DNA of 64,000 nucleotides, taken from positions 2,852,396-2,916,395 of the forward strand of contig CP091241.1 in NCBI GenBank assembly GCA_027627685.1, in the 5' to 3' direction. The translations under genes were made by a program, and so were the position numbers. Below the pieces are notes generated by a model, which did no database searches, was not told the DNA's origin, and saw nothing but the letters and a program-made list of their open reading frames with translations. This document shows positions 1 through 64,000 of this stretch, one piece after another; position 1 is the first letter of the stretch; each line of letters starts with the position of its first letter. This DNA is from Hyphomonadaceae bacterium ML37. GTDB lineage: Bacteria; Pseudomonadota; Alphaproteobacteria; Caulobacterales; Maricaulaceae.

Positions 1-17
1 TGAACGCGACGCTTCAG

Positions 18-410
18 TCAGCTCAGGAGCCAGGCCCGCGCCTCGACATCGCTGTCGAATGCGCGCACCCGCACCGCATACGGAAAGGTCACGGTCTCGA
101 TCACATCGAGAATCTCGTCGCGGCCGCGCACGCTGACAAAGGCGCAGCGCCTGATCCTGAGCTCCTCCAGCACCGCCGACATCGGCTCGACCAGCTGTCC
201 TGGCGGGTAGCCGGGCGAGGAGTTTCGCGCATCGATCATCATGGCCCGCACGCTGCGGCCATCGGCCAGGCGGTCGGCCTCGGCCTGGGCCTGCTTGAGG
301 TCGTCCTGGGTCACCACGCCTTCACACAGAAAGCTGATCAGCCCGACATCCGGTTCGAAGCGGATGTCGATAGCGGCCTTGTCCTGGCGCGAAAGACGGA
401 ATTTCAGCAT
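18..410 (-). CDS. STAS/SpoIIAA-like domain protein, 130 aa
   Basis: Small soluble protein of 130 residues with no signal peptide or membrane segment. Its pattern of short beta strands alternating with helices, and a central 'MMIDARNSSPGYPPG' segment, resembles the SpoIIAA-like/STAS-type fold found in many alphaproteobacterial hypothetical proteins; that fold call is an inference. No catalytic motif is visible. The gene stands alone, reading leftwards, and diverges from the RNase D gene across about 200 bp. The ATG at 410 is the only good start. The cellular role is unknown; a regulatory or protein-interaction role would fit the fold. Confidence 0.7.
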   Translation of the reverse strand: MLKFRLSRQDKAAIDIRFEPDVGLISFLCEGVVTQDDLKQAQAEADRLADGRSVRAMMIDARNSSPGYPPGQLVEPMSAVLEELRIRRCAFVSVRGRDEILDVIETVTFPYAVRVRAFDSDVEARAWLLS

Positions 411-431
411 CTGGGCCTGCCCGGTCGGCGT

Positions 432-441
432 GTGACGTCAC
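432..441. promoter_or_regulatory. 10-bp palindrome GTGACGTCAC between divergent genes
   Basis: A perfect palindrome lies 22 bp upstream of the start of the STAS-like gene, in the interval it shares with rnd. The position suits an operator. The regulator is unknown and chance occurrence is possible. The rest of the 411-616 interval holds no other convincing element. Confidence 0.25.
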
Positions 442-616
442 GGACGCCGGGGCTGGGATCCCCGCATCCTATAACCTTGCCATGGCCCATAACGGGCCCG
501 ATCAGCAACTCCGCGCGCGCAAGTCCGCCTTGCACCAGCGTGTGCATTGACGCGCCGGACGGAAGGTCCGATACCCATGACGACATCCTATCACACAAGC
601 GCGTACAGGCGAAGAC

Positions 617-1231
617 ATGGCGATTCACTTTCACCGGGGCGATCTGCCGGACGGGCTCGAATTCGGCCCGCGCGTGGCGGTGGATACCGAAACCCAGGGC
701 CTGTCGTTGACGCGTGACCGCGTCTGCCTGGTCCAGCTTTCGGCCGGTGATGGCGACGCCCACATTGTCCAGCTGACGCGCTCCGGCGAAGACTGCCCGA
801 ACCTGAAGTCCCTGCTCGCCGACCGCAGCGTGGAGAAAATCTTCCACTTCGCCCGGTTTGACGTCGCCATGCTGCTGCGTGATCTGGGCGTGGAGACCGG
901 GCCGGTGTTCTGCACCAAGATCGCCTCGAAACTCACGCGCACCTATACAGACCGTCACGGGCTGAAGGACGTGGTGCGCGAGATCGCCGGCATCGAACTG
1001 TCCAAGCAGCAGCAGAGCTCTGACTGGGCCGCGCCGGAGCTCAGCGCCGCCCAGCTGGAATACGCGGCCTCTGACGTTCTCTACCTGCATCAGGTGCGCG
1101 ACGGTCTCTCCGCGATGCTGGAGCGCGAGGGACGCACCGACCTGGCGCGGGCCTGCTTTGATTTCCTGCCTGCCCGTGCGCGTCTGGATCTCGGCGGCTG
1201 GCCTGAAATCGACATTTTCTCCCATTCATGA
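617..1231 (+). CDS. rnd: Ribonuclease D-type 3'-5' exonuclease
   Basis: DEDD-superfamily exonuclease expected to trim 3' ends of tRNA precursors and other RNAs in the cytoplasm. Exo I is the D23-x-E25 pair in 'AVDTETQGLS', Exo II contains D82 in 'HFARFD', and Exo III is Y149-x3-D153 in 'YAASDVLYL', which makes it the DEDDy subtype. At 204 residues it has only the exonuclease domain and lacks the HRDC domains of E. coli RNase D; this short form is usual in alphaproteobacteria. It lies 37 bp upstream of lptC in the same direction and may be cotranscribed with the lpt genes. Confidence 0.9.
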   Translation: MAIHFHRGDLPDGLEFGPRVAVDTETQGLSLTRDRVCLVQLSAGDGDAHIVQLTRSGEDCPNLKSLLADRSVEKIFHFARFDVAMLLRDLGVETGPVFCTKIASKLTRTYTDRHGLKDVVREIAGIELSKQQQSSDWAAPELSAAQLEYAASDVLYLHQVRDGLSAMLEREGRTDLARACFDFLPARARLDLGGWPEIDIFSHS

Positions 1232-1268
1232 TGGCTCAGCCCCTCCAGCCCGGCCGGGAGACACCTGA

Positions 1269-1946
1269 ATGAACGCCGCCGCCCTTGCGCGCGACAGCCT
1301 GATCGGGGAACGCCGTGCGCGCTCGCTGACCAGTGCGCGCGCGCGTTCGGGGCGGGTGCGGATTCTGCGCGCCGTTCTGCTGGCCGCCATGGTGCTGGTG
1401 GCGGGCAATGTCGTGTTTCAGATATTCACCTCCGGCGCGTCCGGCCCGGCCGAGCCCGCCTTCACGCCGGCCGGCGACGCCGAGCGCATCACCAATCCGC
1501 GCTTCACGGGCCGCGACCGCGGCGGCACGCCCTTCGTGGTCACCGCCGACGCCGCCGTGCGCCGTCTGGGCGGCGTGTCCCCGCTCACCGATCTGGAGCG
1601 CCCGGCGCTGGACTATGCCTGGATCGAGGGTCTGCGCGACGCCTCTCAGGCTTTGGCCGAAAGCGGCGTGTTCGACGAGGCCGGTCAGATGCTCACCTTG
1701 CGCACCGATGTGCGGTTCGCCACGCCCGCCGGGTACCGGTTCGAGGCGCCGTCAGCGCGCATCAGCCTGCGCGACGGCACGGTGAGCGGAGAGGAAGGCG
1801 TTTCCGGCGAAGCGCCATGGGGCGCTGTGCGCGCCGATTCGTTCGAGGTGCAAGACGGCGCCAACCGGGTTATCCTCAGCGGCGATGTGCGCACCCGCAT
1901 CTATCCTGACGGCAGGCCGTCAGATGATCAGGAGACCAGACCATGA
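1269..1946 (+). CDS. lptC: LPS export protein LptC
   Basis: Bitopic inner-membrane protein of the Lpt bridge that passes lipopolysaccharide from LptB2FG to LptA. It has a basic N-terminal segment, one membrane anchor at about residues 36-56 ('LLAAMVLVAGNVVFQI'), then a periplasmic beta-jellyroll region. At 225 residues it is a little longer than E. coli LptC, as is common in alphaproteobacteria. Assignment rests on this architecture and on position directly before lptA and lptB. Its stop overlaps the lptA start by 4 nt (ATGA), implying translational coupling. Confidence 0.85.
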   Translation: MNAAALARDSLIGERRARSLTSARARSGRVRILRAVLLAAMVLVAGNVVFQIFTSGASGPAEPAFTPAGDAERITNPRFTGRDRGGTPFVVTADAAVRRLGGVSPLTDLERPALDYAWIEGLRDASQALAESGVFDEAGQMLTLRTDVRFATPAGYRFEAPSARISLRDGTVSGEEGVSGEAPWGAVRADSFEVQDGANRVILSGDVRTRIYPDGRPSDDQETRP

Positions 1947-2512
1947 TCCGCCCTTTGCTCTGCGCCGCCCTCCTCTGCGCCGCCCCTCATGCCGCGGCCT
2001 CAGCCGCCCTGGCGCAAACGCCCGGCCAGACAGGGCCGCTCGATATCAGCGCGCAGAACAGCGAGATGCTCGATCCCCAGGGACGCCTCGTCTACTGGGG
2101 CGATGTGAACATGATCCGCGGCGATGAACGCCTGCGCGCCGACCGGGTCGAGGCCTTCTTCGACCGGCGCTCCGGCGGCGGCATGGGCGGACTGCGCCGG
2201 GTGGTGGCGACGGGCGAGGTGTTTTATGTGCGCCCCGGCGAAGTCGCGCGCGGCGATAGCGGCGTTTACGATCTGGAGGCCGGCACCATCACCCTTGTCG
2301 GGTCGGTGGTGCTGACACAGGGATGCAATGTCTCCACCGGCGACCGGCTGGAGGCCGATATCGACGGAGGGGTCGCCCGGCTGAGCAGCGGCGAGGGCGG
2401 CCGGGTGCGCTCGATCTTCTTCACCGGGCCCGAGGCCGAACAGGCCGCCGGGAGCTGCCCGCTTCCCGCCGTCCCCGGAGACGGTCCGCGCCCCTTCCCG
2501 GACGGACGCTGA
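1943..2512 (+). CDS. lptA: LPS transport periplasmic protein LptA (OstA-like)
   Basis: Periplasmic bridge protein that carries LPS from LptC to LptD. A cleavable signal peptide occupies about residues 1-27 (hydrophobic run, then 'ASAALAQ'). The mature part has the OstA/LptA jellyroll pattern, including 'NSEMLDPQGRLVYWGDVNMIRGDERLRADRVEAFF', recognised here as the conserved repeat that reads 'G.V...RGD..L.AD'. It overlaps lptC by 4 nt and is followed 85 bp later by lptB, so lptCAB act as one unit. Length, 189 residues, is typical. Confidence 0.88.
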   Translation: MIRPLLCAALLCAAPHAAASAALAQTPGQTGPLDISAQNSEMLDPQGRLVYWGDVNMIRGDERLRADRVEAFFDRRSGGGMGGLRRVVATGEVFYVRPGEVARGDSGVYDLEAGTITLVGSVVLTQGCNVSTGDRLEADIDGGVARLSSGEGGRVRSIFFTGPEAEQAAGSCPLPAVPGDGPRPFPDGR

Positions 2513-2597
2513 TCCCCGCCTCCGTCGCCCGATTCAATGCCGATCGCACCGCGCCCGCGCGCGGCTTCACCAAATCTTAGGCGTGCTGGAGCTAACC

Positions 2598-3365
2598 ATG
2601 ATGGACACGGCGAAGCAGGCGGAGGCGCAAGCCTCCGGCGCGAGCGGTTCGGGGCTTTCGGTCAGGGGGCTGGGCAAGGCCTATGGCCGGCGGGCGGTTG
2701 TCCGCAATGTCTCGCTCGATCTCCAGCGTGGAGAGGTGGCGGGGCTGTTGGGTCCGAACGGCGCGGGCAAGACCACCTGCTTTTATATGATCACAGGCCT
2801 GATCCGGGCCGATAGCGGGACCATCATGCTCGACGGGGCCGACATCACCGACCTGCCCATGTACCAGCGCGCACGCCTGGGCATCGGCTATCTGCCGCAG
2901 GAAGCCTCGATCTTCCGCGGCCTGTCGGTGGAGGACAATGTCACGGCAGTGGCCGAACTGGCCGAGCCTGACCGCACCCGTCGCAAGGCGCTGGTGGACG
3001 AACTGCTCGAAGAGCTCAATATCAGCCATCTGCGCAAAAGCCCGGCCGTGGCCCTGTCCGGAGGCGAGCGCCGCCGGGTGGAGATTGCCCGCGCCCTGGC
3101 CGCCCAGCCGAGCTTCATCCTTCTGGACGAACCCTTCGCCGGGATCGATCCGCTGGCAATCTCCGACATCCGCGACCTGATCACCTATCTCAAGGGGCGC
3201 GGCATCGGCATCCTGATCACTGACCATAATGTGCGCGAAACGCTCGAGATCACCGATCGCGCGACCATCATCTATGACGGCGAAGTGCTGTTTGAAGGCA
3301 CGCCCGAGGAAGTCCGGCGCGATGAGAGCGTGCGCCGTCACTATCTCGGCGAGCAGTTCAACTAG
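2598..3365 (+). CDS. lptB: LPS export ABC transporter ATPase LptB
   Basis: Cytoplasmic ATPase that powers LPS extraction by LptFG. It shows Walker A 'GPNGAGKTT' (about residues 52-60), the signature 'LSGGERRRVEIARAL', Walker B 'FILLDEPFAGIDP' and the H-loop 'LITDHNVRE'. The C-terminal 'RRHYLGEQF' is typical of LptB. The frame is open back to a GTG at 2583, but GGAG at 2588-2591 is 6 nt before the ATG at 2598, so the ATG is preferred (255 residues). rpoN begins 8 bp after the stop, the classic lptB-rpoN arrangement. Confidence 0.95.
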   Translation: MMDTAKQAEAQASGASGSGLSVRGLGKAYGRRAVVRNVSLDLQRGEVAGLLGPNGAGKTTCFYMITGLIRADSGTIMLDGADITDLPMYQRARLGIGYLPQEASIFRGLSVEDNVTAVAELAEPDRTRRKALVDELLEELNISHLRKSPAVALSGGERRRVEIARALAAQPSFILLDEPFAGIDPLAISDIRDLITYLKGRGIGILITDHNVRETLEITDRATIIYDGEVLFEGTPEEVRRDESVRRHYLGEQFN

Positions 3366-3373
3366 GGGGAAAC

Positions 3374-4882
3374 ATGGCGGGGCTCGGACACAGGCTCGAG
3401 GCGCGTCAGGGGCAAGGCCTCGTCATGACGCCCCAGTTGCAGCAGGCGATCAAGCTGCTGCAGCTGAACAATATGGAGCTGGCCGAGTTCGTCGAGGCCG
3501 AGCTGGAGCGCAATCCCCTGCTTGAGCGCGAAGAGCGCACAGACGCCGCCGCCGACGAGCGCGCCGACCCGGTCGAGGCCACAGACACCGCGCCCGGCGC
3601 CGAGCTGAGTTTCGACACGCCCGAACGCGCCACCGAGGCGATCGACGCCGATACCGAGGCGATGTACTCCGATTCCAAGGCCGATATGGCGGGCGCCGAG
3701 CCGGCCGGCGGCGCCATTGACTGGTCGCGCGCCGGCGCGGGCGGCGGCGGCCGGTTCGACGGCGAGGATTATGACGCGGCGGCCAATAGCGCCCGCGAGA
3801 AGACGCTGCGCGAGCACCTGCACGACCAGCTGGCCGACCTCGTGCTGGCCGCATCCGACCGCATGATCGCCGCCCATCTGATCGATCTGGCTGACGAGGA
3901 CGGATATTTCCGGGCTGATCTGGACGAGACCGCCCAGCGCCTGGGTGTGACGCGCTCCGAGACCGAGGCCATGCTCGACCGCCTCCAGCAGTTCGAGCCG
4001 TGTGGCGTGATGGCGCGCTCGCTGCAGGAATGCCTGGCGCTTCAACTCAAAGAGCGCGACCGGCTGGACCCCGCCATGGCGGCGCTGGTGGATAATCTGC
4101 CCTTGCTGGCCAAGCACGATTACGCGGCGCTGAAAGCGGCCTGCGGCGTGGATGGTGAAGACCTGGAAGACATGATCGCCGAGCTCAAACGCCTAACGCC
4201 CAAGCCGGGCCTGGGCTTTGGCGCCGACGGCGCGCGCTCGGTGGAGCCCGACGTGACCGTGCGCGAGCGCCCCGACGGGACCTGGGCCGTGGAGCTCAAC
4301 ACCGACACCTTGCCGCGCGTGTTGATGAATAACCGCTACGCCGCCCAGATCAGCCGCGGCGCGCGCTCGGATCAGGAAAAGCAGTTCATCACCGAGTGCG
4401 CCCAGAATGCGTCATGGCTGGTCAAAAGCCTCGACCAGCGCGCGCGCACCATCCTCAAGGTCGCCAGCGAGATTGTGCGCCAGCAGGACGCCTTTCTGGT
4501 CAAGGGCGTGGCCTGGCTGCGCCCGCTGAACCTCAAGACCGTGGCCGACGCCGTGGGCATGCACGAGAGCACGGTGAGCCGCGTCACCTCGAACAAATAC
4601 ATCGCCACGCCGCGCGGCCTGTTCGAGCTGAAATACTTCTTCACCTCGTCCATCGCGTCCGCCGATGGCGGCGAAGCCTATTCGGCCGAGGCCGTGCGCT
4701 TCCGGATCAAGGCGATGATCGATGCTGAAACCGCCGATCAGGTGATGAGCGACGACGCCATTGTGGAACGCCTGCTGGCGGACGGCGTGGATATCGCCCG
4801 GCGCACCGTCGCCAAATACCGCGAGGCGATGAACATCCCCTCCTCGGTCCAGCGCCGCCGCATCATGAAGGGCGCCAGCTAG
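3374..4882 (+). CDS. rpoN: RNA polymerase sigma-54 factor RpoN
   Basis: Sigma-54 directs core polymerase to -24/-12 promoters and needs AAA+ activators. Region I is glutamine- and leucine-rich ('GLVMTPQLQQAIKLLQLNN'). An acidic Region II at about residues 50-140 follows, then the core-binding domain, a helix-turn-helix region ('DAVGMHESTVSRVTSNKYI') and the RpoN box 'ARRTVAKYREAMNIPSS' near residues 475-490. Length (502 aa) is normal. It directly follows lptB. Its usual downstream partners hpf and ptsN are displaced about 4.9 kb away here. Confidence 0.97.
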   Translation: MAGLGHRLEARQGQGLVMTPQLQQAIKLLQLNNMELAEFVEAELERNPLLEREERTDAAADERADPVEATDTAPGAELSFDTPERATEAIDADTEAMYSDSKADMAGAEPAGGAIDWSRAGAGGGGRFDGEDYDAAANSAREKTLREHLHDQLADLVLAASDRMIAAHLIDLADEDGYFRADLDETAQRLGVTRSETEAMLDRLQQFEPCGVMARSLQECLALQLKERDRLDPAMAALVDNLPLLAKHDYAALKAACGVDGEDLEDMIAELKRLTPKPGLGFGADGARSVEPDVTVRERPDGTWAVELNTDTLPRVLMNNRYAAQISRGARSDQEKQFITECAQNASWLVKSLDQRARTILKVASEIVRQQDAFLVKGVAWLRPLNLKTVADAVGMHESTVSRVTSNKYIATPRGLFELKYFFTSSIASADGGEAYSAEAVRFRIKAMIDAETADQVMSDDAIVERLLADGVDIARRTVAKYREAMNIPSSVQRRRIMKGAS

Positions 4883-4895
4883 GCGCTTTGCCTGA

Positions 4896-6083
4896 CTAGA
4901 GGATCAGCCCTTCGAATGGCCGCGCGCCCGCGCCCGGGAACACCGTGCGCTCCAGGTCAGTGCGGTCCAGACCCCAATGCCCGGCGAGCACGCCCTTGAA
5001 CAGGCTGCGCAGATCATTGGCCGGATACAGGTCGCGGTCCTCATACAGGCGGTCCAGCCCCGGCCACTCGCCGATGATGCGCCCGCCGCGCACCGCCCCG
5101 CCGATGAGGAGGGCCGCGCCGCCTGTGCCGTGATCCGTGCCGCCGGCGCCATTGATGCGCACGGTGCGGCCAAACTCGGTCACCACTAGGATCGCAGAGC
5201 GGTCCCAGGCTTCTGACAAGCGCTCATGCAAGGCGGCGATGGCTGCGTCCAGCCCGGCCAGCCGGTTGGCCAGCTGGCCTTCGAGTGCGCCCTGGCGCAC
5301 ATGGGTGTCCCAGCCGTCAAAGCTGATCACCGCCGCATCCGGACCGCCTGGCGCCGTCAGGATATTGCCCGCCGCCTCCGCGATCAGCGCATAGGCCTGC
5401 GGCCCTGCGCCGCGCGCGCCCAGCCCGCCCATGGCGGACTCGCTGGTCATGCCCGACGCGATGGCGTCGGTCTCCAGCGCCCGGGCCAGCGCGGGACCGA
5501 GCATGGGGTCGCGCGCGTACAAATCCATCAGCCGCGAGATCGTGTCGTCATCGGCGCCCGGCAGCACCGCCGGCGCCCAGGTCGAAGCCGGCGCCGGCCC
5601 GCGCAGCAAGAGCGGCATGGACTGACCCACCCCCACCGCGCCCGGCGCGTCCGGCCCCATCAGCGTCAGCGCCCGGTTCATCCAGCCGTCGCGAATGGCG
5701 GGCGTCGCCGCCTCCAGCCGGTCCTGACCGTCAAAGTGGGAGCGCTCGCGATAATCGGTGGCGATGGCGTGGGCGGCCAGCGCCTGACCGGACGCGAACA
5801 GGCCGGCCAGTGTCGGCATCGCGGGGTGAAACACGAAAGGTCCCGGCGCAGGCAGGCCGCCCTCCAGAGCCAGATCGCCGCGCAGTTCGCCATAGCGGCG
5901 CTCAGCGACCGGGGCGAGGGCGGCGAGCCCGTCCAGCGCGCCGCGCAGGACAATCACCACCAGCTTGCGCCCGGCGGCGCGCGGCGCCTGGGCGAACGCG
6001 GCGGCGGCGCCCGGCAGCACGAGCCCTGCGCCAGCCAGGCCCGACACAAGCAGGCGGCGGCGGGTGGTGGACATGTCAGTCAT
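4896..6083 (-). CDS. DUF1501 family protein with Tat signal
   Basis: A 395-residue secreted protein of the DUF1501 (sulfatase-like) family, with a twin-arginine signal ('STTRRRLLVSGLAGAGLVLPG'; cleavage near the 'AAAFAQA' stretch). The C-terminal half has 'VVTEFGRTVRINGAGGTDHGTGG', matching the metal-binding region of the alkaline phosphatase superfamily. Enzymatic activity is not established for the family. It lies 22 bp downstream of a DUF1800 gene, the standard two-gene pairing, so the products likely work together in the periplasm. AGGAGAG is 7 nt before the chosen ATG. It converges with rpoN, with 13 bp between the stops. Confidence 0.9.
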   Translation of the reverse strand: MTDMSTTRRRLLVSGLAGAGLVLPGAAAAFAQAPRAAGRKLVVIVLRGALDGLAALAPVAERRYGELRGDLALEGGLPAPGPFVFHPAMPTLAGLFASGQALAAHAIATDYRERSHFDGQDRLEAATPAIRDGWMNRALTLMGPDAPGAVGVGQSMPLLLRGPAPASTWAPAVLPGADDDTISRLMDLYARDPMLGPALARALETDAIASGMTSESAMGGLGARGAGPQAYALIAEAAGNILTAPGGPDAAVISFDGWDTHVRQGALEGQLANRLAGLDAAIAALHERLSEAWDRSAILVVTEFGRTVRINGAGGTDHGTGGAALLIGGAVRGGRIIGEWPGLDRLYEDRDLYPANDLRSLFKGVLAGHWGLDRTDLERTVFPGAGARPFEGLIL

Positions 6084-6105
6084 GACAATACTCTCCTCAG
6101 CCGGC

Positions 6106-7473
6106 CTAGCGGCGCTGAAACTCCGGGCTCATCAGTAAAAGGGTCAGCCCCTGCTCGGGCGTTTCGGCGCGCGCGATCGCCTGTGCGGTGGCGTCGCTCA
6201 GGCTCGGTCCCAGCACCTCGACAGCGCGCTCGCGCGGGCGGGCGTTACGGCCGACGCGGGCGGCCACGGCGGTGGCGAAATCCAGCCGTTTGAGCACGGC
6301 GTCCGGGCTGGCCCAGGCCTCGGCCTGATCGGGCCAGCCTGCCGGCGAGGGCGCGGAGAACGGCGCCTGGCCCAGCGCCACATAGCCGGCATAGAGCTGG
6401 CGCGGGTTCGGCGCCGGCGCGCCCACCGCGCGCAGTGACGAGATCAGGAACTCTTCGGGCGTCTTGAACTTGAGCAAAGCCGGATCAAACGCCGACGGCG
6501 CCGTGATCACGGCGCGCGCCACCGCCGCCAGATCGCCGCCGCTGCGCGTCCAGGCCGCTTCGATATGGGCGATGTCGCGGGGCGCCGGATCATCGGACAG
6601 AAAATGCCGGGCGAGCTTTTCCGAGAGAAAGCGGGCCGTCCGGGGCCGGGCGGCGATGAATTCGAGCGCCTCGCCGGCGCGCTGCGGCCCCTCCCCTCCG
6701 AAGCTTTGACCCAGCAGCGTGTGGGCGCCCGGCTCCTGCAGGCGCACGTCGAACACGGCGCGTCCATAATCCTCCGGGTCCGACCGCAAACGGCGGCTGC
6801 CCACGGTCCAGCCTGTCAGGATGCGCGCCAGCGCCTCCACATCGCCCTGACCATATCCGCCCGCCACGCCCAGCGTGTGCAGTTCGAGAATCTCGCGGGC
6901 CAGGTTTTCATTGATGCCCCGGTCCAGAAAGCGCCCGGCCATCGAGTTCGGGCCCAGCGACAGCGCCTGGTCGAGATAGATCAGCATGGCCGGGTGCAGC
7001 TCGGCAGCGCGCAACAGATCGGCGAACGGGCCGAAGGCATTGGGCCGGATCGCTTCGGCTTCCAGCGTCGGTGCGACCACCGCCATGGGCAGCGTGTTGG
7101 ACGACACCGAGAAATGATTGGACCAGAACCGCACCCAGCGCTCGGCGAAGCCGTCCGGGGTGGTCACCGCGATGCCGGTGCGCCAGGCGATATGGGCCAG
7201 GCGCGGCTCGCGCAGCAATTCACGCACCTGACGCTGGATCTCTTCAGGATCGGCGCCCGCACGCTCGATCTCCGCGCGGAAGCGGGGATATTCGGTCTGC
7301 AGATACACCAGGCCTTCCCGGGCCGTCATTCCGGGGGCTGGGCCTGCAATCACCGACGGATCGATCTGGGCGGCGAGCCAGGCGTGCGGGTCGCGTGCGG
7401 CCGTGCCGATGTCCCCGGGGCGCGCGCCCAGACCGAAGCGGTTGACGGCGATGGCGGCGTCGCGTGCGCTCAT
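6106..7473 (-). CDS. DUF1800 family protein
   Basis: Family recognised from 'NRFGLGARPGD' at the N terminus, 'RWVRFWSNHFSVSS' and the 'NENLAREILELHTLGV.GGYGQGDV' block. The biochemical role of DUF1800 is unknown; it is almost always encoded with DUF1501, as here, with DUF1501 22 bp downstream. An upstream in-frame start exists at 7563, but the ATG at 7473 has a strong GGAGAGG Shine-Dalgarno and begins the conserved sequence, giving 455 residues. No convincing signal peptide is seen with this start. Partnership with DUF1501 is inferred from context. Confidence 0.88.
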   Translation of the reverse strand: MSARDAAIAVNRFGLGARPGDIGTAARDPHAWLAAQIDPSVIAGPAPGMTAREGLVYLQTEYPRFRAEIERAGADPEEIQRQVRELLREPRLAHIAWRTGIAVTTPDGFAERWVRFWSNHFSVSSNTLPMAVVAPTLEAEAIRPNAFGPFADLLRAAELHPAMLIYLDQALSLGPNSMAGRFLDRGINENLAREILELHTLGVAGGYGQGDVEALARILTGWTVGSRRLRSDPEDYGRAVFDVRLQEPGAHTLLGQSFGGEGPQRAGEALEFIAARPRTARFLSEKLARHFLSDDPAPRDIAHIEAAWTRSGGDLAAVARAVITAPSAFDPALLKFKTPEEFLISSLRAVGAPAPNPRQLYAGYVALGQAPFSAPSPAGWPDQAEAWASPDAVLKRLDFATAVAARVGRNARPRERAVEVLGPSLSDATAQAIARAETPEQGLTLLLMSPEFQRR

Positions 7474-7584
7474 GATCAGTCCTCTCCGGGCCGTGCGCCT
7501 TGGTATCCTGTACGCGCCTGCGCGCGCCTTTCCGTCGCAAGGGCGGCGGAATTTTGAGCACACGCGCGCCTGAGGACGCCGGGA

Positions 7585-8505
7585 TCAGCCCTGCGCGGAC
7601 CAGATATAGACTGCATATCCGGCCAGCAGCAGGACGCCGGCGGCCCGCCCAATCACCTTGCGGGTGAGCAGCAGAACGGTCAGAACCAGCGACACGGCGA
7701 TCATCACCGGCAGGTCGAGCGTGAGGAATCGCTGCGCCACCGGGATCGGCGCAATCAGCGCGGTGACGCCCAGAATACCCAGCACGTTGAAGATATTCGA
7801 CCCGACGATATTGCCAATGGCGATTTCCGACTGGCGGCGCAGGGCCGCGATCAGCGAGGTGGCGAGCTCGGGCAGCGACGTGCCCACCGCCACGATGGTG
7901 AGGCCGATAAAGGCCTCCGATATGCCGAACCCGCGCGCAATGGACACCGACCCGTCCACCAGGAAGCGTGCGCCCACCACCAGCGCAATCAGACCGGCGA
8001 TCACCCAAAGGGCCGAGATCAAGGCCGAGCGCGGCGCAGGCGCATCCGTATCCTCGCTCACCGCCTCACCGGGCTGGCGATAGGCCCAATACAGATAGCC
8101 CGACAGCGCCAGCACCAGGCCGAGGCCGGCCACGCGCCCGAGCTCGCCCAGGGCGAACAGGGGCAGCAGGATGAGCGCTGCGGCCATCATCACCAGCGTA
8201 TCGCGGCGCAGGGTCGCGCCCATGATCTTGATCGGCCAGACCAGCGCGGACACGCCGACGATCAAGAGGATATTGGCGATGTTGGAGCCGACGATATTGC
8301 CGATGGCGATGTCGGGAACGCCGCGCAAAGCGGCGCCGACCGACACCATCATCTCGGGCATCGACGTGCCGAAGCCCACCACGGTCAGCCCGATCAGCAA
8401 AGGCGGAATGGCCAGACGGCGCGCAATGCCGACACTGCCGCGCACCAGCGCCTCACCCCCGAAAAACAGCCCGATCAGGCCGCCCACAACAAAAATATAG
8501 TCCAC
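7585..8505 (-). CDS. Calcium/sodium antiporter, YrbG-type CaCA family
   Basis: Inner-membrane exchanger of 306 residues with about ten hydrophobic helices arranged as two inverted halves. Each half has an alpha repeat: 'VVGFGTSMPEMMVSVGAALRG...IAIGNIVGSNIANI' and 'IVAVGTSLPELATSLIAALRRQSEIAIGNIVGSNIFN'. The acidic residue in each GTS.PE motif lines the ion site in structurally characterised CaCA exchangers. Two halves split by a hydrophilic loop near residue 150 are typical of the bacterial K+-independent group. The ion partner (Ca2+/Na+ or Ca2+/H+) cannot be read from sequence. It diverges from the Rieske-like gene at 8682. Confidence 0.9.
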   Translation of the reverse strand: MDYIFVVGGLIGLFFGGEALVRGSVGIARRLAIPPLLIGLTVVGFGTSMPEMMVSVGAALRGVPDIAIGNIVGSNIANILLIVGVSALVWPIKIMGATLRRDTLVMMAAALILLPLFALGELGRVAGLGLVLALSGYLYWAYRQPGEAVSEDTDAPAPRSALISALWVIAGLIALVVGARFLVDGSVSIARGFGISEAFIGLTIVAVGTSLPELATSLIAALRRQSEIAIGNIVGSNIFNVLGILGVTALIAPIPVAQRFLTLDLPVMIAVSLVLTVLLLTRKVIGRAAGVLLLAGYAVYIWSAQG

Positions 8506-8681
8506 GGGAGCACACCTCGAGGCGGCAAGTTCCGCCCAATCGTGAATCTGCGTATCCTGACGGCGCGACGCAAGGGGGCCGCGATCAATTTAGCCGCCGG
8601 AGCAACACGGAGAGTGCGCGCCCTTTCGCCCCGCCCCGCTTCCCGCTTCAACGCAAGGCGTGCTAGGAGGCTTGGCCTTCC

Positions 8682-9620
8682 TTGCGCGCGCCTGTCGCCG
8701 CGCTTTGCGATCCGGGTTCCGACATGCCAGACGCCGCCGCCCCGACCGACGCCTCCACCGCCGCGCCCGAGGGCCTGTGGTATGTCGCCGCCATCGCCCG
8801 CCAGGTGCGCGCCGGGGCTGAGCATGCCGAGCCGGTGTTTGGCCGCACGCTGCGCCTGACACGGGATGCCCAAGGCGTGGTCATCGACGCCAGCTCCGAT
8901 CCCATTGCCGTGCGCGAAAGCGAAGGCCTGATCTGGGCCTGGCTGGCCGGTCCCGAGGGCGAGGCGCCGCCCTGCGGCCCGCCCGTGTTCAACGGTCCGG
9001 GCGGCAAGGTGCGCTTTGTCGAGGAGGCGCTTCTCCCCGGCCCCTATGACGATGCGGTCTACGGCCTGCTCGATCCCGCCCATGGCCCCTATGTGCACGC
9101 CAGCCCGCTCTGGCGCTCCAGCCGGACCCTGCGCGAGAAGGCCAAGGATTATGTGCCCAGCCCCTTGGGCTTCACCATGCTGGCCCACGAGCCCAAGAAT
9201 TCCGCCGCCTACAAGGTGATTGGCGGCGGGGTGCAGGTGGAGATCGGCTTCCAGCTGCCCGCCCTGCGCAGCGAATGGATTTCCAACACATCCAATAAAG
9301 TACTCGGCCTGACCACGCTGACGCCGGTGGACGCCCATTCCACGCGCATCCGGCAGATTTTCTACTGGCGATCGCCGATGCTGAGCCTGGTCAGCCCCTT
9401 CGTGCGGCCCTTCACCCGCGGTTTCCTGCAGCAGGACGTGCATATCATGACGCTGCGCCAGCGCGCCGCGCCCTGGCGTTTGCGTGAAATGCTGATCCGT
9501 GACGGCGACCAGCTGTTCATCTGGTACCGCCGGATGAAGGCTGAATGGGCTGGCGCGCGGGCCGAGGGCCGGGCCTTTGAGAACCCGGTGCGTGCGGCCA
9601 CTTTGCGCTGGCGCACCTGA
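8682..9620 (+). CDS. Rieske-type oxygenase homologue lacking the Rieske 2Fe-2S segment
   Basis: The protein resembles alpha subunits of PaO/vanillate-demethylase-like Rieske oxygenases. It starts with 'GLWYVAAIARQV' and 'RTLRLTRDAQG' and resumes with 'PIAVRESEGLIWAWLAG', but the roughly 50-60 residues between them that normally carry the CxH...CxxH cluster ligands are absent. The mononuclear iron motif D-x2-H-x4-H is intact in 'LLDPAHGPYVHAS', and a distal acid is present in 'GFLQQDVHIM'. The DNA across the junction is in frame. A TTG at 8682 has AGGAGG 11 nt upstream; an ATG at 8724 is the alternative (297 aa). Substrate and activity are unknown. It lies between a cation antiporter and hpf. 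Confidence 0.75.
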   Translation: MRAPVAALCDPGSDMPDAAAPTDASTAAPEGLWYVAAIARQVRAGAEHAEPVFGRTLRLTRDAQGVVIDASSDPIAVRESEGLIWAWLAGPEGEAPPCGPPVFNGPGGKVRFVEEALLPGPYDDAVYGLLDPAHGPYVHASPLWRSSRTLREKAKDYVPSPLGFTMLAHEPKNSAAYKVIGGGVQVEIGFQLPALRSEWISNTSNKVLGLTTLTPVDAHSTRIRQIFYWRSPMLSLVSPFVRPFTRGFLQQDVHIMTLRQRAAPWRLREMLIRDGDQLFIWYRRMKAEWAGARAEGRAFENPVRAATLRWRT

Positions 9621-9772
9621 GCGCGCCTGAGCCTCGCGCATTGACGCGCCCTGTTGTGCGCCGATACCGTATCTACCCGCCCCTGATCGGGAGCGGGCCG
9701 CGCACCGGCGCGGCGGGAGAGCCCGAATGCGCCGAATGCGGTGCGCGGCCACAGGCTGCAAAGGGAGTTCCC

Positions 9773-10435
9773 ATGCAAATCCAGTTCGTCTCCAAAGGCA
9801 TCGACGTCTCGCCCGCCCTGCGCGAGCGTATCGAACTGCGCGTATCCGACGCGGCGGCGAAGTATTTCAGCCGCCCCGCCGAAGCTTTCGTCGTGGCCGC
9901 CAAGGAGGGGTTCGGGTTCAAGGTCGACTGTTCGCTGCACCTGCCGTCCGGCGCGTTCTTGCAGGCGTCGGGCTCGGGCGAAGACGCCTATGCCGCGGCC
10001 GAAGCGGCCTCCCAAAGGCTGGAAAAGCGCCTGCGCCGCTACAAGCGCCGGCTGAAAGATCACCACGCTGACAACAAGGCGGCCCTGCCCGCGGAAAGCG
10101 CGTCTATCAAAGTCCTGCAGTCGGGGCGGCGCAATGGCGCGGCGGACGCGGATGTGGACGCCGATCTGGACGAGGACGATGACGGCGGCGCGGTGGGCGG
10201 CGACGAGCCGGTGATCATAGCAGAGACCGCCGGCGAGCTGCGCACCCTGACCGTCTCCATGGCGGTGCTCGAGATGGATCTGGCCGATGCGCCCTTCTTG
10301 ATGTTCCGCAATGCGGTCAACAGCGCGGTCAACATCGTCTACCGGCGCCCCGACGGACATGTGGGCTGGATTGATCCGGCGCGAAGCGCTAAAGACGGCG
10401 CGAAGCCGGCGGCGGGCGCAAGCGTCTCCGCCTGA
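9773..10435 (+). CDS. hpf: Ribosome hibernation promoting factor, long form
   Basis: Long-form HPF (220 residues) that dimerises 70S ribosomes into inactive 100S particles in stationary phase. The N-terminal S30AE domain is evident in 'MQIQFVSKGIDVSPALRERIELR' with the 'ERRY'-type basic stretch near residue 90. An acidic linker (residues about 120-140) is followed by the C-terminal dimerisation domain 'MAVLEMDLADAPFLMFRNAVNSAVNIVYRRPDGHVGWIDP'. The frame is open to 9641, but the ATG at 9773, preceded by AAGGGAG, matches the family start. ptsN follows after 36 bp, a conserved pair downstream of rpoN in many proteobacteria. Confidence 0.95.
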   Translation: MQIQFVSKGIDVSPALRERIELRVSDAAAKYFSRPAEAFVVAAKEGFGFKVDCSLHLPSGAFLQASGSGEDAYAAAEAASQRLEKRLRRYKRRLKDHHADNKAALPAESASIKVLQSGRRNGAADADVDADLDEDDDGGAVGGDEPVIIAETAGELRTLTVSMAVLEMDLADAPFLMFRNAVNSAVNIVYRRPDGHVGWIDPARSAKDGAKPAAGASVSA

Positions 10436-10471
10436 CGGCGCGATCCGCGCTTCAGTCTGGCTGAGCAGGAC

Positions 10472-10936
10472 ATGACCTTGATCGACTTGATTCCGCAGGG
10501 CGGCATTGTGGCGGATATGAACGCCACGAGCCGCAAGCAGGCCCTCCACGGGTTGGCCGAACTGGCGCAGCGCACGCTGAATACGCCATGCCGGCCGGTG
10601 CTGGACGCCGTCATCGAGCGCGAGCGCCTCGGCTCCACCGGCGTTGGCGACGGCGTGGCCATCCCCCATGCTCGCACCGATCTGGTGGACCGGGTGTGCG
10701 GCGTGTTTGCGCGCCTCAAGCAGGGCGTGGACTTTGACGCCGTGGACGGCCAGCCGGCCGATCTGGTGTTCCTGCTGCTGGCGCCCGAAGACGCCGGTGC
10801 AGAACACCTCAAGGCGCTGGCTCAGATCTCCCGCCTGTTCCGGCGCGAGGATGTGCGCCGGGCCGTGCGCGCCGCGCCGGACGCCGACGCCATCGGCGCC
10901 ATTATCGCTGGCAGCGTGCGCTCCAACGCCGCCTGA
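10472..10936 (+). CDS. ptsN: PTS IIA-like nitrogen regulatory protein PtsN (EIIA-Ntr)
   Basis: Regulatory phosphocarrier of the nitrogen PTS. It is phosphorylated by NPr and links nitrogen/carbon status to targets such as potassium transport and kinases. The phosphorylated histidine is H66 in 'GVAIPHARTD'. Length (154 residues) and the N-terminal 'LIDLIPQGGIVADMNATSRKQALHGLAELA' fit the family. It is 36 bp downstream of hpf and presumably cotranscribed with it. The remaining partners ptsP and ptsO are not in the window. Confidence 0.95.
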   Translation: MTLIDLIPQGGIVADMNATSRKQALHGLAELAQRTLNTPCRPVLDAVIERERLGSTGVGDGVAIPHARTDLVDRVCGVFARLKQGVDFDAVDGQPADLVFLLLAPEDAGAEHLKALAQISRLFRREDVRRAVRAAPDADAIGAIIAGSVRSNAA

Positions 10937-10995
10937 GTCCGGCGCGCAAGAGCCCGGTCAGGCGCACGTCATCCGTTCAATCCAGATATACGCGT

Positions 10996-12321
10996 TCAGT
11001 CGCGATCCGCGTCCGCCACGTCCGGTGCACGGTCGGGTGCGGTGTAGGGCTTGTCAGCCGGCGCACGGAAACGGTCCTCGTCCAGCTCACCCTCCCATTT
11101 GGCCACCGCCGTGGCGACCATGGCGTCGCCGGTCACGTTCACCGTGGTGCGCGCCATGTCCATGATCCGGTCCACCGGCAGGATGAAGCCGACAATGATG
11201 GCGATCTGCTCGGGCGGCACGTCGAACGTGCCCAGCACGATCGCCAGAAGGAACAGCCCGGCGCTGGGAATGCCCGCCGCGCCGATCGAGGCCAGAGCCG
11301 CCGTCAGCGCAATCATAGTGTATTGCATCAGGTCCAGATCATAGCCGAAGGCCTGGGCCGTAAAGAGCGCCAGAATGCCCAGATAAATGCCTGTGCCGTC
11401 CATATTGATGGTGGCGCCCAGCGGCAGCACCGACCCGGCCACAGACCGCTTCACACCGAGATTATTCACCACATTGGCGATGGTCACTGGCAGGGTGCCC
11501 GCGCTCGAAGCTGTCGAAAAGGCCACCGCCTGGGCGTCGACAATGCCGCGCGCAAAGCTGAATACCGGCAGGTTCAGGACAAAGCGGATGAACCCGCCAT
11601 AGACGATGATCGCATGGGCGATCAGCGCCAGATACACCGTGACGATCAGCACAGCCACGGAAGCCAGCGCCTCGATGCCTTGCGTGGCCACGGTGTGGGC
11701 GACCAGGGCGAACACGCCGAACGGCGCCACTTCCATCACGATATGGGTGATTTTCAGCACCACATCGGCGGCCGAGCTGAACAGATCGCCAACAGGCTTG
11801 CCGGACTTGCCCGCCATGATGATGGCGATGCCCAGCAGGATCGCGAAAAAGATCACGGCCAGCACGTCGGTGTCGGCCATCGCCGCCACCGGATTGGTCG
11901 GCACGATGGCGATCAGGCGCTCGATAATGCCCGGCGCATTGGTGTCCACGGGGATCGGCTCGGCCCCGCCCAGATTGACCCCGGCGCCCGGCTGGAAGGC
12001 CAGGCCAAAGCCAATGCCGATCCACACCGCAAAGAACGTCGTGACCAGATACAGCGCCACCGCCTTGCCGCCGATGGAGCCGAGCTTCTTGGGATCGCCC
12101 AGACTGACCACCCCGGCCACCAGCGTGGTCAGGATCAGCGGGATGATGAGCATGCGGATCAGGTTGAAAAACAGCTCGCCCGCTGGCTGGACGAAGCTGC
12201 TGATGAAGGCGGCCGCCGCCTCCTGGCCCATCACCTGGGCCAGCACCAGCGCAAACACCACGCCCAGCGCAAGCGCGCCCAGCACGCGCATCCACAGCGC
12301 GGTCCCGAACCACCAAGTCAT
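10996..12321 (-). CDS. Dicarboxylate/amino acid:cation symporter (SLC1/DAACS family)
   Basis: Inner-membrane secondary transporter of 441 residues with the SLC1 fold. Helix seven carries the canonical 'NMDGTGIY' motif. Helix eight reads 'VDRIMDMARTTVNVTGD', which keeps the residues aligned with GltPh D390, D394, R397, N401 and D405, so both sodium binding and an acidic substrate are expected. HP1 has 'STASSAGTLP'. It is transcribed leftwards as a single gene, converging on ptsN. Glutamate, aspartate or C4-dicarboxylates are plausible substrates. A second, divergent family member lies at 58253. Confidence 0.92.
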   Translation of the reverse strand: MTWWFGTALWMRVLGALALGVVFALVLAQVMGQEAAAAFISSFVQPAGELFFNLIRMLIIPLILTTLVAGVVSLGDPKKLGSIGGKAVALYLVTTFFAVWIGIGFGLAFQPGAGVNLGGAEPIPVDTNAPGIIERLIAIVPTNPVAAMADTDVLAVIFFAILLGIAIIMAGKSGKPVGDLFSSAADVVLKITHIVMEVAPFGVFALVAHTVATQGIEALASVAVLIVTVYLALIAHAIIVYGGFIRFVLNLPVFSFARGIVDAQAVAFSTASSAGTLPVTIANVVNNLGVKRSVAGSVLPLGATINMDGTGIYLGILALFTAQAFGYDLDLMQYTMIALTAALASIGAAGIPSAGLFLLAIVLGTFDVPPEQIAIIVGFILPVDRIMDMARTTVNVTGDAMVATAVAKWEGELDEDRFRAPADKPYTAPDRAPDVADADRD

Positions 12322-12446
12322 GAGAGCCCCTTTTGATTGGCCGCCAGCCGTTCAACAACGTGACAGCCTAAGCCGCCCGCGCCCAAGGTCAACGCCGCGG
12401 CGCAAGGCGTCTGCGGCCGTCGTCTCTGGATGATCAGCTCAGGCGG

Positions 12447-12725
12447 TCAGGTCAGCTTGAGAAGGGCGATGCGCGCAATCAGCAACGACCAGACAACGCC
12501 GGCCAGCAGCGCCCAGGGCGCCAGGGCGAAACCCGGGTCAATCCGCGACATTACGATCAGACCCGCCGCCATCGCCGCCTGGACCCACACGGTGCGCCAG
12601 CTCAGATCGCGATAATGGCTGCCCGCCTCGATGGTGCGGCGCGAAAACCAGGTCCACGCACGCGTCGTCCGGCCCCTGTCCCGGGCGCGGCGTGCATGTT
12701 CGGACTGGTCGAGTGCGTGGGTCAT
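12447..12725 (-). CDS. Small two-TM membrane protein, hypothetical
   Basis: A 92-residue protein with a basic N-terminal half (several Arg, including 'RRARDRGRTTR') and two closely spaced hydrophobic segments at about residues 44-60 and 66-88 ('APWALLAGVVWSLLIARIALL'). No family is recognised. The frame extends further upstream, but the ATG at 12725 is the first reasonable start before the membrane-protein composition begins. It sits alone between the symporter and ahpD, all on the minus strand. Confidence 0.55.
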   Translation of the reverse strand: MTHALDQSEHARRARDRGRTTRAWTWFSRRTIEAGSHYRDLSWRTVWVQAAMAAGLIVMSRIDPGFALAPWALLAGVVWSLLIARIALLKLT

Positions 12726-12847
12726 TTGCTCACTATACGGACAAATTAACCGCCTGTCAAAGCCTGCGCTCACACGCAATCCGCCCGCCCACGGAGCGCG
12801 CGGACGGGCAGAACGGCCTGGATGCAGTTGCGGCGCGCTGACGTCGG

Positions 12848-13381
12848 TCAGGCCGCCGCAGCGGCTTCCGCGCGCAGGATTGCGCTGGCGGCGTTGACCA
12901 CCGAGGCGATGCGCACGGCGGCCTGGATCTGCTCGGTGGTGAGGCCGGCCTGGCGCAGTTCGTGTTCGTGCGCGTCGATACACATGCCGCAGCCATTAAT
13001 GGCCGACACCGCCAGCGACCACAGCTCGAAATCGGCTTTGTCCACGCCCGGATTGGCGATGACGTTCATGCGCAGGCGCGCGGACAGGGTCTTGTAATCC
13101 TTGGACGAAGACAGGTGCACGAAGCGGTAATAGACATTGTTCATGCCCATGATCGCGGCGGCGGCCTTGGCCGCCTGGGCCGCTTCGGGCGACAGCTTGC
13201 CTTCAAACTCGGCGCCCAGGGCGCGCACCACCGCCGGTTCGCCGACAGCATAGGCGCTGGCCAGGAAGCAGCCGAATTTCTTCTGGTCGTTCAGCACGTT
13301 TTCGCGCGCCAGCGAGGACAGGTTCAGCTTGATGTCCTTGGCGTAGTCGGGAAGGGAGTCTTTCAGCGCGTCGAGGCTCAT
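12848..13381 (-). CDS. ahpD: Alkyl hydroperoxide reductase AhpD
   Basis: Carboxymuconolactone-decarboxylase-fold thiol protein that recycles oxidised AhpC with electrons relayed from lipoyl proteins in characterised actinobacterial systems. The redox motif is C131-G-M-C134 in '[18 protein letters not shown]', including the conserved E/H relay residues. Length is 177, as for Mycobacterium AhpD. It lies downstream of ahpC in the same direction with a hairpin between them. AGGA is 8 nt before the ATG. Confidence 0.95.
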
Positions 13382-13431
13382 CGGGGCATTCCTGATTTTT
13401 TATGGGGGGAGGAGGCGTCAAAAGGCGCACA

Positions 13432-13462
13432 GCGGCCGGACGGGGGTCGCGCGTCCGGCCGC
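13432..13462 (-). terminator. ahpC-ahpD intercistronic hairpin
   Basis: Perfect 10-bp inverted repeat GCGGCCGGAC / GTCCGGCCGC with an 11-nt loop, lying between the ahpC stop and the ahpD start. Read on the minus strand it is followed about 8 nt later by a short T4 run, so it could partly terminate transcription or protect the 3' end of ahpC mRNA, giving more AhpC than AhpD. The structure is seen; the function is inferred. Confidence 0.55.
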
Positions 13463-13477
13463 AGGCATAGGGAAGTC

Positions 13478-14029
13478 TTAGGCCGCCAGCGTCTCGCCGC
13501 CGACCTGGCGGTTGCACGGGCAGAGATCGTCGGTCTGCAGCGCATCAAGGACGCGCAGCGTGTCTTCCGGATTGCGGCCGACATTGAGATTATTCGCATA
13601 GACGTGCTGGATCTCGCCATGCGGGTCGATGATATAGGTGTAGCGATAGGCCACGCCTTCAGGCGAGCGCACGCCCAGCGCGTCCACCAGCGAGCCGGTC
13701 GGGTCCGCGAACTGCCACTGATCGAGCGAGCGCAGGTCGGCATGCTCGCGGCGCCAGGCCAGCTTGCAGAACTCGTTGTCGGTGGAGCCGGTCATCACCA
13801 CCGCGTCGCGATCAGCGAACTCGCCGTTCAGCTTGGCGAAGGCCACGATCTCGGTCGGGCACACGAAGGTGAAATCCTTCGGGTAGAATACGATCACTTT
13901 CCACTTGCCGGGAAAGCTCTCGTGGGTGATCGGCTCGAAGGCCGATACGCCATTTTCTTCGTGCGCATTGAATTTCGGCTTTACGCCAGTGACTTCGAAT
14001 TGCGGCAGCTTGTCGCCAATACCGAGCAT
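13478..14029 (-). CDS. ahpC: Peroxiredoxin, alkyl hydroperoxide reductase subunit C
   Basis: Two-Cys peroxiredoxin that reduces hydrogen peroxide and organic hydroperoxides in the cytoplasm. The peroxidatic cysteine is C57 in 'DFTFVCPTEIVAF'. Near the C terminus 'LCPCNRQVGG' supplies C170 and C172, the tail seen in AhpD-dependent AhpC enzymes. The frame is open to 14188, but the ATG at 14029, with AGGAG six nt upstream, starts the family sequence (183 aa). It is divergent from oxyR and upstream of ahpD, so it is probably an OxyR-controlled operon. Confidence 0.96.
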   Translation of the reverse strand: MLGIGDKLPQFEVTGVKPKFNAHEENGVSAFEPITHESFPGKWKVIVFYPKDFTFVCPTEIVAFAKLNGEFADRDAVVMTGSTDNEFCKLAWRREHADLRSLDQWQFADPTGSLVDALGVRSPEGVAYRYTYIIDPHGEIQHVYANNLNVGRNPEDTLRVLDALQTDDLCPCNRQVGGETLAA

Positions 14030-14135
14030 GTAACTCTCCTGTTGAACCTTGAACCTGCAAAAGCGCCGGCGCGGCGGGACCGCGCCAGTCTGGCTGCGCT
14101 GCAATATTCTTTGCGGCAGTGCAGCATCGCCTTCT

Positions 14136-14203
14136 CCATATGGTAGGCCGGGGCGATAAATCCAATGGATTGTCACTCTGGCCTCCATAGCCTATCTCAA
14201 TAG
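14136..14203. promoter_or_regulatory. ahpC-oxyR divergent control region with palindromes
   Basis: The 176-bp region between ahpC and oxyR contains CCATATGG (14136-14143), the 13-bp palindrome AATCCA-A-TGGATT (14159-14171), and ATAG/CTAT/ATAG tetranucleotides at 14187-14190, 14192-14195 and 14200-14203. OxyR sites are built from ATAG/CTAT half sites, so the last group just upstream of oxyR could serve autoregulation, though the spacing is not the canonical seven bases. The position and palindromes are seen; the regulator assignment is inferred. Confidence 0.4.
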
Positions 14204-14205
14204 CC

Positions 14206-15159
14206 ATGAGCACGCTTCTGCCCACGTTGCGCCAACTCCGTTTCCTGGTCGCGCTGGCCGATCACGGCACGTTTTCGCGCGCCGCCGAGATGAGTCACGT
14301 CACCCAGCCCAGCCTGTCCGCCGCCATCAAGGAGCTGGAGGGCATCCTCAACGCCACCCTGGTGGAGCGCAGCGCCCGGGGCGCGGCCTTGACCCCGGCG
14401 GGCGAAACCGCTGTGGCGCGCGCCCGCGTCGTATTGACCGAGGCTGAAGACCTGGTCCATGCCGCCCGCGCGGCCGGCCAGCCGCTCAGCGGGCCGTTCC
14501 GGCTGGGCGTCATCCCCACCATCGCGCCCTTCCTGCTGCCGCGCGCCCTGCCCGATCTGCGCACGCGCTTCCCGGCGCTGGAGCTGTTCCTGCGCGAGGA
14601 CCTGACCCATCGCCTGGTCGATGCACTGAGAGACCGGCGCCTCGACGCCGCCGTCATCGCCCTGCCCTATGAGGCGGACGGGCTGGAGACGCAGGTGCTG
14701 ATGGCCGACGAATTCCTGTTCGCCGCCCCGCCCGATCATCCGCTCTCAAATGTTCCCAAACTGACGACCGGCATGCTGGCCGGCGTGCAGCTCCTGCTGC
14801 TCGAAGACGGGCACTGCCTGCGCGATCACGCTCTGACCGTCTGCGCCGCCAGCCCGGAGCGGCGCGGCGCGGGCCGTTCCGACTTCGCCGCCACCAGCCT
14901 GCACACGCTGATCCAGATGGTGCGCAGCGGGTTGGGGGCGACCCTTCTGCCGCGCATGGCGGTGGATGCCGGTCTCGCCGACCAGATGGACCTGACCATT
15001 CGCCCCTTCGATCCGCCGGTTGTGGGCCGCGAGATCGGCCTGGTCTGGCGCAAGGGCTCGGCCCGCGCTGACGAAACCCGCACCCTGGGCGACGCGATCC
15101 GTAAAGAGCTGGCCGCGCCGTCTGGACACGCCGCCGCCCACGCGCAACCGTCCGCCTGA
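14206..15159 (+). CDS. oxyR: LysR-type peroxide sensor OxyR
   Basis: LysR-family activator with an N-terminal winged helix ('LRQLRFLVALADHGTFSRAAEMSHVTQPSLSAAIKELE') and a substrate-like domain. It has the OxyR redox cysteine pair, C204 in 'EDGHCLRDHAL' and C213, spaced as in E. coli OxyR (199/208). This pair identifies it as the hydrogen-peroxide sensor rather than a generic LysR protein. It is transcribed away from ahpC-ahpD, the standard arrangement for its target operon. Length, 317 residues, is typical. Confidence 0.93.
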   Translation: MSTLLPTLRQLRFLVALADHGTFSRAAEMSHVTQPSLSAAIKELEGILNATLVERSARGAALTPAGETAVARARVVLTEAEDLVHAARAAGQPLSGPFRLGVIPTIAPFLLPRALPDLRTRFPALELFLREDLTHRLVDALRDRRLDAAVIALPYEADGLETQVLMADEFLFAAPPDHPLSNVPKLTTGMLAGVQLLLLEDGHCLRDHALTVCAASPERRGAGRSDFAATSLHTLIQMVRSGLGATLLPRMAVDAGLADQMDLTIRPFDPPVVGREIGLVWRKGSARADETRTLGDAIRKELAAPSGHAAAHAQPSA

Positions 15160-15196
15160 TCTTCTCTACTGTCCGCCGCCGCAAGGAGCTTACGCC

Positions 15197-16009
15197 ATGG
15201 CCCGCAAACTCGTTCTCGTCACCGGCGCCTCGTCCGGCATCGGGGCCGCCTTCGCGCGCGAGTTCGCCAGCCATGGCTGGGATCTCGCCGTGGTGGCGCG
15301 GCGCGAGGACAAGCTGGAGGCGCTGGCCGCCGAGATGAAAGAGAAACATGGCGTGGACACGCTGGTCATCGCCGCGGATCTCGCCGACCCAGCCGCGCCG
15401 CAAGCGATCTTTGACGCCGTCGCCAAGGCCGGGCGCCAGATCGATGGCCTCGTGAATAATGCCGGCGCCGGCCAGCCGGGCCATTTCTGCGAGACCAGCT
15501 GGGATGATCAGGCGCGGTTTCTGGAACTGATGGTCACCAGCTATCTCAAACTCATGCACCTCACAGCGCCCGGCATGGCGCAGCGCGGCTTCGGGCGCAT
15601 CATCAATATCTCCTCAGTCTCGGCGCTGGTGCCCATCGCCAAGGCGCATACGCGCTATTCCGGCACGATGTATCCCGGCATCAAGGCGCTGCTGATCAAG
15701 GCGTCCGAGGCGCTGGGCGCGGAGCTTCGCGACAAGGGCGTCCACGTCACGGCGGTCGCGCCGGGCTATACCTGGTCGGAGTTTCACGACGTGAACGGCG
15801 CGCGCGAGACCGTGTCCAACGTGCCTGGGTACTGGATGCTCAAGGCCGAGGATGTGGCCGCCGCCGGCTATGACGCGGTGGAGCGCGGCGTGCCCCTGCG
15901 CGTGCCCGGCGCCTTCTACAAATTCATGACGGGCCTGGCCCGCATCCTGCCCGACCCGCTGGCCCGCGCCCTGATGGCGCGTCAGGAAAAGACGATGGAC
16001 GGGAAGTAG
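15197..16009 (+). CDS. Short-chain dehydrogenase/reductase
   Basis: Classical SDR of 270 residues. The cofactor site is 'LVTGASSGIGAAFAREFA', followed by the NNAG motif ('LVNNAGAGQPG'), the catalytic serine in 'INISSVSALV' and a Y-x3-K motif in 'MYPGIKALL'. NADP(H) use is likely from the basic residues after the second strand ('VVARREDKLEALA'). The substrate is unknown. AAGGAG lies 8 nt before the ATG. It follows oxyR by 37 bp in the same direction, which does not by itself imply peroxide control. Confidence 0.88.
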   Translation: MARKLVLVTGASSGIGAAFAREFASHGWDLAVVARREDKLEALAAEMKEKHGVDTLVIAADLADPAAPQAIFDAVAKAGRQIDGLVNNAGAGQPGHFCETSWDDQARFLELMVTSYLKLMHLTAPGMAQRGFGRIINISSVSALVPIAKAHTRYSGTMYPGIKALLIKASEALGAELRDKGVHVTAVAPGYTWSEFHDVNGARETVSNVPGYWMLKAEDVAAAGYDAVERGVPLRVPGAFYKFMTGLARILPDPLARALMARQEKTMDGK

Positions 16010-16040
16010 GGGACGGGTAGCAGGGGCCGGGAAGCCTACC

Positions 16041-16601
16041 TCAGCCCCGCGTCACGAACCAGAAGCGCGCCGCGCCGCTGGCTTGGGTGTCGAGCACCTC
16101 CCAGCCGGTCAGGTCAGGCTCTTCGTCCGCGCCGGTCTCCAGCACCGCCAGCGCGCCCTCGGCCAGCCAGCCGCCCGCGTGAAGTTTGGCGAGTGCGCGC
16201 TCACCCAGACCCTTGCCATAGGGCGGATCGAGCAAAGCCAGCGCAAAGGGCGGGCCCAGCTTGTCCGGCTTGGGACCCAGCGCGACGGCGTCGCCCTTGT
16301 GCAGCTTGGTGACGCCGAAGGCCTGGAACGCCTCCACATTGGTGCGGATGGCGCCGCGCGCGCCGGGATCGGTCTCCACGAACAACACAAAGCCCGCCCC
16401 GCGCGACAGCGCCTCAAAGCCCAGCGCGCCGGAACCTGCGAACACATCGATCACCCGCGCGCCGGTGAGGTCCGGCGCCCACGGCGCATGGACGAGCTTG
16501 TTGAACATGGACTCGCGCGCCCGGTCCGACGTGGGCCGGGTGGTCATGCCGCGCGGGGCGGCGATCGGGCGGCCCTTATGGACGCCGGCGACGATCCGCA
16601 T
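16041..16601 (-). CDS. rsmD: 16S rRNA (guanine966-N2)-methyltransferase RsmD
   Basis: SAM-dependent methyltransferase that modifies G966 of 16S rRNA. It shows the family N terminus 'MRIVAGVHKGRPIAAPRG..TRPTSDRARESMFN', the SAM loop 'VIDVFAGSGALGFEALSRGA' and the catalytic 'LLDPPYGKGLG' (DPPY). The chosen ATG at 16601 starts at the family N terminus; the frame is open 45 nt further. The start overlaps the end of the upstream pseudouridine synthase gene by 26 nt, so the two rRNA-modification genes form an operon. Confidence 0.93.
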   Translation of the reverse strand: MRIVAGVHKGRPIAAPRGMTTRPTSDRARESMFNKLVHAPWAPDLTGARVIDVFAGSGALGFEALSRGAGFVLFVETDPGARGAIRTNVEAFQAFGVTKLHKGDAVALGPKPDKLGPPFALALLDPPYGKGLGERALAKLHAGGWLAEGALAVLETGADEEPDLTGWEVLDTQASGAARFWFVTRG

Positions 16602-17502
16602 GGGTCGGTCCCTTGGGTTCGCGCCGCTTGGCCCGGCCGGGACCACGCACGCCGTCCTCGGTCTTGGCGGGCGCCTTCGCGGCCTCGCCGGCTTTCAGCG
16701 GATGACCGTCAGGCCCGAGGCGGTAGAGCTTGCCCATCTGTTCGCGCAGCACGCTCAGGCGCACTTCCTCCACCTTGCCGCGCTCCAGCGAGCCCAGCTG
16801 GAACGGGCCATAGGCAGTGCGCAACAGCCGGTTCACCGTCAGCCCCACATGAGCGAGTACTTTGCGCACTTCGCGGTTCTTGCCCTCTTTCAGGCCCACG
16901 GTCAGCCAGACATTAAACCCGGTATGGCGGTCCACCGCCACCTCCACCGGGCCATAGCTGATCCCTTCCACCGTCACCCCGGCGGCCAGGCGCGCCAGCG
17001 CCGAATCGTCCACATCGCCAAAGGCGCGCACGCGGTAGCGGCGCGTCCAGGCGGTGGCGGGCAGTTCCAGCACCCGCGCCAGCTCGCCATCATTGGTCAG
17101 CAGCATCAGGCCTTCGGAATTGAGATCGAGCCGGCCCACCGAGATCACCCGGCCCAGATCTCTGGGCAGGGCGGCGAACACGGTCTCGCGCCCCTGGGGG
17201 TCGGCATGGGTGGTCACCAGGCCCGCCGGCTTGTGATAGCGCCACAGGCGGGTGGGCGGACGCGGGCCCGCCACCTTGCCGTCCACGGTGATGATGTCGT
17301 CGGGCGTGACCTTGAAGGCCGGGGTGTCGAGCACCTTGCCATTGACCGCCACGCGCCCTGCCGCGATCAGCCGCTCCACCTCGCGGCGCGAGGCCACGCC
17401 GGCATGGGCCAGCGCCTTGGCGATGCGCTCGCCGGACCCGGCCTGGTCGTCGTCTGTCTCGCTCAAGGCTTTACTGGCCTCCGGGCCAAGGCTATGGCGC
17501 AT
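16576..17502 (-). CDS. RsuA/RluB/RluE/RluF-type pseudouridine synthase
   Basis: rRNA pseudouridine synthase with an N-terminal S4 RNA-binding domain ('ERIAKALAHAGVASRREVERLIAAGRVAVNGK') and the catalytic motif 'VGRLDLNSEGLMLLTNDGELA', whose first Asp is the nucleophile. The C-terminal tail is basic and disordered ('GPGRAKRREPKGP'). An ATG at 17502 would place its start only 2 bp from the divergent tadA start. A TTG at 17466, preceded by GGAGG 11 nt upstream, is an alternative that leaves 38 bp between the genes. RluB is the likeliest ortholog because rsmD follows, but the exact target uridine is uncertain. Confidence 0.9.
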   Translation of the reverse strand: MRHSLGPEASKALSETDDDQAGSGERIAKALAHAGVASRREVERLIAAGRVAVNGKVLDTPAFKVTPDDIITVDGKVAGPRPPTRLWRYHKPAGLVTTHADPQGRETVFAALPRDLGRVISVGRLDLNSEGLMLLTNDGELARVLELPATAWTRRYRVRAFGDVDDSALARLAAGVTVEGISYGPVEVAVDRHTGFNVWLTVGLKEGKNREVRKVLAHVGLTVNRLLRTAYGPFQLGSLERGKVEEVRLSVLREQMGKLYRLGPDGHPLKAGEAAKAPAKTEDGVRGPGRAKRREPKGPTHADRRRRP

Positions 17503-17504
17503 CC

Positions 17505-17987
17505 ATGAGCGATGCGCACGATCACGCGTTTATGGGACGGGCGCTGGCCCGGGCGCAAGCCGCAGCGTCTGCGGGCGAGACGCCCGTGGGCGCCGTGATC
17601 GTCGATCCGGCCACCGGAAAGGTCATCGCCCAGGCCGGCAACGCCCCGATTTCCGGCCTCGATCCCACCGGCCACGCCGAGATCCTCGCCCTGCGCGCAG
17701 CGGCGCAAGTTCTGGGCAATTACCGGCTCACCGGCCTCACCCTCTATGTGACGCTGGAACCCTGCGCCATGTGCGCCGGCGCCATCAGCCATGCCCGCAT
17801 CGGGCGCCTCGTGTATGGCGCGGACGATGTGAAGGGCGGCGCCGTGGCGCACGGCCCCCGCTTCTTCACCCAGCCCACCTGCCACTGGCGCCCGGAGGTG
17901 ACCAGCGGCGTGCGGAGCGAAGAGGCGGCAGCGCTGCTGAAGGATTTTTTCCGCGCGCGCCGCCGCCCCAAAGCGTCTGAGGACTGA
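17505..17987 (+). CDS. tadA: tRNA-specific adenosine-34 deaminase TadA
   Basis: Zinc deaminase that converts A34 to inosine in tRNA-Arg(ACG), needed to read CGN codons. The zinc and catalytic residues are in 'TGHAEILALRAA' and 'LEPCAMCAGAISHARI' (H-A-E and P-C-x2-C). Length, 160 residues, is typical. It is divergent from the pseudouridine synthase gene and its stop is 3 bp from the convergent SDR gene's stop. Confidence 0.95.
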   Translation: MSDAHDHAFMGRALARAQAAASAGETPVGAVIVDPATGKVIAQAGNAPISGLDPTGHAEILALRAAAQVLGNYRLTGLTLYVTLEPCAMCAGAISHARIGRLVYGADDVKGGAVAHGPRFFTQPTCHWRPEVTSGVRSEEAAALLKDFFRARRRPKASED

Positions 17988-17990
17988 CCC

Positions 17991-18764
17991 CTATTTCGGC
18001 GGCATGCGGGCGCCCGCATCCAGACGCACGCATTCGGCGTTGATGTAGTCGTTTTTCGCCATGAACGCGACCAGATCGGCGAACTCGGCCGGGGTGCCGA
18101 AGCGCTGGGGGAATTGCAGATGGCTGGCGAGATTGGTTTTCACTTCCGGCGGCATCTGCTCGTAGATCGGGGTTTCGAAAAAGCCTGGCAAGATGGTGTT
18201 CACCCGCACGCCCTCGCGCGCCAGATCGCGCGCCATGGGCAGGGTCATGCCGTAAATCCCGCCCTTGGAGGCGGAATAGGCCACCTGGCCGATCTGCCCA
18301 TCCTGGGCGGCGACCGAGGCGGTATTGACGATCACGCCGCGCCCGGACGCGTCGGGGTCCAGGGTCAGCATGCCCGCCGCCGACAGCGCCGCGCAGTTGA
18401 ACGAGCCGACGAGATTGATGCTGACCACAAGGGCGAACTTGTCGAGCTGGTGCATCACGATATCGCCGGCCGACGAGCGGCGCGCGGTCTTCTCCGCCCA
18501 GCCAATGCCGGCGCAATTGACCATGATCCGCTCCTGCCCGTGGGCGGCGCGCGCGATCTCGAACCCGGCCTTCACGCTGTCCACATCGGCCACATTGACC
18601 TTGGCGAACACGCCGCCGATCTCGGCTGCGACGGATTGGCCGCGCGCCTCGTTGAGATCGAAGAGGGCGACCTTGGCGCCCTCGGCGGCCAGGCGCCGGG
18701 CCGTGCCCTCGCCCAGGCCCGAAGCCCCGCCGGTGACGATCGCTGCCTTGCCGTTGATGTCCAT
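17991..18764 (-). CDS. SDR, 3-hydroxyacyl-CoA dehydrogenase type II-like
   Basis: A 257-residue SDR resembling HSD17B10-type enzymes that oxidise 3-hydroxyacyl-CoA with NAD+. Motifs are 'AAIVTGGASGLGEGTARRLAAEGAKVALFDLNEARG' (NAD-type site with Asp at the end of strand two), 'MVNCAGIGWAEKT', and 'VAYSASKGGIYGMTLPMARDLA' (Y-x3-K). The long insert 'DKFALVVSINLVGSFNCAALSA' and 'ILPGFFETPI' match this subgroup. The chosen ATG at 18764 has AAGGGAAG six nt upstream. A role in fatty-acid or branched-chain catabolism is inferred. Confidence 0.87.
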   Translation of the reverse strand: MDINGKAAIVTGGASGLGEGTARRLAAEGAKVALFDLNEARGQSVAAEIGGVFAKVNVADVDSVKAGFEIARAAHGQERIMVNCAGIGWAEKTARRSSAGDIVMHQLDKFALVVSINLVGSFNCAALSAAGMLTLDPDASGRGVIVNTASVAAQDGQIGQVAYSASKGGIYGMTLPMARDLAREGVRVNTILPGFFETPIYEQMPPEVKTNLASHLQFPQRFGTPAEFADLVAFMAKNDYINAECVRLDAGARMPPK

Positions 18765-18936
18765 GAGTGTCTTCCCTTGAAAGCTGGTGGTCTGTGATGT
18801 CGTCGCGCATCCGCGCGGGTCGCCCCGGACATAGCGCGCGCGGGCGAGCGAGGGAAGCGCGAGGAAAAGCCCCGCGCCTTGGAGCCGGGCTTTGCCTCTG
18901 CTAGAGCACGCCCACGCTTTCACCGGAGACAACTGT

Positions 18937-19809
18937 ATGACCCAGACCGCCCCCAGGTCCGCCCTCGTTCTGCATGGCGGCGCCGGCGTGCTCGCCGAGC
19001 GGTCCTATGATGTGGAGATCGCGCACCTGCGCAATCTCGCCGAAGAGGGCCGCGCCGCGCTGGAAGCGGGCGCCGATGCCCTGGATGTCGTGTGCGACAT
19101 GGTGCGCGCCATGGAAATCTCCGGGCTCTATGTGGCGGGCAAGGGCAGCGCGCCCAACCGCGCCGGGCGTTATGAGCTGGACGCCGCCGTCATGGACGGG
19201 CGCGCGCGCCGGGCCGGGGCGGTGTCGGCGCTGGAAGGCTATCTGTCGCCGGTGGACGCGGCGCGCGCGGTGATGGATCACACGCCCCATGTCCTGCTGG
19301 CGGGCGCGGGCGCGGCGCATTTCGTGCGCGAGCGCGGCCTCGCGCCGGTGCGCGACCCCGAGGGCTATTACATCTCCGCTGCCGCGCCCGACAATCGCGC
19401 TATTCCCACCGGCACGGTGGGCGCAGTGGCGCTGGATGCCTCCGGCGCGCTGGCGGCAGCTACGTCGACGGGCGGCACGCTCAACAAGGTGTGGGGCCGG
19501 GTCGGCGACACGCCCATTATCGGATCAGGCACCTGGGCGGACGAACGCGTGGCGGTGTCGTGCACCGGCCAGGGCGAGTTCTTTATGCGCGCCAACGCCG
19601 CCGCCGATGTGTCGGCACGCGTGCGCTATGCTGGCGCGGACCTGGAGGCGGCGGTCAAGGGCGCGCTGGATGATGTGGGACATCTGGGCGGCGAGGGCGG
19701 CATCATCGCCGTGGACGCGTCGGGCGCCGTCAGCGCGCAGTACAACTCACCCGGCATGAAGCACGCCATCGTCCACACGGACGGGCGCATCACCGCCGGT
19801 GTGAAATAG
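18937..19809 (+). CDS. Isoaspartyl peptidase/L-asparaginase (Ntn hydrolase)
   Basis: Plant-type asparaginase precursor of 290 residues that should self-cleave to expose an N-terminal threonine. The cleavage site is in 'IPTGTVGAVALDASGALAAATSTGG' (G|T), the hallmark of the family. The N terminus 'ALVLHGGAGVL' and the substrate loop 'GRVGDTPIIGSGTWAD' also match. It hydrolyses asparagine and isoaspartyl dipeptides. The chosen ATG at 18937 follows a GGAGA. The 3' end overlaps the convergent ATP-grasp gene by 20 bp. Confidence 0.93.
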   Translation: MTQTAPRSALVLHGGAGVLAERSYDVEIAHLRNLAEEGRAALEAGADALDVVCDMVRAMEISGLYVAGKGSAPNRAGRYELDAAVMDGRARRAGAVSALEGYLSPVDAARAVMDHTPHVLLAGAGAAHFVRERGLAPVRDPEGYYISAAAPDNRAIPTGTVGAVALDASGALAAATSTGGTLNKVWGRVGDTPIIGSGTWADERVAVSCTGQGEFFMRANAAADVSARVRYAGADLEAAVKGALDDVGHLGGEGGIIAVDASGAVSAQYNSPGMKHAIVHTDGRITAGVK

Positions 19810-20713
19810 CGCCGCCCGTGAGCTTGGCCTGAAGTGCGCGGGCGAACACCTCGCCCATGTCTGGGCCCTGCTCGGGATAGAAATACGGCTCGATGACTTC
19901 GAGCTCCATCACGGCCAGCTGGCCATCGAGGCCGCGCACCATGTCCACACGGGCATAGAGCAGGTCCGCCTCGCCGGTGATCTGCGCGGCGGCGTCCAGC
20001 ACGCTGCGCGCCAGCGCCAGATCGCTCTCGCCCGGCGTCCAGACCTCTTCGCGGGCGCCGAACATGGACTGGACGCGGTAATCGCCCGCCTTGGGGCGCT
20101 TGACCAGGGCGTGGGAAAATTCGCCGCCGAAGAACATCAGCGAATACTCGCCCTCCTCGGGCACGCTGGGCAGGAAGGGCTGGATCAGGCAGGCGCCGGG
20201 CGGCAGGGCGTCAGCGCCGGGCAGCGCCTCTCCGCGCCGGATCAGCGCCTGGCGCCATGCGCCCCCGCCTACCAGGGGCTTCACCACCAGACGGTCGGTG
20301 TCGAACAGCGCAAAACCGTCAGTGATCGCGGCAGCATCGGCGCGTTCCCGCCATAGCGTCGGGATGGCCGGCGCGCCCGCCTCCTCCAGCGCCCTGAGAT
20401 AGGTCTTCTCGATATTCCAGCGCACCACCGAGGGCGGGTTCCACACCGGGCCATGGCCGGCCAGCCGGTCGATGGTCTCCAGAAACAGCGCCAGCTTGGG
20501 CGGATAGTCCCACACCGTGCCGATCATGAAGCCGTCAAAGAGCGATGCGTCGAACGCCTCGTCCCAAACGCGGTGCTCCAGCGAAATGCCGATATCGGTG
20601 CAGGCGCCCGCCAGGGCGTCGAATTCCAGGTCGAACTCCACCCAGTCGGTCCGCGCGCCCGGGCGGTCCTTCATCATGTCGGCGGAGGTGAGAAAACAGA
20701 CCCGTGCGCTCAT
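19790..20713 (-). CDS. ATP-grasp family ligase, glutathione-synthetase-like
   Basis: A 307-residue ATP-grasp protein. The N-terminal domain precedes the ATP-binding pair 'LVVKPLVGGGAWRQALI' and 'ACLIQPFLPSVPEEGEYSLMFFGGEFSHALVKRP', and metal/ATP ligands occur near 'VMELEVIEPYFY'. This pattern matches the 'prokaryotic glutathione synthetase ATP-grasp' group, but the substrates are unknown and it is not the standard GshB. It starts at 20713 and overlaps the end of the asparaginase gene tail to tail. Confidence 0.8.
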   Translation of the reverse strand: MSARVCFLTSADMMKDRPGARTDWVEFDLEFDALAGACTDIGISLEHRVWDEAFDASLFDGFMIGTVWDYPPKLALFLETIDRLAGHGPVWNPPSVVRWNIEKTYLRALEEAGAPAIPTLWRERADAAAITDGFALFDTDRLVVKPLVGGGAWRQALIRRGEALPGADALPPGACLIQPFLPSVPEEGEYSLMFFGGEFSHALVKRPKAGDYRVQSMFGAREEVWTPGESDLALARSVLDAAAQITGEADLLYARVDMVRGLDGQLAVMELEVIEPYFYPEQGPDMGEVFARALQAKLTGGAISHRR

Positions 20714-20844
20714 GGGCGGGGCCTTAACGTGGCGGCGCGCCTCACGCCAGCCTCTGCGGCGCCTTGAGCCGGGACGTCATGCAGGCTAAGTCCGGGTCTT
20801 CCAATCCGCCTGCCCTCCTTCCCGCCCTTTTTGAAAGGCCTCCC

Positions 20845-21849
20845 ATGTCCGAAACCCGCTTCGACGTCCTGGGCGTCGGCAACGCCATTGTCGACGTGCT
20901 CGCCCCCGTGGATGAGGCCTTCATCGAGGCCCACGGCCTGGTCAAGGACGCGATGATCCTCATCGACGAAGCGCGCGCCGATGCGCTCTATGCGGCCTTC
21001 CCCGAAGGCGAGGAAATCTCCGGCGGGTCAGCGGCCAACACGCTGGCGGGCGTCGCCAGCTTCGGGGCGCGCGGCGCCTATATCGGCAAGGTCGCTGATG
21101 ACGGGTTGGGCCAGACCTTCGCGCGCGACCTGCGCGCGGCGGGGGTTCATTTCGACACCGCGCCCTTAAGCGGCGGACCATCCACGGCGCGCTGCCTGAT
21201 CGCTGTGCCGCCTGATGCGCGCCGGGCGATGAACACCTATCTGGGCGCGTCCACCCTGCTGGACCCCGATGACATCGACCGCGATCTGGTCGCCGCCGCC
21301 CGCGTTGTGTTCCTGGAGGGCTATCTGTTCGACCGCGAGGAGGCCAAGGCCGCCTATGTGCGCGCGTCCGAGCTCGCCGCCGCCGCCGGCCGCGCCGTGG
21401 CCCTCACCCTGTCGGACATTTTCTGCGTGGAGCGCCACCGGGCAAGCTTCCGCCAGCTGGTGCGCCACCATGTGGACGTGTTGTTCGCCAACGAGGCTGA
21501 ACTGAAATCCCTCTACGAGACCGACAATTTCGACGAGGCCCTGGCCGCCGTGCGCGCCGAAACCCGCATCGCCGCCGTCACACGCTCTGAAAAAGGCGCC
21601 GTGATCGTGTCGGGACAGGAGGAGGCCCGCGTGCCGGCCACCAAAATCGAGCGCCTCGTGGACACGACGGGCGCCGGCGACCAGTTCGCCGCCGGCTTCC
21701 TCACCGGCTATGCACTGGGCCGCGATCTGGAGACCTGCGGACGCCTCGGCGTCATCGCCGCGGGCGAAGTCATCACCCATTTCGGCGCCCGCCCCCACGC
21801 CGACCTTAAGGATCTCGCCGCCAAGGCGGGGCTGTCGCTGGACCGGTAG
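20845..21849 (+). CDS. Adenosine kinase, PfkB family
   Basis: Ribokinase-fold sugar/nucleoside kinase of 334 residues. The N terminus 'FDVLGVGNAIVDVLAPV', the first PfkB signature region 'GGSAANTLAGVASFGARGAYIGKV' and the second signature 'DTTGAGDQFAAGFLTGYALG' with the catalytic Asp are all present. 'GNAIVDVLA' with 'GGSAANT' is typical of alphaproteobacterial proteins assigned as adenosine kinases. It would phosphorylate adenosine to AMP in purine salvage. The ATG at 20845 follows GAAAGG. A terminator follows at 21892. Confidence 0.88.
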   Translation: MSETRFDVLGVGNAIVDVLAPVDEAFIEAHGLVKDAMILIDEARADALYAAFPEGEEISGGSAANTLAGVASFGARGAYIGKVADDGLGQTFARDLRAAGVHFDTAPLSGGPSTARCLIAVPPDARRAMNTYLGASTLLDPDDIDRDLVAAARVVFLEGYLFDREEAKAAYVRASELAAAAGRAVALTLSDIFCVERHRASFRQLVRHHVDVLFANEAELKSLYETDNFDEALAAVRAETRIAAVTRSEKGAVIVSGQEEARVPATKIERLVDTTGAGDQFAAGFLTGYALGRDLETCGRLGVIAAGEVITHFGARPHADLKDLAAKAGLSLDR

Positions 21850-21891
21850 GCATCTGCCGGGCCAACACTATCGAACGTGGCTGAAGACGAG

Positions 21892-21930
21892 CCCGCGCCA
21901 ACGGTTCCGGCGCGGGTTTGTTGCTTTTGG
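21892..21930 (+). terminator. Rho-independent terminator after adenosine kinase
   Basis: CCCGCGCC (21892-21899) pairs with GGCGCGGG (21909-21916) around a 9-nt loop and is followed by TTTGTTGCTTTT. This is a typical intrinsic terminator 43 bp beyond the kinase stop. Confidence 0.85.
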
Positions 21931-21964
21931 CGTGGGCTGGTGGTTCGGCTTCCACCCCCGCCTC

Positions 21965-21980
21965 TGAGTAGTTTTACTCA
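21965..21980. promoter_or_regulatory. Inverted repeat TGAGTA-N4-TACTCA
   Basis: A perfect 6-bp inverted repeat separated by GTTT, about 130 bp upstream of the GGDEF-EAL gene, in an interval with a possible TATATT -10 box near 22030. The arrangement suits a dimeric regulator site controlling the c-di-GMP gene, but nothing identifies the factor. Confidence 0.35.
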
Positions 21981-22110
21981 TTGCCCCCGCCTGAATTCGG
22001 CTCAATGAACGGTTTCAGCCGCTTAACCCTATATTCAGCACAGCACGCAATGCTGTCCCCGTGGCAGGGTCTCGTCCGAAGACGGCCTGCAGGTGTGCTC
22101 GGGAGGGGAC

Positions 22111-24201
22111 ATGGCGCCGATCAGACATGCGATTTCACGCGTCATGCGTTCGCTGGTCATCAAGTTCACGCTGCTGTGCGGCCTGATCCTGATCCTCGCG
22201 ACGGCTGCCCTGATGAGCGTGGAGTACTACCTCAAGCGCGCTGAAAACACCGAAACCGGTCTGCAGCATGCACAGATCATCACCGAGCTGTTCGCCACCA
22301 CCCTCGCCCCGGCCATCGCCAGCGGCGATGCGGGCTTTCTGGTCACGCGCCTGGGCCAGTTCGCCGACCGCGCCGACGTGGACGGCATCTACGCCGTCAA
22401 TGTCAGCCGCATTGTGCTGGCGTCAGAGGGCGACGTGCCGGTCAATCCGGGCATGCGCGCCGCTGACGCGCTGATCCAGTCGGCGCTGGGCGCCGTGGAC
22501 ACGCGCGTCGAAACCATCGGTCAGGACATTCATGTCGCCGCGCCGGCCTTCCACGACGGCCGCCTGGTGGGGGCCATCGTCGTGGTGGTGCCGATCCAGG
22601 CCGTGGCGCGCCCCGCCGGCGAGATTCTGCGCCGCCAACTGCTCATTGCTCTGGGCGCGCTGCTGGTCTTCCTGCCGCTGGTGGCGCTGGTGGTGAGCCG
22701 CGCGCTGAGCCCCATGCGCAAGCTGATCGAGGCGGCCCGCGCCGCATCCTCGCGCAATCTGGACATCCGCATCGATATCCGCACCGGCGACGAGCTGGAA
22801 TTGCTGGCCAATGCCTTCAACCGCATGTTCGCGCGCCTGGAAGCCAGCGTGAAGCGCGTCCATCGCCTGGCCTATGTGGACATGATCACCGAGCTGCCCA
22901 ACCGCGAACGCTTCCGCAAGGAAGTCGAGCGCGTCACCCGCGAAGCCGCGGACGGTCAGGAGGGCGCAGTGCTCTTCCTCGATCTCGACCGGTTCAAGCG
23001 GGTCAATGACTCACTCGGCATCGGCGAAGGCGACCGGCTGCTGGACGCCGTGGCGCGCCGGCTGCGCGAAGCGGCCCGCGGCTGGGATCTCGCCCATGGC
23101 GAAGGCGGCTCCGAGCCGTCCATGGTGGCGCGCCTGGGCGGAGACGAGTTCACGGTGCTGCTGCCCAAGGTGAACGATCCGGCCGACGCGGCGCGCCTGG
23201 CCCGCCGGATCATCGATTCGGTGCGCCGCCCGTTCGAGATTTCCGGCCATCAGGTCTTCCTGGGCCTGTCGGCGGGCATCGCCCTGTTCCCGCGCGACGG
23301 CGACGATCCCGAGACCCTGCTGCGCCACGCCGACCTCGCCATGGCCGCGGCCAAGCGCAGCGGCGGCAATGCGTATGAATATTTCGAAGCCTCCATGAAC
23401 CGCAGCGCGTTTGAGCGCCTGGTGCTGGAGAACGAGCTGCGCGAGGCCGTGCGTGACGACCAGCTGGTGGTGTTCTACCAGCCCAAGATCAGCTTTGCTG
23501 ACGGGTCCATTGCGGGCTCCGAAGCGCTGGTGCGCTGGCGCCACCCCACCGCCGGCATGTTGGCGCCGGGCGCGTTCATTCAGGCCGCCGAGGAATGCGG
23601 GCTGATCGGTGAGATTGGCGACTGGGTGCTGCGCCGCGCCTGCCGCGACGCCCAGGCCCTGCGCGCCAGCGGCCTGACCAAGCCGGTGGCGGTCAATGTC
23701 TCGGCCATGCAGTTCGAGAGCGAAAACTTCGCCAGAAGCGTGATGGATGCGCTGGAGGAATCCGGCCTGCCGCCCGAGCTCCTGGAACTGGAGCTGACTG
23801 AATCCACCGCCATGCGCGATCCCGAGCGGGTCATCGCGCAGATCGCGCCGCTGCGCGAGATGGGCGTGACCTTCGCCATCGACGATTTCGGCACCGGCCA
23901 TTCCAGCCTGTCCTATCTGACCCGCATGCCGTTCGACGTGTTCAAGATCGACCAGAGCTTCGTGCGCAACATGATGGATGACGAGCATGCGCGCATCGTG
24001 GTCGAGACGATTCTGGCCATGGCCCGCTCGCTGAAGCTCAAGACCGTCGCTGAAGGCGTTGAAACCGCAGAGCAATATGCCGCACTGCGCGATCTGGGCG
24101 CCACGCTGGCCCAGGGCTACCTGTTCGCGCGGCCCATGCCTCTGGACGAGTTCGAACGCTTCTCCGCACCCGGCGCCAAAGCGGCCCGGATCGCCGGCTA
24201 G
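22111..24201 (+). CDS. Membrane-bound GGDEF-EAL cyclic-di-GMP enzyme
   Basis: A 696-residue bifunctional c-di-GMP protein. TM1 lies near residues 12-33, followed by a periplasmic sensor segment of about 140 residues, TM2 near 175-200 ('LLIALGALLVFLPLVALVV'), HAMP, then GGDEF and EAL. The cyclase signature 'RLGGDEFTVLL' (about residue 344) and the phosphodiesterase signature 'GSEALVRWRHP' (about residue 470), with 'DDFGTGHSSLSYL' and 'KIDQSFVRNM', are all intact, so both activities are possible. The ATG at 22111 with GGGAGGGG is preferred over a GTG at 22093. It is monocistronic, after a terminator. Confidence 0.95.
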   Translation: MAPIRHAISRVMRSLVIKFTLLCGLILILATAALMSVEYYLKRAENTETGLQHAQIITELFATTLAPAIASGDAGFLVTRLGQFADRADVDGIYAVNVSRIVLASEGDVPVNPGMRAADALIQSALGAVDTRVETIGQDIHVAAPAFHDGRLVGAIVVVVPIQAVARPAGEILRRQLLIALGALLVFLPLVALVVSRALSPMRKLIEAARAASSRNLDIRIDIRTGDELELLANAFNRMFARLEASVKRVHRLAYVDMITELPNRERFRKEVERVTREAADGQEGAVLFLDLDRFKRVNDSLGIGEGDRLLDAVARRLREAARGWDLAHGEGGSEPSMVARLGGDEFTVLLPKVNDPADAARLARRIIDSVRRPFEISGHQVFLGLSAGIALFPRDGDDPETLLRHADLAMAAAKRSGGNAYEYFEASMNRSAFERLVLENELREAVRDDQLVVFYQPKISFADGSIAGSEALVRWRHPTAGMLAPGAFIQAAEECGLIGEIGDWVLRRACRDAQALRASGLTKPVAVNVSAMQFESENFARSVMDALEESGLPPELLELELTESTAMRDPERVIAQIAPLREMGVTFAIDDFGTGHSSLSYLTRMPFDVFKIDQSFVRNMMDDEHARIVVETILAMARSLKLKTVAEGVETAEQYAALRDLGATLAQGYLFARPMPLDEFERFSAPGAKAARIAG

Positions 24202-24239
24202 GCTGGCCGACAGGACACGGGGCGGCTGCAGCGCCGCCG

Positions 24240-24271
24240 ATTTGGATGTGCTATTTCAGCAACATCCAAAT
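24240..24271 (+). terminator. AT-rich stem-loop after the GGDEF-EAL gene
   Basis: ATTTGGATG (24240-24248) pairs with CATCCAAAT (24263-24271), with an inner TGCT/AGCA helix, one bulged A and an ATTTC loop. It lies 38 bp after the stop codon and is followed by TCTTTCTC, a weak pyrimidine tract. It could be a terminator readable from either side, or a regulatory hairpin. It opens a 353-bp gene-free interval (24202-24554), whose other contents are listed in the next entry. Confidence 0.5.
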
Positions 24272-24345
24272 TCTTTCTCGAATTTAATTGAACAAACCTC
24301 GTCAGTTGTGGCACATTTGCACGTGCGGACCTCAAACGGACCGCT

Positions 24346-24470
24346 CCTGGCGCCAACGTCCCCCCGCGTGCGTCGCCAGGCTTCAAGCCGGAACCCCTCC
24401 CGGCCACGACCTCGCACCCTCACCCCAGGGTGCGACAGCAGCGCCCGGCGGTTCCCCAGCCGCCGGGCGC
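24346..24470 (+). ncRNA. Candidate structured RNA with four C-rich hairpin loops
   Basis: Four consecutive perfect inverted repeats occupy this part of a gene-free 353-bp gap. H1 is CCTGGCG/CGCCAGG (24346-24380) with a 21-nt loop holding C6. H2 is GCCGG/CCGGC (24387-24404) with loop AACCCCTC. H3 is TCGCACCC/GGGTGCGA (24412-24435) with loop TCACCCCA. H4 is GCGCCCGGCGG/CCGCCGGGCGC (24441-24470) with loop TTCCCCAG. Three loops are exactly 8 nt with a central CCCC. C-rich loops are a hallmark of small RNAs that pair with G-rich ribosome binding sites. Alternatives are a structured leader for the gene at 24555, or an RNA from the other strand with GGGG loops. No clear promoter is visible. Confidence 0.45.
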
Positions 24471-24554
24471 GCATTGTCTGGCGCCATCTGCGAAACCAAC
24501 CTCATCTGTCAAACCGGTTCCCGGCGCCCATCAAAACGCGCTAGAACCCCCGGC

Positions 24555-25169
24555 ATGACCGATCCCCATGCCCGTGGCGGCGGCGAAGACGAAATCGCCC
24601 GCCTGCTTGATGAAATCCCGCTTCTGTTCAAGGCGCGCGCGTTCGCCGAGTCGCTCAATGACCCGGCCTTCTTCTCGCGTCTGGGCGAGCGGCTGGACAG
24701 CCGCGAACTGGCGCTGGCGCGCGCCTATCTGGACGGGCTGGGTTTTCCCGAGGCTGAACCGGCGCTTCTGGGCGACTGGGCCGACGCTGCGGGCGTGGCC
24801 GAGACGCTGGACCAGAACCCGGCCGCCTGGGAGGCCGAGGAAATGCTGCGCGCCGCCCTGACCGGTCAGGTGCTTGAGCGCCTCGACGAAGAGGCGGTCA
24901 ATGCCGCGTTCTCGCTGGTGCAGGCGCGCATCGCCGACCATGCCCGCGAAGCTGCCGAGGCCAGCGCCGCCATGGACGATGTCTATGACGAGGACGTCGT
25001 GAACGCCGCCGCCGGAGGGCTCATCCAGGCCGCCCACGGCGCCGTGCTGGTCCTGCTGGCCGAGGCTGAAGACGACCAGCCGCCGCATCCGTTTCTGGCG
25101 CGCTGGCGGCTCTATGTGCGCGGGCGCTGGCCGGTGGCGGTGTCGGGCGCCAGCTACAACATTCTGTGA
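24555..25169 (+). CDS. Hypothetical acidic alpha-helical protein
   Basis: A 204-residue, strongly acidic, alanine-rich protein ('EDEIARLLDEIPLLFKARAFAESL', 'YDEDVVNAAAGGLIQAAHGAVLVLLAEAEDDQPPHPF') with predicted helices and no signal peptide. No family is recognised. The ATG at 24555 starts after the structured interval; the same frame upstream reads through the hairpins and is not credible as protein. It is followed 19 bp later by exonuclease III and may be cotranscribed with it. Confidence 0.75.
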   Translation: MTDPHARGGGEDEIARLLDEIPLLFKARAFAESLNDPAFFSRLGERLDSRELALARAYLDGLGFPEAEPALLGDWADAAGVAETLDQNPAAWEAEEMLRAALTGQVLERLDEEAVNAAFSLVQARIADHAREAAEASAAMDDVYDEDVVNAAAGGLIQAAHGAVLVLLAEAEDDQPPHPFLARWRLYVRGRWPVAVSGASYNIL

Positions 25170-25188
25170 ACGCGAAAGGGACGGGCTC

Positions 25189-25998
25189 ATGCGCGCGCTG
25201 ACACTGGCGACGTGGAACATCAATTCGGTGCGGCTGCGCGCGCCCCAGATCGCCCGTTTCGCCGCCGAGGCGTCGCCCGACATTATCTGCCTGCAGGAGA
25301 TCAAATGCCTGGAGGATCAATTCCCCTACGCCGCCTTCGCCGACATGGGCTATCCCCACGCCGCCGTCACCGGCCAGAAGGGCATGCACGGGGTGGCCGT
25401 GGTCTCACGCCTGCCGATCGAGGCGCTGGAGCCCCACAAAGTCTGCCCCAAGGCTGAAGCGCGCTATCAGCGTGTGAAGGTGGACGGGATGGAAATCCTC
25501 AATTTCTACATCCCCGCCGGCGGCGACGAGCCGGATGCGGACATCAATCCGCGCTTCCGCCACAAGCTGGATTTTCTTGCGGCGCTGGAATCCTATCTGG
25601 CCGGCCGGCGCAGCGAGCCCGGCGCACGCGTTCTGGTCGGCGATCTCAACATCGCGCCGCTGGAGCATGATGTCTGGTCGCACAAACAATTGCTCAACGT
25701 GATCTCCCACACGCCGGTGGAGACCGAGGCGCTCGAACGCATCCGCATCTCCGGCGGGTTCGCCGACGCGCCCCGCGCTCTCGTGCCCGAGCCGGAGAAG
25801 CTGTTCACCTGGTGGAGCTACCGCAATCGCGACTGGCGCGTTTCCAATCGCGGCCGGCGGCTGGATCATATCTGGGTCAATGGCGATCTGGAGGCGGCGG
25901 CAATGTCGCCGGGCCGCGCGGGCTTCAAGGTCTGGGAAGACTGCCGCGACTGGGACAAGCCCTCAGACCACGCCCCGGTGACGCTGGACCTGCGCTAG
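25189..25998 (+). CDS. xth: Exodeoxyribonuclease III
   Basis: AP endonuclease and 3'-5' exonuclease of base-excision repair, in the EEP superfamily. Recognisable motifs are 'LATWNINSVRLR', 'CLQEIKCLEDQFP', 'VLVGDLNIAPLEHDVW' and the C-terminal 'WDKPSDHAPVTLDL', supplying the Asn, Glu, Asp-Asn and Asp-His catalytic residues. Length (269 aa) is typical. The ATG at 25189 matches the family start. The stop overlaps the stop of the convergent acetyltransferase gene by 4 bp. Confidence 0.95.
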   Translation: MRALTLATWNINSVRLRAPQIARFAAEASPDIICLQEIKCLEDQFPYAAFADMGYPHAAVTGQKGMHGVAVVSRLPIEALEPHKVCPKAEARYQRVKVDGMEILNFYIPAGGDEPDADINPRFRHKLDFLAALESYLAGRRSEPGARVLVGDLNIAPLEHDVWSHKQLLNVISHTPVETEALERIRISGGFADAPRALVPEPEKLFTWWSYRNRDWRVSNRGRRLDHIWVNGDLEAAAMSPGRAGFKVWEDCRDWDKPSDHAPVTLDLR

Positions 25999-26549
25999 CG
26001 CTGCGGCGCCGCCCGCACATAATCGGCGACCTGCTCGCCGCTCTCGGTTGCCTCACCGGTCTGGCGGAAGCCGGTCTTTTCCAGCACCCGGCGCGAGGCG
26101 GCCAGATGAGCGGGCGTGCGCGCGCGCACCGATGTCACATTGGCATGGGTGAAGGCCCAGTCCAGCAAGCCCTCCACCGCTTCTGTGGCCAGGCCCTGCT
26201 CGCGGAAGCTGGGCAGCATGGCGTAGCTGATCTCGATGGTCCCGCCGGAGCCCGGCGCGCCATGAAACCCGCCCGCGCCCACGGCCCGGTCCGGCCCGCC
26301 CTGCACCGGCATCAGGAACACCCAGCCATGCCAGCCCGCTTCGTACGGCGCTGCATCCAGCGCCGCCAGCGCGCGGTCCATGGAGAAAAAGTCCTTGAGC
26401 TCGGGCGGCCAGGCCGCCTCGCGGCGCGCGTCCAGCGTGGTGAAAAAGGCGTCGCGGGCGTGCAATTGCAGGCGCGCCAGCCACGCATCCAGCGCCACGA
26501 GGCGCAAGCGCGCCGTGCGCACCTCGATCCGTGTTCCAGACCCGCCCAT
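25995..26549 (-). CDS. GNAT family N-acetyltransferase (RimJ/RimL-like)
   Basis: A 184-residue GNAT protein. It begins 'IEVRTARLRLVALD', as in the RimJ/RimL-type subgroup, and has the acetyl-CoA loop region 'SFREQGLATEAVEGLLDWAF' followed by 'ASRRVLEKTGFRQTGE', the characteristic end of the fold. The acceptor is unknown. An ATG at 26582 is possible, but the ATG at 26549 has GGAG eight nt upstream. It converges on xth. Confidence 0.85.
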   Translation of the reverse strand: MGGSGTRIEVRTARLRLVALDAWLARLQLHARDAFFTTLDARREAAWPPELKDFFSMDRALAALDAAPYEAGWHGWVFLMPVQGGPDRAVGAGGFHGAPGSGGTIEISYAMLPSFREQGLATEAVEGLLDWAFTHANVTSVRARTPAHLAASRRVLEKTGFRQTGEATESGEQVADYVRAAPQR

Positions 26550-26693
26550 GCTCGCCACTCCGCCCCGCACCCATGCAGCCATATAGAGCAGCGCCGCACG
26601 GCATCGTCATCCAAATCTTTTGTGACCTGCAGCCCCACGCCGGCCCTGCGACCGCGTCGCCGTCAAGGCCAATCTCCGTCCCCGCAGCTGCGG

Positions 26694-28097
26694 CTACATC
26701 TGCATCGTCCAGCCTTCCACGCCCATGGCCGCCTGCCGGATCGCTTCCGACAGGGTCGGGTGGGGGTGGGAGGTGCGCGCCACATCTTCAGACGAGGCGC
26801 GGAACTCCATGGCCAGCGCCAGCTCGGCGATCATCTCGCCCGCATGGGGGCCGATGATATGCGCGCCCAGAATCTCGTCCGTCTTCGCGTCGGCGAGGAT
26901 TTTCACCATGCCGTCGGTCTGGTGGATGGTGCGCGCGCGCGAATTGGCCATGAAGGGAAACTGGCCGGTCTTGTATGCGCGGCCCTGTTCCTTGAGTTGC
27001 TCCTCGGTATACCCGACCGCGGCGATCTCCGGATAAGTGTAGACCACGTTCGGGGTGGCCAGATAATTCACATGCCCCGCCTTGCCCGCGATCAGCTCGG
27101 CGCAGGCCGCGCCGTCATCCTCGGCCTTGTGGGCCAGCATCGGCCCATGGGTGGCATCGCCGATCACCCAGACGCCCTCGGCCGACGTCTGGAAGTGCTC
27201 ATTGGGGATGAAGCCGCGTTTATCCGTTTCCAGGCCGACTGTATCGAGGCCCAGCCCGTGGGTGTAGGGCCGCCGGCCAATGCTCACCAGCACCACATCG
27301 GCCGCATGGCTCTGCGCGTCGCCGCCCGCTGCCGCTTCGGTCTTCACCGTCAGGCCGTCCTGGCCGGTTTCCACGCCCGTCACTTTACGCGCCAGCTGGA
27401 ACTTGACGCCCTGCTTTTCAAAAATCTTGCGCGCGGCTTTCGACACCGCGCCGTCCATGCCCGGCAGGACGCGGTCGAGATATTCCACCACGGTCACGTC
27501 CGACCCCAGCCGGCGCCAGACCGAGCCCAGCTCCAGCCCGATCACCCCCGCTCCGATCACGGTGAGCTTTTTGGGAACGGAGGCCAGCTCCAGCGCGCCG
27601 GTGGACGAAACGATGCGCGCCTCGTCAATCTCCACGCCCGGCAGCGGCGTCACCTCGGAGCCCGTGGCGATGACGATATGGCTTGTCTCCAGCGTCTGCG
27701 CCTCGCCCGCGTCGGACGTCACGGTGACTTTCCCGGGACCCGCAATCGCGCCGGCCCCGTGGAAAACCTTGACCTTGTTCTTCTTCATCAGGAAGGCGAC
27801 GCCGTCGGTGAGGCCCTTCACTGCCTCGTCCTTGCGCGCCATCATCTTTTTGAGATCCAGCGACAGCGCGCCCACGCCAATGCCCATATCGGCGAAGTTC
27901 AGGCCCGCCTCCTCATACATTTCAGAGGCGTGCAGCAGGGCTTTCGACGGGATGCAGCCGACATTGAGGCAGGTGCCGCCCAGCGTCTTGCGCTTCTCGA
28001 TCAGGGCGGCCTTGAGGCCCAGCTGGCCGGCGCGGATGGCGCAGTTATAGCCGCCAGGGCCGCCGCCGATGATGATCAGGTCGAACTGGTCAGCCAT
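26694..28097 (-). CDS. lpdA: Dihydrolipoyl dehydrogenase
   Basis: FAD disulfide oxidoreductase (E3) that reoxidises dihydrolipoamide in 2-oxoacid dehydrogenase complexes. The FAD motif 'DLIIIGGGPGGYNCAIRAGQLG', the redox-active disulfide 'GGTCLNVGCIPSKALL', the NAD motif 'VIGAGVIGLELGSVWRRLG' and the C-terminal His-Glu interface 'TSHPHPTLSEAIRQA' are all present. Length is 467. No E1/E2 genes lie next to it, so it is probably the 2-oxoglutarate-type or shared E3. It could also supply electrons to AhpD-linked lipoyl proteins; that is inference. Confidence 0.96.
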   Translation of the reverse strand: MADQFDLIIIGGGPGGYNCAIRAGQLGLKAALIEKRKTLGGTCLNVGCIPSKALLHASEMYEEAGLNFADMGIGVGALSLDLKKMMARKDEAVKGLTDGVAFLMKKNKVKVFHGAGAIAGPGKVTVTSDAGEAQTLETSHIVIATGSEVTPLPGVEIDEARIVSSTGALELASVPKKLTVIGAGVIGLELGSVWRRLGSDVTVVEYLDRVLPGMDGAVSKAARKIFEKQGVKFQLARKVTGVETGQDGLTVKTEAAAGGDAQSHAADVVLVSIGRRPYTHGLGLDTVGLETDKRGFIPNEHFQTSAEGVWVIGDATHGPMLAHKAEDDGAACAELIAGKAGHVNYLATPNVVYTYPEIAAVGYTEEQLKEQGRAYKTGQFPFMANSRARTIHQTDGMVKILADAKTDEILGAHIIGPHAGEMIAELALAMEFRASSEDVARTSHPHPTLSEAIRQAAMGVEGWTMQM

Positions 28098-28219
28098 GGT
28101 GTCGCGCCTTTCGTCGAGGGCGCCGGGCGAAGCGGGCGGAAAGGGGCCGGGCGCGGTTTGGCCGCACCCTACTCACCCCCGCGCTTGCGTCAACGCGATC
28201 ATGACGGCTTGACCCCGCT

Positions 28220-29455
28220 TCAGCGCAGCGCCGCGATCTCGCTCAGCGCCACGGCCTGCTCGCGCACCGTGGCGCCGGTATTGTCGCGGATCTCCAGGCT
28301 CAGCGCACCCGCCTCCCAGTCAATGCCGATCACGCCATAGTTCTCCGGCGCGAACATGTCGCCGATCCGGTGCGGGCCGGGTTCGTCGTTTACATCGCGG
28401 AACGACATGTTGAGCGCAGACGAGGTGATCTCGTAGAGCGGATAATCGATGACGTCCCGGCGCACATAAAGCCCCGCGGAATGCCGGTCGCCCGACACCA
28501 GCACCACGCCATTGGCGCCGGTCTGGCGGATCAGCCCATAGAGCCGGTCGCGCTCGCGCGGCATGGTGCGCCAGGCTTCCCAGCCATGCCCGTCCGCGTG
28601 GACCTGGATGGAGGACACGATCAGGCGCACCTGCGCCGGGACCTGAAGCTGGGCCTCCAGCCAGGCCCATTGCGCCGCGCCCAGCATGTCCTGATCGGGA
28701 TCGTCGCTGGGGATATAGCGCTCGCGCCCGACCGCGCCGCGCTCGTCCGTGGGCGTAAGGTCGGAGCGGAACCAGCGGGTATCGAGCAGGATCACCTGCA
28801 CGCGCTGGCCTTCGGGGCCGAACACATGGGCGTCGTAAATCCCCTCGCGGGTGCGGCGCACATCGTCCTCGCCCGCGCCCCAGAAATCCAGGAACAGGCG
28901 CTCGGCGAAACCCTTGAACGCAAAGTCGCGGCCCATATCGTTCATGCCGTAATCATGATCGTCCCAGGCTGCGAGCATCGGGACCGCGGCGCGCAGGCGC
29001 TGAAACTCGGGCCGTGCGGCCAGCTGGTGATAGGCGGTGCGCAGTTCGGGCAGCGTCGCGTCATAGGCGCGCGCATCGCCATACACATTGTCGCCCGCAT
29101 AGATGAACAGCTCATGGCCCGCATCCGCGATCACGTTGAGGATGGGGATTTCGCGCTCGGCCGTATTGCAGGACCCGAAGGCGATGGAGCTCAGCGCGCG
29201 ATCAGAACCCGGCAGGGCCGGCCCGGCGGGCGCGCGCGGCACGTCATACTCAAGCTGGTCGTAGAAGGACTCCAGCGCCGCCCAGGGCGTTTCTGGCTGC
29301 TCGATCAGCCCGGCCTCGCGCAGAATGTCCACCGATGGCGGCGGCGTCTCGCGCGCCGGATCCATCGCCACCGGCTCGCTGCACGCGGCCAGAACGAGCG
29401 CCAGCGGCGCGGCGAAACCGGCCAGGCGGGCAAGACGGGTCAGACGGCGGGACAT
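28220..29455 (-). CDS. PhoD-like alkaline phosphatase family lipoprotein
   Basis: A 411-residue exported protein with a lipoprotein signal: 'LARLAGFAAPLALVLAACSEP', lipobox L-A-A-C. The mature part has the metallophosphatase pattern of the PhoD family: 'ALSSIAFGSCN', 'ELFIYAGDNVYGDAR', 'AAWDDHDYGMND' and 'NGVVLVSGDRHSAGLY'. These supply the metal-binding Asp, Asn and His residues. A phosphodiesterase or phosphatase acting at the cell envelope is expected. GGAGC is 7 nt before the ATG at 29455; the frame is open slightly further. It is a single gene. Confidence 0.9.
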   Translation of the reverse strand: MSRRLTRLARLAGFAAPLALVLAACSEPVAMDPARETPPPSVDILREAGLIEQPETPWAALESFYDQLEYDVPRAPAGPALPGSDRALSSIAFGSCNTAEREIPILNVIADAGHELFIYAGDNVYGDARAYDATLPELRTAYHQLAARPEFQRLRAAVPMLAAWDDHDYGMNDMGRDFAFKGFAERLFLDFWGAGEDDVRRTREGIYDAHVFGPEGQRVQVILLDTRWFRSDLTPTDERGAVGRERYIPSDDPDQDMLGAAQWAWLEAQLQVPAQVRLIVSSIQVHADGHGWEAWRTMPRERDRLYGLIRQTGANGVVLVSGDRHSAGLYVRRDVIDYPLYEITSSALNMSFRDVNDEPGPHRIGDMFAPENYGVIGIDWEAGALSLEIRDNTGATVREQAVALSEIAALR

Positions 29456-29524
29456 GGGCGGTGCTCCTGTTACACGCGGGATCCGTCCCTGATACGCCAT
29501 GCCTGCGTCAGGTCAATGACGACC

Positions 29525-29911
29525 TCACCCCGCCACCACGTCCCACATGAGGCGCCCCGGCATGAAGCTGAACGCGCCGGGGATCATCAAGGCGCCCAGA
29601 TACAGGGCCAGCACCGAATTGCGGTGCCGGCTGACCAGGCCCTTGCGGGCCTGGATGATCAGCCCGGCCACCCCGAACACAGTCAGCGGCACAAAGATGT
29701 GCAGCCAGCTGAAGCTGCCGCTGTGGCGGATGAAGATGGCCGTGACCGCCACGGTCAGCATCAGCCCGACCCAGACATAGCCCAGCTGGCGGTGCGGCAG
29801 CGTGCCCTTGGGCGCGATCAGCTGCACAGCGCCCAGAAGCACCGCCGCGATGGCGGACCCGGCGTGCAGCTGGATATGCCAGGGGGCGGCGAAGAAAGCG
29901 TCGGGATTCAT
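29525..29911 (-). CDS. DUF2306-like four-TM membrane protein
   Basis: A 128-residue integral membrane protein with four hydrophobic segments. It begins 'AAPWHIQLHAGSAIAAVLLGAVQLIAPKG..PHRQLGYVWVGLMLTV' and contains the His-rich 'WLHIFVPLTVFG', resembling DUF2306 proteins. The ATG at 29911 is one base after the TGA of the upstream DUF2141 gene, so the pair is translationally coupled. Function is unknown. The conserved histidines might bind haem or metal; this is speculation. Confidence 0.75.
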   Translation of the reverse strand: MNPDAFFAAPWHIQLHAGSAIAAVLLGAVQLIAPKGTLPHRQLGYVWVGLMLTVAVTAIFIRHSGSFSWLHIFVPLTVFGVAGLIIQARKGLVSRHRNSVLALYLGALMIPGAFSFMPGRLMWDVVAG

Positions 29912-29912
29912 C

Positions 29913-30389
29913 TCAGCGCCCTGCACGCAGGGTGACGGTCTGGGCCGTCTCCTGCCCCTCTGTTATTTCAAACGACGCCGCATCAAAGGAGGGCGGGCCG
30001 AACCGCGCGGCCGCGCCGGCCGAAAAGCCGTACGGCTCTGTCGGAATGCCCATGAAGCCTGTGTCCAGCGCGCCATTGGCGTTGACGTCCTGATAGACCG
30101 ACGCGGCGTAACGGCCCGGCGCGAGGTCCTCGAACACGATCGTCATCACGCCATCGGAGACCGGCGCGCGCTGGGCCGCCACCGGGTTAGATCCGAGCCA
30201 GGCGCCGTCCTGGGCATACAGCGCGACGGCGATCTCGCCTCCGGCGCCCACCATGCCGGTGATCTCCAGGCTGACGCGCCCGGTCGGGCTGGCGGCGTCA
30301 TCGGCAAAGGCGGGCGCGGCGAAGGCGATGAGCGGGGCTGCCAGAAGAGCGGCGAGGGCGATGCGGGACATGGAATGGCGGGGTCTCAT
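29913..30389 (-). CDS. DUF2141 family exported protein
   Basis: A 158-residue secreted protein with a signal peptide ('MSRIALAALLAAPLIAFAAPAFA', cleaved near residue 29). The body has the DUF2141 pattern: 'VSLEITGMVGAGGEIAVALY', 'VMTIVFEDLAPGRYAASVYQDVNANGALDTGFMGIPTEPYGFS'. The 'YQDVNANGALD' segment is the most diagnostic. Function is unknown. GGAGC is 5 nt before the ATG at 30389. It is the first gene of a two-gene unit with the DUF2306-like gene. Confidence 0.88.
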   Translation of the reverse strand: MRPRHSMSRIALAALLAAPLIAFAAPAFADDAASPTGRVSLEITGMVGAGGEIAVALYAQDGAWLGSNPVAAQRAPVSDGVMTIVFEDLAPGRYAASVYQDVNANGALDTGFMGIPTEPYGFSAGAAARFGPPSFDAASFEITEGQETAQTVTLRAGR

Positions 30390-30555
30390 GGTCGGCTCCT
30401 GATGCAGTCGTCCCGGCGCACGATTGCGGCGGGCCCCATCAGACCTGCCAGCCGCTGCGGGGCGCGAAAACCGTCAATACGCGAAAGGGCTGAAAGCCGT
30501 CGTGAATGGCGCTATGGCTGTCATTCACGCTTCGCCAACGGGAGGGGTCGCCAGG

Positions 30556-31329
30556 ATGATCAGCCGGGACCGGCTTGTAAAAGCCGTCCGCGAAGCGGGC
30601 GTGCTCAGCGCCATTGGCACGTTTCTGGCCGTGCTGGGCCCCTATGGCACGCAGGTCTTTGGATGGCCACTGGTCTGGGTCTACTGGACGGGGCTGATCC
30701 TCCTGGGCGGGATCAGCGGCGATCTGGGCGTCCGCCTCGTGCGGCGCCTGCGCCCGCACGGACCGGACGGGATCTGGTTCGCCGGCGCCGCCGTGTTCCT
30801 CACCGTGCCGGTGACGGCCATGGTGTTCACCATCGATGCGGTGCGCAGGGGCGCGCCGGTTTGGTCGCACCTGCCCCTACTCGGCGTCTTCGTGCTGGTG
30901 ATCGCCGCCGCCATGACCGGCATCAGCTATGTCCGCCACCGCCAGACCCGTATGATTGCGGCGGGCGCGCAGGCCGCCGACGCGGACGCCGGCGCAGCCG
31001 CCCCGGCCTGCGCCTCCGCCGCCCTCATCGACAAGCTGCCCGTGCGCCTGCGCCGCGCCGCCATCCTCTCGATGAGCGCCGAGGATCATTATCTGCGCGT
31101 GCGCACCGATGCCGGCGAAACCCTGATCCTGATGCGCCTGTCAGACGCGGCCGCCGCCTGCGCCGCGCTCGACGGCGCCCGCACCCACCGCTCCTGGTGG
31201 GTCGCCCGCGCCGCCGTCGCCGACGCCAGGAAAGGCGACGGCCGCGGCGTGCTGATCCTCACCGACGGCACCGAGGTCCCGGTCAGCCGCAGCTACTACC
31301 CGGCGCTCAAGGAGGCGGGGTGGTTTTGA
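30556..31329 (+). CDS. Membrane-anchored LytTR-domain transcription regulator
   Basis: A 257-residue protein with four hydrophobic helices at about residues 12-120, a short linker, and a C-terminal LytTR DNA-binding domain ('AAILSMSAEDHYLRVRTDAGETLILMRLSDAAAACAALDG...HRSWWVAR', ending 'LTDGTEVPVSRSYYPALKEAGW'). This membrane-LytTR layout is common in Alphaproteobacteria and suggests a one-component sensor whose signal is received in the membrane. The ATG at 30556 starts the membrane part. It is a lone gene. A 9-12-9 direct repeat lies 60 bp beyond the stop (see 31390). Confidence 0.88.
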   Translation: MISRDRLVKAVREAGVLSAIGTFLAVLGPYGTQVFGWPLVWVYWTGLILLGGISGDLGVRLVRRLRPHGPDGIWFAGAAVFLTVPVTAMVFTIDAVRRGAPVWSHLPLLGVFVLVIAAAMTGISYVRHRQTRMIAAGAQAADADAGAAAPACASAALIDKLPVRLRRAAILSMSAEDHYLRVRTDAGETLILMRLSDAAAACAALDGARTHRSWWVARAAVADARKGDGRGVLILTDGTEVPVSRSYYPALKEAGWF

Positions 31330-31389
31330 GGGGGTGCGAGGGCGGGGACTGAACGGGCCTGGCGCCGTCAAGGCCATGAATCCGTCCGT

Positions 31390-31419
31390 CTTGACCCCGT
31401 AATGCGCCCCCTTGACCCC
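31390..31419. repeat. 9-bp direct repeats CTTGACCCC with 12-bp spacing
   Basis: CTTGACCCC occurs at 31390-31398 and 31411-31419, a 21-bp period. A related GTCAAG lies at 31367-31372, and TCAAGG at 31420-31425 forms a hairpin with CCTTGA (31410-31415) before a T4 run. LytTR proteins such as AgrA bind two 9-bp repeats separated by 12-13 bp, which is exactly this geometry, and the adjacent gene encodes a LytTR protein. The region lies between two convergent gene ends, so binding is not proven. The remainder of 31330-31522 shows nothing else. Confidence 0.35.
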
Positions 31420-31522
31420 TCAAGGCGCCCTTTTGGACACATGCCAGGCCATTTTCGACACCTGAATTGGAGATCACAGGGCTTGTATCGCCGCGCCCGC
31501 CGCGCATCTGTCCCCGCCCCGC

Positions 31523-32086
31523 TCACGGCGTCAGGGCGTGGACAAGCCGCGCACGATTGACCGCCCAGTCCGCCTTTGACTGCGCCCAGACATCCGTCAG
31601 AATGCCTGGAAAACCAGGGATTTGCGCGCTTTCGCCGGTATTGACCGAGCCCAGCTTGCGCGCCACGGCGGCCGAATTGACATTCTCCGGCGCGATCAGG
31701 TGGATCACCCGCTCCCAGCCGAGCCGGTCAAAGACAAAATCCAGTGCTGCGCCAGCAGCTTCCGGGCCATAGCCCTTGCCCCACTGGCTGCGCAGGATCG
31801 ACCAGCCGACCTCCGGCGCCGGCCATTCATGGGGGTTCCAGGGCCCCACCCGGCCGACCCAGTCGCCGGTGGCCTTGTCTTCAACCGAAAAGAAGCCGTA
31901 GCCGCGGATCATCCAGTGACCCATCAGCATGGCCATGGAGCGCCAGGTCAGCGCCGGTTCGGTGGCGCCGCCGATGTGCCGGGCCGTTTGCTCGTCGCCC
32001 ATCAGGGCGCAAAGCCCTGCAAAATCCGCCTCTTGCGGCGGACGGAGGCGCAGGCGCGCGGTCTCCAGAACCGGTCCGTCCAGCAT
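31523..32086 (-). CDS. GNAT family N-acetyltransferase
   Basis: A 187-residue GNAT protein of the RimJ/RimL-like group. 'LETARLRLRPPQEADFAGLCALM' opens the domain, 'EVGWSILRSQWGKGYGPEAAGAALDFVFDRLGW' contains the acetyl-CoA loop (Q/R-x2-G-x-G), and 'NVNSAAVARKLG' completes the fold. The substrate is unknown. The ATG at 32086 has GGGGAGG eight nt upstream; a GTG at 32116 is a less likely start. The IS element begins 69 bp upstream of this gene. Confidence 0.87.
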   Translation of the reverse strand: MLDGPVLETARLRLRPPQEADFAGLCALMGDEQTARHIGGATEPALTWRSMAMLMGHWMIRGYGFFSVEDKATGDWVGRVGPWNPHEWPAPEVGWSILRSQWGKGYGPEAAGAALDFVFDRLGWERVIHLIAPENVNSAAVARKLGSVNTGESAQIPGFPGILTDVWAQSKADWAVNRARLVHALTP

Positions 32087-32229
32087 GGCGCCATCCTCCC
32101 CGGCGGTGCGTATCACCCGCCAGACTCGCCCCGCGCGCCGCCAGACGCAAGCGCCTAGGTTCTGTACCCATAAACGGGATTCCCAAATCAGCTGGGTCGT
32201 GATTCAAGCTCCTTGAAGGGAGTTTGGTC

Positions 32230-32996
32230 ATGGCCCGATTTGATTTGAGTGATGCGGAGTGGTCGATCATCGCGCCGCTCCTGCCGAACAAGCCGCGCGG
32301 TGTGCCGCGCACGGACGACCGGCGTGTGCTGAACGGGATTTTCTATATATTGCGGACGGGATCGCCCTGGCGCGATCTGCCGGAGCGCTACGGCCCGTAC
32401 ACGACGGTCTACAACCGCTTCAACCGGTGGGCCAAGGCGGGGGTATGGGTGAGTGTTTTCAATGCTCTGGCCGACCAGTCTCCAGAGTCGATGACCTTTA
32501 TCGACAGCTCCATCATCCGCGCCCACCAGCACGCCGCAGGCGGAAAAAAGGGGGTCCGGATCACGCCATCGGTCTCTCTCGCGGGGGACTGAGCACCAAG
32601 ATCCACGCCATCGTGGACGATCAGGGTCTGCCCATCCGCCTGGCCCTGTCTCAAGGCCAGGCTGGTGACAAGAGCGCCGGCGCCGAGCTGATATCCACCC
32701 TGCGCCGCGCCCGCCATGTGGTGGCCGACCGCGGCTACGACGCCCGCGCCCTTGTGGAGCAGATCGAAGCCATGGGCGCCACAGCTCACATCCCGACCCA
32801 GAAAAACTGCAAGGTCCAGCGATCGGTCGCGCCGCACATCTATCGCCAACGCAATCTCGTCGAGCGCTACTTCTGCAAACTCAAGCACTTCAGACGATGC
32901 GCCACACGATTCGAAAAGCTGGCCAGAAACTTCCTGGCCGCCATCGCACTCGCATCAGCAAGACTCTGGATCAGAGCTTATGAGTCCACGACCTAG
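32230..32996 (+). CDS. IS5-family transposase made by -1 frameshift
   Basis: DDE transposase in two overlapping frames. The first part (ATG 32230, SD AAGGGAG) encodes 'FDLSDAEWSIIAPLLPNKPRGVPRTDDR' and the first catalytic Asp in 'FIDSSIIRAH', and stops at 32592. A -1 shift at A_AAA_AAG (32544-32550) continues as 'GGPDHAIGLSRGGLSTKIHA', with the second Asp in 'VVADRGYD' and Glu in 'QRNLVERYFCKLKHF'. The fused product is about 255 residues with an intact DDE triad, so the element could be active. The stop codon lies in the right-end CTAG. In-frame start at 32224 (TTG) is less likely. Confidence 0.9.
32544..32550 (+). other. Programmed -1 frameshift heptamer A_AAA_AAG
   Basis: In the transposase frame the codons are GGA AAA AAG GGG, so the heptamer is in the canonical X_XXY_YYZ phase. 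Slipping one base back joins the two open frames precisely and yields the conserved transposase sequence across the junction. Confidence 0.85.
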
Positions 32997-33613
32997 TCGA
33001 GGGCGGCCAGCACCTCCTGCACGCTCACCCGGACCGCATAGCCACGATCCGACCCGAGCCCGCCTTCATGCCAGAACTTGCCCGCGACGCTGCCGTCCCG
33101 GCGTATGGCGATCGCCACCGGATAGGGCACGCCATGGGCGCGGTGGCGCGGCTCGGCATAAATCGGGTCACGCACGTCAAACGCGTCGATCACGGCGCTG
33201 TCCTCGTCCGACAACAGGGTCATCGTCAGCTCGCGCCGCGCGGCGGCGGCGGCCAAAGTCTCTACATTGTCGTAGGTTAGCACCGCCAGGCCCCAGCCCG
33301 CCGCCTCGAACGCCTCGACGGCCTCTTGCAGCTCGATCGTCTGGGCGATGCAGATCGGGCACCAGTCCAGCGACCGGTTGAAATAGATCACTGCGCCGCG
33401 CGGCCCGGAGATATCGGCCAGCGTGCGGGTCTGGCCGCTGGCGTCCGGCAGAGCGAAATCAGGCGCCTGCGCGCCGACCGCCGGGCCGAACGCCGCCGCC
33501 GCCTCGCTGGCGAGCATGGCCGGATCGGGATCGTTGGCGGCGAAGGCGGCGGGGGCCGCGAGAAAAACAACAAACGCGCACGCGAGCTTGCGAACGACAG
33601 TGCGGGTAATCAT
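32993..33613 (-). CDS. Exported redoxin (AhpC/TSA-like) protein
   Basis: A 206-residue thioredoxin-fold protein with a signal peptide ('KLACAFVVFLAAPAAFAAND'). 'VGAQAPDFALPDASGQTRTLADI' opens the redoxin domain and 'IYFNRSLDWCPICIAQTIELQ' carries a W-C-P-x-C active site, so it should act as a periplasmic thiol peroxidase or reductase. The ATG at 33613 has GGAGG eight nt upstream. Its TAG stop lies inside the CTAG at the right end of the IS. The insertion leaves the coding sequence complete, but any downstream partner would now be separated from it. Confidence 0.88.
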   Translation of the reverse strand: MITRTVVRKLACAFVVFLAAPAAFAANDPDPAMLASEAAAAFGPAVGAQAPDFALPDASGQTRTLADISGPRGAVIYFNRSLDWCPICIAQTIELQEAVEAFEAAGWGLAVLTYDNVETLAAAAARRELTMTLLSDEDSAVIDAFDVRDPIYAEPRHRAHGVPYPVAIAIRRDGSVAGKFWHEGGLGSDRGYAVRVSVQEVLAALD

Positions 33614-33679
33614 GGGACGGCCCTCCAGCGGGTCAGGATTGATGGGAGGCACTGTGCCGCGCCGTGCGGGCCAGAAAAA

Positions 33680-33721
33680 GGCGCCTCAGCGTGTTGTGAA
33701 GCCCATGTGATCGGCGCCTCA
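33680..33721. repeat. Direct repeat GGCGCCTCA, 33-bp period
   Basis: Two exact 9-bp copies at 33680-33688 and 33713-33721, three helical turns apart, in the 181-bp interval between the divergent redoxin and DUF2237 genes. They could be tandem regulator sites. With only two short GC-rich copies, chance is not excluded. Confidence 0.25.
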
Positions 33722-33794
33722 CATCCCGGCCTGCCCCTTGCCCAGACAGGCCATGCGCGCCAGTCTGACCATCCGCTAAGCTGAGAGTCCCGCC

Positions 33795-34193
33795 ATGCCC
33801 TTCGATCACGTATCCGGTTCCGGCGGCGCCCCGCGCAATGTGCTGGGCGGGCCGCTGGCCGATTGCAGCCATGACCCCAAGACCGGCTTCTACCGCGATG
33901 GCTGCTGCCATACCGGGCCGGAGGACCGCGGCGTCCACACGGTCTGCGCTGTGCTGACCGGGGATTTCCTGAAATTTTCCATGAGCCGGGGCAATGACCT
34001 GTCCACGCCGCGCCCTGAGTACGATTTTCCCGGCCTGCGCCCCGGCGACCGCTGGTGCCTGTGCGCGGCGCGGTGGCTGGAAGCGTACGAGGCCGGTTGC
34101 GCGCCCCGGGTCGATCTGGCGGCGACCCATGCCCGCACGCTGGCCATCGTGCCGCTGGAGGCGCTGACCGCTCACGCGGTGGATCGCCACTGA
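33795..34193 (+). CDS. DUF2237 family protein
   Basis: A 132-residue soluble protein matching DUF2237 along its whole length: 'NVLGGPLADCSHDPKTGFYRDGCCHTGPEDRGVHTVCAVLTGDFLKFS', 'SRGNDLSTPRPEYDFPGLRPGDRWCLCAARWLEA' and 'ATHARTLAIVPLEALTAHAVD'. Several conserved Cys and His residues suggest metal binding, but no activity has been assigned to the family that I know of. It is followed 31 bp later by a small GNAT gene. Confidence 0.92.
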   Translation: MPFDHVSGSGGAPRNVLGGPLADCSHDPKTGFYRDGCCHTGPEDRGVHTVCAVLTGDFLKFSMSRGNDLSTPRPEYDFPGLRPGDRWCLCAARWLEAYEAGCAPRVDLAATHARTLAIVPLEALTAHAVDRH

Positions 34194-34224
34194 CCCATCA
34201 ACCACCGCGACCCGGAGCGATATC

Positions 34225-34524
34225 ATGACCACGCCTGACTACGAGATCACCGAAACACGGTCCGGCTCGAAAGGCCGGTATGCCGCTCGCGCTGACGGCA
34301 AGCCCGAGGCGGAGCTGACGTTTTCCATCATGGATGAGCGCACCATCATCATCGACCACACCGGCGTCCCCGACGAATGGCGCGGCATGGGCGTGGGCAA
34401 GGCGATGGTGGAGCGGGCGGTGCTGGATGCCCGCGAACGCGGCGTGAAAATTGTTCCGCTCTGCCCCTTCGCCAAGGCCCAGATCCACCGTCATCCCGAA
34501 TGGCAGGACGTGCTGGCGGGCTAG
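34225..34524 (+). CDS. Small GNAT-type acetyltransferase (YjdJ-like)
   Basis: A 99-residue minimal GNAT domain: 'AELTFSIMDERTIIIDHTGVPDEWRGMGVGKAMVERAVLDARERGVKIVPLCPFAKAQIHRHPEWQDVL'. The 'VPDEWRGMGVGKAMV' acetyl-CoA loop and the ending 'C.FAK..I.RHPE..D' identify the YjdJ/YidJ-like group whose Cys may take part in acetyl transfer. Substrate unknown. It lies downstream of DUF2237 and converges on gpsA. Confidence 0.88.
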   Translation: MTTPDYEITETRSGSKGRYAARADGKPEAELTFSIMDERTIIIDHTGVPDEWRGMGVGKAMVERAVLDARERGVKIVPLCPFAKAQIHRHPEWQDVLAG

Positions 34525-34540
34525 CACGGCGAACCAGTTA

Positions 34541-35542
34541 TCAGGCGGCTTCCGGCCCGAACGGGCGTGACAGCAACGCCTCGATGGCGCCGTCCACATC
34601 CAGCGCGCCGGACAGGACGGCATCGACGGCGGCGCAGATCGGCATTCCCACGCCGGCGCGCTTTGCAAGCTGGGTGACGGCAGGCGCGGTGGCCACGCCT
34701 TCGGTGACAGCGTTGCGCGCCGCCATGATGTCGGCCAGCGCCTCGCCCCGGCCCAGCGCCAGCCCGCAGGACATGTTGCGCGATTGCGGCGAGGAGCAGG
34801 TGAGCACCAGATCGCCCAGCCCGCACAGCCCCGCCAGCGTCTCGCGCCGGGCGCCCAGCGCCACGCCCAGGCGGGTCATCTCGGCAAAACCACGCGCGAT
34901 CAGGGCGGCATGGGCGGACCGGCCGAGCCCCTTGCCCTCGCTGATGCCGCAGGCGATGGCGAGCACGTTCTTCACCGCCCCGCCCGCCTCCGCGCCGATC
35001 AGGTCCGAGCTCCAATAGGGCCGGAAGGCCGGTGAGCCGATGGCCTCCATCAATTGCTGGCCCAGGCCTTCATCATCGCACGCCAGCGTCACCGCCGTAG
35101 GCAGGCCGCGCGCCACGTCGATGGCGAAGCTGGGGCCGGACAGGACGGCGGGCACGGCATGGGGAATGGTCTCGGCCAGCACCTGCGTCATCAGCGCCAG
35201 CGAGCCCTGCTCGATGCCCTTGGCGCACAAAAGCACCGGCGCGCCGTCCGGGATGTGAGAGGCGAACGCGGCGAGCGTGCGCCGTGCGTGCTGCGCTGGC
35301 GTGACCAGCAGATACGCGGCGCACCCAGCCAGAGCCTCGGGATCGGAGGTCGCGCGGATGCCGGAATTGAGCGCCACGCCTTTGAGGAAGGCGGTGTTCT
35401 CGCCGGTGGTGCGGATCGCGTCGGTCACTTCCGGCTCAAACGCCCAGAGCGTGACATCGCGCCCGGCGCTGGCGGCGGCCTGGGCCAGCGCCGTGCCCCA
35501 GGCGCCCGCGCCGATCACGCCGATGGATTGAAACCTGTTCAT
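34541..35542 (-). CDS. gpsA: Glycerol-3-phosphate dehydrogenase [NAD(P)+]
   Basis: Makes sn-glycerol 3-phosphate from dihydroxyacetone phosphate for phospholipid synthesis. Motifs are the dinucleotide site '[21 protein letters not shown]', the catalytic-lysine region '[24 protein letters not shown]', and '[19 protein letters not shown]'. Length is 333. The ATG at 35542 has GGGAGGGG just upstream; a GTG at 35557 is in frame but would overlap the tsaD end. It is 11 bp downstream of tsaD in a two-gene unit. Confidence 0.96.
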
Positions 35543-35553
35543 GCCCCCTCCCG

Positions 35554-36699
35554 TCACGCCTTGGGACCCTTACGGCCCGAGCCCGTCGCCGGGGCGAGCG
35601 CCGCTGCGTCGGCGTCCAGCGGCCAGCGCGCGCGCGCCGGCGCATCCAGCCCGTCCGTCAGCCCCAGCGCCAGACGCTCGGCGCCCGCCAGAGCGATCAT
35701 GGCCGCATTATCTGTGCAGTATTTCAGCGGCGGCGCCACCAGGGTGAAGCCCCGCGCCCCGGCCTCTGCCGTCAGCGCGCTGCGCACCGTCTGGTTCGCC
35801 GCCACGCCGCCAGCGACCACCAGCGTACGCCCGGCTTCGGGCAGGCGGTCTGTAAACACGTCCATCGCCCGGCCTGTACGCTCGGCCAGATGGGCGGCGA
35901 TGGCGCCCTGCACGGCGTGGGCGAGGTCGGCGCGGTCCGCTTCGTCTGGCGAATCCAGCCCGTCCCAGACCCGGCGCGCGGCAGTCTTGAGGCCGGCAAA
36001 AGAGAAATCGCATCCCGGCTTGCCGGTCAGCATGCGCGGCAGGGGGAATCGGCCCGGATCGCGGGCCTCGCGCGCGGCGCGTTCAACCGCCGGGCCGCCG
36101 GGAAAGCCAAGCCCCATGATCTTGGCGGTCTTGTCGAACGCCTCGCCCGCCGCGTCATCAATGGTGGACCCCAGCCGCGTCATCGCCCCGATGCCCTCCA
36201 CGATCAGAAGCTGGGTATGGCCGCCGGAGACGAGGAGCAGGAGATAGGGGAAGTCCAGCCGCCCCGTCAGGCGCGGCGACAGGGCGTGGCCTTCGAGATG
36301 ATTGACCGCCACCAGCGGAATGCCGGCGCCCAGCGCGATGCCCTTGGCAGTCATCAGCGCCGCCATGACCCCGCCAATCAGGCCCGGTCCGGCGGTGGCC
36401 GCCACCGCGTCAAGATCGCCCGGCGAGAGGCCGGCTTCCGTCAGGACCCGCGCCGCCAGACCGTCCATCCGCTCGGCATGGGCGCGCGCGGCGATCTCGG
36501 GCACCACCCCGCCATAGGGCGCATGGGCGTCGTTCTGACCGATCACGGCCTCGGCCAGAATCGTGATCGCACCATCGGGTTCGCGGCGCACAATGGAGGC
36601 GGCGGTATCGTCGCAGCTGGACTCAAGACCCAGCACGGTCAACGCCTTTTGCGGTGACGCGACGGGTTGCCCGAACGGAAAAGCATGGGATAACGCCAT
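35554..36699 (-). CDS. tsaD: tRNA N6-threonylcarbamoyladenosine transferase TsaD
   Basis: Kae1/YgjD ASKHA-fold enzyme that transfers the threonylcarbamoyl group to A37 of ANN-decoding tRNAs with TsaB, TsaE and TsaC. '[16 protein letters not shown]' is the N-terminal phosphate loop, '[15 protein letters not shown]' has the metal-binding H-x3-H, and '[16 protein letters not shown]' is the C-terminal nucleotide site. At 381 residues it is slightly long because of an N-terminal extension and a C-terminal tail. It is divergent from hemC (60 bp), a conserved neighbourhood in alphaproteobacteria. Confidence 0.96.
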
Positions 36700-36759
36700 G
36701 ACAGATCGTTAGCGCTGCGCGCGCCCGCACACAATGGGCGGCGCCGTTCAGGAGCGGCC

Positions 36760-37716
36760 ATGCCTTTTGAACCCATGCCTATCGCCACGCGCACCTCGCC
36801 GCTGGCCCTCGCCCAGGCCTATAATCTGCAGGCCATATTGGGCCAGGCCGCCGGGGTGGAGGATTACGCGGCAGCGTTTCCAATCCTGGGCCTGTCCACG
36901 ACCGGCGACCGGATCACCGACCGGGCGCTGCTGGCGGCGGGCGGAAAGGGCTTGTTCACCAAAGAGTTGGAGACCGCCCTGCTGGCCGGTGAAGCGCGCT
37001 TCGCCGTGCACTCCATGAAGGATGTTCCGACCCGCCTGCCGGAAGGATTGGCCATCGCCGCGATCCTGGAACGCGAGGACCCGCGCGACGTGCTCCTCGT
37101 CGCCAACGGCTCGGCCCAGCTCGCCGACCTGCCCCAAGGAGCCGTGCTCGGCACCGCCTCCATCCGGCGCCAGGCCCAGGCGCTGGCGGCGCGGCCTGAC
37201 CTCAAAGTCACGCTTCTGCGCGGCAATGTGGATACGCGCCTGGGCAAGGTGCGCGATGGCGCCATTGACGCCACCTTCCTGGCGCGCGCCGGTCTGCGCC
37301 GGCTGGGGCGGGACGAGGCGAAGCTCACGCCCATCGACACCGGCGCCATGCTGCCTGCACCCGCCCAGGGCTGCGTCGGCGTGGAGATTCGCATGGGCGA
37401 CGCGCAGGCTCAGGCCCTATGCGCCGCCATCCAGCATCACGACAGCGCGCTGGCCGCGGCGGCGGAACGCGGCGTGCTGGAAGCGCTGGACGGATCGTGC
37501 CGCACCCCCATCGCCGCCTACGCCCATATCGTAAACGGTGAAATCCGGCTGAGCGCGGAGGCGCTGTCCGAAGACGGCAAGCAGCGCTGGACCGGTTCCG
37601 GCTCGGCGCCGGCTATGGGTCTGGCCGAGGCCGCAGCTCTGGGACGCAGCGTGGGTGAGCACATCCGCGATGCAGGCGGCGCAGCGCTGGCCGCGATCAT
37701 CGCCGGAACCGGATGA
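36760..37716 (+). CDS. hemC: Porphobilinogen deaminase
   Basis: Hydroxymethylbilane synthase of haem biosynthesis. 'IATRTSPLALAQA', 'GGKGLFTKELETALLAGEARFAVHSMKDVPT', 'LGTASIRRQAQ..A..PDLKVTLLRGNVDTRLGKV' and the dipyrromethane-cofactor cysteine in 'LDGSCRTPIAAYA' are all present. Length is 318. A second ATG at 36775 could also serve as start. hemD follows with one base between stop and start, so hemC and hemD are coupled. Confidence 0.97.
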   Translation: MPFEPMPIATRTSPLALAQAYNLQAILGQAAGVEDYAAAFPILGLSTTGDRITDRALLAAGGKGLFTKELETALLAGEARFAVHSMKDVPTRLPEGLAIAAILEREDPRDVLLVANGSAQLADLPQGAVLGTASIRRQAQALAARPDLKVTLLRGNVDTRLGKVRDGAIDATFLARAGLRRLGRDEAKLTPIDTGAMLPAPAQGCVGVEIRMGDAQAQALCAAIQHHDSALAAAAERGVLEALDGSCRTPIAAYAHIVNGEIRLSAEALSEDGKQRWTGSGSAPAMGLAEAAALGRSVGEHIRDAGGAALAAIIAGTG

Positions 37717-37717
37717 G

Positions 37718-38440
37718 ATGACGGAAGCGCGCCCGGTGCTGGTCACGCGCGCTGAGCCCGGCGCCACGCTCACCTGCCAGCGGCTGGCGGCGCTGGGCTA
37801 TCACGCGGTGAACGCCGCAACGGCGCAGATCGCGGCAACGGACGGCGCGCCGGACTGGACAGGCGCGGGCGCCGTGATCGTCACCAGCCCCAATGGCGCG
37901 GGTCAGTTGACGCGCCTGGGCGCGCCGCCATCTCTCAAAATCTTCGCCGTTGGCCCCGCCAGCGCCGCCGCAGCGCGCGCCGCCGGTCATGAGGACGTGG
38001 TCACCGGGTCGGGCGATGCGGCCGGCTTGCTCGACATCATCCTCAACGCGCCCGATCCGGGCTGCCTCATCCATGTGCGCGGTCGCGATCAGGCCTTTGA
38101 TCTGTCCGGCGCCCTGACCGCCATGGGCCGCGACGCCCAGAGCCACGTCGCCTATGAGGCGCGCCCGGTGGACGCCCTGCCTGAGGCCGCCCTGCAGGCG
38201 CTCGGACCCGGCGCCGTGGTGCTGCTCCACTCGCCGCTCGGGACCGAAAGACTGTTGGCGCTGGTGGAGGCCGCAGGCCGGCTGTCAGCGCTTGGCGGCG
38301 CGCATATTCTGGCGATCTCCGACGCGGCCGCCGGGCCGCTGCGCCATTCGGGTGCAGGGCGCGTGACGGTAGCGCAACGACCTGATGAAGCGGCGCTGCT
38401 CGAAGCGCTCAGCACAATCCTTGCGCCGCGAGAAACCTGA
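37718..38440 (+). CDS. hemD: Uroporphyrinogen-III synthase
   Basis: Cyclises hydroxymethylbilane to uroporphyrinogen III. Low sequence conservation is usual in this family. Identification rests on 'PVLVTRAEPGATLTCQRLAALGYHAVNAATAQI', 'AVIVTSPNGAGQLTRL', 'IFAVGPASAAAARAAGHEDVV' and the C-terminal 'ILAISDAAAGPLRHSGAGRVTVAQRPDEAALL', plus its place right after hemC. Length is 240. It is followed by the mitofilin-like gene. Confidence 0.93.
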   Translation: MTEARPVLVTRAEPGATLTCQRLAALGYHAVNAATAQIAATDGAPDWTGAGAVIVTSPNGAGQLTRLGAPPSLKIFAVGPASAAAARAAGHEDVVTGSGDAAGLLDIILNAPDPGCLIHVRGRDQAFDLSGALTAMGRDAQSHVAYEARPVDALPEAALQALGPGAVVLLHSPLGTERLLALVEAAGRLSALGGAHILAISDAAAGPLRHSGAGRVTVAQRPDEAALLEALSTILAPRET

Positions 38441-38521
38441 CATCGGGCGGTGGCGCGCAGGCGCGGCGCGGCTTAGACTCGAGCGCATTATGGATGACAG
38501 GCTGCTGACGAGGCAGGCGCG

Positions 38522-39706
38522 ATGAGCGGGCGGACAAAGCCGAACGGCGATCCCGAACCGGTGGATGCCGAGTTCAAACCGGTGGATAGCGAACCCGAAC
38601 CCCGCAAGGGATTGTCGCGGGCGCTGGCGATACTGCGCCTGACCGGATTTGTGGTCGCCGCCGCGCTGATTGGCGGCGCGGCCGGCTGGGTGCTGGTGCG
38701 CGCCATGCCGGCGCCGGCCCCGGATCTCACCGCGCTGGAAGCGCGCCTGGGCGCTCTGGAAACCGCTGAAATACCCCCGCCAGACCTGTCACGCATTGAG
38801 ACGCGCCTGAGTGCGCTGGAGACCGAAGATCCGGGCGAAGCCCTGCGCGGGCAGGCGCTGGAACAGCTGGTGCGCGACGCCGCGGCCCTGCGCGATCGCG
38901 TGGACTCGCTGGAGGCTGTAGAGCCGCCGGAAGGCACCGATCTGACGGGGCTGGAGACGCGCATCGACGAGACGGCCAGCGACGCCGCCCGCCGCCTCGA
39001 CGCCCTGGAGGCCCGGATCGCCGCGCTGGGAAGCGGTGAGGCGGGTGAAGGCGTCGATGTGTCCGCCGCTCTGGACCCGGTGCTGACCCGGCTCGATGCG
39101 CTGACCGACCGGATCGCCGCCGCAGAACGGGCCAATGACGAGGCGGCGCGACTTCAGTCCCGCCTCGATGCGGCGACCGGCCGCCTGGACGATCTGGACG
39201 CGCGTCTGGCGGAGGTGGAGGCTGCGCCAGACGCCGCCCCGCCCTCACCCGACGGGGCGCGCCGCGCCCTCGCCTATGCCGATCTGGCTTCGGCCGCGCG
39301 CGGATCAGCCCCCTTCGCCGTCGAGCTCGCTGAGCTGCGCCGCGCCTGGCCGGATGCGCCGGCAATGGGCGATCTGCGCGCCCATGCCCGCACCGGCGCG
39401 CCGTCGCGCGAACAACTGGCGGCCCAACTGCCTGATGACGAATTGCAGGCCGTCAGCGCGCAGACTGAAGTCTGGTTCGGCGTGCTGCGCATCGCCCGCA
39501 ATACGCAAGGCCCGGGTCCCGGCGACGCTATTCGGGCGGCGCTGGACGATGGCGATCTGGAAGGCGCGGTGGCGGACGCCCGCGCCCTTGAGGATCCGGC
39601 CCGCGCGGTGATCGCAGACTGGCTGCAGGGCGCGGAAGCCCGCCTGCAGGTCGAGGCGGCGCTGAGCCAGGTGCGCGCCGCGCTGGATGATGAGGTGGCG
39701 CCATGA
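38522..39706 (+). CDS. Mic60/mitofilin-like inner membrane protein (COG4223)
   Basis: A 394-residue protein with a single TM at about residues 36-62 ('RLTGFVVAAALIGGAAGWVLVRA'), a long periplasmic coiled coil of repeated 'L.ALE.R..ALE' heptads at about 68-235, and a C-terminal helical domain like the mitofilin signature ('RALAYADLASAARGSAPFAVELAELRRAWP'). Alphaproteobacterial Mic60 shapes intracytoplasmic membranes and tethers the envelope in studied species. It lies between hemD and hemY, the standard location. The start overlaps an 11-codon minicistron (38490-38525, ATGA overlap) that may couple translation. Confidence 0.85.
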   Translation: MSGRTKPNGDPEPVDAEFKPVDSEPEPRKGLSRALAILRLTGFVVAAALIGGAAGWVLVRAMPAPAPDLTALEARLGALETAEIPPPDLSRIETRLSALETEDPGEALRGQALEQLVRDAAALRDRVDSLEAVEPPEGTDLTGLETRIDETASDAARRLDALEARIAALGSGEAGEGVDVSAALDPVLTRLDALTDRIAAAERANDEAARLQSRLDAATGRLDDLDARLAEVEAAPDAAPPSPDGARRALAYADLASAARGSAPFAVELAELRRAWPDAPAMGDLRAHARTGAPSREQLAAQLPDDELQAVSAQTEVWFGVLRIARNTQGPGPGDAIRAALDDGDLEGAVADARALEDPARAVIADWLQGAEARLQVEAALSQVRAALDDEVAP

Positions 39707-41160
39707 TCCGCCTGATCGCCACCATTGCACTGTGCGTATTCACCGCGGCGCTCGCCGTCTTCCTGACTCTCAATCCGGGCGTGGTGCGCGTGGAGTTTCT
39801 GGGCGTTCAGGCCGAAGGGCCGTTCGCGCTGGCGATGGGCGTGCTGCTGCTCGCGACCTTCTTGCTGGTGGTCGCCTGGTGGCTGATCGCCAAGGTCTGG
39901 GGCGCGCCGGATGCGTTCCGCAAATTCCGTCAGCGCCGCAAGCGTGATCAGGGCTTCGATGCGCTGGAGCGCGCGCTGATCGCGTCCGCCGCAGGCCAGG
40001 GCGCGCTGGCGGTGCGTCAGGCGGCCCGGGCCGAGGCGTTGCTGGACCGGCCGGCCCTGTCGCGGCTCTTGTCGGCGCGCGCCGCCGAAGCCGACGGCGA
40101 TCTGGCCAGCGCCCAGAGCCAGTATGAGGCCATGCTGGAGGATTCGCGCACCCGGCTGGTGGCCCGGCGGGGCCTCGCCTCTATCGCCGAAGCGCGCGGC
40201 GATGCGCTGGGCGTCATCACTCATGCCAGCGAGGCGTTCGAGACCTCCGGCCCGGCGCGCTGGGCCTATGACTCGCTTTTCGCCGCCCAGGTGAACGCCG
40301 CGCGCTGGCGCGAGGCGGAGACGACTTTGTCCGAAGGTGAAAAGCGCGGACTGGTGGAGAAGCTGCGCGCGGCGCGCACCCGCGCGGTACTCCTGACCGC
40401 CGAGGCGCGCCGCATGGAGGCCTCCGACCCCGAAGCGGCGGCCCGGCTGGCCGAGCGCGCCGCGGGCGCCTCGCCCGATTTCGCCCCCGCTGCGGAACTG
40501 GCCGGCAGGCTGCTGGCCGATCAGCGCCGTCACCGGCAGGCGGCGCAAATTCTGGAAACCTCCTGGACACGCGCGCCCCACCCGGCGCTGGCCCGGGCTC
40601 ATGGCGCCTTGCGCAAATCCGACACCAAGGCCAAGCGGGCCGAGCGCCTGCGCGCCCTGGCCGCCCTCAATCCGGAGCATCGCGAAAGCCGCATCCTGCT
40701 GGCCGAAACGGCGCTGGATCAGGAAAATCGCGACGCCGCCCGCGACGCGCTCGCCAGCCTGACCGCCCAGCCGCCTGTCTCGGCGCGGGTCTGTGTACTG
40801 GCCGCCCGCGCCGCCCAGCTGGACGGCGACGCCGCCGGGGCGCGGCGCTGGATGACCCGCGCCGCCCATGCGCCCGGCGAAGCCGACTGGTCGGATATCG
40901 ACGAGACCGGCGCCGCCTTCCCCTATACCGACGAGGACTGGAAGCGCATGGTGGACGCCTGGGGCCGGGAAAGCCGGCTGATCCACCCGCGCCATGAGCG
41001 CTATGAGATCGCCGCCGCCGCTGCGCCCGACAGCGCCCTGCTGGAAGCGCCGGCCAAACCGCGCGCTGCAAAACCGGGCGACAGCGCCGCCACGGACAGC
41101 TATCAGGCCCCGCGCGCGCCGGATGATCCCGGCGTTGAGGATGACGCCCGCAAGGACTGA
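39703..41160 (+). CDS. hemY: HemY-type TPR membrane protein
   Basis: A 485-residue inner-membrane protein with two N-terminal hydrophobic helices ('LIATIALCVFTAALAVFLTLN' and 'LAMGVLLLATFLLVVAWWLIAKVW') followed by TPR-like helical repeats. It matches the proteobacterial HemY N-terminal domain family encoded next to hemCD; this HemY is distinct from the protoporphyrinogen oxidase of the same name. A scaffolding role in haem synthesis has been proposed. ATGA overlap couples it to the Mic60-like gene, and its TGA overlaps the ATG of the next gene. Confidence 0.9.
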   Translation: MIRLIATIALCVFTAALAVFLTLNPGVVRVEFLGVQAEGPFALAMGVLLLATFLLVVAWWLIAKVWGAPDAFRKFRQRRKRDQGFDALERALIASAAGQGALAVRQAARAEALLDRPALSRLLSARAAEADGDLASAQSQYEAMLEDSRTRLVARRGLASIAEARGDALGVITHASEAFETSGPARWAYDSLFAAQVNAARWREAETTLSEGEKRGLVEKLRAARTRAVLLTAEARRMEASDPEAAARLAERAAGASPDFAPAAELAGRLLADQRRHRQAAQILETSWTRAPHPALARAHGALRKSDTKAKRAERLRALAALNPEHRESRILLAETALDQENRDAARDALASLTAQPPVSARVCVLAARAAQLDGDAAGARRWMTRAAHAPGEADWSDIDETGAAFPYTDEDWKRMVDAWGRESRLIHPRHERYEIAAAAAPDSALLEAPAKPRAAKPGDSAATDSYQAPRAPDDPGVEDDARKD

Positions 41161-41843
41161 TGCCGCCCATGAGCCTGCTTGCACCGAAGAAACGCCTGCT
41201 GATCGGCGTCACCGGCGGGTCTGCCTCGGGCAAGACCGAGATCGCGCGCGCCGCCGCCCGCTCTGCCGCGCCCCTGTCGGCGCTGGTCATGGCCGAGGAT
41301 GATTATTACGGCGACCACGGCGCCAAACCGGATTTCGAGCCGGCGGCGTTCAATTTTGACCATCCGGCCTCGCGCGACCATGCCCTGCTGGCGCGCCAGC
41401 TGGCGGCGCTCAAGGACGGCAAGCCGGTCAAGGCGCCGATCTATGACTTCACGATTCACCGCCGCCGCGCCGATACGCGCCGCATCGAACCGGCCGATGT
41501 GATCATCGTGGAAGGCATTCACCTGTTCTGCGATGCGCAGGTGCGCGACCTTTTCGACCTGCGCGTTTATGTGGATGCGCCCGATGATATCCGCCTGGCG
41601 CGCCGCCTCTTGCGCGACGTCAATGAGCGCGGCCGTACGCCCCAGTCGGTGGTCGGCCAGTATCTGCGCACCGTGCGCCCCATGCACCATGAATGGACCG
41701 CGCCGGGCCGCGAACACGCCCATCTGGTGATCCGCAATGACGCCGCCGCCGCGCGCCCCAGCGATCACCTGACCGCGTTCTTCGAAAGCCTGTCGCGCCC
41801 GGTCTGCGACGCCATCGCGCGGTTCCGGGACGAGCAAGGGTGA
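41160..41843 (+). CDS. udk: Uridine kinase family protein
   Basis: P-loop nucleoside kinase of 227 residues expected to phosphorylate uridine/cytidine in pyrimidine salvage. Walker A is 'IGVTGGSASGKTEIARAAA'. The substrate Asp and Tyr are in 'MAEDDYYGDHG', 'NFDHPASRDHALL' follows, and 'ADVIIVEGIHLFCDAQVRDLFDLRVYVD' and 'RRLLRDVNERGRTPQSVVGQYLRTVRPMH' complete the family pattern. The start overlaps the hemY stop (TGATG); an ATG at 41169 is an alternative. Its presence at the end of the haem-gene unit probably reflects cotranscription rather than a shared pathway. Confidence 0.92.
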   Translation: MPPMSLLAPKKRLLIGVTGGSASGKTEIARAAARSAAPLSALVMAEDDYYGDHGAKPDFEPAAFNFDHPASRDHALLARQLAALKDGKPVKAPIYDFTIHRRRADTRRIEPADVIIVEGIHLFCDAQVRDLFDLRVYVDAPDDIRLARRLLRDVNERGRTPQSVVGQYLRTVRPMHHEWTAPGREHAHLVIRNDAAAARPSDHLTAFFESLSRPVCDAIARFRDEQG

Positions 41844-41959
41844 GGCTCAAAACAGCGGGGTATCGAGCGCTGAAACCGGGCTTCACTGCCCGCTTGCCCG
41901 TCCCGGCGTTCAAGGGTAGGTTCCGCCGTCGCTGAACCGGGCCACGCGCCGGGTCCAGA

Positions 41960-42035
<76 letters not shown>

Positions 42036-42237
42036 TTTTCCATTCTCCTTCGCTCCGCTCAGTCAATCCTCGTTGACGCTGCGGGCGGGCGTTCGCCCTT
42101 GCGAACCCTGCCGGTTCGAATTTGATCCGCCAGGCCCCACCATATCCTTTCACAACCCCCGCTGCCCCTGCCCGCTCCATCCGTCGTCAAATCGCTGTAT
42201 TGTCCGAACCCGGAGCAGCTTAGCGGAGCGGACGTCA

Positions 42238-43893
42238 ATGATGGCGGTTTTGACGCTTGCCGGCGGGATCGGATTGTTCCTGCTGGGCATGGGACTGCTC
42301 ACCGACGGGTTGAAGATCGCCGCCGGCGGCGCGCTGCGCACCCTGTTGCAGACCTGGACGAAGTCGAGCGTGCGCGGGTTTGCGCTGGGCGTGCTGATCA
42401 CAGCTGTGGTTCAATCGTCCAGCGCGGTGACCGTGGCCACGGTGGGCTTCGTCAATGCGCGCCTGTTGAGCCTGCGCCGGGCGGTATGGGTGATCCTGGG
42501 CACCAATGTGGGCACCACCATGACCGGCTGGCTGGTGGCGCTGGTCGGGGTGAAGGTGGATGTGGGCGCACTGGCCCTGCCGCTGATCGGGATCGGCATG
42601 GCGCTGGCGCTGGGCGCCGGCGAGCGGGCGCGCATCGCCGGATCGGGGCGGGCGCTGACCGGATTCGGCCTGTTTTTCCTCGGCGTCGGCGTGCTTCAGA
42701 CCGGGTTTGGCGACCTGGCCCCGGCGCTGGCGTCGATTACCCCGGAAACCGCCAGCATTCTCTCGATTCTGGCCTTCGTGGCGCTGGGCGCGCTGGTCAC
42801 GGTGCTGACCCAGTCGTCCAGCGCCGCCATCGCCATTGTGCTCACCGCCAGCGCCGGCCAGGCCTTCCCGCTTGAGTTCGCCGCCGCCGCCGTGATCGGC
42901 ACCAATCTGGGCACCACCTCCACCGCCGTCTTCGCCGCGCTGGGCGCCGGCGCGCCCGCCCGCCGGGTGGCCAGCGCCCATATCGCGTTCAATGTGTTCG
43001 CCGCCCTGGTGGCGCTGGCAGCACTGCCGCTGCTCCTGACGGCCGCGCGTGAGCTGGCCGGGCTGGTGCTGGGTTCTGAGGACACGCCCGCAACGCTCGC
43101 CCTGTTCCACACCCTGTTCAATGTTACGGGCGTGGCGCTGGCCTGGCCGCTGGTGGGCCGGGCGGTGGCGTGGCTGTCGACCCGTTTCGTCACAGAAGAC
43201 GAGACGCTGGCGCGGCCGGTCCATCTCGACCCCACCTCCCTGCCCGTGCCCAGCCTGGCGCTCAATGCGCTGGCCCAGGAGCTGGTGCGCATGACCGGCC
43301 TGACGCTCGACCTGGTGCGCGAGGCGGCAGGGCCCCAGCCCATGGCCAAGACCCGCCTGAAACTGCGCCGGGACGGGCTGATGCAGCTGGGCGAGCAGAT
43401 CCGGGCGTTTCTGGCGCGCATGAATGCCTCAGCCCTACCCGGCAGCGTCACAGCGGCCGTGCCCGATCTGGTGCGCGCCCTGCAGCATCTGGAAGAACTG
43501 GCCATGCTGTCGGCCGAGATCGCGTCCGACACGGCGCCGCCCGGCCGGTTTGGCCAGAGCGAGGCGTGGACGGGCCTTCAGCACGCGCTGCACGCCGTCC
43601 TGGCGCTGGACGTGAGCAATCTCGACGAGGCCGGATTTGAGACGCGGGCCCGCAGCCTGGACCGCACGTTTCAGGCCGCCTATAGCGATGTGAAGGCTGA
43701 ATTGCTCAATGGCGTCGCGTCGGGCGATCTGGCCGTCAGCGCAGTGGATCCGGCCCTGATGCATGCGCGCCGCATCCGGCAGATATGCGACACGGTGATC
43801 AAGGCCCATCGCCGTCTGCACCCGTGGCGACCCGCCCTGCCAGTTGTGGAGCCCGAGGCCGCCGATGCAGACACAGCCTCAGCCGAAAGCTGA
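42238..43893 (+). CDS. Na/Pi cotransporter family protein (PNaS) with PhoU-like C terminus
   Basis: A 551-residue protein. The N-terminal about 310 residues form the PNaS transporter with two inverted repeats carrying QSSS motifs ('ITAVVQSSSAVTVATVGFVNA' and 'VTVLTQSSSAAIAIVLTASAG', each followed by a 'GTNxGTT' motif). The C-terminal about 220 residues are helical and PhoU-like. Sodium-driven phosphate movement is the usual role, though direction is debated for bacterial members. The ATG at 42238 follows GGAG by 9 nt. The upstream 202 bp after the tRNA contain no gene. The 3' end overlaps the next gene by 15 bp tail to tail. Confidence 0.9.
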   Translation: MMAVLTLAGGIGLFLLGMGLLTDGLKIAAGGALRTLLQTWTKSSVRGFALGVLITAVVQSSSAVTVATVGFVNARLLSLRRAVWVILGTNVGTTMTGWLVALVGVKVDVGALALPLIGIGMALALGAGERARIAGSGRALTGFGLFFLGVGVLQTGFGDLAPALASITPETASILSILAFVALGALVTVLTQSSSAAIAIVLTASAGQAFPLEFAAAAVIGTNLGTTSTAVFAALGAGAPARRVASAHIAFNVFAALVALAALPLLLTAARELAGLVLGSEDTPATLALFHTLFNVTGVALAWPLVGRAVAWLSTRFVTEDETLARPVHLDPTSLPVPSLALNALAQELVRMTGLTLDLVREAAGPQPMAKTRLKLRRDGLMQLGEQIRAFLARMNASALPGSVTAAVPDLVRALQHLEELAMLSAEIASDTAPPGRFGQSEAWTGLQHALHAVLALDVSNLDEAGFETRARSLDRTFQAAYSDVKAELLNGVASGDLAVSAVDPALMHARRIRQICDTVIKAHRRLHPWRPALPVVEPEAADADTASAES

Positions 43894-44295
43894 CCCGGCG
43901 CCGGACGGCGCGTTGCGGATCAGCCGGCTGTCGCGCACGGCGGCGCGGCGGTGGGGCACGGCCTCGGCCTGATAGAACGCGTCGGTGACCATTTCCAGAA
44001 ACGCGGAGGCGCTGGGATAGGCGGCGATGAAGGCCAGGTCCCACTGCTCGGTTGAGGGTCCGATCAGCACGCAGCGCGGCGTCCCGCGCCAGAGGATGCG
44101 CCCGCCGACACGCTGAAACACCGGCGCGGAGGTCTCGCCATAGAGCCGGTAGGCGTCAGCGCCGCTGATCGCGCGCCCGTCGGGATAGGCGGCGCGGTCA
44201 TGCAGGGCGATCAGATTGAGCATCTCCACCGGCTCGTCGCGCGGCAGGGCCTTGAACGCCTCAAAGGCCGCGCGTTCGGGATCGATATGGGTCAT
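43879..44295 (-). CDS. DUF1330 family protein
   Basis: A 138-residue small dimeric alpha+beta-barrel-like protein. 'RAAFEAFKALPRDEPVEMLNLIAL...YPDGRAISGADAYRLYGETSAPVFQRVGGRILWRG' and 'DLAFIAAYPSASAFLEMVTDAFYQAEAVPHRRAAVRDSRLI' match DUF1330/EthD-like proteins. Enzymatic function is not established. It lies 11 bp from valS in the same direction, possibly cotranscribed, and converges on the phosphate transporter. Confidence 0.85.
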   Translation of the reverse strand: MTHIDPERAAFEAFKALPRDEPVEMLNLIALHDRAAYPDGRAISGADAYRLYGETSAPVFQRVGGRILWRGTPRCVLIGPSTEQWDLAFIAAYPSASAFLEMVTDAFYQAEAVPHRRAAVRDSRLIRNAPSGAGSAFG

Positions 44296-44306
44296 CGCAG
44301 GCCCCC

Positions 44307-46880
44307 TCAGCCTTCTTGCGGCGCCAGCACAAGCGCCACAGTGAGGCGCTCGTCCGGGCTTGACGCCTGACGGGCGCCCTCCGGCGCCGCCGGCGCCCGC
44401 TCGGCGCGTTCGGCGCTGGTCACGGCTTTAAGGTCCTCGACCGTATCGCCGATCAGATCGGTCAGCGCGCCCTCGCCAATCACCGTCAGCACCGTGACCG
44501 GCGTCTTCATGGACAGCTGGGCTTCGGACTTCACCTTGCGCGCCGCGCCCAGCACTTCGAGGAAGGCCTCGCCCTCAGTGCGGAAGGCGGCTTCGTCCGC
44601 CTGATCGGCCAGTTTCGGCCACATCCCGCAGGCATGCACCGTGCCCGCCTCCTCGCCATGGAAGATGGCGTGGAGCGCGTCGGTGACGTACGGAATGAAC
44701 GGCGCAAACAGGCGGATCAGCGCGTCGCTGGCGTGCCACAGGGTCAGCACGGCCGAGCGCTCTTCATCGCTGGGGGCGCCCTCAAACCGGGTGCGGCGTT
44801 TCACGATCTCCAGATAATTGTCGCAGTAATCGCTCCAGAAGAAGCTTTCGATGGCGCGCTGGGCGGCGGCGTATTCATAGCTCTCGAACGCCTCGGACGC
44901 CTTGCGCACGGTCTCGGCGAGCTTGCCCATCAGCCAGACATCCATGGGATGGCTGATCAGGCCCGCCTCGATGTCGGCGCGCGGCGAAACCGGCTCCAGC
45001 GCCCCGTGCACCTCGGCTGCGCTGATCGCCATGTGGGCGAGTTTGGACGCGTTCCACAGCTTGGTGACCAGGCGCTTGCCCTGCTTGAGCGTATTGACTG
45101 ACAGGGCCGTGTCCTGGCCCAGGCGCGAGGTCCCCGTCCAGTAGCGCACCGGGTCCGTCCCGTATTCGTCCAAGAGCTTGATCGGATCGGTCACATTGCC
45201 CTTGGACTTGGACATTTTCGATCCGTCGCCGGCCAGGCACCAGCCTGAAATGGCGATGTCGCTCCAGGGAGTCACGTTCTCATGATGGAGCGCCTTCACG
45301 ATGGTGTAGAACGCCCAGGTGCGAATGATTTCATGGGCCTGCGGGCGCAGGGCCATGGGGAACTGGCGCTTGTGGCTCTCAAAGTCGAACGCGAAATCGG
45401 CATTGATCGACCGCGTGACCAGCTGGGGCGAGACCGACGAGGTCGCCCAGGTGTCCATCACATCGCGCTCGCCCTCCACCTCGTGGGGTTCGTAGCCACC
45501 TGGCGCCTGCAAGGTGGGGTCAACCGGCAGCTCGTCTTTCGACGCGACAATGATCTTGCCCTCTTCGCCGGGACGCTTGGAGTACCAGACCGGCAAAGGC
45601 ACGCCGAAATGGCGCTGGCGGGAGATTGACCAGTCCCATTTCAGCCCCTCCACCCAGCTTTCAAAGCGCTGGCGCATATAGGCGGGACGCCAATTGATCT
45701 CCCGGCCCTTGGCCAGGATCTCGTCCTTGAAGTCCAGCGTGCGGATGAACCATTGCGGGGTCACGATGATTTCCAGCGGCGCGCCCGAGCGCTCGGCCGC
45801 CGGGATCACCTGCCGGGTCGGCTCCTGCTTCAACACCACGCCTGCGGCTTTGAGCATCTCAAGGATCATCTCCTTGGCCTTGGCTGCTTTCTGCCCGGCC
45901 AGCGCTGCCGTCACGTCGCGCGCGGCCTGCGGGTCCAGGCTCTGCCAGTCGCCAGTGCCGATGGGAAGCTCGGCGATCATCTTGCCAGCCTGATCGATCA
46001 CCATGCGCAGCGGCAGTTTGTGGGTGCGCCACCACTGAATGTCCGTCACGTCGCCGAACGTGCAGCACATCACGATGCCGGTCCCCTTTTCAGGGTCGAC
46101 GCTGGGCTCGGCGTAGATCTCCACCGGGACGCGGTAGAGCGGGCTGACAGCCCGCTTGCCGATCAGCTCACCGGCGCGCGGGTGATCGGGATGGATCATC
46201 AGCCCGCCGCACGCGCCAATGAGCTCGGGCCGCGTGGTGGCGATCACCACCGGTTCGCCGCCGCCCTCAGTTTCAAAGGCGATGTAGTTGAGCAGGCCGT
46301 CGCGCTCGATTTCGTCCACCTCGGCCTGGGCGATGGCGGTGCGGTCGGCCGGATCCCACAAGGTGGGCTCCAGGCGGCGCTCAAGAAGCCCTTTGCGGTA
46401 CAGGTCCAGGAAGGACATCTGCGACACCGCCCGGCTTTCATCGGAGATGGTCTGGTATTCACGGCTCCAGTCCACGCTCAGCGCCAGGCGCGAGAACAGA
46501 TCGCGGAATTGCTGCTCGTATTCGGGAATCACCTCGCGGCACAGCGCCACGAATTCATCGCGCGCCATGGTGCCGCCGCGCACCTTGCGCACCTTCTCCA
46601 CCAGGCGCTCGGTAGGCAGGCCGTTATCGTCCCAGCCGATGGGATAGAGCACATTGCGCCCGCTCATCCGCATATAGCGCGCCGTGATGTCGGCCTGGGT
46701 GTAGGAATAGACATGGCCCACATGCAGATGGCCCGACACGGTCGGAGGCGGGGTGTCGATCACATAATCGGTGTCAGCCGGACGGGCCGGATCCCAGCGG
46801 AAGGCGTCATCCTGCGCCCAGCGCGCGCGCAGCGCGGCCTCATTGGCCTTGGCGTCATAGGAATCGGGAAACGGTTTCAT
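44307..46880 (-). CDS. valS: Valyl-tRNA synthetase, archaeal-type motifs
   Basis: Class I aminoacyl-tRNA synthetase of 857 residues. The HIGH motif is 'SGHLHVGHVYSYTQADITARYMR' and the KMSKS motif is 'GSKMSKSKGNVTDPIKLLDEYGTDPVRYW'. After HIGH it reads 'YPIGWDDNGLPTERLVEKVRKVRGG', which resembles the archaeal/Rickettsia-type ValRS rather than the bacterial 'GTDHAGIATQ' form. The C terminus lacks the long coiled coil of E. coli ValRS. The ATG at 46880 starts the family sequence; the frame is open about 90 nt more. It is the only ValRS gene in the window. Confidence 0.95.
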   Translation of the reverse strand: MKPFPDSYDAKANEAALRARWAQDDAFRWDPARPADTDYVIDTPPPTVSGHLHVGHVYSYTQADITARYMRMSGRNVLYPIGWDDNGLPTERLVEKVRKVRGGTMARDEFVALCREVIPEYEQQFRDLFSRLALSVDWSREYQTISDESRAVSQMSFLDLYRKGLLERRLEPTLWDPADRTAIAQAEVDEIERDGLLNYIAFETEGGGEPVVIATTRPELIGACGGLMIHPDHPRAGELIGKRAVSPLYRVPVEIYAEPSVDPEKGTGIVMCCTFGDVTDIQWWRTHKLPLRMVIDQAGKMIAELPIGTGDWQSLDPQAARDVTAALAGQKAAKAKEMILEMLKAAGVVLKQEPTRQVIPAAERSGAPLEIIVTPQWFIRTLDFKDEILAKGREINWRPAYMRQRFESWVEGLKWDWSISRQRHFGVPLPVWYSKRPGEEGKIIVASKDELPVDPTLQAPGGYEPHEVEGERDVMDTWATSSVSPQLVTRSINADFAFDFESHKRQFPMALRPQAHEIIRTWAFYTIVKALHHENVTPWSDIAISGWCLAGDGSKMSKSKGNVTDPIKLLDEYGTDPVRYWTGTSRLGQDTALSVNTLKQGKRLVTKLWNASKLAHMAISAAEVHGALEPVSPRADIEAGLISHPMDVWLMGKLAETVRKASEAFESYEYAAAQRAIESFFWSDYCDNYLEIVKRRTRFEGAPSDEERSAVLTLWHASDALIRLFAPFIPYVTDALHAIFHGEEAGTVHACGMWPKLADQADEAAFRTEGEAFLEVLGAARKVKSEAQLSMKTPVTVLTVIGEGALTDLIGDTVEDLKAVTSAERAERAPAAPEGARQASSPDERLTVALVLAPQEG

Positions 46881-46972
46881 GGGCGCAGGACCGTGATGTC
46901 TGGAGCGGCAGGGATTGGCTGGCGGTCTTAGACGATTTCGCGCCCGCGCAAAAGCGCGCGCCGCCCGCAAGC

Positions 46973-47425
46973 TCAGGCGAACAGGCGGCCATCGGTAGCG
47001 AAGATCATCGCCTCGTCCCGGAACGCCTTGAACTCTAGCGCATTGCCGCTGGGATCGGCGACAAACAACGTCTTCTGCTCGCCCGGCGATCCGGCGAAGC
47101 GCAGATAGGGTTCGACCAGAAAGGGCGCCGCCGCCGCTTTCAGCCGGGCGGCAAGCTCATCAAACAATTCCCAGTCCACGATCAGCCCGAAATGGCGCAC
47201 CGGGATCGCCTGGCCATCCACCCCGCCCGCGCCCACCGGCGTACAGTCGCCGGGCGAGAGATGGGCCACCACCTGATGGCCCATCAGATCGAAATCGATC
47301 CAGGACTCGCTTTCGCGGCCCGTCGGACAGTTCAAAACGCCGGCATAGAAGGCGCGCGCCGCGGCCAGATCATGCACCGGGAAGGCGAGGTGAAAGCGCG
47401 GAAACCTTACCTCACCCGCCGCCAC
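46973..47425 (-). CDS. VOC (glyoxalase/bleomycin-resistance-like) family protein
   Basis: About 150 residues, one VOC domain: 'RFPRFHLAFPVHDLAAARAFYAGVLNCPTGRESESWIDFDLMGHQVVAHLS', 'VRHFGLIVDWELFDELAARLKAAAAPFLVEPYLRFAGSPGEQKTLFVADPSGNALEFKAF'. His and Glu residues at usual metal positions are present (H in 'FHLAF', E in 'ALEFKAF'). The enzyme's substrate is unknown. The start is unclear: only GTG codons (47425 or 47452) precede the domain and no SD is visible; the 5' end lies in a GCC repeat that also encodes the tail of the glycine-rich microprotein. Confidence 0.75.
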   Translation of the reverse strand: MAAGEVRFPRFHLAFPVHDLAAARAFYAGVLNCPTGRESESWIDFDLMGHQVVAHLSPGDCTPVGAGGVDGQAIPVRHFGLIVDWELFDELAARLKAAAAPFLVEPYLRFAGSPGEQKTLFVADPSGNALEFKAFRDEAMIFATDGRLFA

Positions 47426-47516
47426 CGCCGCCGCCGCCGCCCATCTGTGCACTTATGTTGGCGCCACTAGCACCGCCACCGCCGCCACGGATAAAGTGTG
47501 CTATCTTATTTCTCAT
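47412..47516 (-). CDS. 34-residue glycine-rich microprotein, coupled to the membrane gene upstream
   Basis: A short open frame: ATG at 47516, TGA at 47412-47414. It has a basic, hydrophobic head ('[10 protein letters not shown]'), five Gly, then 'ASGANISAQM', and ends in nine consecutive Gly. The Shine-Dalgarno GGAGG at 47523-47527 is 6 nt before the ATG and lies inside the end of the upstream gene. The two overlap by 11 nt, a typical translational-coupling geometry. No family is recognised. The last Gly codons form a GCC/GGC repeat that could vary in length by slippage. It overlaps the proposed start of the VOC gene by 14 bp. Confidence 0.6.
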   Translation of the reverse strand: MRNKIAHFIRGGGGGASGANISAQMGGGGGGGGG

Positions 47517-48465
47517 CTGCTTCCTCCGGCGAGTTCGAAGCTTTCGAAAGCTTCAAATGAAAAGTCACAGGTTTGTGCGACTCCATCCTACCCTCATATA
47601 TGGACGTCGGCTTTTCCGCTGGCAAGATCGGCGCCGCAGGTTTTAGAAACCCGTCAGCGCCAGAACTCACAATGAGTTCTGTTCCGATCACATCATTCAA
47701 TATAGTTATACTGGCATCTTTCGTATATCGATCAACTTTTACCCAAAAGTCATCATCATTTCTTATATATAAAAAGAAACCAAATTCATATAGAACTGAG
47801 CCATTTGGATCGATCTCCAACTCTATCTTTTTCTCGAATGACTTTCTGCTTTTGCTTAAGCGGATTGGTGATGAAATGTAATCATTTGGTATATTATTTT
47901 TCATTGTTCTCAATAGCGTCACCTCTCCAAGCATTTCGATATTCTCGACATCTTTATCAATTTCTATTATAATTCCGAGAGCCGGGTCTTTATAAGTATG
48001 ATCTTTGTACATATTGGATATGTACATTTGATATTGGGCTTCGACTTTTATTATGTCTCCGCTTTCTATAAACTCGGAAAGCCGAATTTTGATATTCGCT
48101 TGAGTGCAGAATGCTGACATCTTCGTAAAGACTTCATTAAATTCTCTAACTATATTATGACTGCGCGCGTCATCGCTATTGAACAAATAATTAAATCTGT
48201 GTTCTATATGATCGTCATCAGGTTTTCGCAGACTTATCCAGACTGCCGGTATGCCAATAAGTGAAAAGAAAATTACGTCTTCTAGCCATGTTATATAGAA
48301 CGCCGAAAAATGGTCGCGGTTGTCAAATACTACACACGCGTTTTCATCGCACCAAGATGCTGGAATGAACCATTGATGGTACACCACTGCTAGGATTAAT
48401 GTGACGATACCAATCGCAAGGTATGCCTTCCACAGGTTCCGCAAAATCTCACGAAATGCCTTCAT
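47506..48465 (-). CDS. AT-rich two-TM membrane protein, unknown family
   Basis: A 319-residue protein with TM1 at about residues 11-30, a short periplasmic loop with two Cys ('[11 protein letters not shown]'), TM2 at about 60-80, and a cytoplasmic domain of about 235 residues rich in beta strands ('[22 protein letters not shown]'). Basic residues flank TM1 and follow TM2, so both ends should be cytoplasmic. Base composition is strikingly AT-rich compared with all neighbours, which suggests recent acquisition. It is divergent from hslU (64 bp) and coupled to the glycine-rich microprotein. A two-TM plus soluble-domain layout is seen in some bacterial immunity effectors, but no homology is claimed. 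Confidence 0.75.
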
Positions 48466-48487
48466 GGTCCCCGCCTTGTTGCAGCGG

Positions 48488-48507
48488 ATTGCATCTTTAG
48501 TTGCAAT
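48488..48507. promoter_or_regulatory. Inverted repeat ATTGCA-N8-TGCAAT before hslU
   Basis: A perfect 6-bp inverted repeat centred in the 64-bp interval between the AT-rich membrane gene and hslU. It could be an operator serving either divergent promoter, perhaps for the acquired gene. No heat-shock (sigma-32) promoter matching the consensus is evident in the remaining sequence. Confidence 0.35.
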
Positions 48508-48529
48508 ATCTCAACATGGAAAGAGAAAA

Positions 48530-49834
48530 ATGACCGATTATTCTCCCCGCGAGATCGTCTCCGAGCTCGACCGTCACATTGTCGGCCAGTCCGAGGCCAA
48601 GAAGGCGGTGGCCATCGCGCTGCGCAATCGCTGGCGGCGCAAGCGCCTGGCCGAGGGGCTGCGCGAGGAGGTCACGCCGAAGAATATCCTGATGATCGGC
48701 CCCACCGGCGTGGGCAAGACCGAGATTTCCCGGCGCCTGGCGAAGCTCGCCGGCGCGCCCTTCCTGAAGATCGAGGCCACCAAGTTCACCGAGGTCGGCT
48801 ATGTGGGCCGGGACGTGGATTCCATCGCGCGTGATCTGGTGGAGGTCGCCATCTCCATCGTGCGCGACGCCAAGCGTGAAGAGGTCAAGGCCAAGGCCCA
48901 CGAGGCGGCGGAGAACCGCGTGCTGGATGCGCTGGTCGGCGCCGACGCCTCCCCCGGGACCCGTGAATCCTTCCGCAAGAAGCTCATCGCCGGCGATCTG
49001 GACGATCGCGATATCGAGATCCAGATCGCGGATGATTCCTCGCCCTTCAGCAATATCGACATTCCCGGCATGCCCGGCGGCATGGGCATGATCAATCTGT
49101 CGGACATGCTGGGAAAGGGCATGGGCGGGCGCTCCAAGACCGTGCGCACCAGCGTGAAGGACGCCTATGCGCCCCTGATCAATGAAGAGGCCGACAAGCT
49201 GCTGGATGAAAGCCAGATCCAGATCGACGCGATCAGGCTGGCGGAAAACGAGGGCATTGTCTTCCTCGACGAAATCGACAAGGTCGCCGGCCGCGCCGAC
49301 AATCGCGGCGCGGACGTGTCGCGCGAAGGCGTGCAGCGCGATCTCCTGCCCCTCATCGAAGGCGCCACCGTGGCCACCAAGTACGGGCCGGTGAAGACTG
49401 ACCACGTGCTGTTTATCGCGTCGGGCGCGTTTCACGTGACCAAGCCCAGCGATCTCCTGCCCGAGCTGCAGGGCCGCCTGCCGATCCGGGTGGAGCTCAA
49501 GGCGCTGACCCGCGACGATTTGCGCCGCATCCTCACAGAGCCCGAAGCCAGCCTGGTCACCCAGTATGTCGCGCTGATGGAGACCGAAGGCTTTGACCTG
49601 TCGTTTGATGACAGCGCCATCGATGCGGTCGCCGACTATGCCGCAGAGGTGAACGCCAGCATCGAGAATATCGGCGCCCGGCGGCTTCAGACGATTCTGG
49701 AAAAAGTGGTCGAGGAAATCAGCTTCACGGCGTCTGACCGGTCCGGCGACGCGCTGGTGATCGACGCGGCCTATGTGAAAGCGCGCGTGGAATCGCTGGC
49801 GAAGAACGCCGATTTGTCGAAGTTCATTCTCTAG
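48530..49834 (+). CDS. hslU: ATP-dependent protease ATPase subunit HslU
   Basis: AAA+ unfoldase (ClpY) of the HslUV protease. '[34 protein letters not shown]', Walker A '[22 protein letters not shown]', the pore motif region '[13 protein letters not shown]' and Walker B '[11 protein letters not shown]' are all present. The C terminus 'NADLSKFIL' is the HslV-docking tail, so a partner protease is expected. The ATG at 48530 follows GGAAAGAG; 434 residues is normal. hslV usually precedes hslU but is not in the window; the AT-rich gene occupies that place on the other strand. Confidence 0.97.
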
Positions 49835-49918
49835 CGCGCCGCCATCAGGCGGGCGCCATAGCGACAAACATTGTCAAAGCGTGTATGGTCACGGCGTCAC
49901 TTTGCGCCGGAGGCCGCC

Positions 49919-50221
49919 ATGCACATTTCCCTCACCGACCGACTGGAAGCCTGGGTCCGCGCCAAGGTGGAGAGCGGCCTCTACAACAATGCCAGCGAGG
50001 TGATCCGCGAGGCCCTGCGCACCCAGATGCGCGCCGAGCAAACCCATCAGGAGAAGCTGGACGCCTTGCGCGCCGAGATCGACAAGGGCCTTGAGGATGT
50101 CAAGCACGGCCGGGTCAGCGAACTCGACTTTGATGCGCTGATGGCCGAGATCGAATCAGAGGCTGCGGACATGCCAGAAGAGCCGCGCACGCCCGAGCAG
50201 TCCGCGGCGGTCCATGGCTAA
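49919..50221 (+). CDS. parD: ParD-like ribbon-helix-helix antitoxin
   Basis: A 100-residue type II antitoxin. The ribbon-helix-helix DNA-binding domain is 'MHISLTDRLEAWVRAKVESGLYNNASEVIREALRTQM', followed by the toxin-binding helix 'LDALRAEIDKGLEDVKHGRVSELDFDALMAEIE' and an acidic tail. It should repress its own promoter and neutralise ParE. GGAGG is 6 nt before the ATG at 49919. The end overlaps the toxin start by 8 bp, the usual order. It lies just after hslU. Confidence 0.93.
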   Translation: MHISLTDRLEAWVRAKVESGLYNNASEVIREALRTQMRAEQTHQEKLDALRAEIDKGLEDVKHGRVSELDFDALMAEIESEAADMPEEPRTPEQSAAVHG

Positions 50222-50515
50222 GGTCAACATCGCGCAATCGGCGCATGCGGACCTGCGGTCGATTGGCGCTTACACTCTGCATGAATGGGGCAGCGAGCAG
50301 ATGCGGCGCTATATGGGTCTGCTGCGAGCCGCCATCGCCAGCGTTGGCGAGCGGCCGCTCTCTGGGCGCAGCCGGGACGATTTGAGTGAAAACATGCGGG
50401 CCTGGCCCGCCGGGTCGCACGTGATTTTTACATCGCAGACCCCGATGCCGTCACCATTGTCCGCGTTCTTCATTCCCGCCAGGACCCCGGACCCGCGCTC
50501 CAGTCAGGCGCTTAG
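50214..50515 (+). pseudogene. parE: ParE-like toxin with a one-base frameshift
   Basis: RelE/ParE-superfamily toxin ('IAQSAHADLRSIGAYTLHEWGSEQMRRYMGLLRAAIASVGERPLSGRSRDDL'). The frame is normal to 'GSHVIF', then a T5 run (50425-50429) shifts it. Adding one T, or a -1 slip on TTT, restores 'YIADPDAVTIVRVLHSRQDP', the conserved ParE ending, with a TAG at 50513-50515. As written, the frame continues to 50576 with an unrelated Ser/Pro-rich tail. It may be a decayed toxin, a sequencing slip, or a slippage switch. DNA gyrase is the usual ParE target. Confidence 0.85.
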
Positions 50516-50601
50516 CCACCCCTCACCCTGCAGCGGCCCTGCGCGCGGTGTTGCCGCCTGCATCCCCCTGTGCTAGTTCGGCGCCGGGTTCTAACGGACG
50601 C

Positions 50602-50630
50602 TTGGGCTCAGGCCAGTCGCGCCGTCTAAA
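50602..50630 (+). promoter_or_regulatory. Candidate promoter of the atp operon
   Basis: TTGGGC (50602-50607) and TCTAAA (50625-50630) are separated by 17 bp, a fair sigma-70-type pair, about 85 bp upstream of the atpH start and beyond the parE remnant. The leader then contains a six-codon Arg-rich minicistron (50691-50711, sequence MRRKRR) that ends 2 nt before the atpH GTG. Confidence 0.4.
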
Positions 50631-50713
50631 AACTTACGGTCCTTCAATCGTTTGCGTCGGCCTTCAGGGCGCGACCCGCAGACGGGCATCATGAGAAGAA
50701 AGCGGCGCTAACG

Positions 50714-52811
<2,098 letters not shown>

Positions 52812-52871
52812 TCCTCTGCGCCGGCGGTTCAGGCCGCCGGCGACTGAATTGACACGAGCGGCACGGAAATC

Positions 52872-53756
52872 ATGGCCAGCCTCAAGGAACTGAAGAACAG
52901 GATCAGCTCGGTCAACTCGACCAAGAAGATCACAAAGGCGATGCAGATGGTCGCCGCCGCCAAGCTGCGCAAGGCGCAGGACGCGGCTGAGGCTGCGCGT
53001 CCCTATGCCGAGCGCATGGCGGCTGTGATGGCCAATCTCGCCACGGCCGCCGATAGGCCGACAGCGCCGCGCCTGCTGGTGGGAACCGGCAAGGACGAGG
53101 TGCGCCTGCTGCTCGTCGCGGCGGCTGACCGCGGCCTGTGCGGCGGGTTCAACACCAATATCGCCCGCCTCGCCCGCGAGCGCATTGCGGCCCTGACATC
53201 CGCCCGCAAGACAGTGAAAATCCTGTGCGTCGGCAAGAAGGGCGCAGACGCGCTGAAGCGCCTGCATGCCGACAAGATCATCGGCGTGATCGAGCTTCGG
53301 ACCGTGAAGGCGCTGGACGGCGCGGTGGCCGGCCAGATCGGCGACCGTATCGTGTCGCTGTTTGACGAGGGCGAGTTCGACGTGTGCGAGGTGATCAGCT
53401 CGCAATTCATTTCGGTGATGACCCAGAAGCCGCGCGCCCAGGTGCTGATCCCGGCGCGCGACGCCATTGACGAGAGCGTGCCGAAGCCTGATCTCAAGGG
53501 CGCGATCTACGAGTACGAGCCGGACGAGGAACAGATCCTCGCCGCCCTGCTGCCGCGCTATATCAAGACGGTCATTCTCTCGGCGCTGCTGGAGAATGCG
53601 GCCGGCGAGATGGGCGCGAAGATGGCGGCCATGGATTCAGCCACGCGCAATGCCGGCGAGCTGATCGACAAGCTGAAACTGGAATTCAACCGCACCCGCC
53701 AGGCCAAGATCACCAAGGAGCTGATCGAGATCATCTCCGGCGCCGAGGCGGTCTAG
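52872..53756 (+). CDS. atpG: ATP synthase F1 subunit gamma
   Basis: Central rotor shaft of 294 residues. The N-terminal helix '[33 protein letters not shown]', the '[11 protein letters not shown]' turn and the C-terminal helix '[49 protein letters not shown]' match the family. It lies between alpha and beta in the operon. No insertion like that of cyanobacterial gamma is present. Confidence 0.97.
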
Positions 53757-55259
<1,503 letters not shown>

Positions 55260-55295
55260 GCCCGCTTCCGGTCCAGGGACAAGAAAGACCAGGCC

Positions 55296-55697
55296 ATGGC
55301 TGACAAGCTTCAATTCGACCTCGTTTCGCCCGAAAAGCGCGTCTTTGCGGGCGAGGTGGACATGGTGGTGGTGCCTGGCGAGCTGGGCGATTTCGGCGTG
55401 CTGGCGGGCCACGCGCCCTTCATGTCCACGATCCGCTCGGGCGCCATCGCGATCCATGATGGCGGCGCGGTCACCCGCACCTTCATCCATGGCGGCTTCG
55501 CCGAAGTGACGCCGGGAGGTCTTACCATCCTCGCGGAGGAAGCCATCGCGCTGGATACCGTCACCGCGGATGCCGTCGCCGTGGAGCTGCAGCAGGCGCG
55601 CGAAACGCTTGCCATGGCGCGTGACGACATGGAGCGTGATGCCGCCCAGGCGCAAATCGACAAGCTGGAAGCGCTGTTCAACGTGCTGACGCACTGA
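55296..55697 (+). CDS. atpC: ATP synthase F1 subunit epsilon
   Basis: Rotor subunit of 133 residues that can inhibit ATP hydrolysis. The N-terminal beta sandwich is 'LQFDLVSPEKRVFAGEVDMVVVPGELGDFGVLAGHAPFMSTIRSG' and the C-terminal helical hairpin is 'ALDTVTADAVAVELQQARETLAMARDDMERDAAQAQIDKLEALFNVL'. It is the last gene of the operon and is followed at once by a terminator. Confidence 0.96.
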   Translation: MADKLQFDLVSPEKRVFAGEVDMVVVPGELGDFGVLAGHAPFMSTIRSGAIAIHDGGAVTRTFIHGGFAEVTPGGLTILAEEAIALDTVTADAVAVELQQARETLAMARDDMERDAAQAQIDKLEALFNVLTH

Positions 55698-55725
55698 CGC
55701 CGGCACGTCGCCGACCCAAGACATG

Positions 55726-55760
55726 AAAAGGCCGCGTCCCTTGAGGGACGCGGCCTTTTT
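55726..55760. terminator. Bidirectional terminator between atpC and the TonB receptor gene
   Basis: GGCCGCGTCCC pairs with GGGACGCGGCC around TTGA, flanked by AAAA on the left and TTTTT on the right, so it can terminate both the atp operon and the convergent receptor gene. It lies 28 bp after the atpC stop. Confidence 0.93.
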
Positions 55761-55783
55761 CGTCTCAGGTTTCAGGACCGGCC

Positions 55784-58021
55784 CTAGAAATTCGCCGCCA
55801 GCCCGAACAGCACCGCACGCGGGGCGCCGGGGCGCAGGCCTGCGGGGCTACGCGACGCGGCATAGACCTCGTCGGTGAGGTTGCGCACCTGGACCCGGGC
55901 GCCCAGGGCGTCGGTCAGATCGTACCACACGGCCAGATCGGCCACGGCGAAGGACTCAAGGCCCGTGCCGGCCGGGTTGGCGCCCTGACCGGCCATTGTG
56001 CGGCGCTCGTCAAGCCAGGTCAGCGCCAGCTCGCCACCCAGGCGGCCGCGCTCAAGTCCAATGGAGGCGAACCACTGGTGCTGGGCCAGATAAGGCAGCT
56101 CGTCGCCCGACTGGACATTGCCCCAAGGCCCGAAACCGGACTGGAACGCCGTCTCGAACTCGGCGTCGGTGAGCGTATAGGCCAGACGCACCGGGATGGC
56201 GACGCCATCGACATTGGCGAACGCCGCCAGATCGGCGCCGGCTGACAGTTCCAGCCCGCGCACGCGCACTTCGCCGCCGTCGAACTGGTCACCGATGGTG
56301 CAGCCCCCGCCCGTGGACGCCGTGCAGGTGCCCAGAAGGTTCTCGTAATCATTATAGAATCCGACGGCCTCGGCATAACCGGCTGCGCCGGTCCAGCGCG
56401 CGCCGGCCTCCCAGTTGACCGCCGTCTCCGCCTCGCTGGAGGAGCCGGGTGCGGCCGGGGAGAAGCCCCGGTGCACGCCGCCGAACAGGGTGACGGCGTC
56501 AGTGACATCGTAGCGAACGCCCACGCCCGGGATGAACACCTCATCGGTGCTGGTGCGCACGGTCGGGGCGCCGCTGCGGGTGGGGTCGGTGGCCGCATAG
56601 TCAAGCCGCTCGCCCTCGATGCGCTCGAAACGCACGCCGGGGGTCAGGGTGAGGCGGTCATTGATCGTGATGTCGTTCTGGACAAACACCGCCAGCGCTT
56701 CAGCGGTGCTGACCCGGTTGGCCTGCTGACCCGGCGTCTGCTGGCCGGTCTGCACCAGAGCGGAATTGTCGATGCGGAAGAAAACCTCCTCCTGGAAGCG
56801 GTCTTCCTGGTCGCGGTGGGCGCGCACGCCGATGCGCCAGCGATGCTGCGCGCCCAGCCAGGCCGCATCCCCGGCGATCTCGCCCTGCAGGCCTTCGGCG
56901 TAATAGCTGCGGCGGTTATTGCGCGAGATGATCGCATTGTCGTTGGAGACAAAGCCGGGCGCGCCCGTGAGGACAGCGTACTCCGCCGCGAAGCCGGACG
57001 GGTTGGACAGCACCGCGCCCAGCGAGCGGCGCCCGCCCCCGGCATTGACGCCTTCGACCTTGAACCAGTTGCGGTCCACCTCGTTGCGGTAGGCCAGCGC
57101 GGTGACGCGCAGTCCGCTGTCGAAATCGGCGTTCCAGGTCAGTGTATAGCGCGACTGGTCCACATTGATCTGGTCATTGGCGCTGGCGGCATAGCGCCGG
57201 TACGGGCTGGCGGCGAAGTCCGCGTCCGTCAGGCCCATATAGGTCTCGTCCGACGTCTCGTCCGAGGTCTGGTAGCGCGCCTCGATACTGTGGGTGACGC
57301 CGGTCCCGTCGATCTCCAGACGCAGGCGGCCGCCATAGTCAGCGAGATCGAAGCCCGTGGTTTGGCTTGAAAAATCAATGGTCTTGAAGCCGTCCGCAGT
57401 GTCGGTGAACACCTCCAGCAGCCCGCCCAGACGCACGCCCGGCGCGGTCTCAGTCATGCCGCCGGTCCAGGCGTGGATGCGCCGCGCGTCTTCCTCGCCG
57501 ACCGTGACCGCCACGCGCCCTGAGAAGTTGTCCGGGATCGGGGTGGAGAACAGGTTGATGGAGCCGCCCTGGGTGCGCGGGCCATAACGCACGCCAGCCG
57601 CGCCCTTGATCACTTCGACGCCAGCCATGCGGCCCATGAAGGGGGTGTAGTAGGCGGCGGGCGCGGCATAGGGGGCCGGCGCAGCCAGAATGCCATCCTC
57701 CATGATCAGCACATTGGCCGAACGGTCGAGGCCCGCCCCGCGCAGGCCGATATTCGGGCGCAGGCCGTATCCGTCCTCTTCCTGGATATTGATGCCGGGG
57801 ATCGCGCGCAGCACCCGGTTGAGATCGCTGTAGTCCTGAATCTGAAGCTCTTGCGTGGTGATCACCGCCGCCGAGCCGGCCACTTCGCGCGCATCGCCCT
57901 TGAGGCCGACAATGACGATGGTGTCCGTGCTGGTGGCGGCGTCCGTGTTGGCCGCGGCGTCCGCCATGGCAGGGGCGGCGAGGAGCGCGATAGCGGCGCT
58001 CGACAGAAGCGTGGTTTTCAT
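55784..58021 (-). CDS. TonB-dependent receptor, FecA-like
   Basis: Outer-membrane receptor of 745 residues. A signal peptide ('LLSSAAIALLAAPAMADAAA') is followed by a TonB-box-like 'DTIVIVG', the plug domain ('VLRAIPGINIQEEDGYGLRPNIGLRGAGLDRSANVLIMEDGILAAPAPYAAPAAYYTPFMGRM...GVRYGPRTQGG') and a 22-strand barrel ending in Phe. The plug wording is close to FecA/HmuR-type ferric-chelate receptors. The ligand is probably an iron chelate; no transport genes adjoin it. Fur-like palindromes upstream support iron control. Confidence 0.93.
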   Translation of the reverse strand: MKTTLLSSAAIALLAAPAMADAAANTDAATSTDTIVIVGLKGDAREVAGSAAVITTQELQIQDYSDLNRVLRAIPGINIQEEDGYGLRPNIGLRGAGLDRSANVLIMEDGILAAPAPYAAPAAYYTPFMGRMAGVEVIKGAAGVRYGPRTQGGSINLFSTPIPDNFSGRVAVTVGEEDARRIHAWTGGMTETAPGVRLGGLLEVFTDTADGFKTIDFSSQTTGFDLADYGGRLRLEIDGTGVTHSIEARYQTSDETSDETYMGLTDADFAASPYRRYAASANDQINVDQSRYTLTWNADFDSGLRVTALAYRNEVDRNWFKVEGVNAGGGRRSLGAVLSNPSGFAAEYAVLTGAPGFVSNDNAIISRNNRRSYYAEGLQGEIAGDAAWLGAQHRWRIGVRAHRDQEDRFQEEVFFRIDNSALVQTGQQTPGQQANRVSTAEALAVFVQNDITINDRLTLTPGVRFERIEGERLDYAATDPTRSGAPTVRTSTDEVFIPGVGVRYDVTDAVTLFGGVHRGFSPAAPGSSSEAETAVNWEAGARWTGAAGYAEAVGFYNDYENLLGTCTASTGGGCTIGDQFDGGEVRVRGLELSAGADLAAFANVDGVAIPVRLAYTLTDAEFETAFQSGFGPWGNVQSGDELPYLAQHQWFASIGLERGRLGGELALTWLDERRTMAGQGANPAGTGLESFAVADLAVWYDLTDALGARVQVRNLTDEVYAASRSPAGLRPGAPRAVLFGLAANF

Positions 58022-58048
58022 GGCGATGAGAGTCCCCGGGTGCGTTCT

Positions 58049-58063
58049 TGAGAGGCATTCTCA
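58049..58063. promoter_or_regulatory. Fur-like palindrome TGAGA-N5-TCTCA
   Basis: A perfect inverted repeat 28 bp upstream of the TonB receptor start, resembling half of a Fur-box core. It overlaps the expected leader or promoter region. Confidence 0.4.
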
Positions 58064-58097
58064 GCTATAGGAAGCGCACCGCCCGGTCCAGAGCGCA

Positions 58098-58112
58098 TGA
58101 GAATGAATTGCA
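58098..58112. promoter_or_regulatory. Fur-box-like site TGAGAATGAATTGCA
   Basis: Located 77 bp upstream of the TonB receptor start. It resembles the Fur consensus (TGAGAATGATTCTCA-type) with deviations in the second half, and read on the other strand gives TGCAATTCATTCTCA, like alphaproteobacterial Fur/Irr-regulated sites. Supports iron-repressed expression of the receptor. Confidence 0.5.
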
Positions 58113-58252
58113 GTTGAATCCTTTTGGCCGCGGCGTGCGTTGACCGCCGGCTGATGTCTGTGCGCCCGGCCCGGCTTTCGATCCGCAGCGCGCATCATGT
58201 TATGACGCTGACCCGGATGCGTACCGGATCGCAGCCCGCACACAGGATGACG

Positions 58253-59614
58253 ATGATCAAACCACGCCCGCCCCGGCGCATCCGCTACAACATGCTGACC
58301 CGCTCGCTGGAGGGCTGGGTGCGTTCGCGCCTGTGGGCGCAGGTGCTGATCGGGCTGGTGCTGGGCGTGGGGACCGGGCTGATGCTGGGACCGGAAGCGG
58401 GACTGGTCAGCCGCAGCCTCGCCGCCACGCTCGGCGAATGGATGGCCCTGCCCGGGCATATTTTCCTGGCCATGATCAAGATGGTGCTGATGCCCCTGGT
58501 GGCCAGCTCCATCATTCTGGGCCTCGCCGCCGGGGCGGCAGACCCCGCGCGCCTGCGCGCCGTGGGCGGCAGGCTGGCGATTTTCGTCGGGGCCACCACC
58601 ACGGCGGCGGCGGCGCTGGGCGCGGTCCTGACCCTCACCTTCAAACCCGGCGCGCTGGTGGCCGCTGATGTTATCCCTGTACCGCGTCTGCGCCCGGACC
58701 CGGCGGAAGCGGCGGCCGCCGCTGATCCGTTCGCGCAGATGGCGATGGAGGCGCCGGGCATGATTGCGGCGCTGGTGCCCGACAACCCGCTCGCCTCCAT
58801 GGTGGAGAGCGAGATGCTGGCGGTGGTGATTTTCTCCATCTTCCTGGGCGCAGCCTATGTCGCCTCGCCCAACAAGACCCGGCTCGATCCGTTGCTGCGG
58901 GTTCTGGAAGGCCTGCTGGAAGTCGCCATGACCGTGGTCAAATGGGCGATGTACATCACGCCTTACGCCGTGTTCGGCCTGACGGCGCAGTTGCTGGCCC
59001 GGCTGGGCGCGGAATCGCTGGTGGCGCTGGGGGCCTATGTGGGAACGGTTCTGGCGGGGCTGGCGGGCTTACTGTTGCTCTACTACGCCTGCGTCGCCCT
59101 ATTTGGACGGATGAGCCCGCTGGCGTTTCAGCGCGCCATCGGCGAGGCGCAGCTGCTCGCCTTCTCCACCTCGTCGTCCGCTGCCGTGATCCCGCTCTCC
59201 ATCCGCACAGCGGTGGAGAAACTACATGCGCCTTCGTCCACGGCGAGCTTTGTGATCCCGCTGGCGGCGACGGTGAACATGGCCGGTACAGCTCTCTATC
59301 AGGCCTGCGCGGTGATTTTCGTGGCCCAGATCGCCGGGGTGAGCCTTGATCCCTTCCAGGTCGCCTTCATGATCGCCACGCTGGTCGCCGCCTCCATCGG
59401 CGCGCCAGGGGCGCCGGGCGTGTCCATCGCCATCCTGTCCGGACTGATCGTCAGCTTCGGCATCCCGCCTCAGGGGCTGGTCTTTGTGCTGGGCGTGGAC
59501 CGCTTCCTCGACATGGCGCGCACCGCGGTCAACGTGACGGGCGATCTGGCCGCCACGCGAATATTGACCCGCAACGGCAAGGAGCTGGACGCGGCTGAGG
59601 CCCGTCAGTCCTGA
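58253..59614 (+). CDS. Dicarboxylate/amino acid:cation symporter (SLC1), variant Na+-site motif
   Basis: A 453-residue SLC1-family transporter. HP1 has 'STSSSAAVIPLSI' and helix eight is 'VDRFLDMARTAVNVTGDLAA', with the substrate and Na+ residues of GltPh conserved. Helix seven, however, reads 'NMAGTALYQ', replacing the Asp of 'NMDGT', which corresponds to GltPh D312 in the Na3 site. Coupling may therefore differ. The paralogue at 10996 has the normal motif. An ATG at 58253 with AGGA 5 nt upstream is preferred; other in-frame starts precede it. Convergent with purK, overlapping by 10 bp. Confidence 0.9.
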   Translation: MIKPRPPRRIRYNMLTRSLEGWVRSRLWAQVLIGLVLGVGTGLMLGPEAGLVSRSLAATLGEWMALPGHIFLAMIKMVLMPLVASSIILGLAAGAADPARLRAVGGRLAIFVGATTTAAAALGAVLTLTFKPGALVAADVIPVPRLRPDPAEAAAAADPFAQMAMEAPGMIAALVPDNPLASMVESEMLAVVIFSIFLGAAYVASPNKTRLDPLLRVLEGLLEVAMTVVKWAMYITPYAVFGLTAQLLARLGAESLVALGAYVGTVLAGLAGLLLLYYACVALFGRMSPLAFQRAIGEAQLLAFSTSSSAAVIPLSIRTAVEKLHAPSSTASFVIPLAATVNMAGTALYQACAVIFVAQIAGVSLDPFQVAFMIATLVAASIGAPGAPGVSIAILSGLIVSFGIPPQGLVFVLGVDRFLDMARTAVNVTGDLAATRILTRNGKELDAAEARQS

Positions 59615-60684
59615 TCGAGCGGACCGGTCACGGTGACATGCCCCATCTTGCGGCCCTCGCGGGCTTCGCGCTTGCCGTACAGGTGCAGGTGAGCGCCCGG
59701 CTCGGCGAGCCAGCGCGGCCAGTCGTCCACGTCGGACCCGATCAGATTGATCATCCGCGCGCCTGAGTGCGCCGCGGCATCGCCCAGCCTCCAGCCCGCG
59801 ACGGCGCGTATATGCTGTTCAAACTGGCAGGTCTGGCAGGCATTCATGGTCCAGTGGCCGGTATTGTGGACGCGCGGCGCGATCTCATTGACCCGCAGCG
59901 ACCCGTCCTCCAGCTCGAACAACTCCACCGCGATGACGCCGACATAATCGAGCGCGCTCAAAATGGTGTGCGCGGTGCGGCCGGCCTCTGCTGCAGCCGC
60001 CGCGCTGACATGAGCGGGCGCAAGGCTCTCGCGCAGAATCCCGCCCGCATGGCGGTTTTCAGACAGCGCAAAGGCGCGCACCTCGCCATCGAGGGCCCGC
60101 GCGGCCACGACCGACAGCTCCCGGCGGAACGGCGCGAAGGCCTCCAGGATGGCCGGCCGGGATTCAAAGCGCACGAACGCGGCGGCAGCCTCATCCGCGC
60201 TGCGCACCACCGCCTGGCCCTTGCCGTCATAGCCGAAGCGCCTTGTCTTCAGGATCGCCGGCGCGCCCAGCTCCGCCAGCGCCGTGCGGGCGTCACCGGC
60301 GCTGTTTACGGCGCGGAAGTCCACCGTGCGCGCGCCATGGGCGTTGAGGAAGGTCTTTTCAGTCAGCCGGTCCTGCGCCGTCTCCAGCGCCCGGGCGCCC
60401 GGACGCAGGGGCGCGTGACGGGCCGCTTCGCGCGCGCTGTCCACCGGCACGTTTTCAAACTCGAAGGTCACGGCTGAGACGGACCGGGCGAAACGGGCGA
60501 CCGCCTCCAGATCCTCATAGGGCGCGCAGACATGCTCCGCCGCCACCCGGGACGCCGGGCAATCGGGCTCGGGATCATAGATCACCACGTCGAGACCCAG
60601 GCGCGCCGCGGCCAGCGCCAGCATGCGTCCGAGCTGGCCGCCGCCGAGAATGCCGATGCGGTCTGCCGGCTTCAGCGCGCTCAC
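59605..60684 (-). CDS. purK: N5-carboxyaminoimidazole ribonucleotide synthase
   Basis: ATP-grasp enzyme of purine biosynthesis that carboxylates AIR to N5-CAIR. 'IGILGGGQLGRMLALAAARLG', 'VTFEFENVPVDSAREAA', 'AILKTRRFGYDGKGQAVV' and 'VNEIAPRVHNTGHWTMNACQTCQFEQHIRAV' are characteristic. Length is 359. The start is GTG at 60684, one base after the purE TGA codon, so translation is coupled with purE. Confidence 0.96.
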   Translation of the reverse strand: MSALKPADRIGILGGGQLGRMLALAAARLGLDVVIYDPEPDCPASRVAAEHVCAPYEDLEAVARFARSVSAVTFEFENVPVDSAREAARHAPLRPGARALETAQDRLTEKTFLNAHGARTVDFRAVNSAGDARTALAELGAPAILKTRRFGYDGKGQAVVRSADEAAAAFVRFESRPAILEAFAPFRRELSVVAARALDGEVRAFALSENRHAGGILRESLAPAHVSAAAAAEAGRTAHTILSALDYVGVIAVELFELEDGSLRVNEIAPRVHNTGHWTMNACQTCQFEQHIRAVAGWRLGDAAAHSGARMINLIGSDVDDWPRWLAEPGAHLHLYGKREAREGRKMGHVTVTGPLDQD

Positions 60685-60685
60685 C

Positions 60686-61183
60686 TCAGTCCTCGACGCT
60701 GTCAGGCACCGAAGCGGTCTGGGCGGCGCGCCAGGCGTCCAGCCGGGCCATCAGGGCGGGATCGGACAAGGCCAAGATGGATGCGGCCAGGAGGCCGGCA
60801 TTCTTCGCGCCCGCCTCGCCGATCGCCAGCGTGCCTACGGGCACACCGCCGGGCATCTGCACGATGGACAGAAGGGAATCGAGCCCGGACAGGGCCTTGG
60901 ACTGCACGGGCACGCCCAGCACCGGGAGGGAGGTCATGGACGCGACCATGCCCGGCAAATGCGCCGCGCCGCCTGCGCCCGCGATGATCACCTTCACGCC
61001 AGCCTCTGCTGCGCCACTGGCGAAGTCCACAAGCCGGTCCGGCGTGCGATGGGCTGAGACCACGCGCGCGTCATAGCTGACCTCAAGCGTGTCCAGCATC
61101 GCGGCGGCCGCCTTCATGGTCGGCCAGTCCGAACGCGAACCCATGACGATGGCGACGGGCGCCGCTGCGGCGCGATTGGTCAT
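60686..61183 (-). CDS. purE: N5-carboxyaminoimidazole ribonucleotide mutase
   Basis: Class I PurE that converts N5-CAIR to CAIR. '[46 protein letters not shown]' and '[72 protein letters not shown]' match throughout, including the active-site His in 'SAHRTP'. The ATG at 61183 gives 165 residues. It is upstream of and coupled to purK. Confidence 0.97.
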
Positions 61184-61280
61184 GATGAAGCCTGCCGGGT
61201 GACTGGAAAGCGCGGGACAATACAAGCGCGCCCGGTCAGGTCAAGGAAAACAGGCGAGCGCCGCCCTGCAAAGCCAGCGT

Positions 61281-63455
61281 CTACAAGAAGGAATAAGGCT
61301 CGATATCCAGGTTCACCCGGATCGAGGGCGGGGTTTTGAACCGCTCTGCCCAGGCGCGCATATAGGCCGAGATATCCACTTGCCGGTCGGCCTGGACCAG
61401 GAAGCGCTTGCGCCATCGTCCGCGCACAACACCCAGCGGCGGGTCGGCGGGGCCGAACACCTCCACCCCGTCCGCCAGTGGCGCGGCCGCGGCTATGGTG
61501 CGCGCAATGGCCTCCAGCGCCTCTGGGTCAGGGCCTGACACGATCATCGCGGCGAGGCGTCCAAACGGCGGCAGGCGCAGCATTTCGCGCACGGACCGCT
61601 CCGCATCCAGAAACGCCTCCCGGTCCCCGGCGGCGAGCGCCTGCAGCGCCTCGTGTTCGGGGTTCCAGGTCTGCAATAATGCCCGGCCCGGCCGGTCGGC
61701 GCGGCCGGCCCGGCCCGCCGCCTGCACGAGGGTCTGATAGGTACGCTCGCCGGCTCGCAGATCAGCCCCCGCCAGACCCAGATCGGCGTCCACAACGCCC
61801 ACCAGCGTCAGGCGCGGGAAGTTATGGCCCTTGGCGGCGATCTGGGTGCCGACCAGAATATCAATCTCCCCCCTCTCCATGCGGGCGACCATGTCGCGCA
61901 CGGCGTCGGGTCCCTGCGCGGTGTCGGAGGAGAACACTTCCACGCGCTGGTCAGGAAAGCGCCGGATGGCTTCCTCGGCGACACGTTCGACGCCCGGGCC
62001 GACGCTGATCAGGCTGTCCTTCGCGCCGCAGGACGGGCAGGCCTCTGGCCGGGGCATGGAAAAGCCGGTGACGTGGCAGACGAGGCGCCCGGTATAGCGG
62101 TGCTCGACCAGATAGCGGTCGGCCTGCGGGCTTTTCATCTTGTGGCCGCAGGCCTTGCACAGCACCAGCGGGGCGTAGCCACGCCGGTTGAGGTAGAACA
62201 TCACCTGCTCGCCGCGCGCCAGCGTCTCGGCGGCGGCGCGCGCCAGCACGGGCGAAATCCACTCGCCTGTCTCCGGCGGATGCTCGCGCAGATCAATCAG
62301 CTCGATCTCGGGCAGGACCGCCCCGGCGGCGCGGGCGGGCAGGCGCACATGGACGTAGCGGCCGGTCTCGGCATTCACGAGGCTTTCCATGGACGGCGTG
62401 GCGCTGGCCAGCACGCACAGGGCGCCGGCGATCTTGGCGCGGACCACCGCCAGATCGCGGGCGTTATAGGCGAGCATCTCGTCCTGCTTGTAGGTCGGAT
62501 CATGCTCCTCATCGACGATGATGCAGCGCAGTTTGGCGAAGGGCAGGAAGATCGCCGAGCGCGCGCCGGCCACAATGCGCGCGCGTCCCGACGCCGCCTC
62601 GCGCCAGACCCGGCGGCGCGCCTTGTCGGACATCCCCGAATGCCAGACAGCGGGCTCGGCGCCGAAGCGTTCCTCAAAGCGGCGGGTCACCGCTTGAGTG
62701 AGGGCGATCTCGGGCAGAAGGACCAGAACCTGGGCGTCGGGCTCGCGGCGCAGGATTTCGGCGGCGGCCTCGAAATACACCTCCGTCTTGCCCGATCCGG
62801 TCACCCCGTCGAGCAAGGCCGCCTGATACCCGCCCGCCGCCGCCATGCGCCTCAGCGCCGCCGAGGCGCTGGCCTGAAGATCTGTCAGCTCCAGACCGGC
62901 CTGCTCGGGATCAGGCGCGGCGAAGGGCGGATCGGTGGCGATGTCCTCGGCCCGCAGGCCGCCCGCCTCAGCTAGCCCCGACACGACCGAGCTGGACACA
63001 CCCGCCCGGCGGCCCAGCTCGGCGGCGGTGGCCGGGCCTTCAGCCGCGGCGTCCAGCACGGCGCGGCGGGCCGGGGTCAGGCGGGCGAGCGTTGCGTGGG
63101 TGAGGTGGTAAACTGTTTCGATGGGCGAGGGCCGCAACGCGCCCGGACTGCGCAGGACCGCGCGCAGGACCACGCCGGGCGGCTCCACAAGATAGCGCGC
63201 GCTCCAGTCGATAAAGCGCCGGGTGGTTTCGCTTAGCGGCGGCCCGCCGATCACCGCCTCGATGGATTTGAGCTTGCGCGACCCGTCATCGGCGCTGACG
63301 GCCCAGACCACGCCCGCCGCCGAACGTTTGCCCAGCGGCGCCACCACGTGATCGCCCGGGCGCACCTCCACGCCCTCCGGGACCGCATAGTCAAACGGTT
63401 CGGGCAAGGGCATCGGAAAGAGAACCGACGCCTTGACGCTCAACAGGGCGGACAT
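61281..63455 (-). CDS. priA: Primosomal protein N' (PriA helicase) with incomplete zinc-cysteine set
   Basis: Restart helicase of 724 residues that reloads the replisome at stalled forks. Walker A 'GVTGSGKTEVYFEAA', the DEEH box 'IIVDEEHDPTYKQDE' and the C-terminal helicase motifs ('QIAAKGHNFPRLTLVGVVDAD', 'VQAAGRAGRADRPG') are intact. In the zinc region C-x2-C at 'LCKAC' and 'CPSC' remain, but the second pair reads 'SPQA' and the sixth Cys is Thr in 'CHVTG', so three of eight ligands are replaced. The start ATG at 63455 has no clear SD; the frame is open to 63503. Confidence 0.95.
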   Translation of the reverse strand: MSALLSVKASVLFPMPLPEPFDYAVPEGVEVRPGDHVVAPLGKRSAAGVVWAVSADDGSRKLKSIEAVIGGPPLSETTRRFIDWSARYLVEPPGVVLRAVLRSPGALRPSPIETVYHLTHATLARLTPARRAVLDAAAEGPATAAELGRRAGVSSSVVSGLAEAGGLRAEDIATDPPFAAPDPEQAGLELTDLQASASAALRRMAAAGGYQAALLDGVTGSGKTEVYFEAAAEILRREPDAQVLVLLPEIALTQAVTRRFEERFGAEPAVWHSGMSDKARRRVWREAASGRARIVAGARSAIFLPFAKLRCIIVDEEHDPTYKQDEMLAYNARDLAVVRAKIAGALCVLASATPSMESLVNAETGRYVHVRLPARAAGAVLPEIELIDLREHPPETGEWISPVLARAAAETLARGEQVMFYLNRRGYAPLVLCKACGHKMKSPQADRYLVEHRYTGRLVCHVTGFSMPRPEACPSCGAKDSLISVGPGVERVAEEAIRRFPDQRVEVFSSDTAQGPDAVRDMVARMERGEIDILVGTQIAAKGHNFPRLTLVGVVDADLGLAGADLRAGERTYQTLVQAAGRAGRADRPGRALLQTWNPEHEALQALAAGDREAFLDAERSVREMLRLPPFGRLAAMIVSGPDPEALEAIARTIAAAAPLADGVEVFGPADPPLGVVRGRWRKRFLVQADRQVDISAYMRAWAERFKTPPSIRVNLDIEPYSFL

Positions 63456-63564
63456 GGCGGGCGCACGGGCCTCCGCTCGCGGGGGAATCACACGCCCCAC
63501 CATAGCAGAGGCCGGCGCCTTGACGCGCCGGGCCTGTGTTCAGCCCGGATGATCCTTGGAGGTT

Positions 63565-64000
63565 TTAGTCGAACAGGGCGTCGATGGCGTCCTGGTCCAT
63601 GCCCATCAACGCGTCGACATCGTCCTGGCCGGTCTCCGGCCCGCCCAGGGCCGGACCGTTGAGATGCAGCTTCTGGCGGCGGTCGGTCTCGGCACGCTCG
63701 TCCTCGCTGGCCTCGGCGTCCCGCACGCCCATGGTGGCGGCGAAGCGGGCCACGCGCTGTTCGATATGGCGCAGGGACGTCACCACTTTGGAGACGCGCT
63801 GCCCTGCGAGGTCCTGAAACGCACACGCCTCAATGATCCGCGTCATCGCTGCGTCGACCTCGGCCTTGTAGGTGGTGGAATCGCCGCTGCCGAGCGCCAT
63901 GACCGCCTCGGCTTCTGACATGATCGACTCGGTGGCGCGTTCGGTGTCTCCGACCACCGCTTCCAGCTCGGCGCCGGCGACCGGGATGCGCTGCTCGCGA
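63565..64000 (-). CDS. cheZ: CheZ-like protein phosphatase, 5' end outside the window
   Basis: The C-terminal part (about 145 residues) of a CheZ-family protein. The signature 'ACAFQDLAGQRVSKVVTSLRHIEQRV' corresponds to the CheZ catalytic helix, where Q in 'FQDL.GQR' and the Asp activate hydrolysis of phospho-CheY. A C-terminal tail 'DDVDALMGMDQDAIDALFD' is suitable for CheY binding. The frame stays open to the window edge ('REQRIPVAGAELEAVVGDTE'), so the start is missing. It would terminate flagellar or related CheY signalling. Confidence 0.85.
   Translation of the reverse strand, partial: REQRIPVAGAELEAVVGDTERATESIMSEAEAVMALGSGDSTTYKAEVDAAMTRIIEACAFQDLAGQRVSKVVTSLRHIEQRVARFAATMGVRDAEASEDERAETDRRQKLHLNGPALGGPETGQDDVDALMGMDQDAIDALFD

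Follow-up and report, generated by a model that had tools for sequence, protein, structure and literature searches.

A run of tandem hairpins with C-rich loops in the genome of Hyphomonadaceae bacterium ML37, within the 64,000-nucleotide stretch of DNA analysed here (the window), is, judged by comparative evidence, a real, conserved small RNA gene. It is very probably the ortholog of RusT (CCNA_R0199) of Caulobacter crescentus, a free-standing gene whose RNA would act in trans. The comparison of genomes shows homology in a structure-based search, together with covariation, a locus held in common, a single copy per genome in nearly all cases, and conservation of the region upstream. The identification with RusT is based on where the RNA lies, how long it is and where its seed is placed, and is the weakest link of the ortholog reading.

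Fold and covariation of the hairpins

An earlier note on this DNA had placed four perfect stems in a gene-free gap of 353 bp. The gap has this length (24202-24554), bounded by the stop of a GGDEF-EAL gene at 24201 and by the ATG of the next gene at 24555. Four C-loop hairpins, H1-H4, fill a stretch of 125 nt on the plus strand (24346-24470), and a fifth, H0, overlooked in the note, precedes them; comparable 5' hairpins appear in single-sequence folds of several relatives (Table 1).

Table 1. Features of the RNA locus in the window (positions counted from the first letter of the window)
Feature	Position	Strand	Remarks
GGDEF-EAL gene, upstream of RNA	22093..24201	+	Pfam HAMP, GGDEF, EAL; occupies the lolA place of many relatives (synteny)
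Dyad-like element TGTG-N10-CAC-NN-GCAA	24247..24269	+	window copy with two mismatches; candidate NtrX site by position
AT-rich conserved block CTTTCTCGAATTTAATTGAAC, putative upstream promoter part	24273..24293	+	15 aligned gaps (L004 diverging); modified form family-wide
TGTGGCACATTTGCAC, putative -10 region just 5' of the transcript	24307..24322	+	conserved block
H0, 5' hairpin	24325..24344	+	predicted 5' end of RNA; fold z -2.7
H1, C6-loop hairpin	24346..24380	+	stem interrupted by internal loops; loop CCCCCC at 24360-24365
H2, loop AACCCCUC	24387..24404	+	5 bp, 8-nt loop; counterpart of RusT seed stem-loop
H3, lineage-specific hairpin	24412..24435	+	9 bp, loop CACCCC; fold z -5.0
H4, terminator position	24441..24470	+	11 G-C pairs around loop UUCCCCAG
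204-aa conserved protein, between RNA and xth	24555..25169	+	conserved; without family
xth, exodeoxyribonuclease III	25186..25998	+	Pfam PF03372; NCBIfam TIGR00633 above cut-off

The 125-nt stretch folds with -70.5 kcal/mol, against -48.7 +/- 3.5 kcal/mol for 200 dinucleotide shuffles, none of which was as low (z -6.2), a fold beyond chance expectation. With flanks included, the z-score was -6.5 on the plus strand and -2.7 on the minus strand. H2 by itself is modest (z -2.4, with 8 of the 200 shuffles equally low). All four hairpins fold and the first carries the C6 loop that the note had described, but the stem of H1 is not perfect. Similarly, only one of the three loops given as exactly 8 nt, that of H2, has this size in the minimum-energy fold: the loop of H3 has 6 nt, reaching 8 nt when the last pair is open, and two further weak pairs narrow that of H4 to CCCC.

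At the DNA level the gap was matched in 15 of 61 genomes, the window's own included. When these 15 gaps, two of them identical (L002 and L086), were aligned with their flanks, an upstream block was conserved, with L004 diverging, the stems changed in step, and CGTCCCCC was present in all 15. A wider alignment, A1, was assembled from the window's family. The first regular-expression search for C-runs left out 14 of 47 distinct upstream regions, true members among them: L110 and L113 were restored, L006 is cut by a contig end, and the covariance model R2 later detected the RNA at E <= 0.001 in L012-L015, L020, L021, L031, L033 and L035, while L010 and L044 gave no R2 match at E <= 1. With L008 and L009 left out for their cut 5' ends, A1 comprised 33 sequences. 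RNAalifold applied to the plain MAFFT alignment A1 recovered H4 and part of H2, with two-sided changes in 10 of 15 pairs, and did not recover H1, which is out of register in A1; the columns of its stem were set by hand from pairing statistics.

In an alignment of 69 model-aligned hits (65 distinct), which is fitted to the structure and hence biased towards it, 93.6% of pair cells held standard pairs, compared with 78.3% in shuffles. Among the 65 distinct rows, two-sided changes occurred in 22 of 25 pairs (13.4 in shuffles), and covariation was 0.415, compared with 0.155 in shuffled and at most 0.114 in slid controls. Two-sided changes affect 6/6 modelled pairs of the H1 stem, where 86.7% of cells are paired, 6/7 of the H2 stem and 10/12 pairs of the H4 stem. 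Loop C-runs were found in 67/69 hits for H1 (C5+), 67/69 for H2 (C4+) and 53/69 for H4 (C4+); the models reward C-runs, so these counts are not independent of hit finding. The C-loop of H3 is present in many, not all, loci of the window's genus, and L004 lacks it.

These data supply the compensatory stem changes by which the earlier note proposed to check its reading, and the loss of stem pairing in close relatives that would have spoken against it was looked for and not found. Conservation of the CCCC loops holds for H1 and H2 and does not extend to H3 and H4, whose loops differ between lineages. Together, the compensatory changes and the C-runs in the H1 and H2 loops support a regulatory RNA with C-rich loops. 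There is next to no chance that the hairpins are accidental stems of a high-GC gap: the GC content of the region (73-77%) would favour such stems, but the fold energy lies far below that of the shuffles and covariation exceeds both kinds of control.

A scan of 24100-24700 called no terminator, and the U-run that follows H4 in many relatives is almost absent in the window copy. In several relatives from other families, H4 loops without C are followed by a U-run; for this reason we take H4 to be the terminator, with a C-loop that is not a fixed feature.

Locus, distribution and relation to RusT

RusT was described as a separate transcript of 118 nt between lolA and xth, with four stem-loops of which the last is the terminator hairpin, Hfq acting at stem-loop 3, and a conserved seed at nt 45-57 that includes C53 (PMC11005374). 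Iron chelation and zinc induce it, it represses TonB receptors and OmpW, and homologs were described from Caulobacteraceae close to C. crescentus (PMC11005374). In our material, lolA lies near the RNA in 31 of 41 loci examined, usually just upstream, and all five of the LolA proteins tested were confirmed by Pfam. Wherever coordinates were compared, the order was lolA-RNA-xth, with or without the gene for the 204-aa protein before xth; the named relatives with lolA-RNA-xth include Maricaulis (L007, L011) and Brevundimonas (L050, RNA match E 0.0014). For the protein itself, neither Pfam (E <= 0.001) nor NCBIfam (E <= 0.01) yielded a match; it is conserved beside the RNA, with a match in 52/119 family genomes.

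The window retains the xth side of this arrangement, with one small gene between, and has the EAL gene in place of lolA. The EAL gene is found upstream of the RNA in the window's genus, to which Oceanicaulis HTCC2633 and Alkalicaulis satelles belong as well (identical 330-nt stretches), and three further genera have loci with this arrangement (L105, L110, L119 and similar); Maricaulis and others have lolA at this place, and in Woodsholea (L003) neither was seen. A pair of genes, for a PfkB kinase and the GGDEF-EAL protein (20764-24201), stands where many relatives have lolA.

These exchanges bear on whether the hairpins could be a cis element, either as the 3' UTR of the gene before them or as a leader or attenuator for one of the genes behind them (the 204-aa gene or xth). 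In favour of this, the next gene downstream has the same orientation as the RNA, whose last hairpin resembles a terminator. However, the RNA stays while the upstream gene (EAL or lolA) and the downstream gene (204-aa or xth) change, and that it keeps its place through the lolA/EAL swap argues against a UTR. Moreover, the RNA is preceded by a conserved region of its own, the last hairpin has a U-run behind it in many relatives, and RusT is a separate transcript in Caulobacter (PMC11005374). We therefore regard a cis element as unlikely and retain the reading as a stand-alone RusT ortholog.

A Caulobacter-like genome (L195) provides the closest comparison with RusT itself. The hit there is 118 nt long, lies between lolA and xth, and shows CCCCUCC from hit nt 54; C53 of RusT falls within this C-run if the hit start is off by 1-4 nt. 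A chain of searches with the models R1 and R2 connects the window's family to Caulobacteraceae-type genomes, along which the C-rich seed stem-loop and the terminal hairpin are kept. R1 is a covariance model whose 33 seed sequences come from the window's family. Searching the order without recourse to synteny, it detected the RNA at E <= 0.001 in 140 of 348 genomes and 26 of 55 genera; 45 of the positives belong to the window's family and 95 to four further families. Copy number is nearly always one (two genomes have two matches), and the window's genome has a single copy, its next best match reaching E 0.73.

Family f3 (119 genomes), which we took for Caulobacteraceae, yielded one genome with R1 and 57/119 with R2 at E <= 0.1, of which 32 at E <= 0.001. 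CCCCU[CG]C is present in 12 of 13 f3 loci, preceded by C5+ in 2 of 13 (L186 left out). Four named loci, from one Caulobacteraceae bacterium and three Brevundimonas, have AUCCCCU (4/4), exact CCCCUCC in one case (1/4) and C5+ before AUCCCCU in none (0/4). Since the H2 motif is kept in these loci and the preceding C-run is mostly absent, H2 is, from the sequences compared, the common core of the family, and the C-loop of H1 is largely absent in the Caulobacteraceae-type family. One f3 genome has a candidate RNA with a C7 loop (L185:1501-1640) that lolA and xth do not adjoin.

Within the class, R2 was positive in 32 of 385 genomes at E <= 0.001, including the genome of the window and a second one from its order; within the phylum, all ten positives among 299 genomes belong to the class, five of these to the order. 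Thirty of the 32 class-level loci were recovered. In 22 of the 29 besides the window, one of them (L248) from the window's order, lolA and/or xth adjoins the RNA, and since the R2 search did not use synteny, this is independent support. The remaining seven (L245, L246, L249, L252, L253, L255, L256), with neither gene adjoining, may be true or false and were given no weight. Among the 28 class loci outside the order, 18 carry C6+ within the first 45 nt, compared with ~3% expected at 66% GC, in a search whose model favours C-runs. When 71 xth loci were found by protein, R2 was positive in 21 at E <= 0.001, some of these being the same genomes as R2 seed rows. Two contigs filed as Hydrogenophilaceae and Proteobacteria (L019, L064) contain the lolA-RNA-xth block; they look alphaproteobacterial, and misbinning or a wrong label is possible.

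At the gathering score of Rfam, the RNA had no match in the window, where only tRNA was found elsewhere, or in 23 related loci; relaxed thresholds gave only sub-gathering matches in the window, such as PtaRNA1, which we took as chance. The RNA family, without an Rfam match, extends in these searches to other alphaproteobacterial families, more widely than the RusT paper (PMC11005374) reports in its account of homologs. This extension is new here, as is the predicted first hairpin with a C5-8 loop outside Caulobacteraceae-type genomes.

Upstream region and candidate targets

The dyad-like element is a pattern derived from these same upstream sequences. Allowing up to two mismatches, 55 of the 88 distinct regions contain it (57/91 including duplicates), as do 1.9% of two-base-block shuffles at the same stringency. 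Among 12 class loci from other orders, 2 have it, so that it chiefly characterises the window's order. In Caulobacter the promoter of rusT is occupied by NtrX (PMC11005374), and on this analogy the element may be an NtrX site; the portions of PMC11005374 used here give no NtrX motif for comparison. The window's genome contains ntrY and ntrX, with hfq ~3 kb further on. A simple scan of 24100-24700 for the sigma-70 consensus gave no matches. A sigma-54 reading of TGTGGCAC, made by eye, was dropped when its spacing to the GC element proved not to be conserved.

On the target side, GGGG was found at -20 to -3 in 15 of 25 TonB-receptor genes of the window's genome, compared with 29 of 170 other ORFs (odds ratio 7.3, p 1.4e-5). 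The receptor set comprises 25 of 26 Plug matches, one below the cut-off being left out, and the controls are counted after removal of one TonB receptor in the window (30/171 before). This test was post hoc in the first genome, prompted by a list of duplex energies, with several patterns tried and starts chosen by a rough rule; a start-choice rule ignoring G-runs gave 15/25 versus 21/170. When the comparison was repeated in another genome of the family (G127), the signal was weaker, with GGGG in 10/27 versus 29/129 (p 0.09) and GGGGA in 9/27 versus 16/129 (p 0.012), and the rule ignoring G-runs gave 10/27 versus 20/129 for GGGG (p 0.014). Receptor leaders paired better with the loop segments of H1 (p 0.042) and H2 (p 0.014), and no better with the H3 loop (p 0.21) or a made-up control (p 0.94). 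Loop-to-leader duplex energies were weak against ORFs of the window. The GGGG enrichment backs a reading of G-rich targets, in a supportive role only. TonB-receptor start regions are GGGG-rich (L203-L227, L275-L301), with the stronger signal in the window's genome.

The C-rich loops might instead act as a sponge, titrating G/A-rich small RNAs without repressing mRNAs. There is a precedent in Caulobacter, where CrfA, a G/A-rich stem-loop RNA, binds and inactivates SisA-D via their UUUCCUCCCU core (PMC12559287), and C-rich loops could meet a CrfA-like RNA. RusT together with Hfq, however, acts on mRNAs (PMC11005374), and we consider a sponge quite unlikely; repression of mRNAs through their G-rich start regions is the action that we propose for the RusT ortholog.

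Proposed action and comparison with known RNAs

We propose that an RNA of ~150 nt would be transcribed from about 24320-24478 on the plus strand (ends approximate), from its own promoter and probably under NtrX, and that H4 would end the transcript. Aided by Hfq, the C-rich H1 loop (CCCCCC) and H2 loop (CCCCUC) would pair with G-rich ribosome-binding regions. The main targets would be mRNAs of TonB-dependent receptors, whose translation would be blocked when the iron supply is disturbed. The RNA is best explained as a RusT ortholog whose C6-loop hairpin is either added or ancestral. A bolder proposal, for and against which we see the case as evenly balanced, is that RusT is far older than reported, across several alphaproteobacterial families, and that its original form was two-handed. 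The hairpins with the C5-8 loop and the UCCCCUCC loop would then each serve as a seed of its own on mRNAs of outer-membrane receptors, at their G-rich start regions, and Caulobacteraceae would have lost the first hand.

RusT ties NtrYX, iron stress and the outer membrane together in one model species, and a family common to much of Caulobacterales and beyond would make this a comparative system. If the family is so widely shared, the kept loop, the C5-8 loop missing in Caulobacteraceae-type genomes and the GGGG receptor starts would translate into testable target rules. The family would also close an Rfam gap and supply a model to genome annotators.

The earlier note had named Caulobacter GsrN as an analogue. 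A GsrN-type RNA would be a general-stress small RNA under EcfG that has a C6 loop and activates katG. GsrN pairs with G-rich targets through a 5' loop of six cytosines and ends in an intrinsic terminator (PMC5869019); the window RNA resembles it in a C6 loop towards the 5' end, in its predicted G-rich targets and in its putative terminator. They differ in the EcfG promoter of GsrN and, in most species, its neighbourhood to the GSR locus, C. crescentus itself being an exception to this proximity (PMC5869019). The neighbours in the window are the EAL gene, the 204-aa gene and xth, not ecfG, nepR or phyR, and the EcfG pattern GGAAC-N15-18-CGTT had no exact match there. The window's genome also gave no NepR (PF18557) match, a weak argument, since only 4 of 8 genomes searched matched (3 of the 7 others missed); its general stress system may have diverged or may be missing. 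GsrN-like genes with an EcfG motif and a C7 loop occur in two Brevundimonas genomes (L181:12470, plus strand; L182:11196, minus strand), so that a long C-loop is shared with GsrN-like genes. Nevertheless, in these same two genomes, those of L040 and L050, such a gene, with its EcfG motif, adjoins the GSR locus, and the present RNA occurs separately, flanked by lolA and xth (at a distance of ~1.1 kb from xth, on its upstream side, in L040; RNA match E 0.0014 in L050). A GsrN-type identity is thus very unlikely: GsrN is not the relative, and RusT is the closest known RNA.

Alpha-R8 and SisA-D resemble the window RNA in a C/U-rich stretch that pairs with start regions and in being bound by Hfq, and differ in their single-stranded UUUCCUCCCU core and in having four siblings in Caulobacter (PMC12559287). 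This core, shared by alpha-R8 and SisA, had no exact match in the window. The Cuckoo and CcsR RNAs of Rhodobacter carry C-rich anti-SD motifs in hairpin loops, as the window RNA carries C-rich loops, whereas their loci differ. RusT shares with the window's RNA family the lolA-RNA-xth type of locus, the seed stem-loop, further stem-loops and the terminator hairpin in last place, and its context is matched in single copy, an upstream element and the hfq and ntrYX genes. The window RNA exceeds RusT in length and differs from it in the C6-loop hairpin that precedes the seed hairpin, in the C-rich H3 and H4 loops, and in lying downstream of an EAL gene, not lolA.
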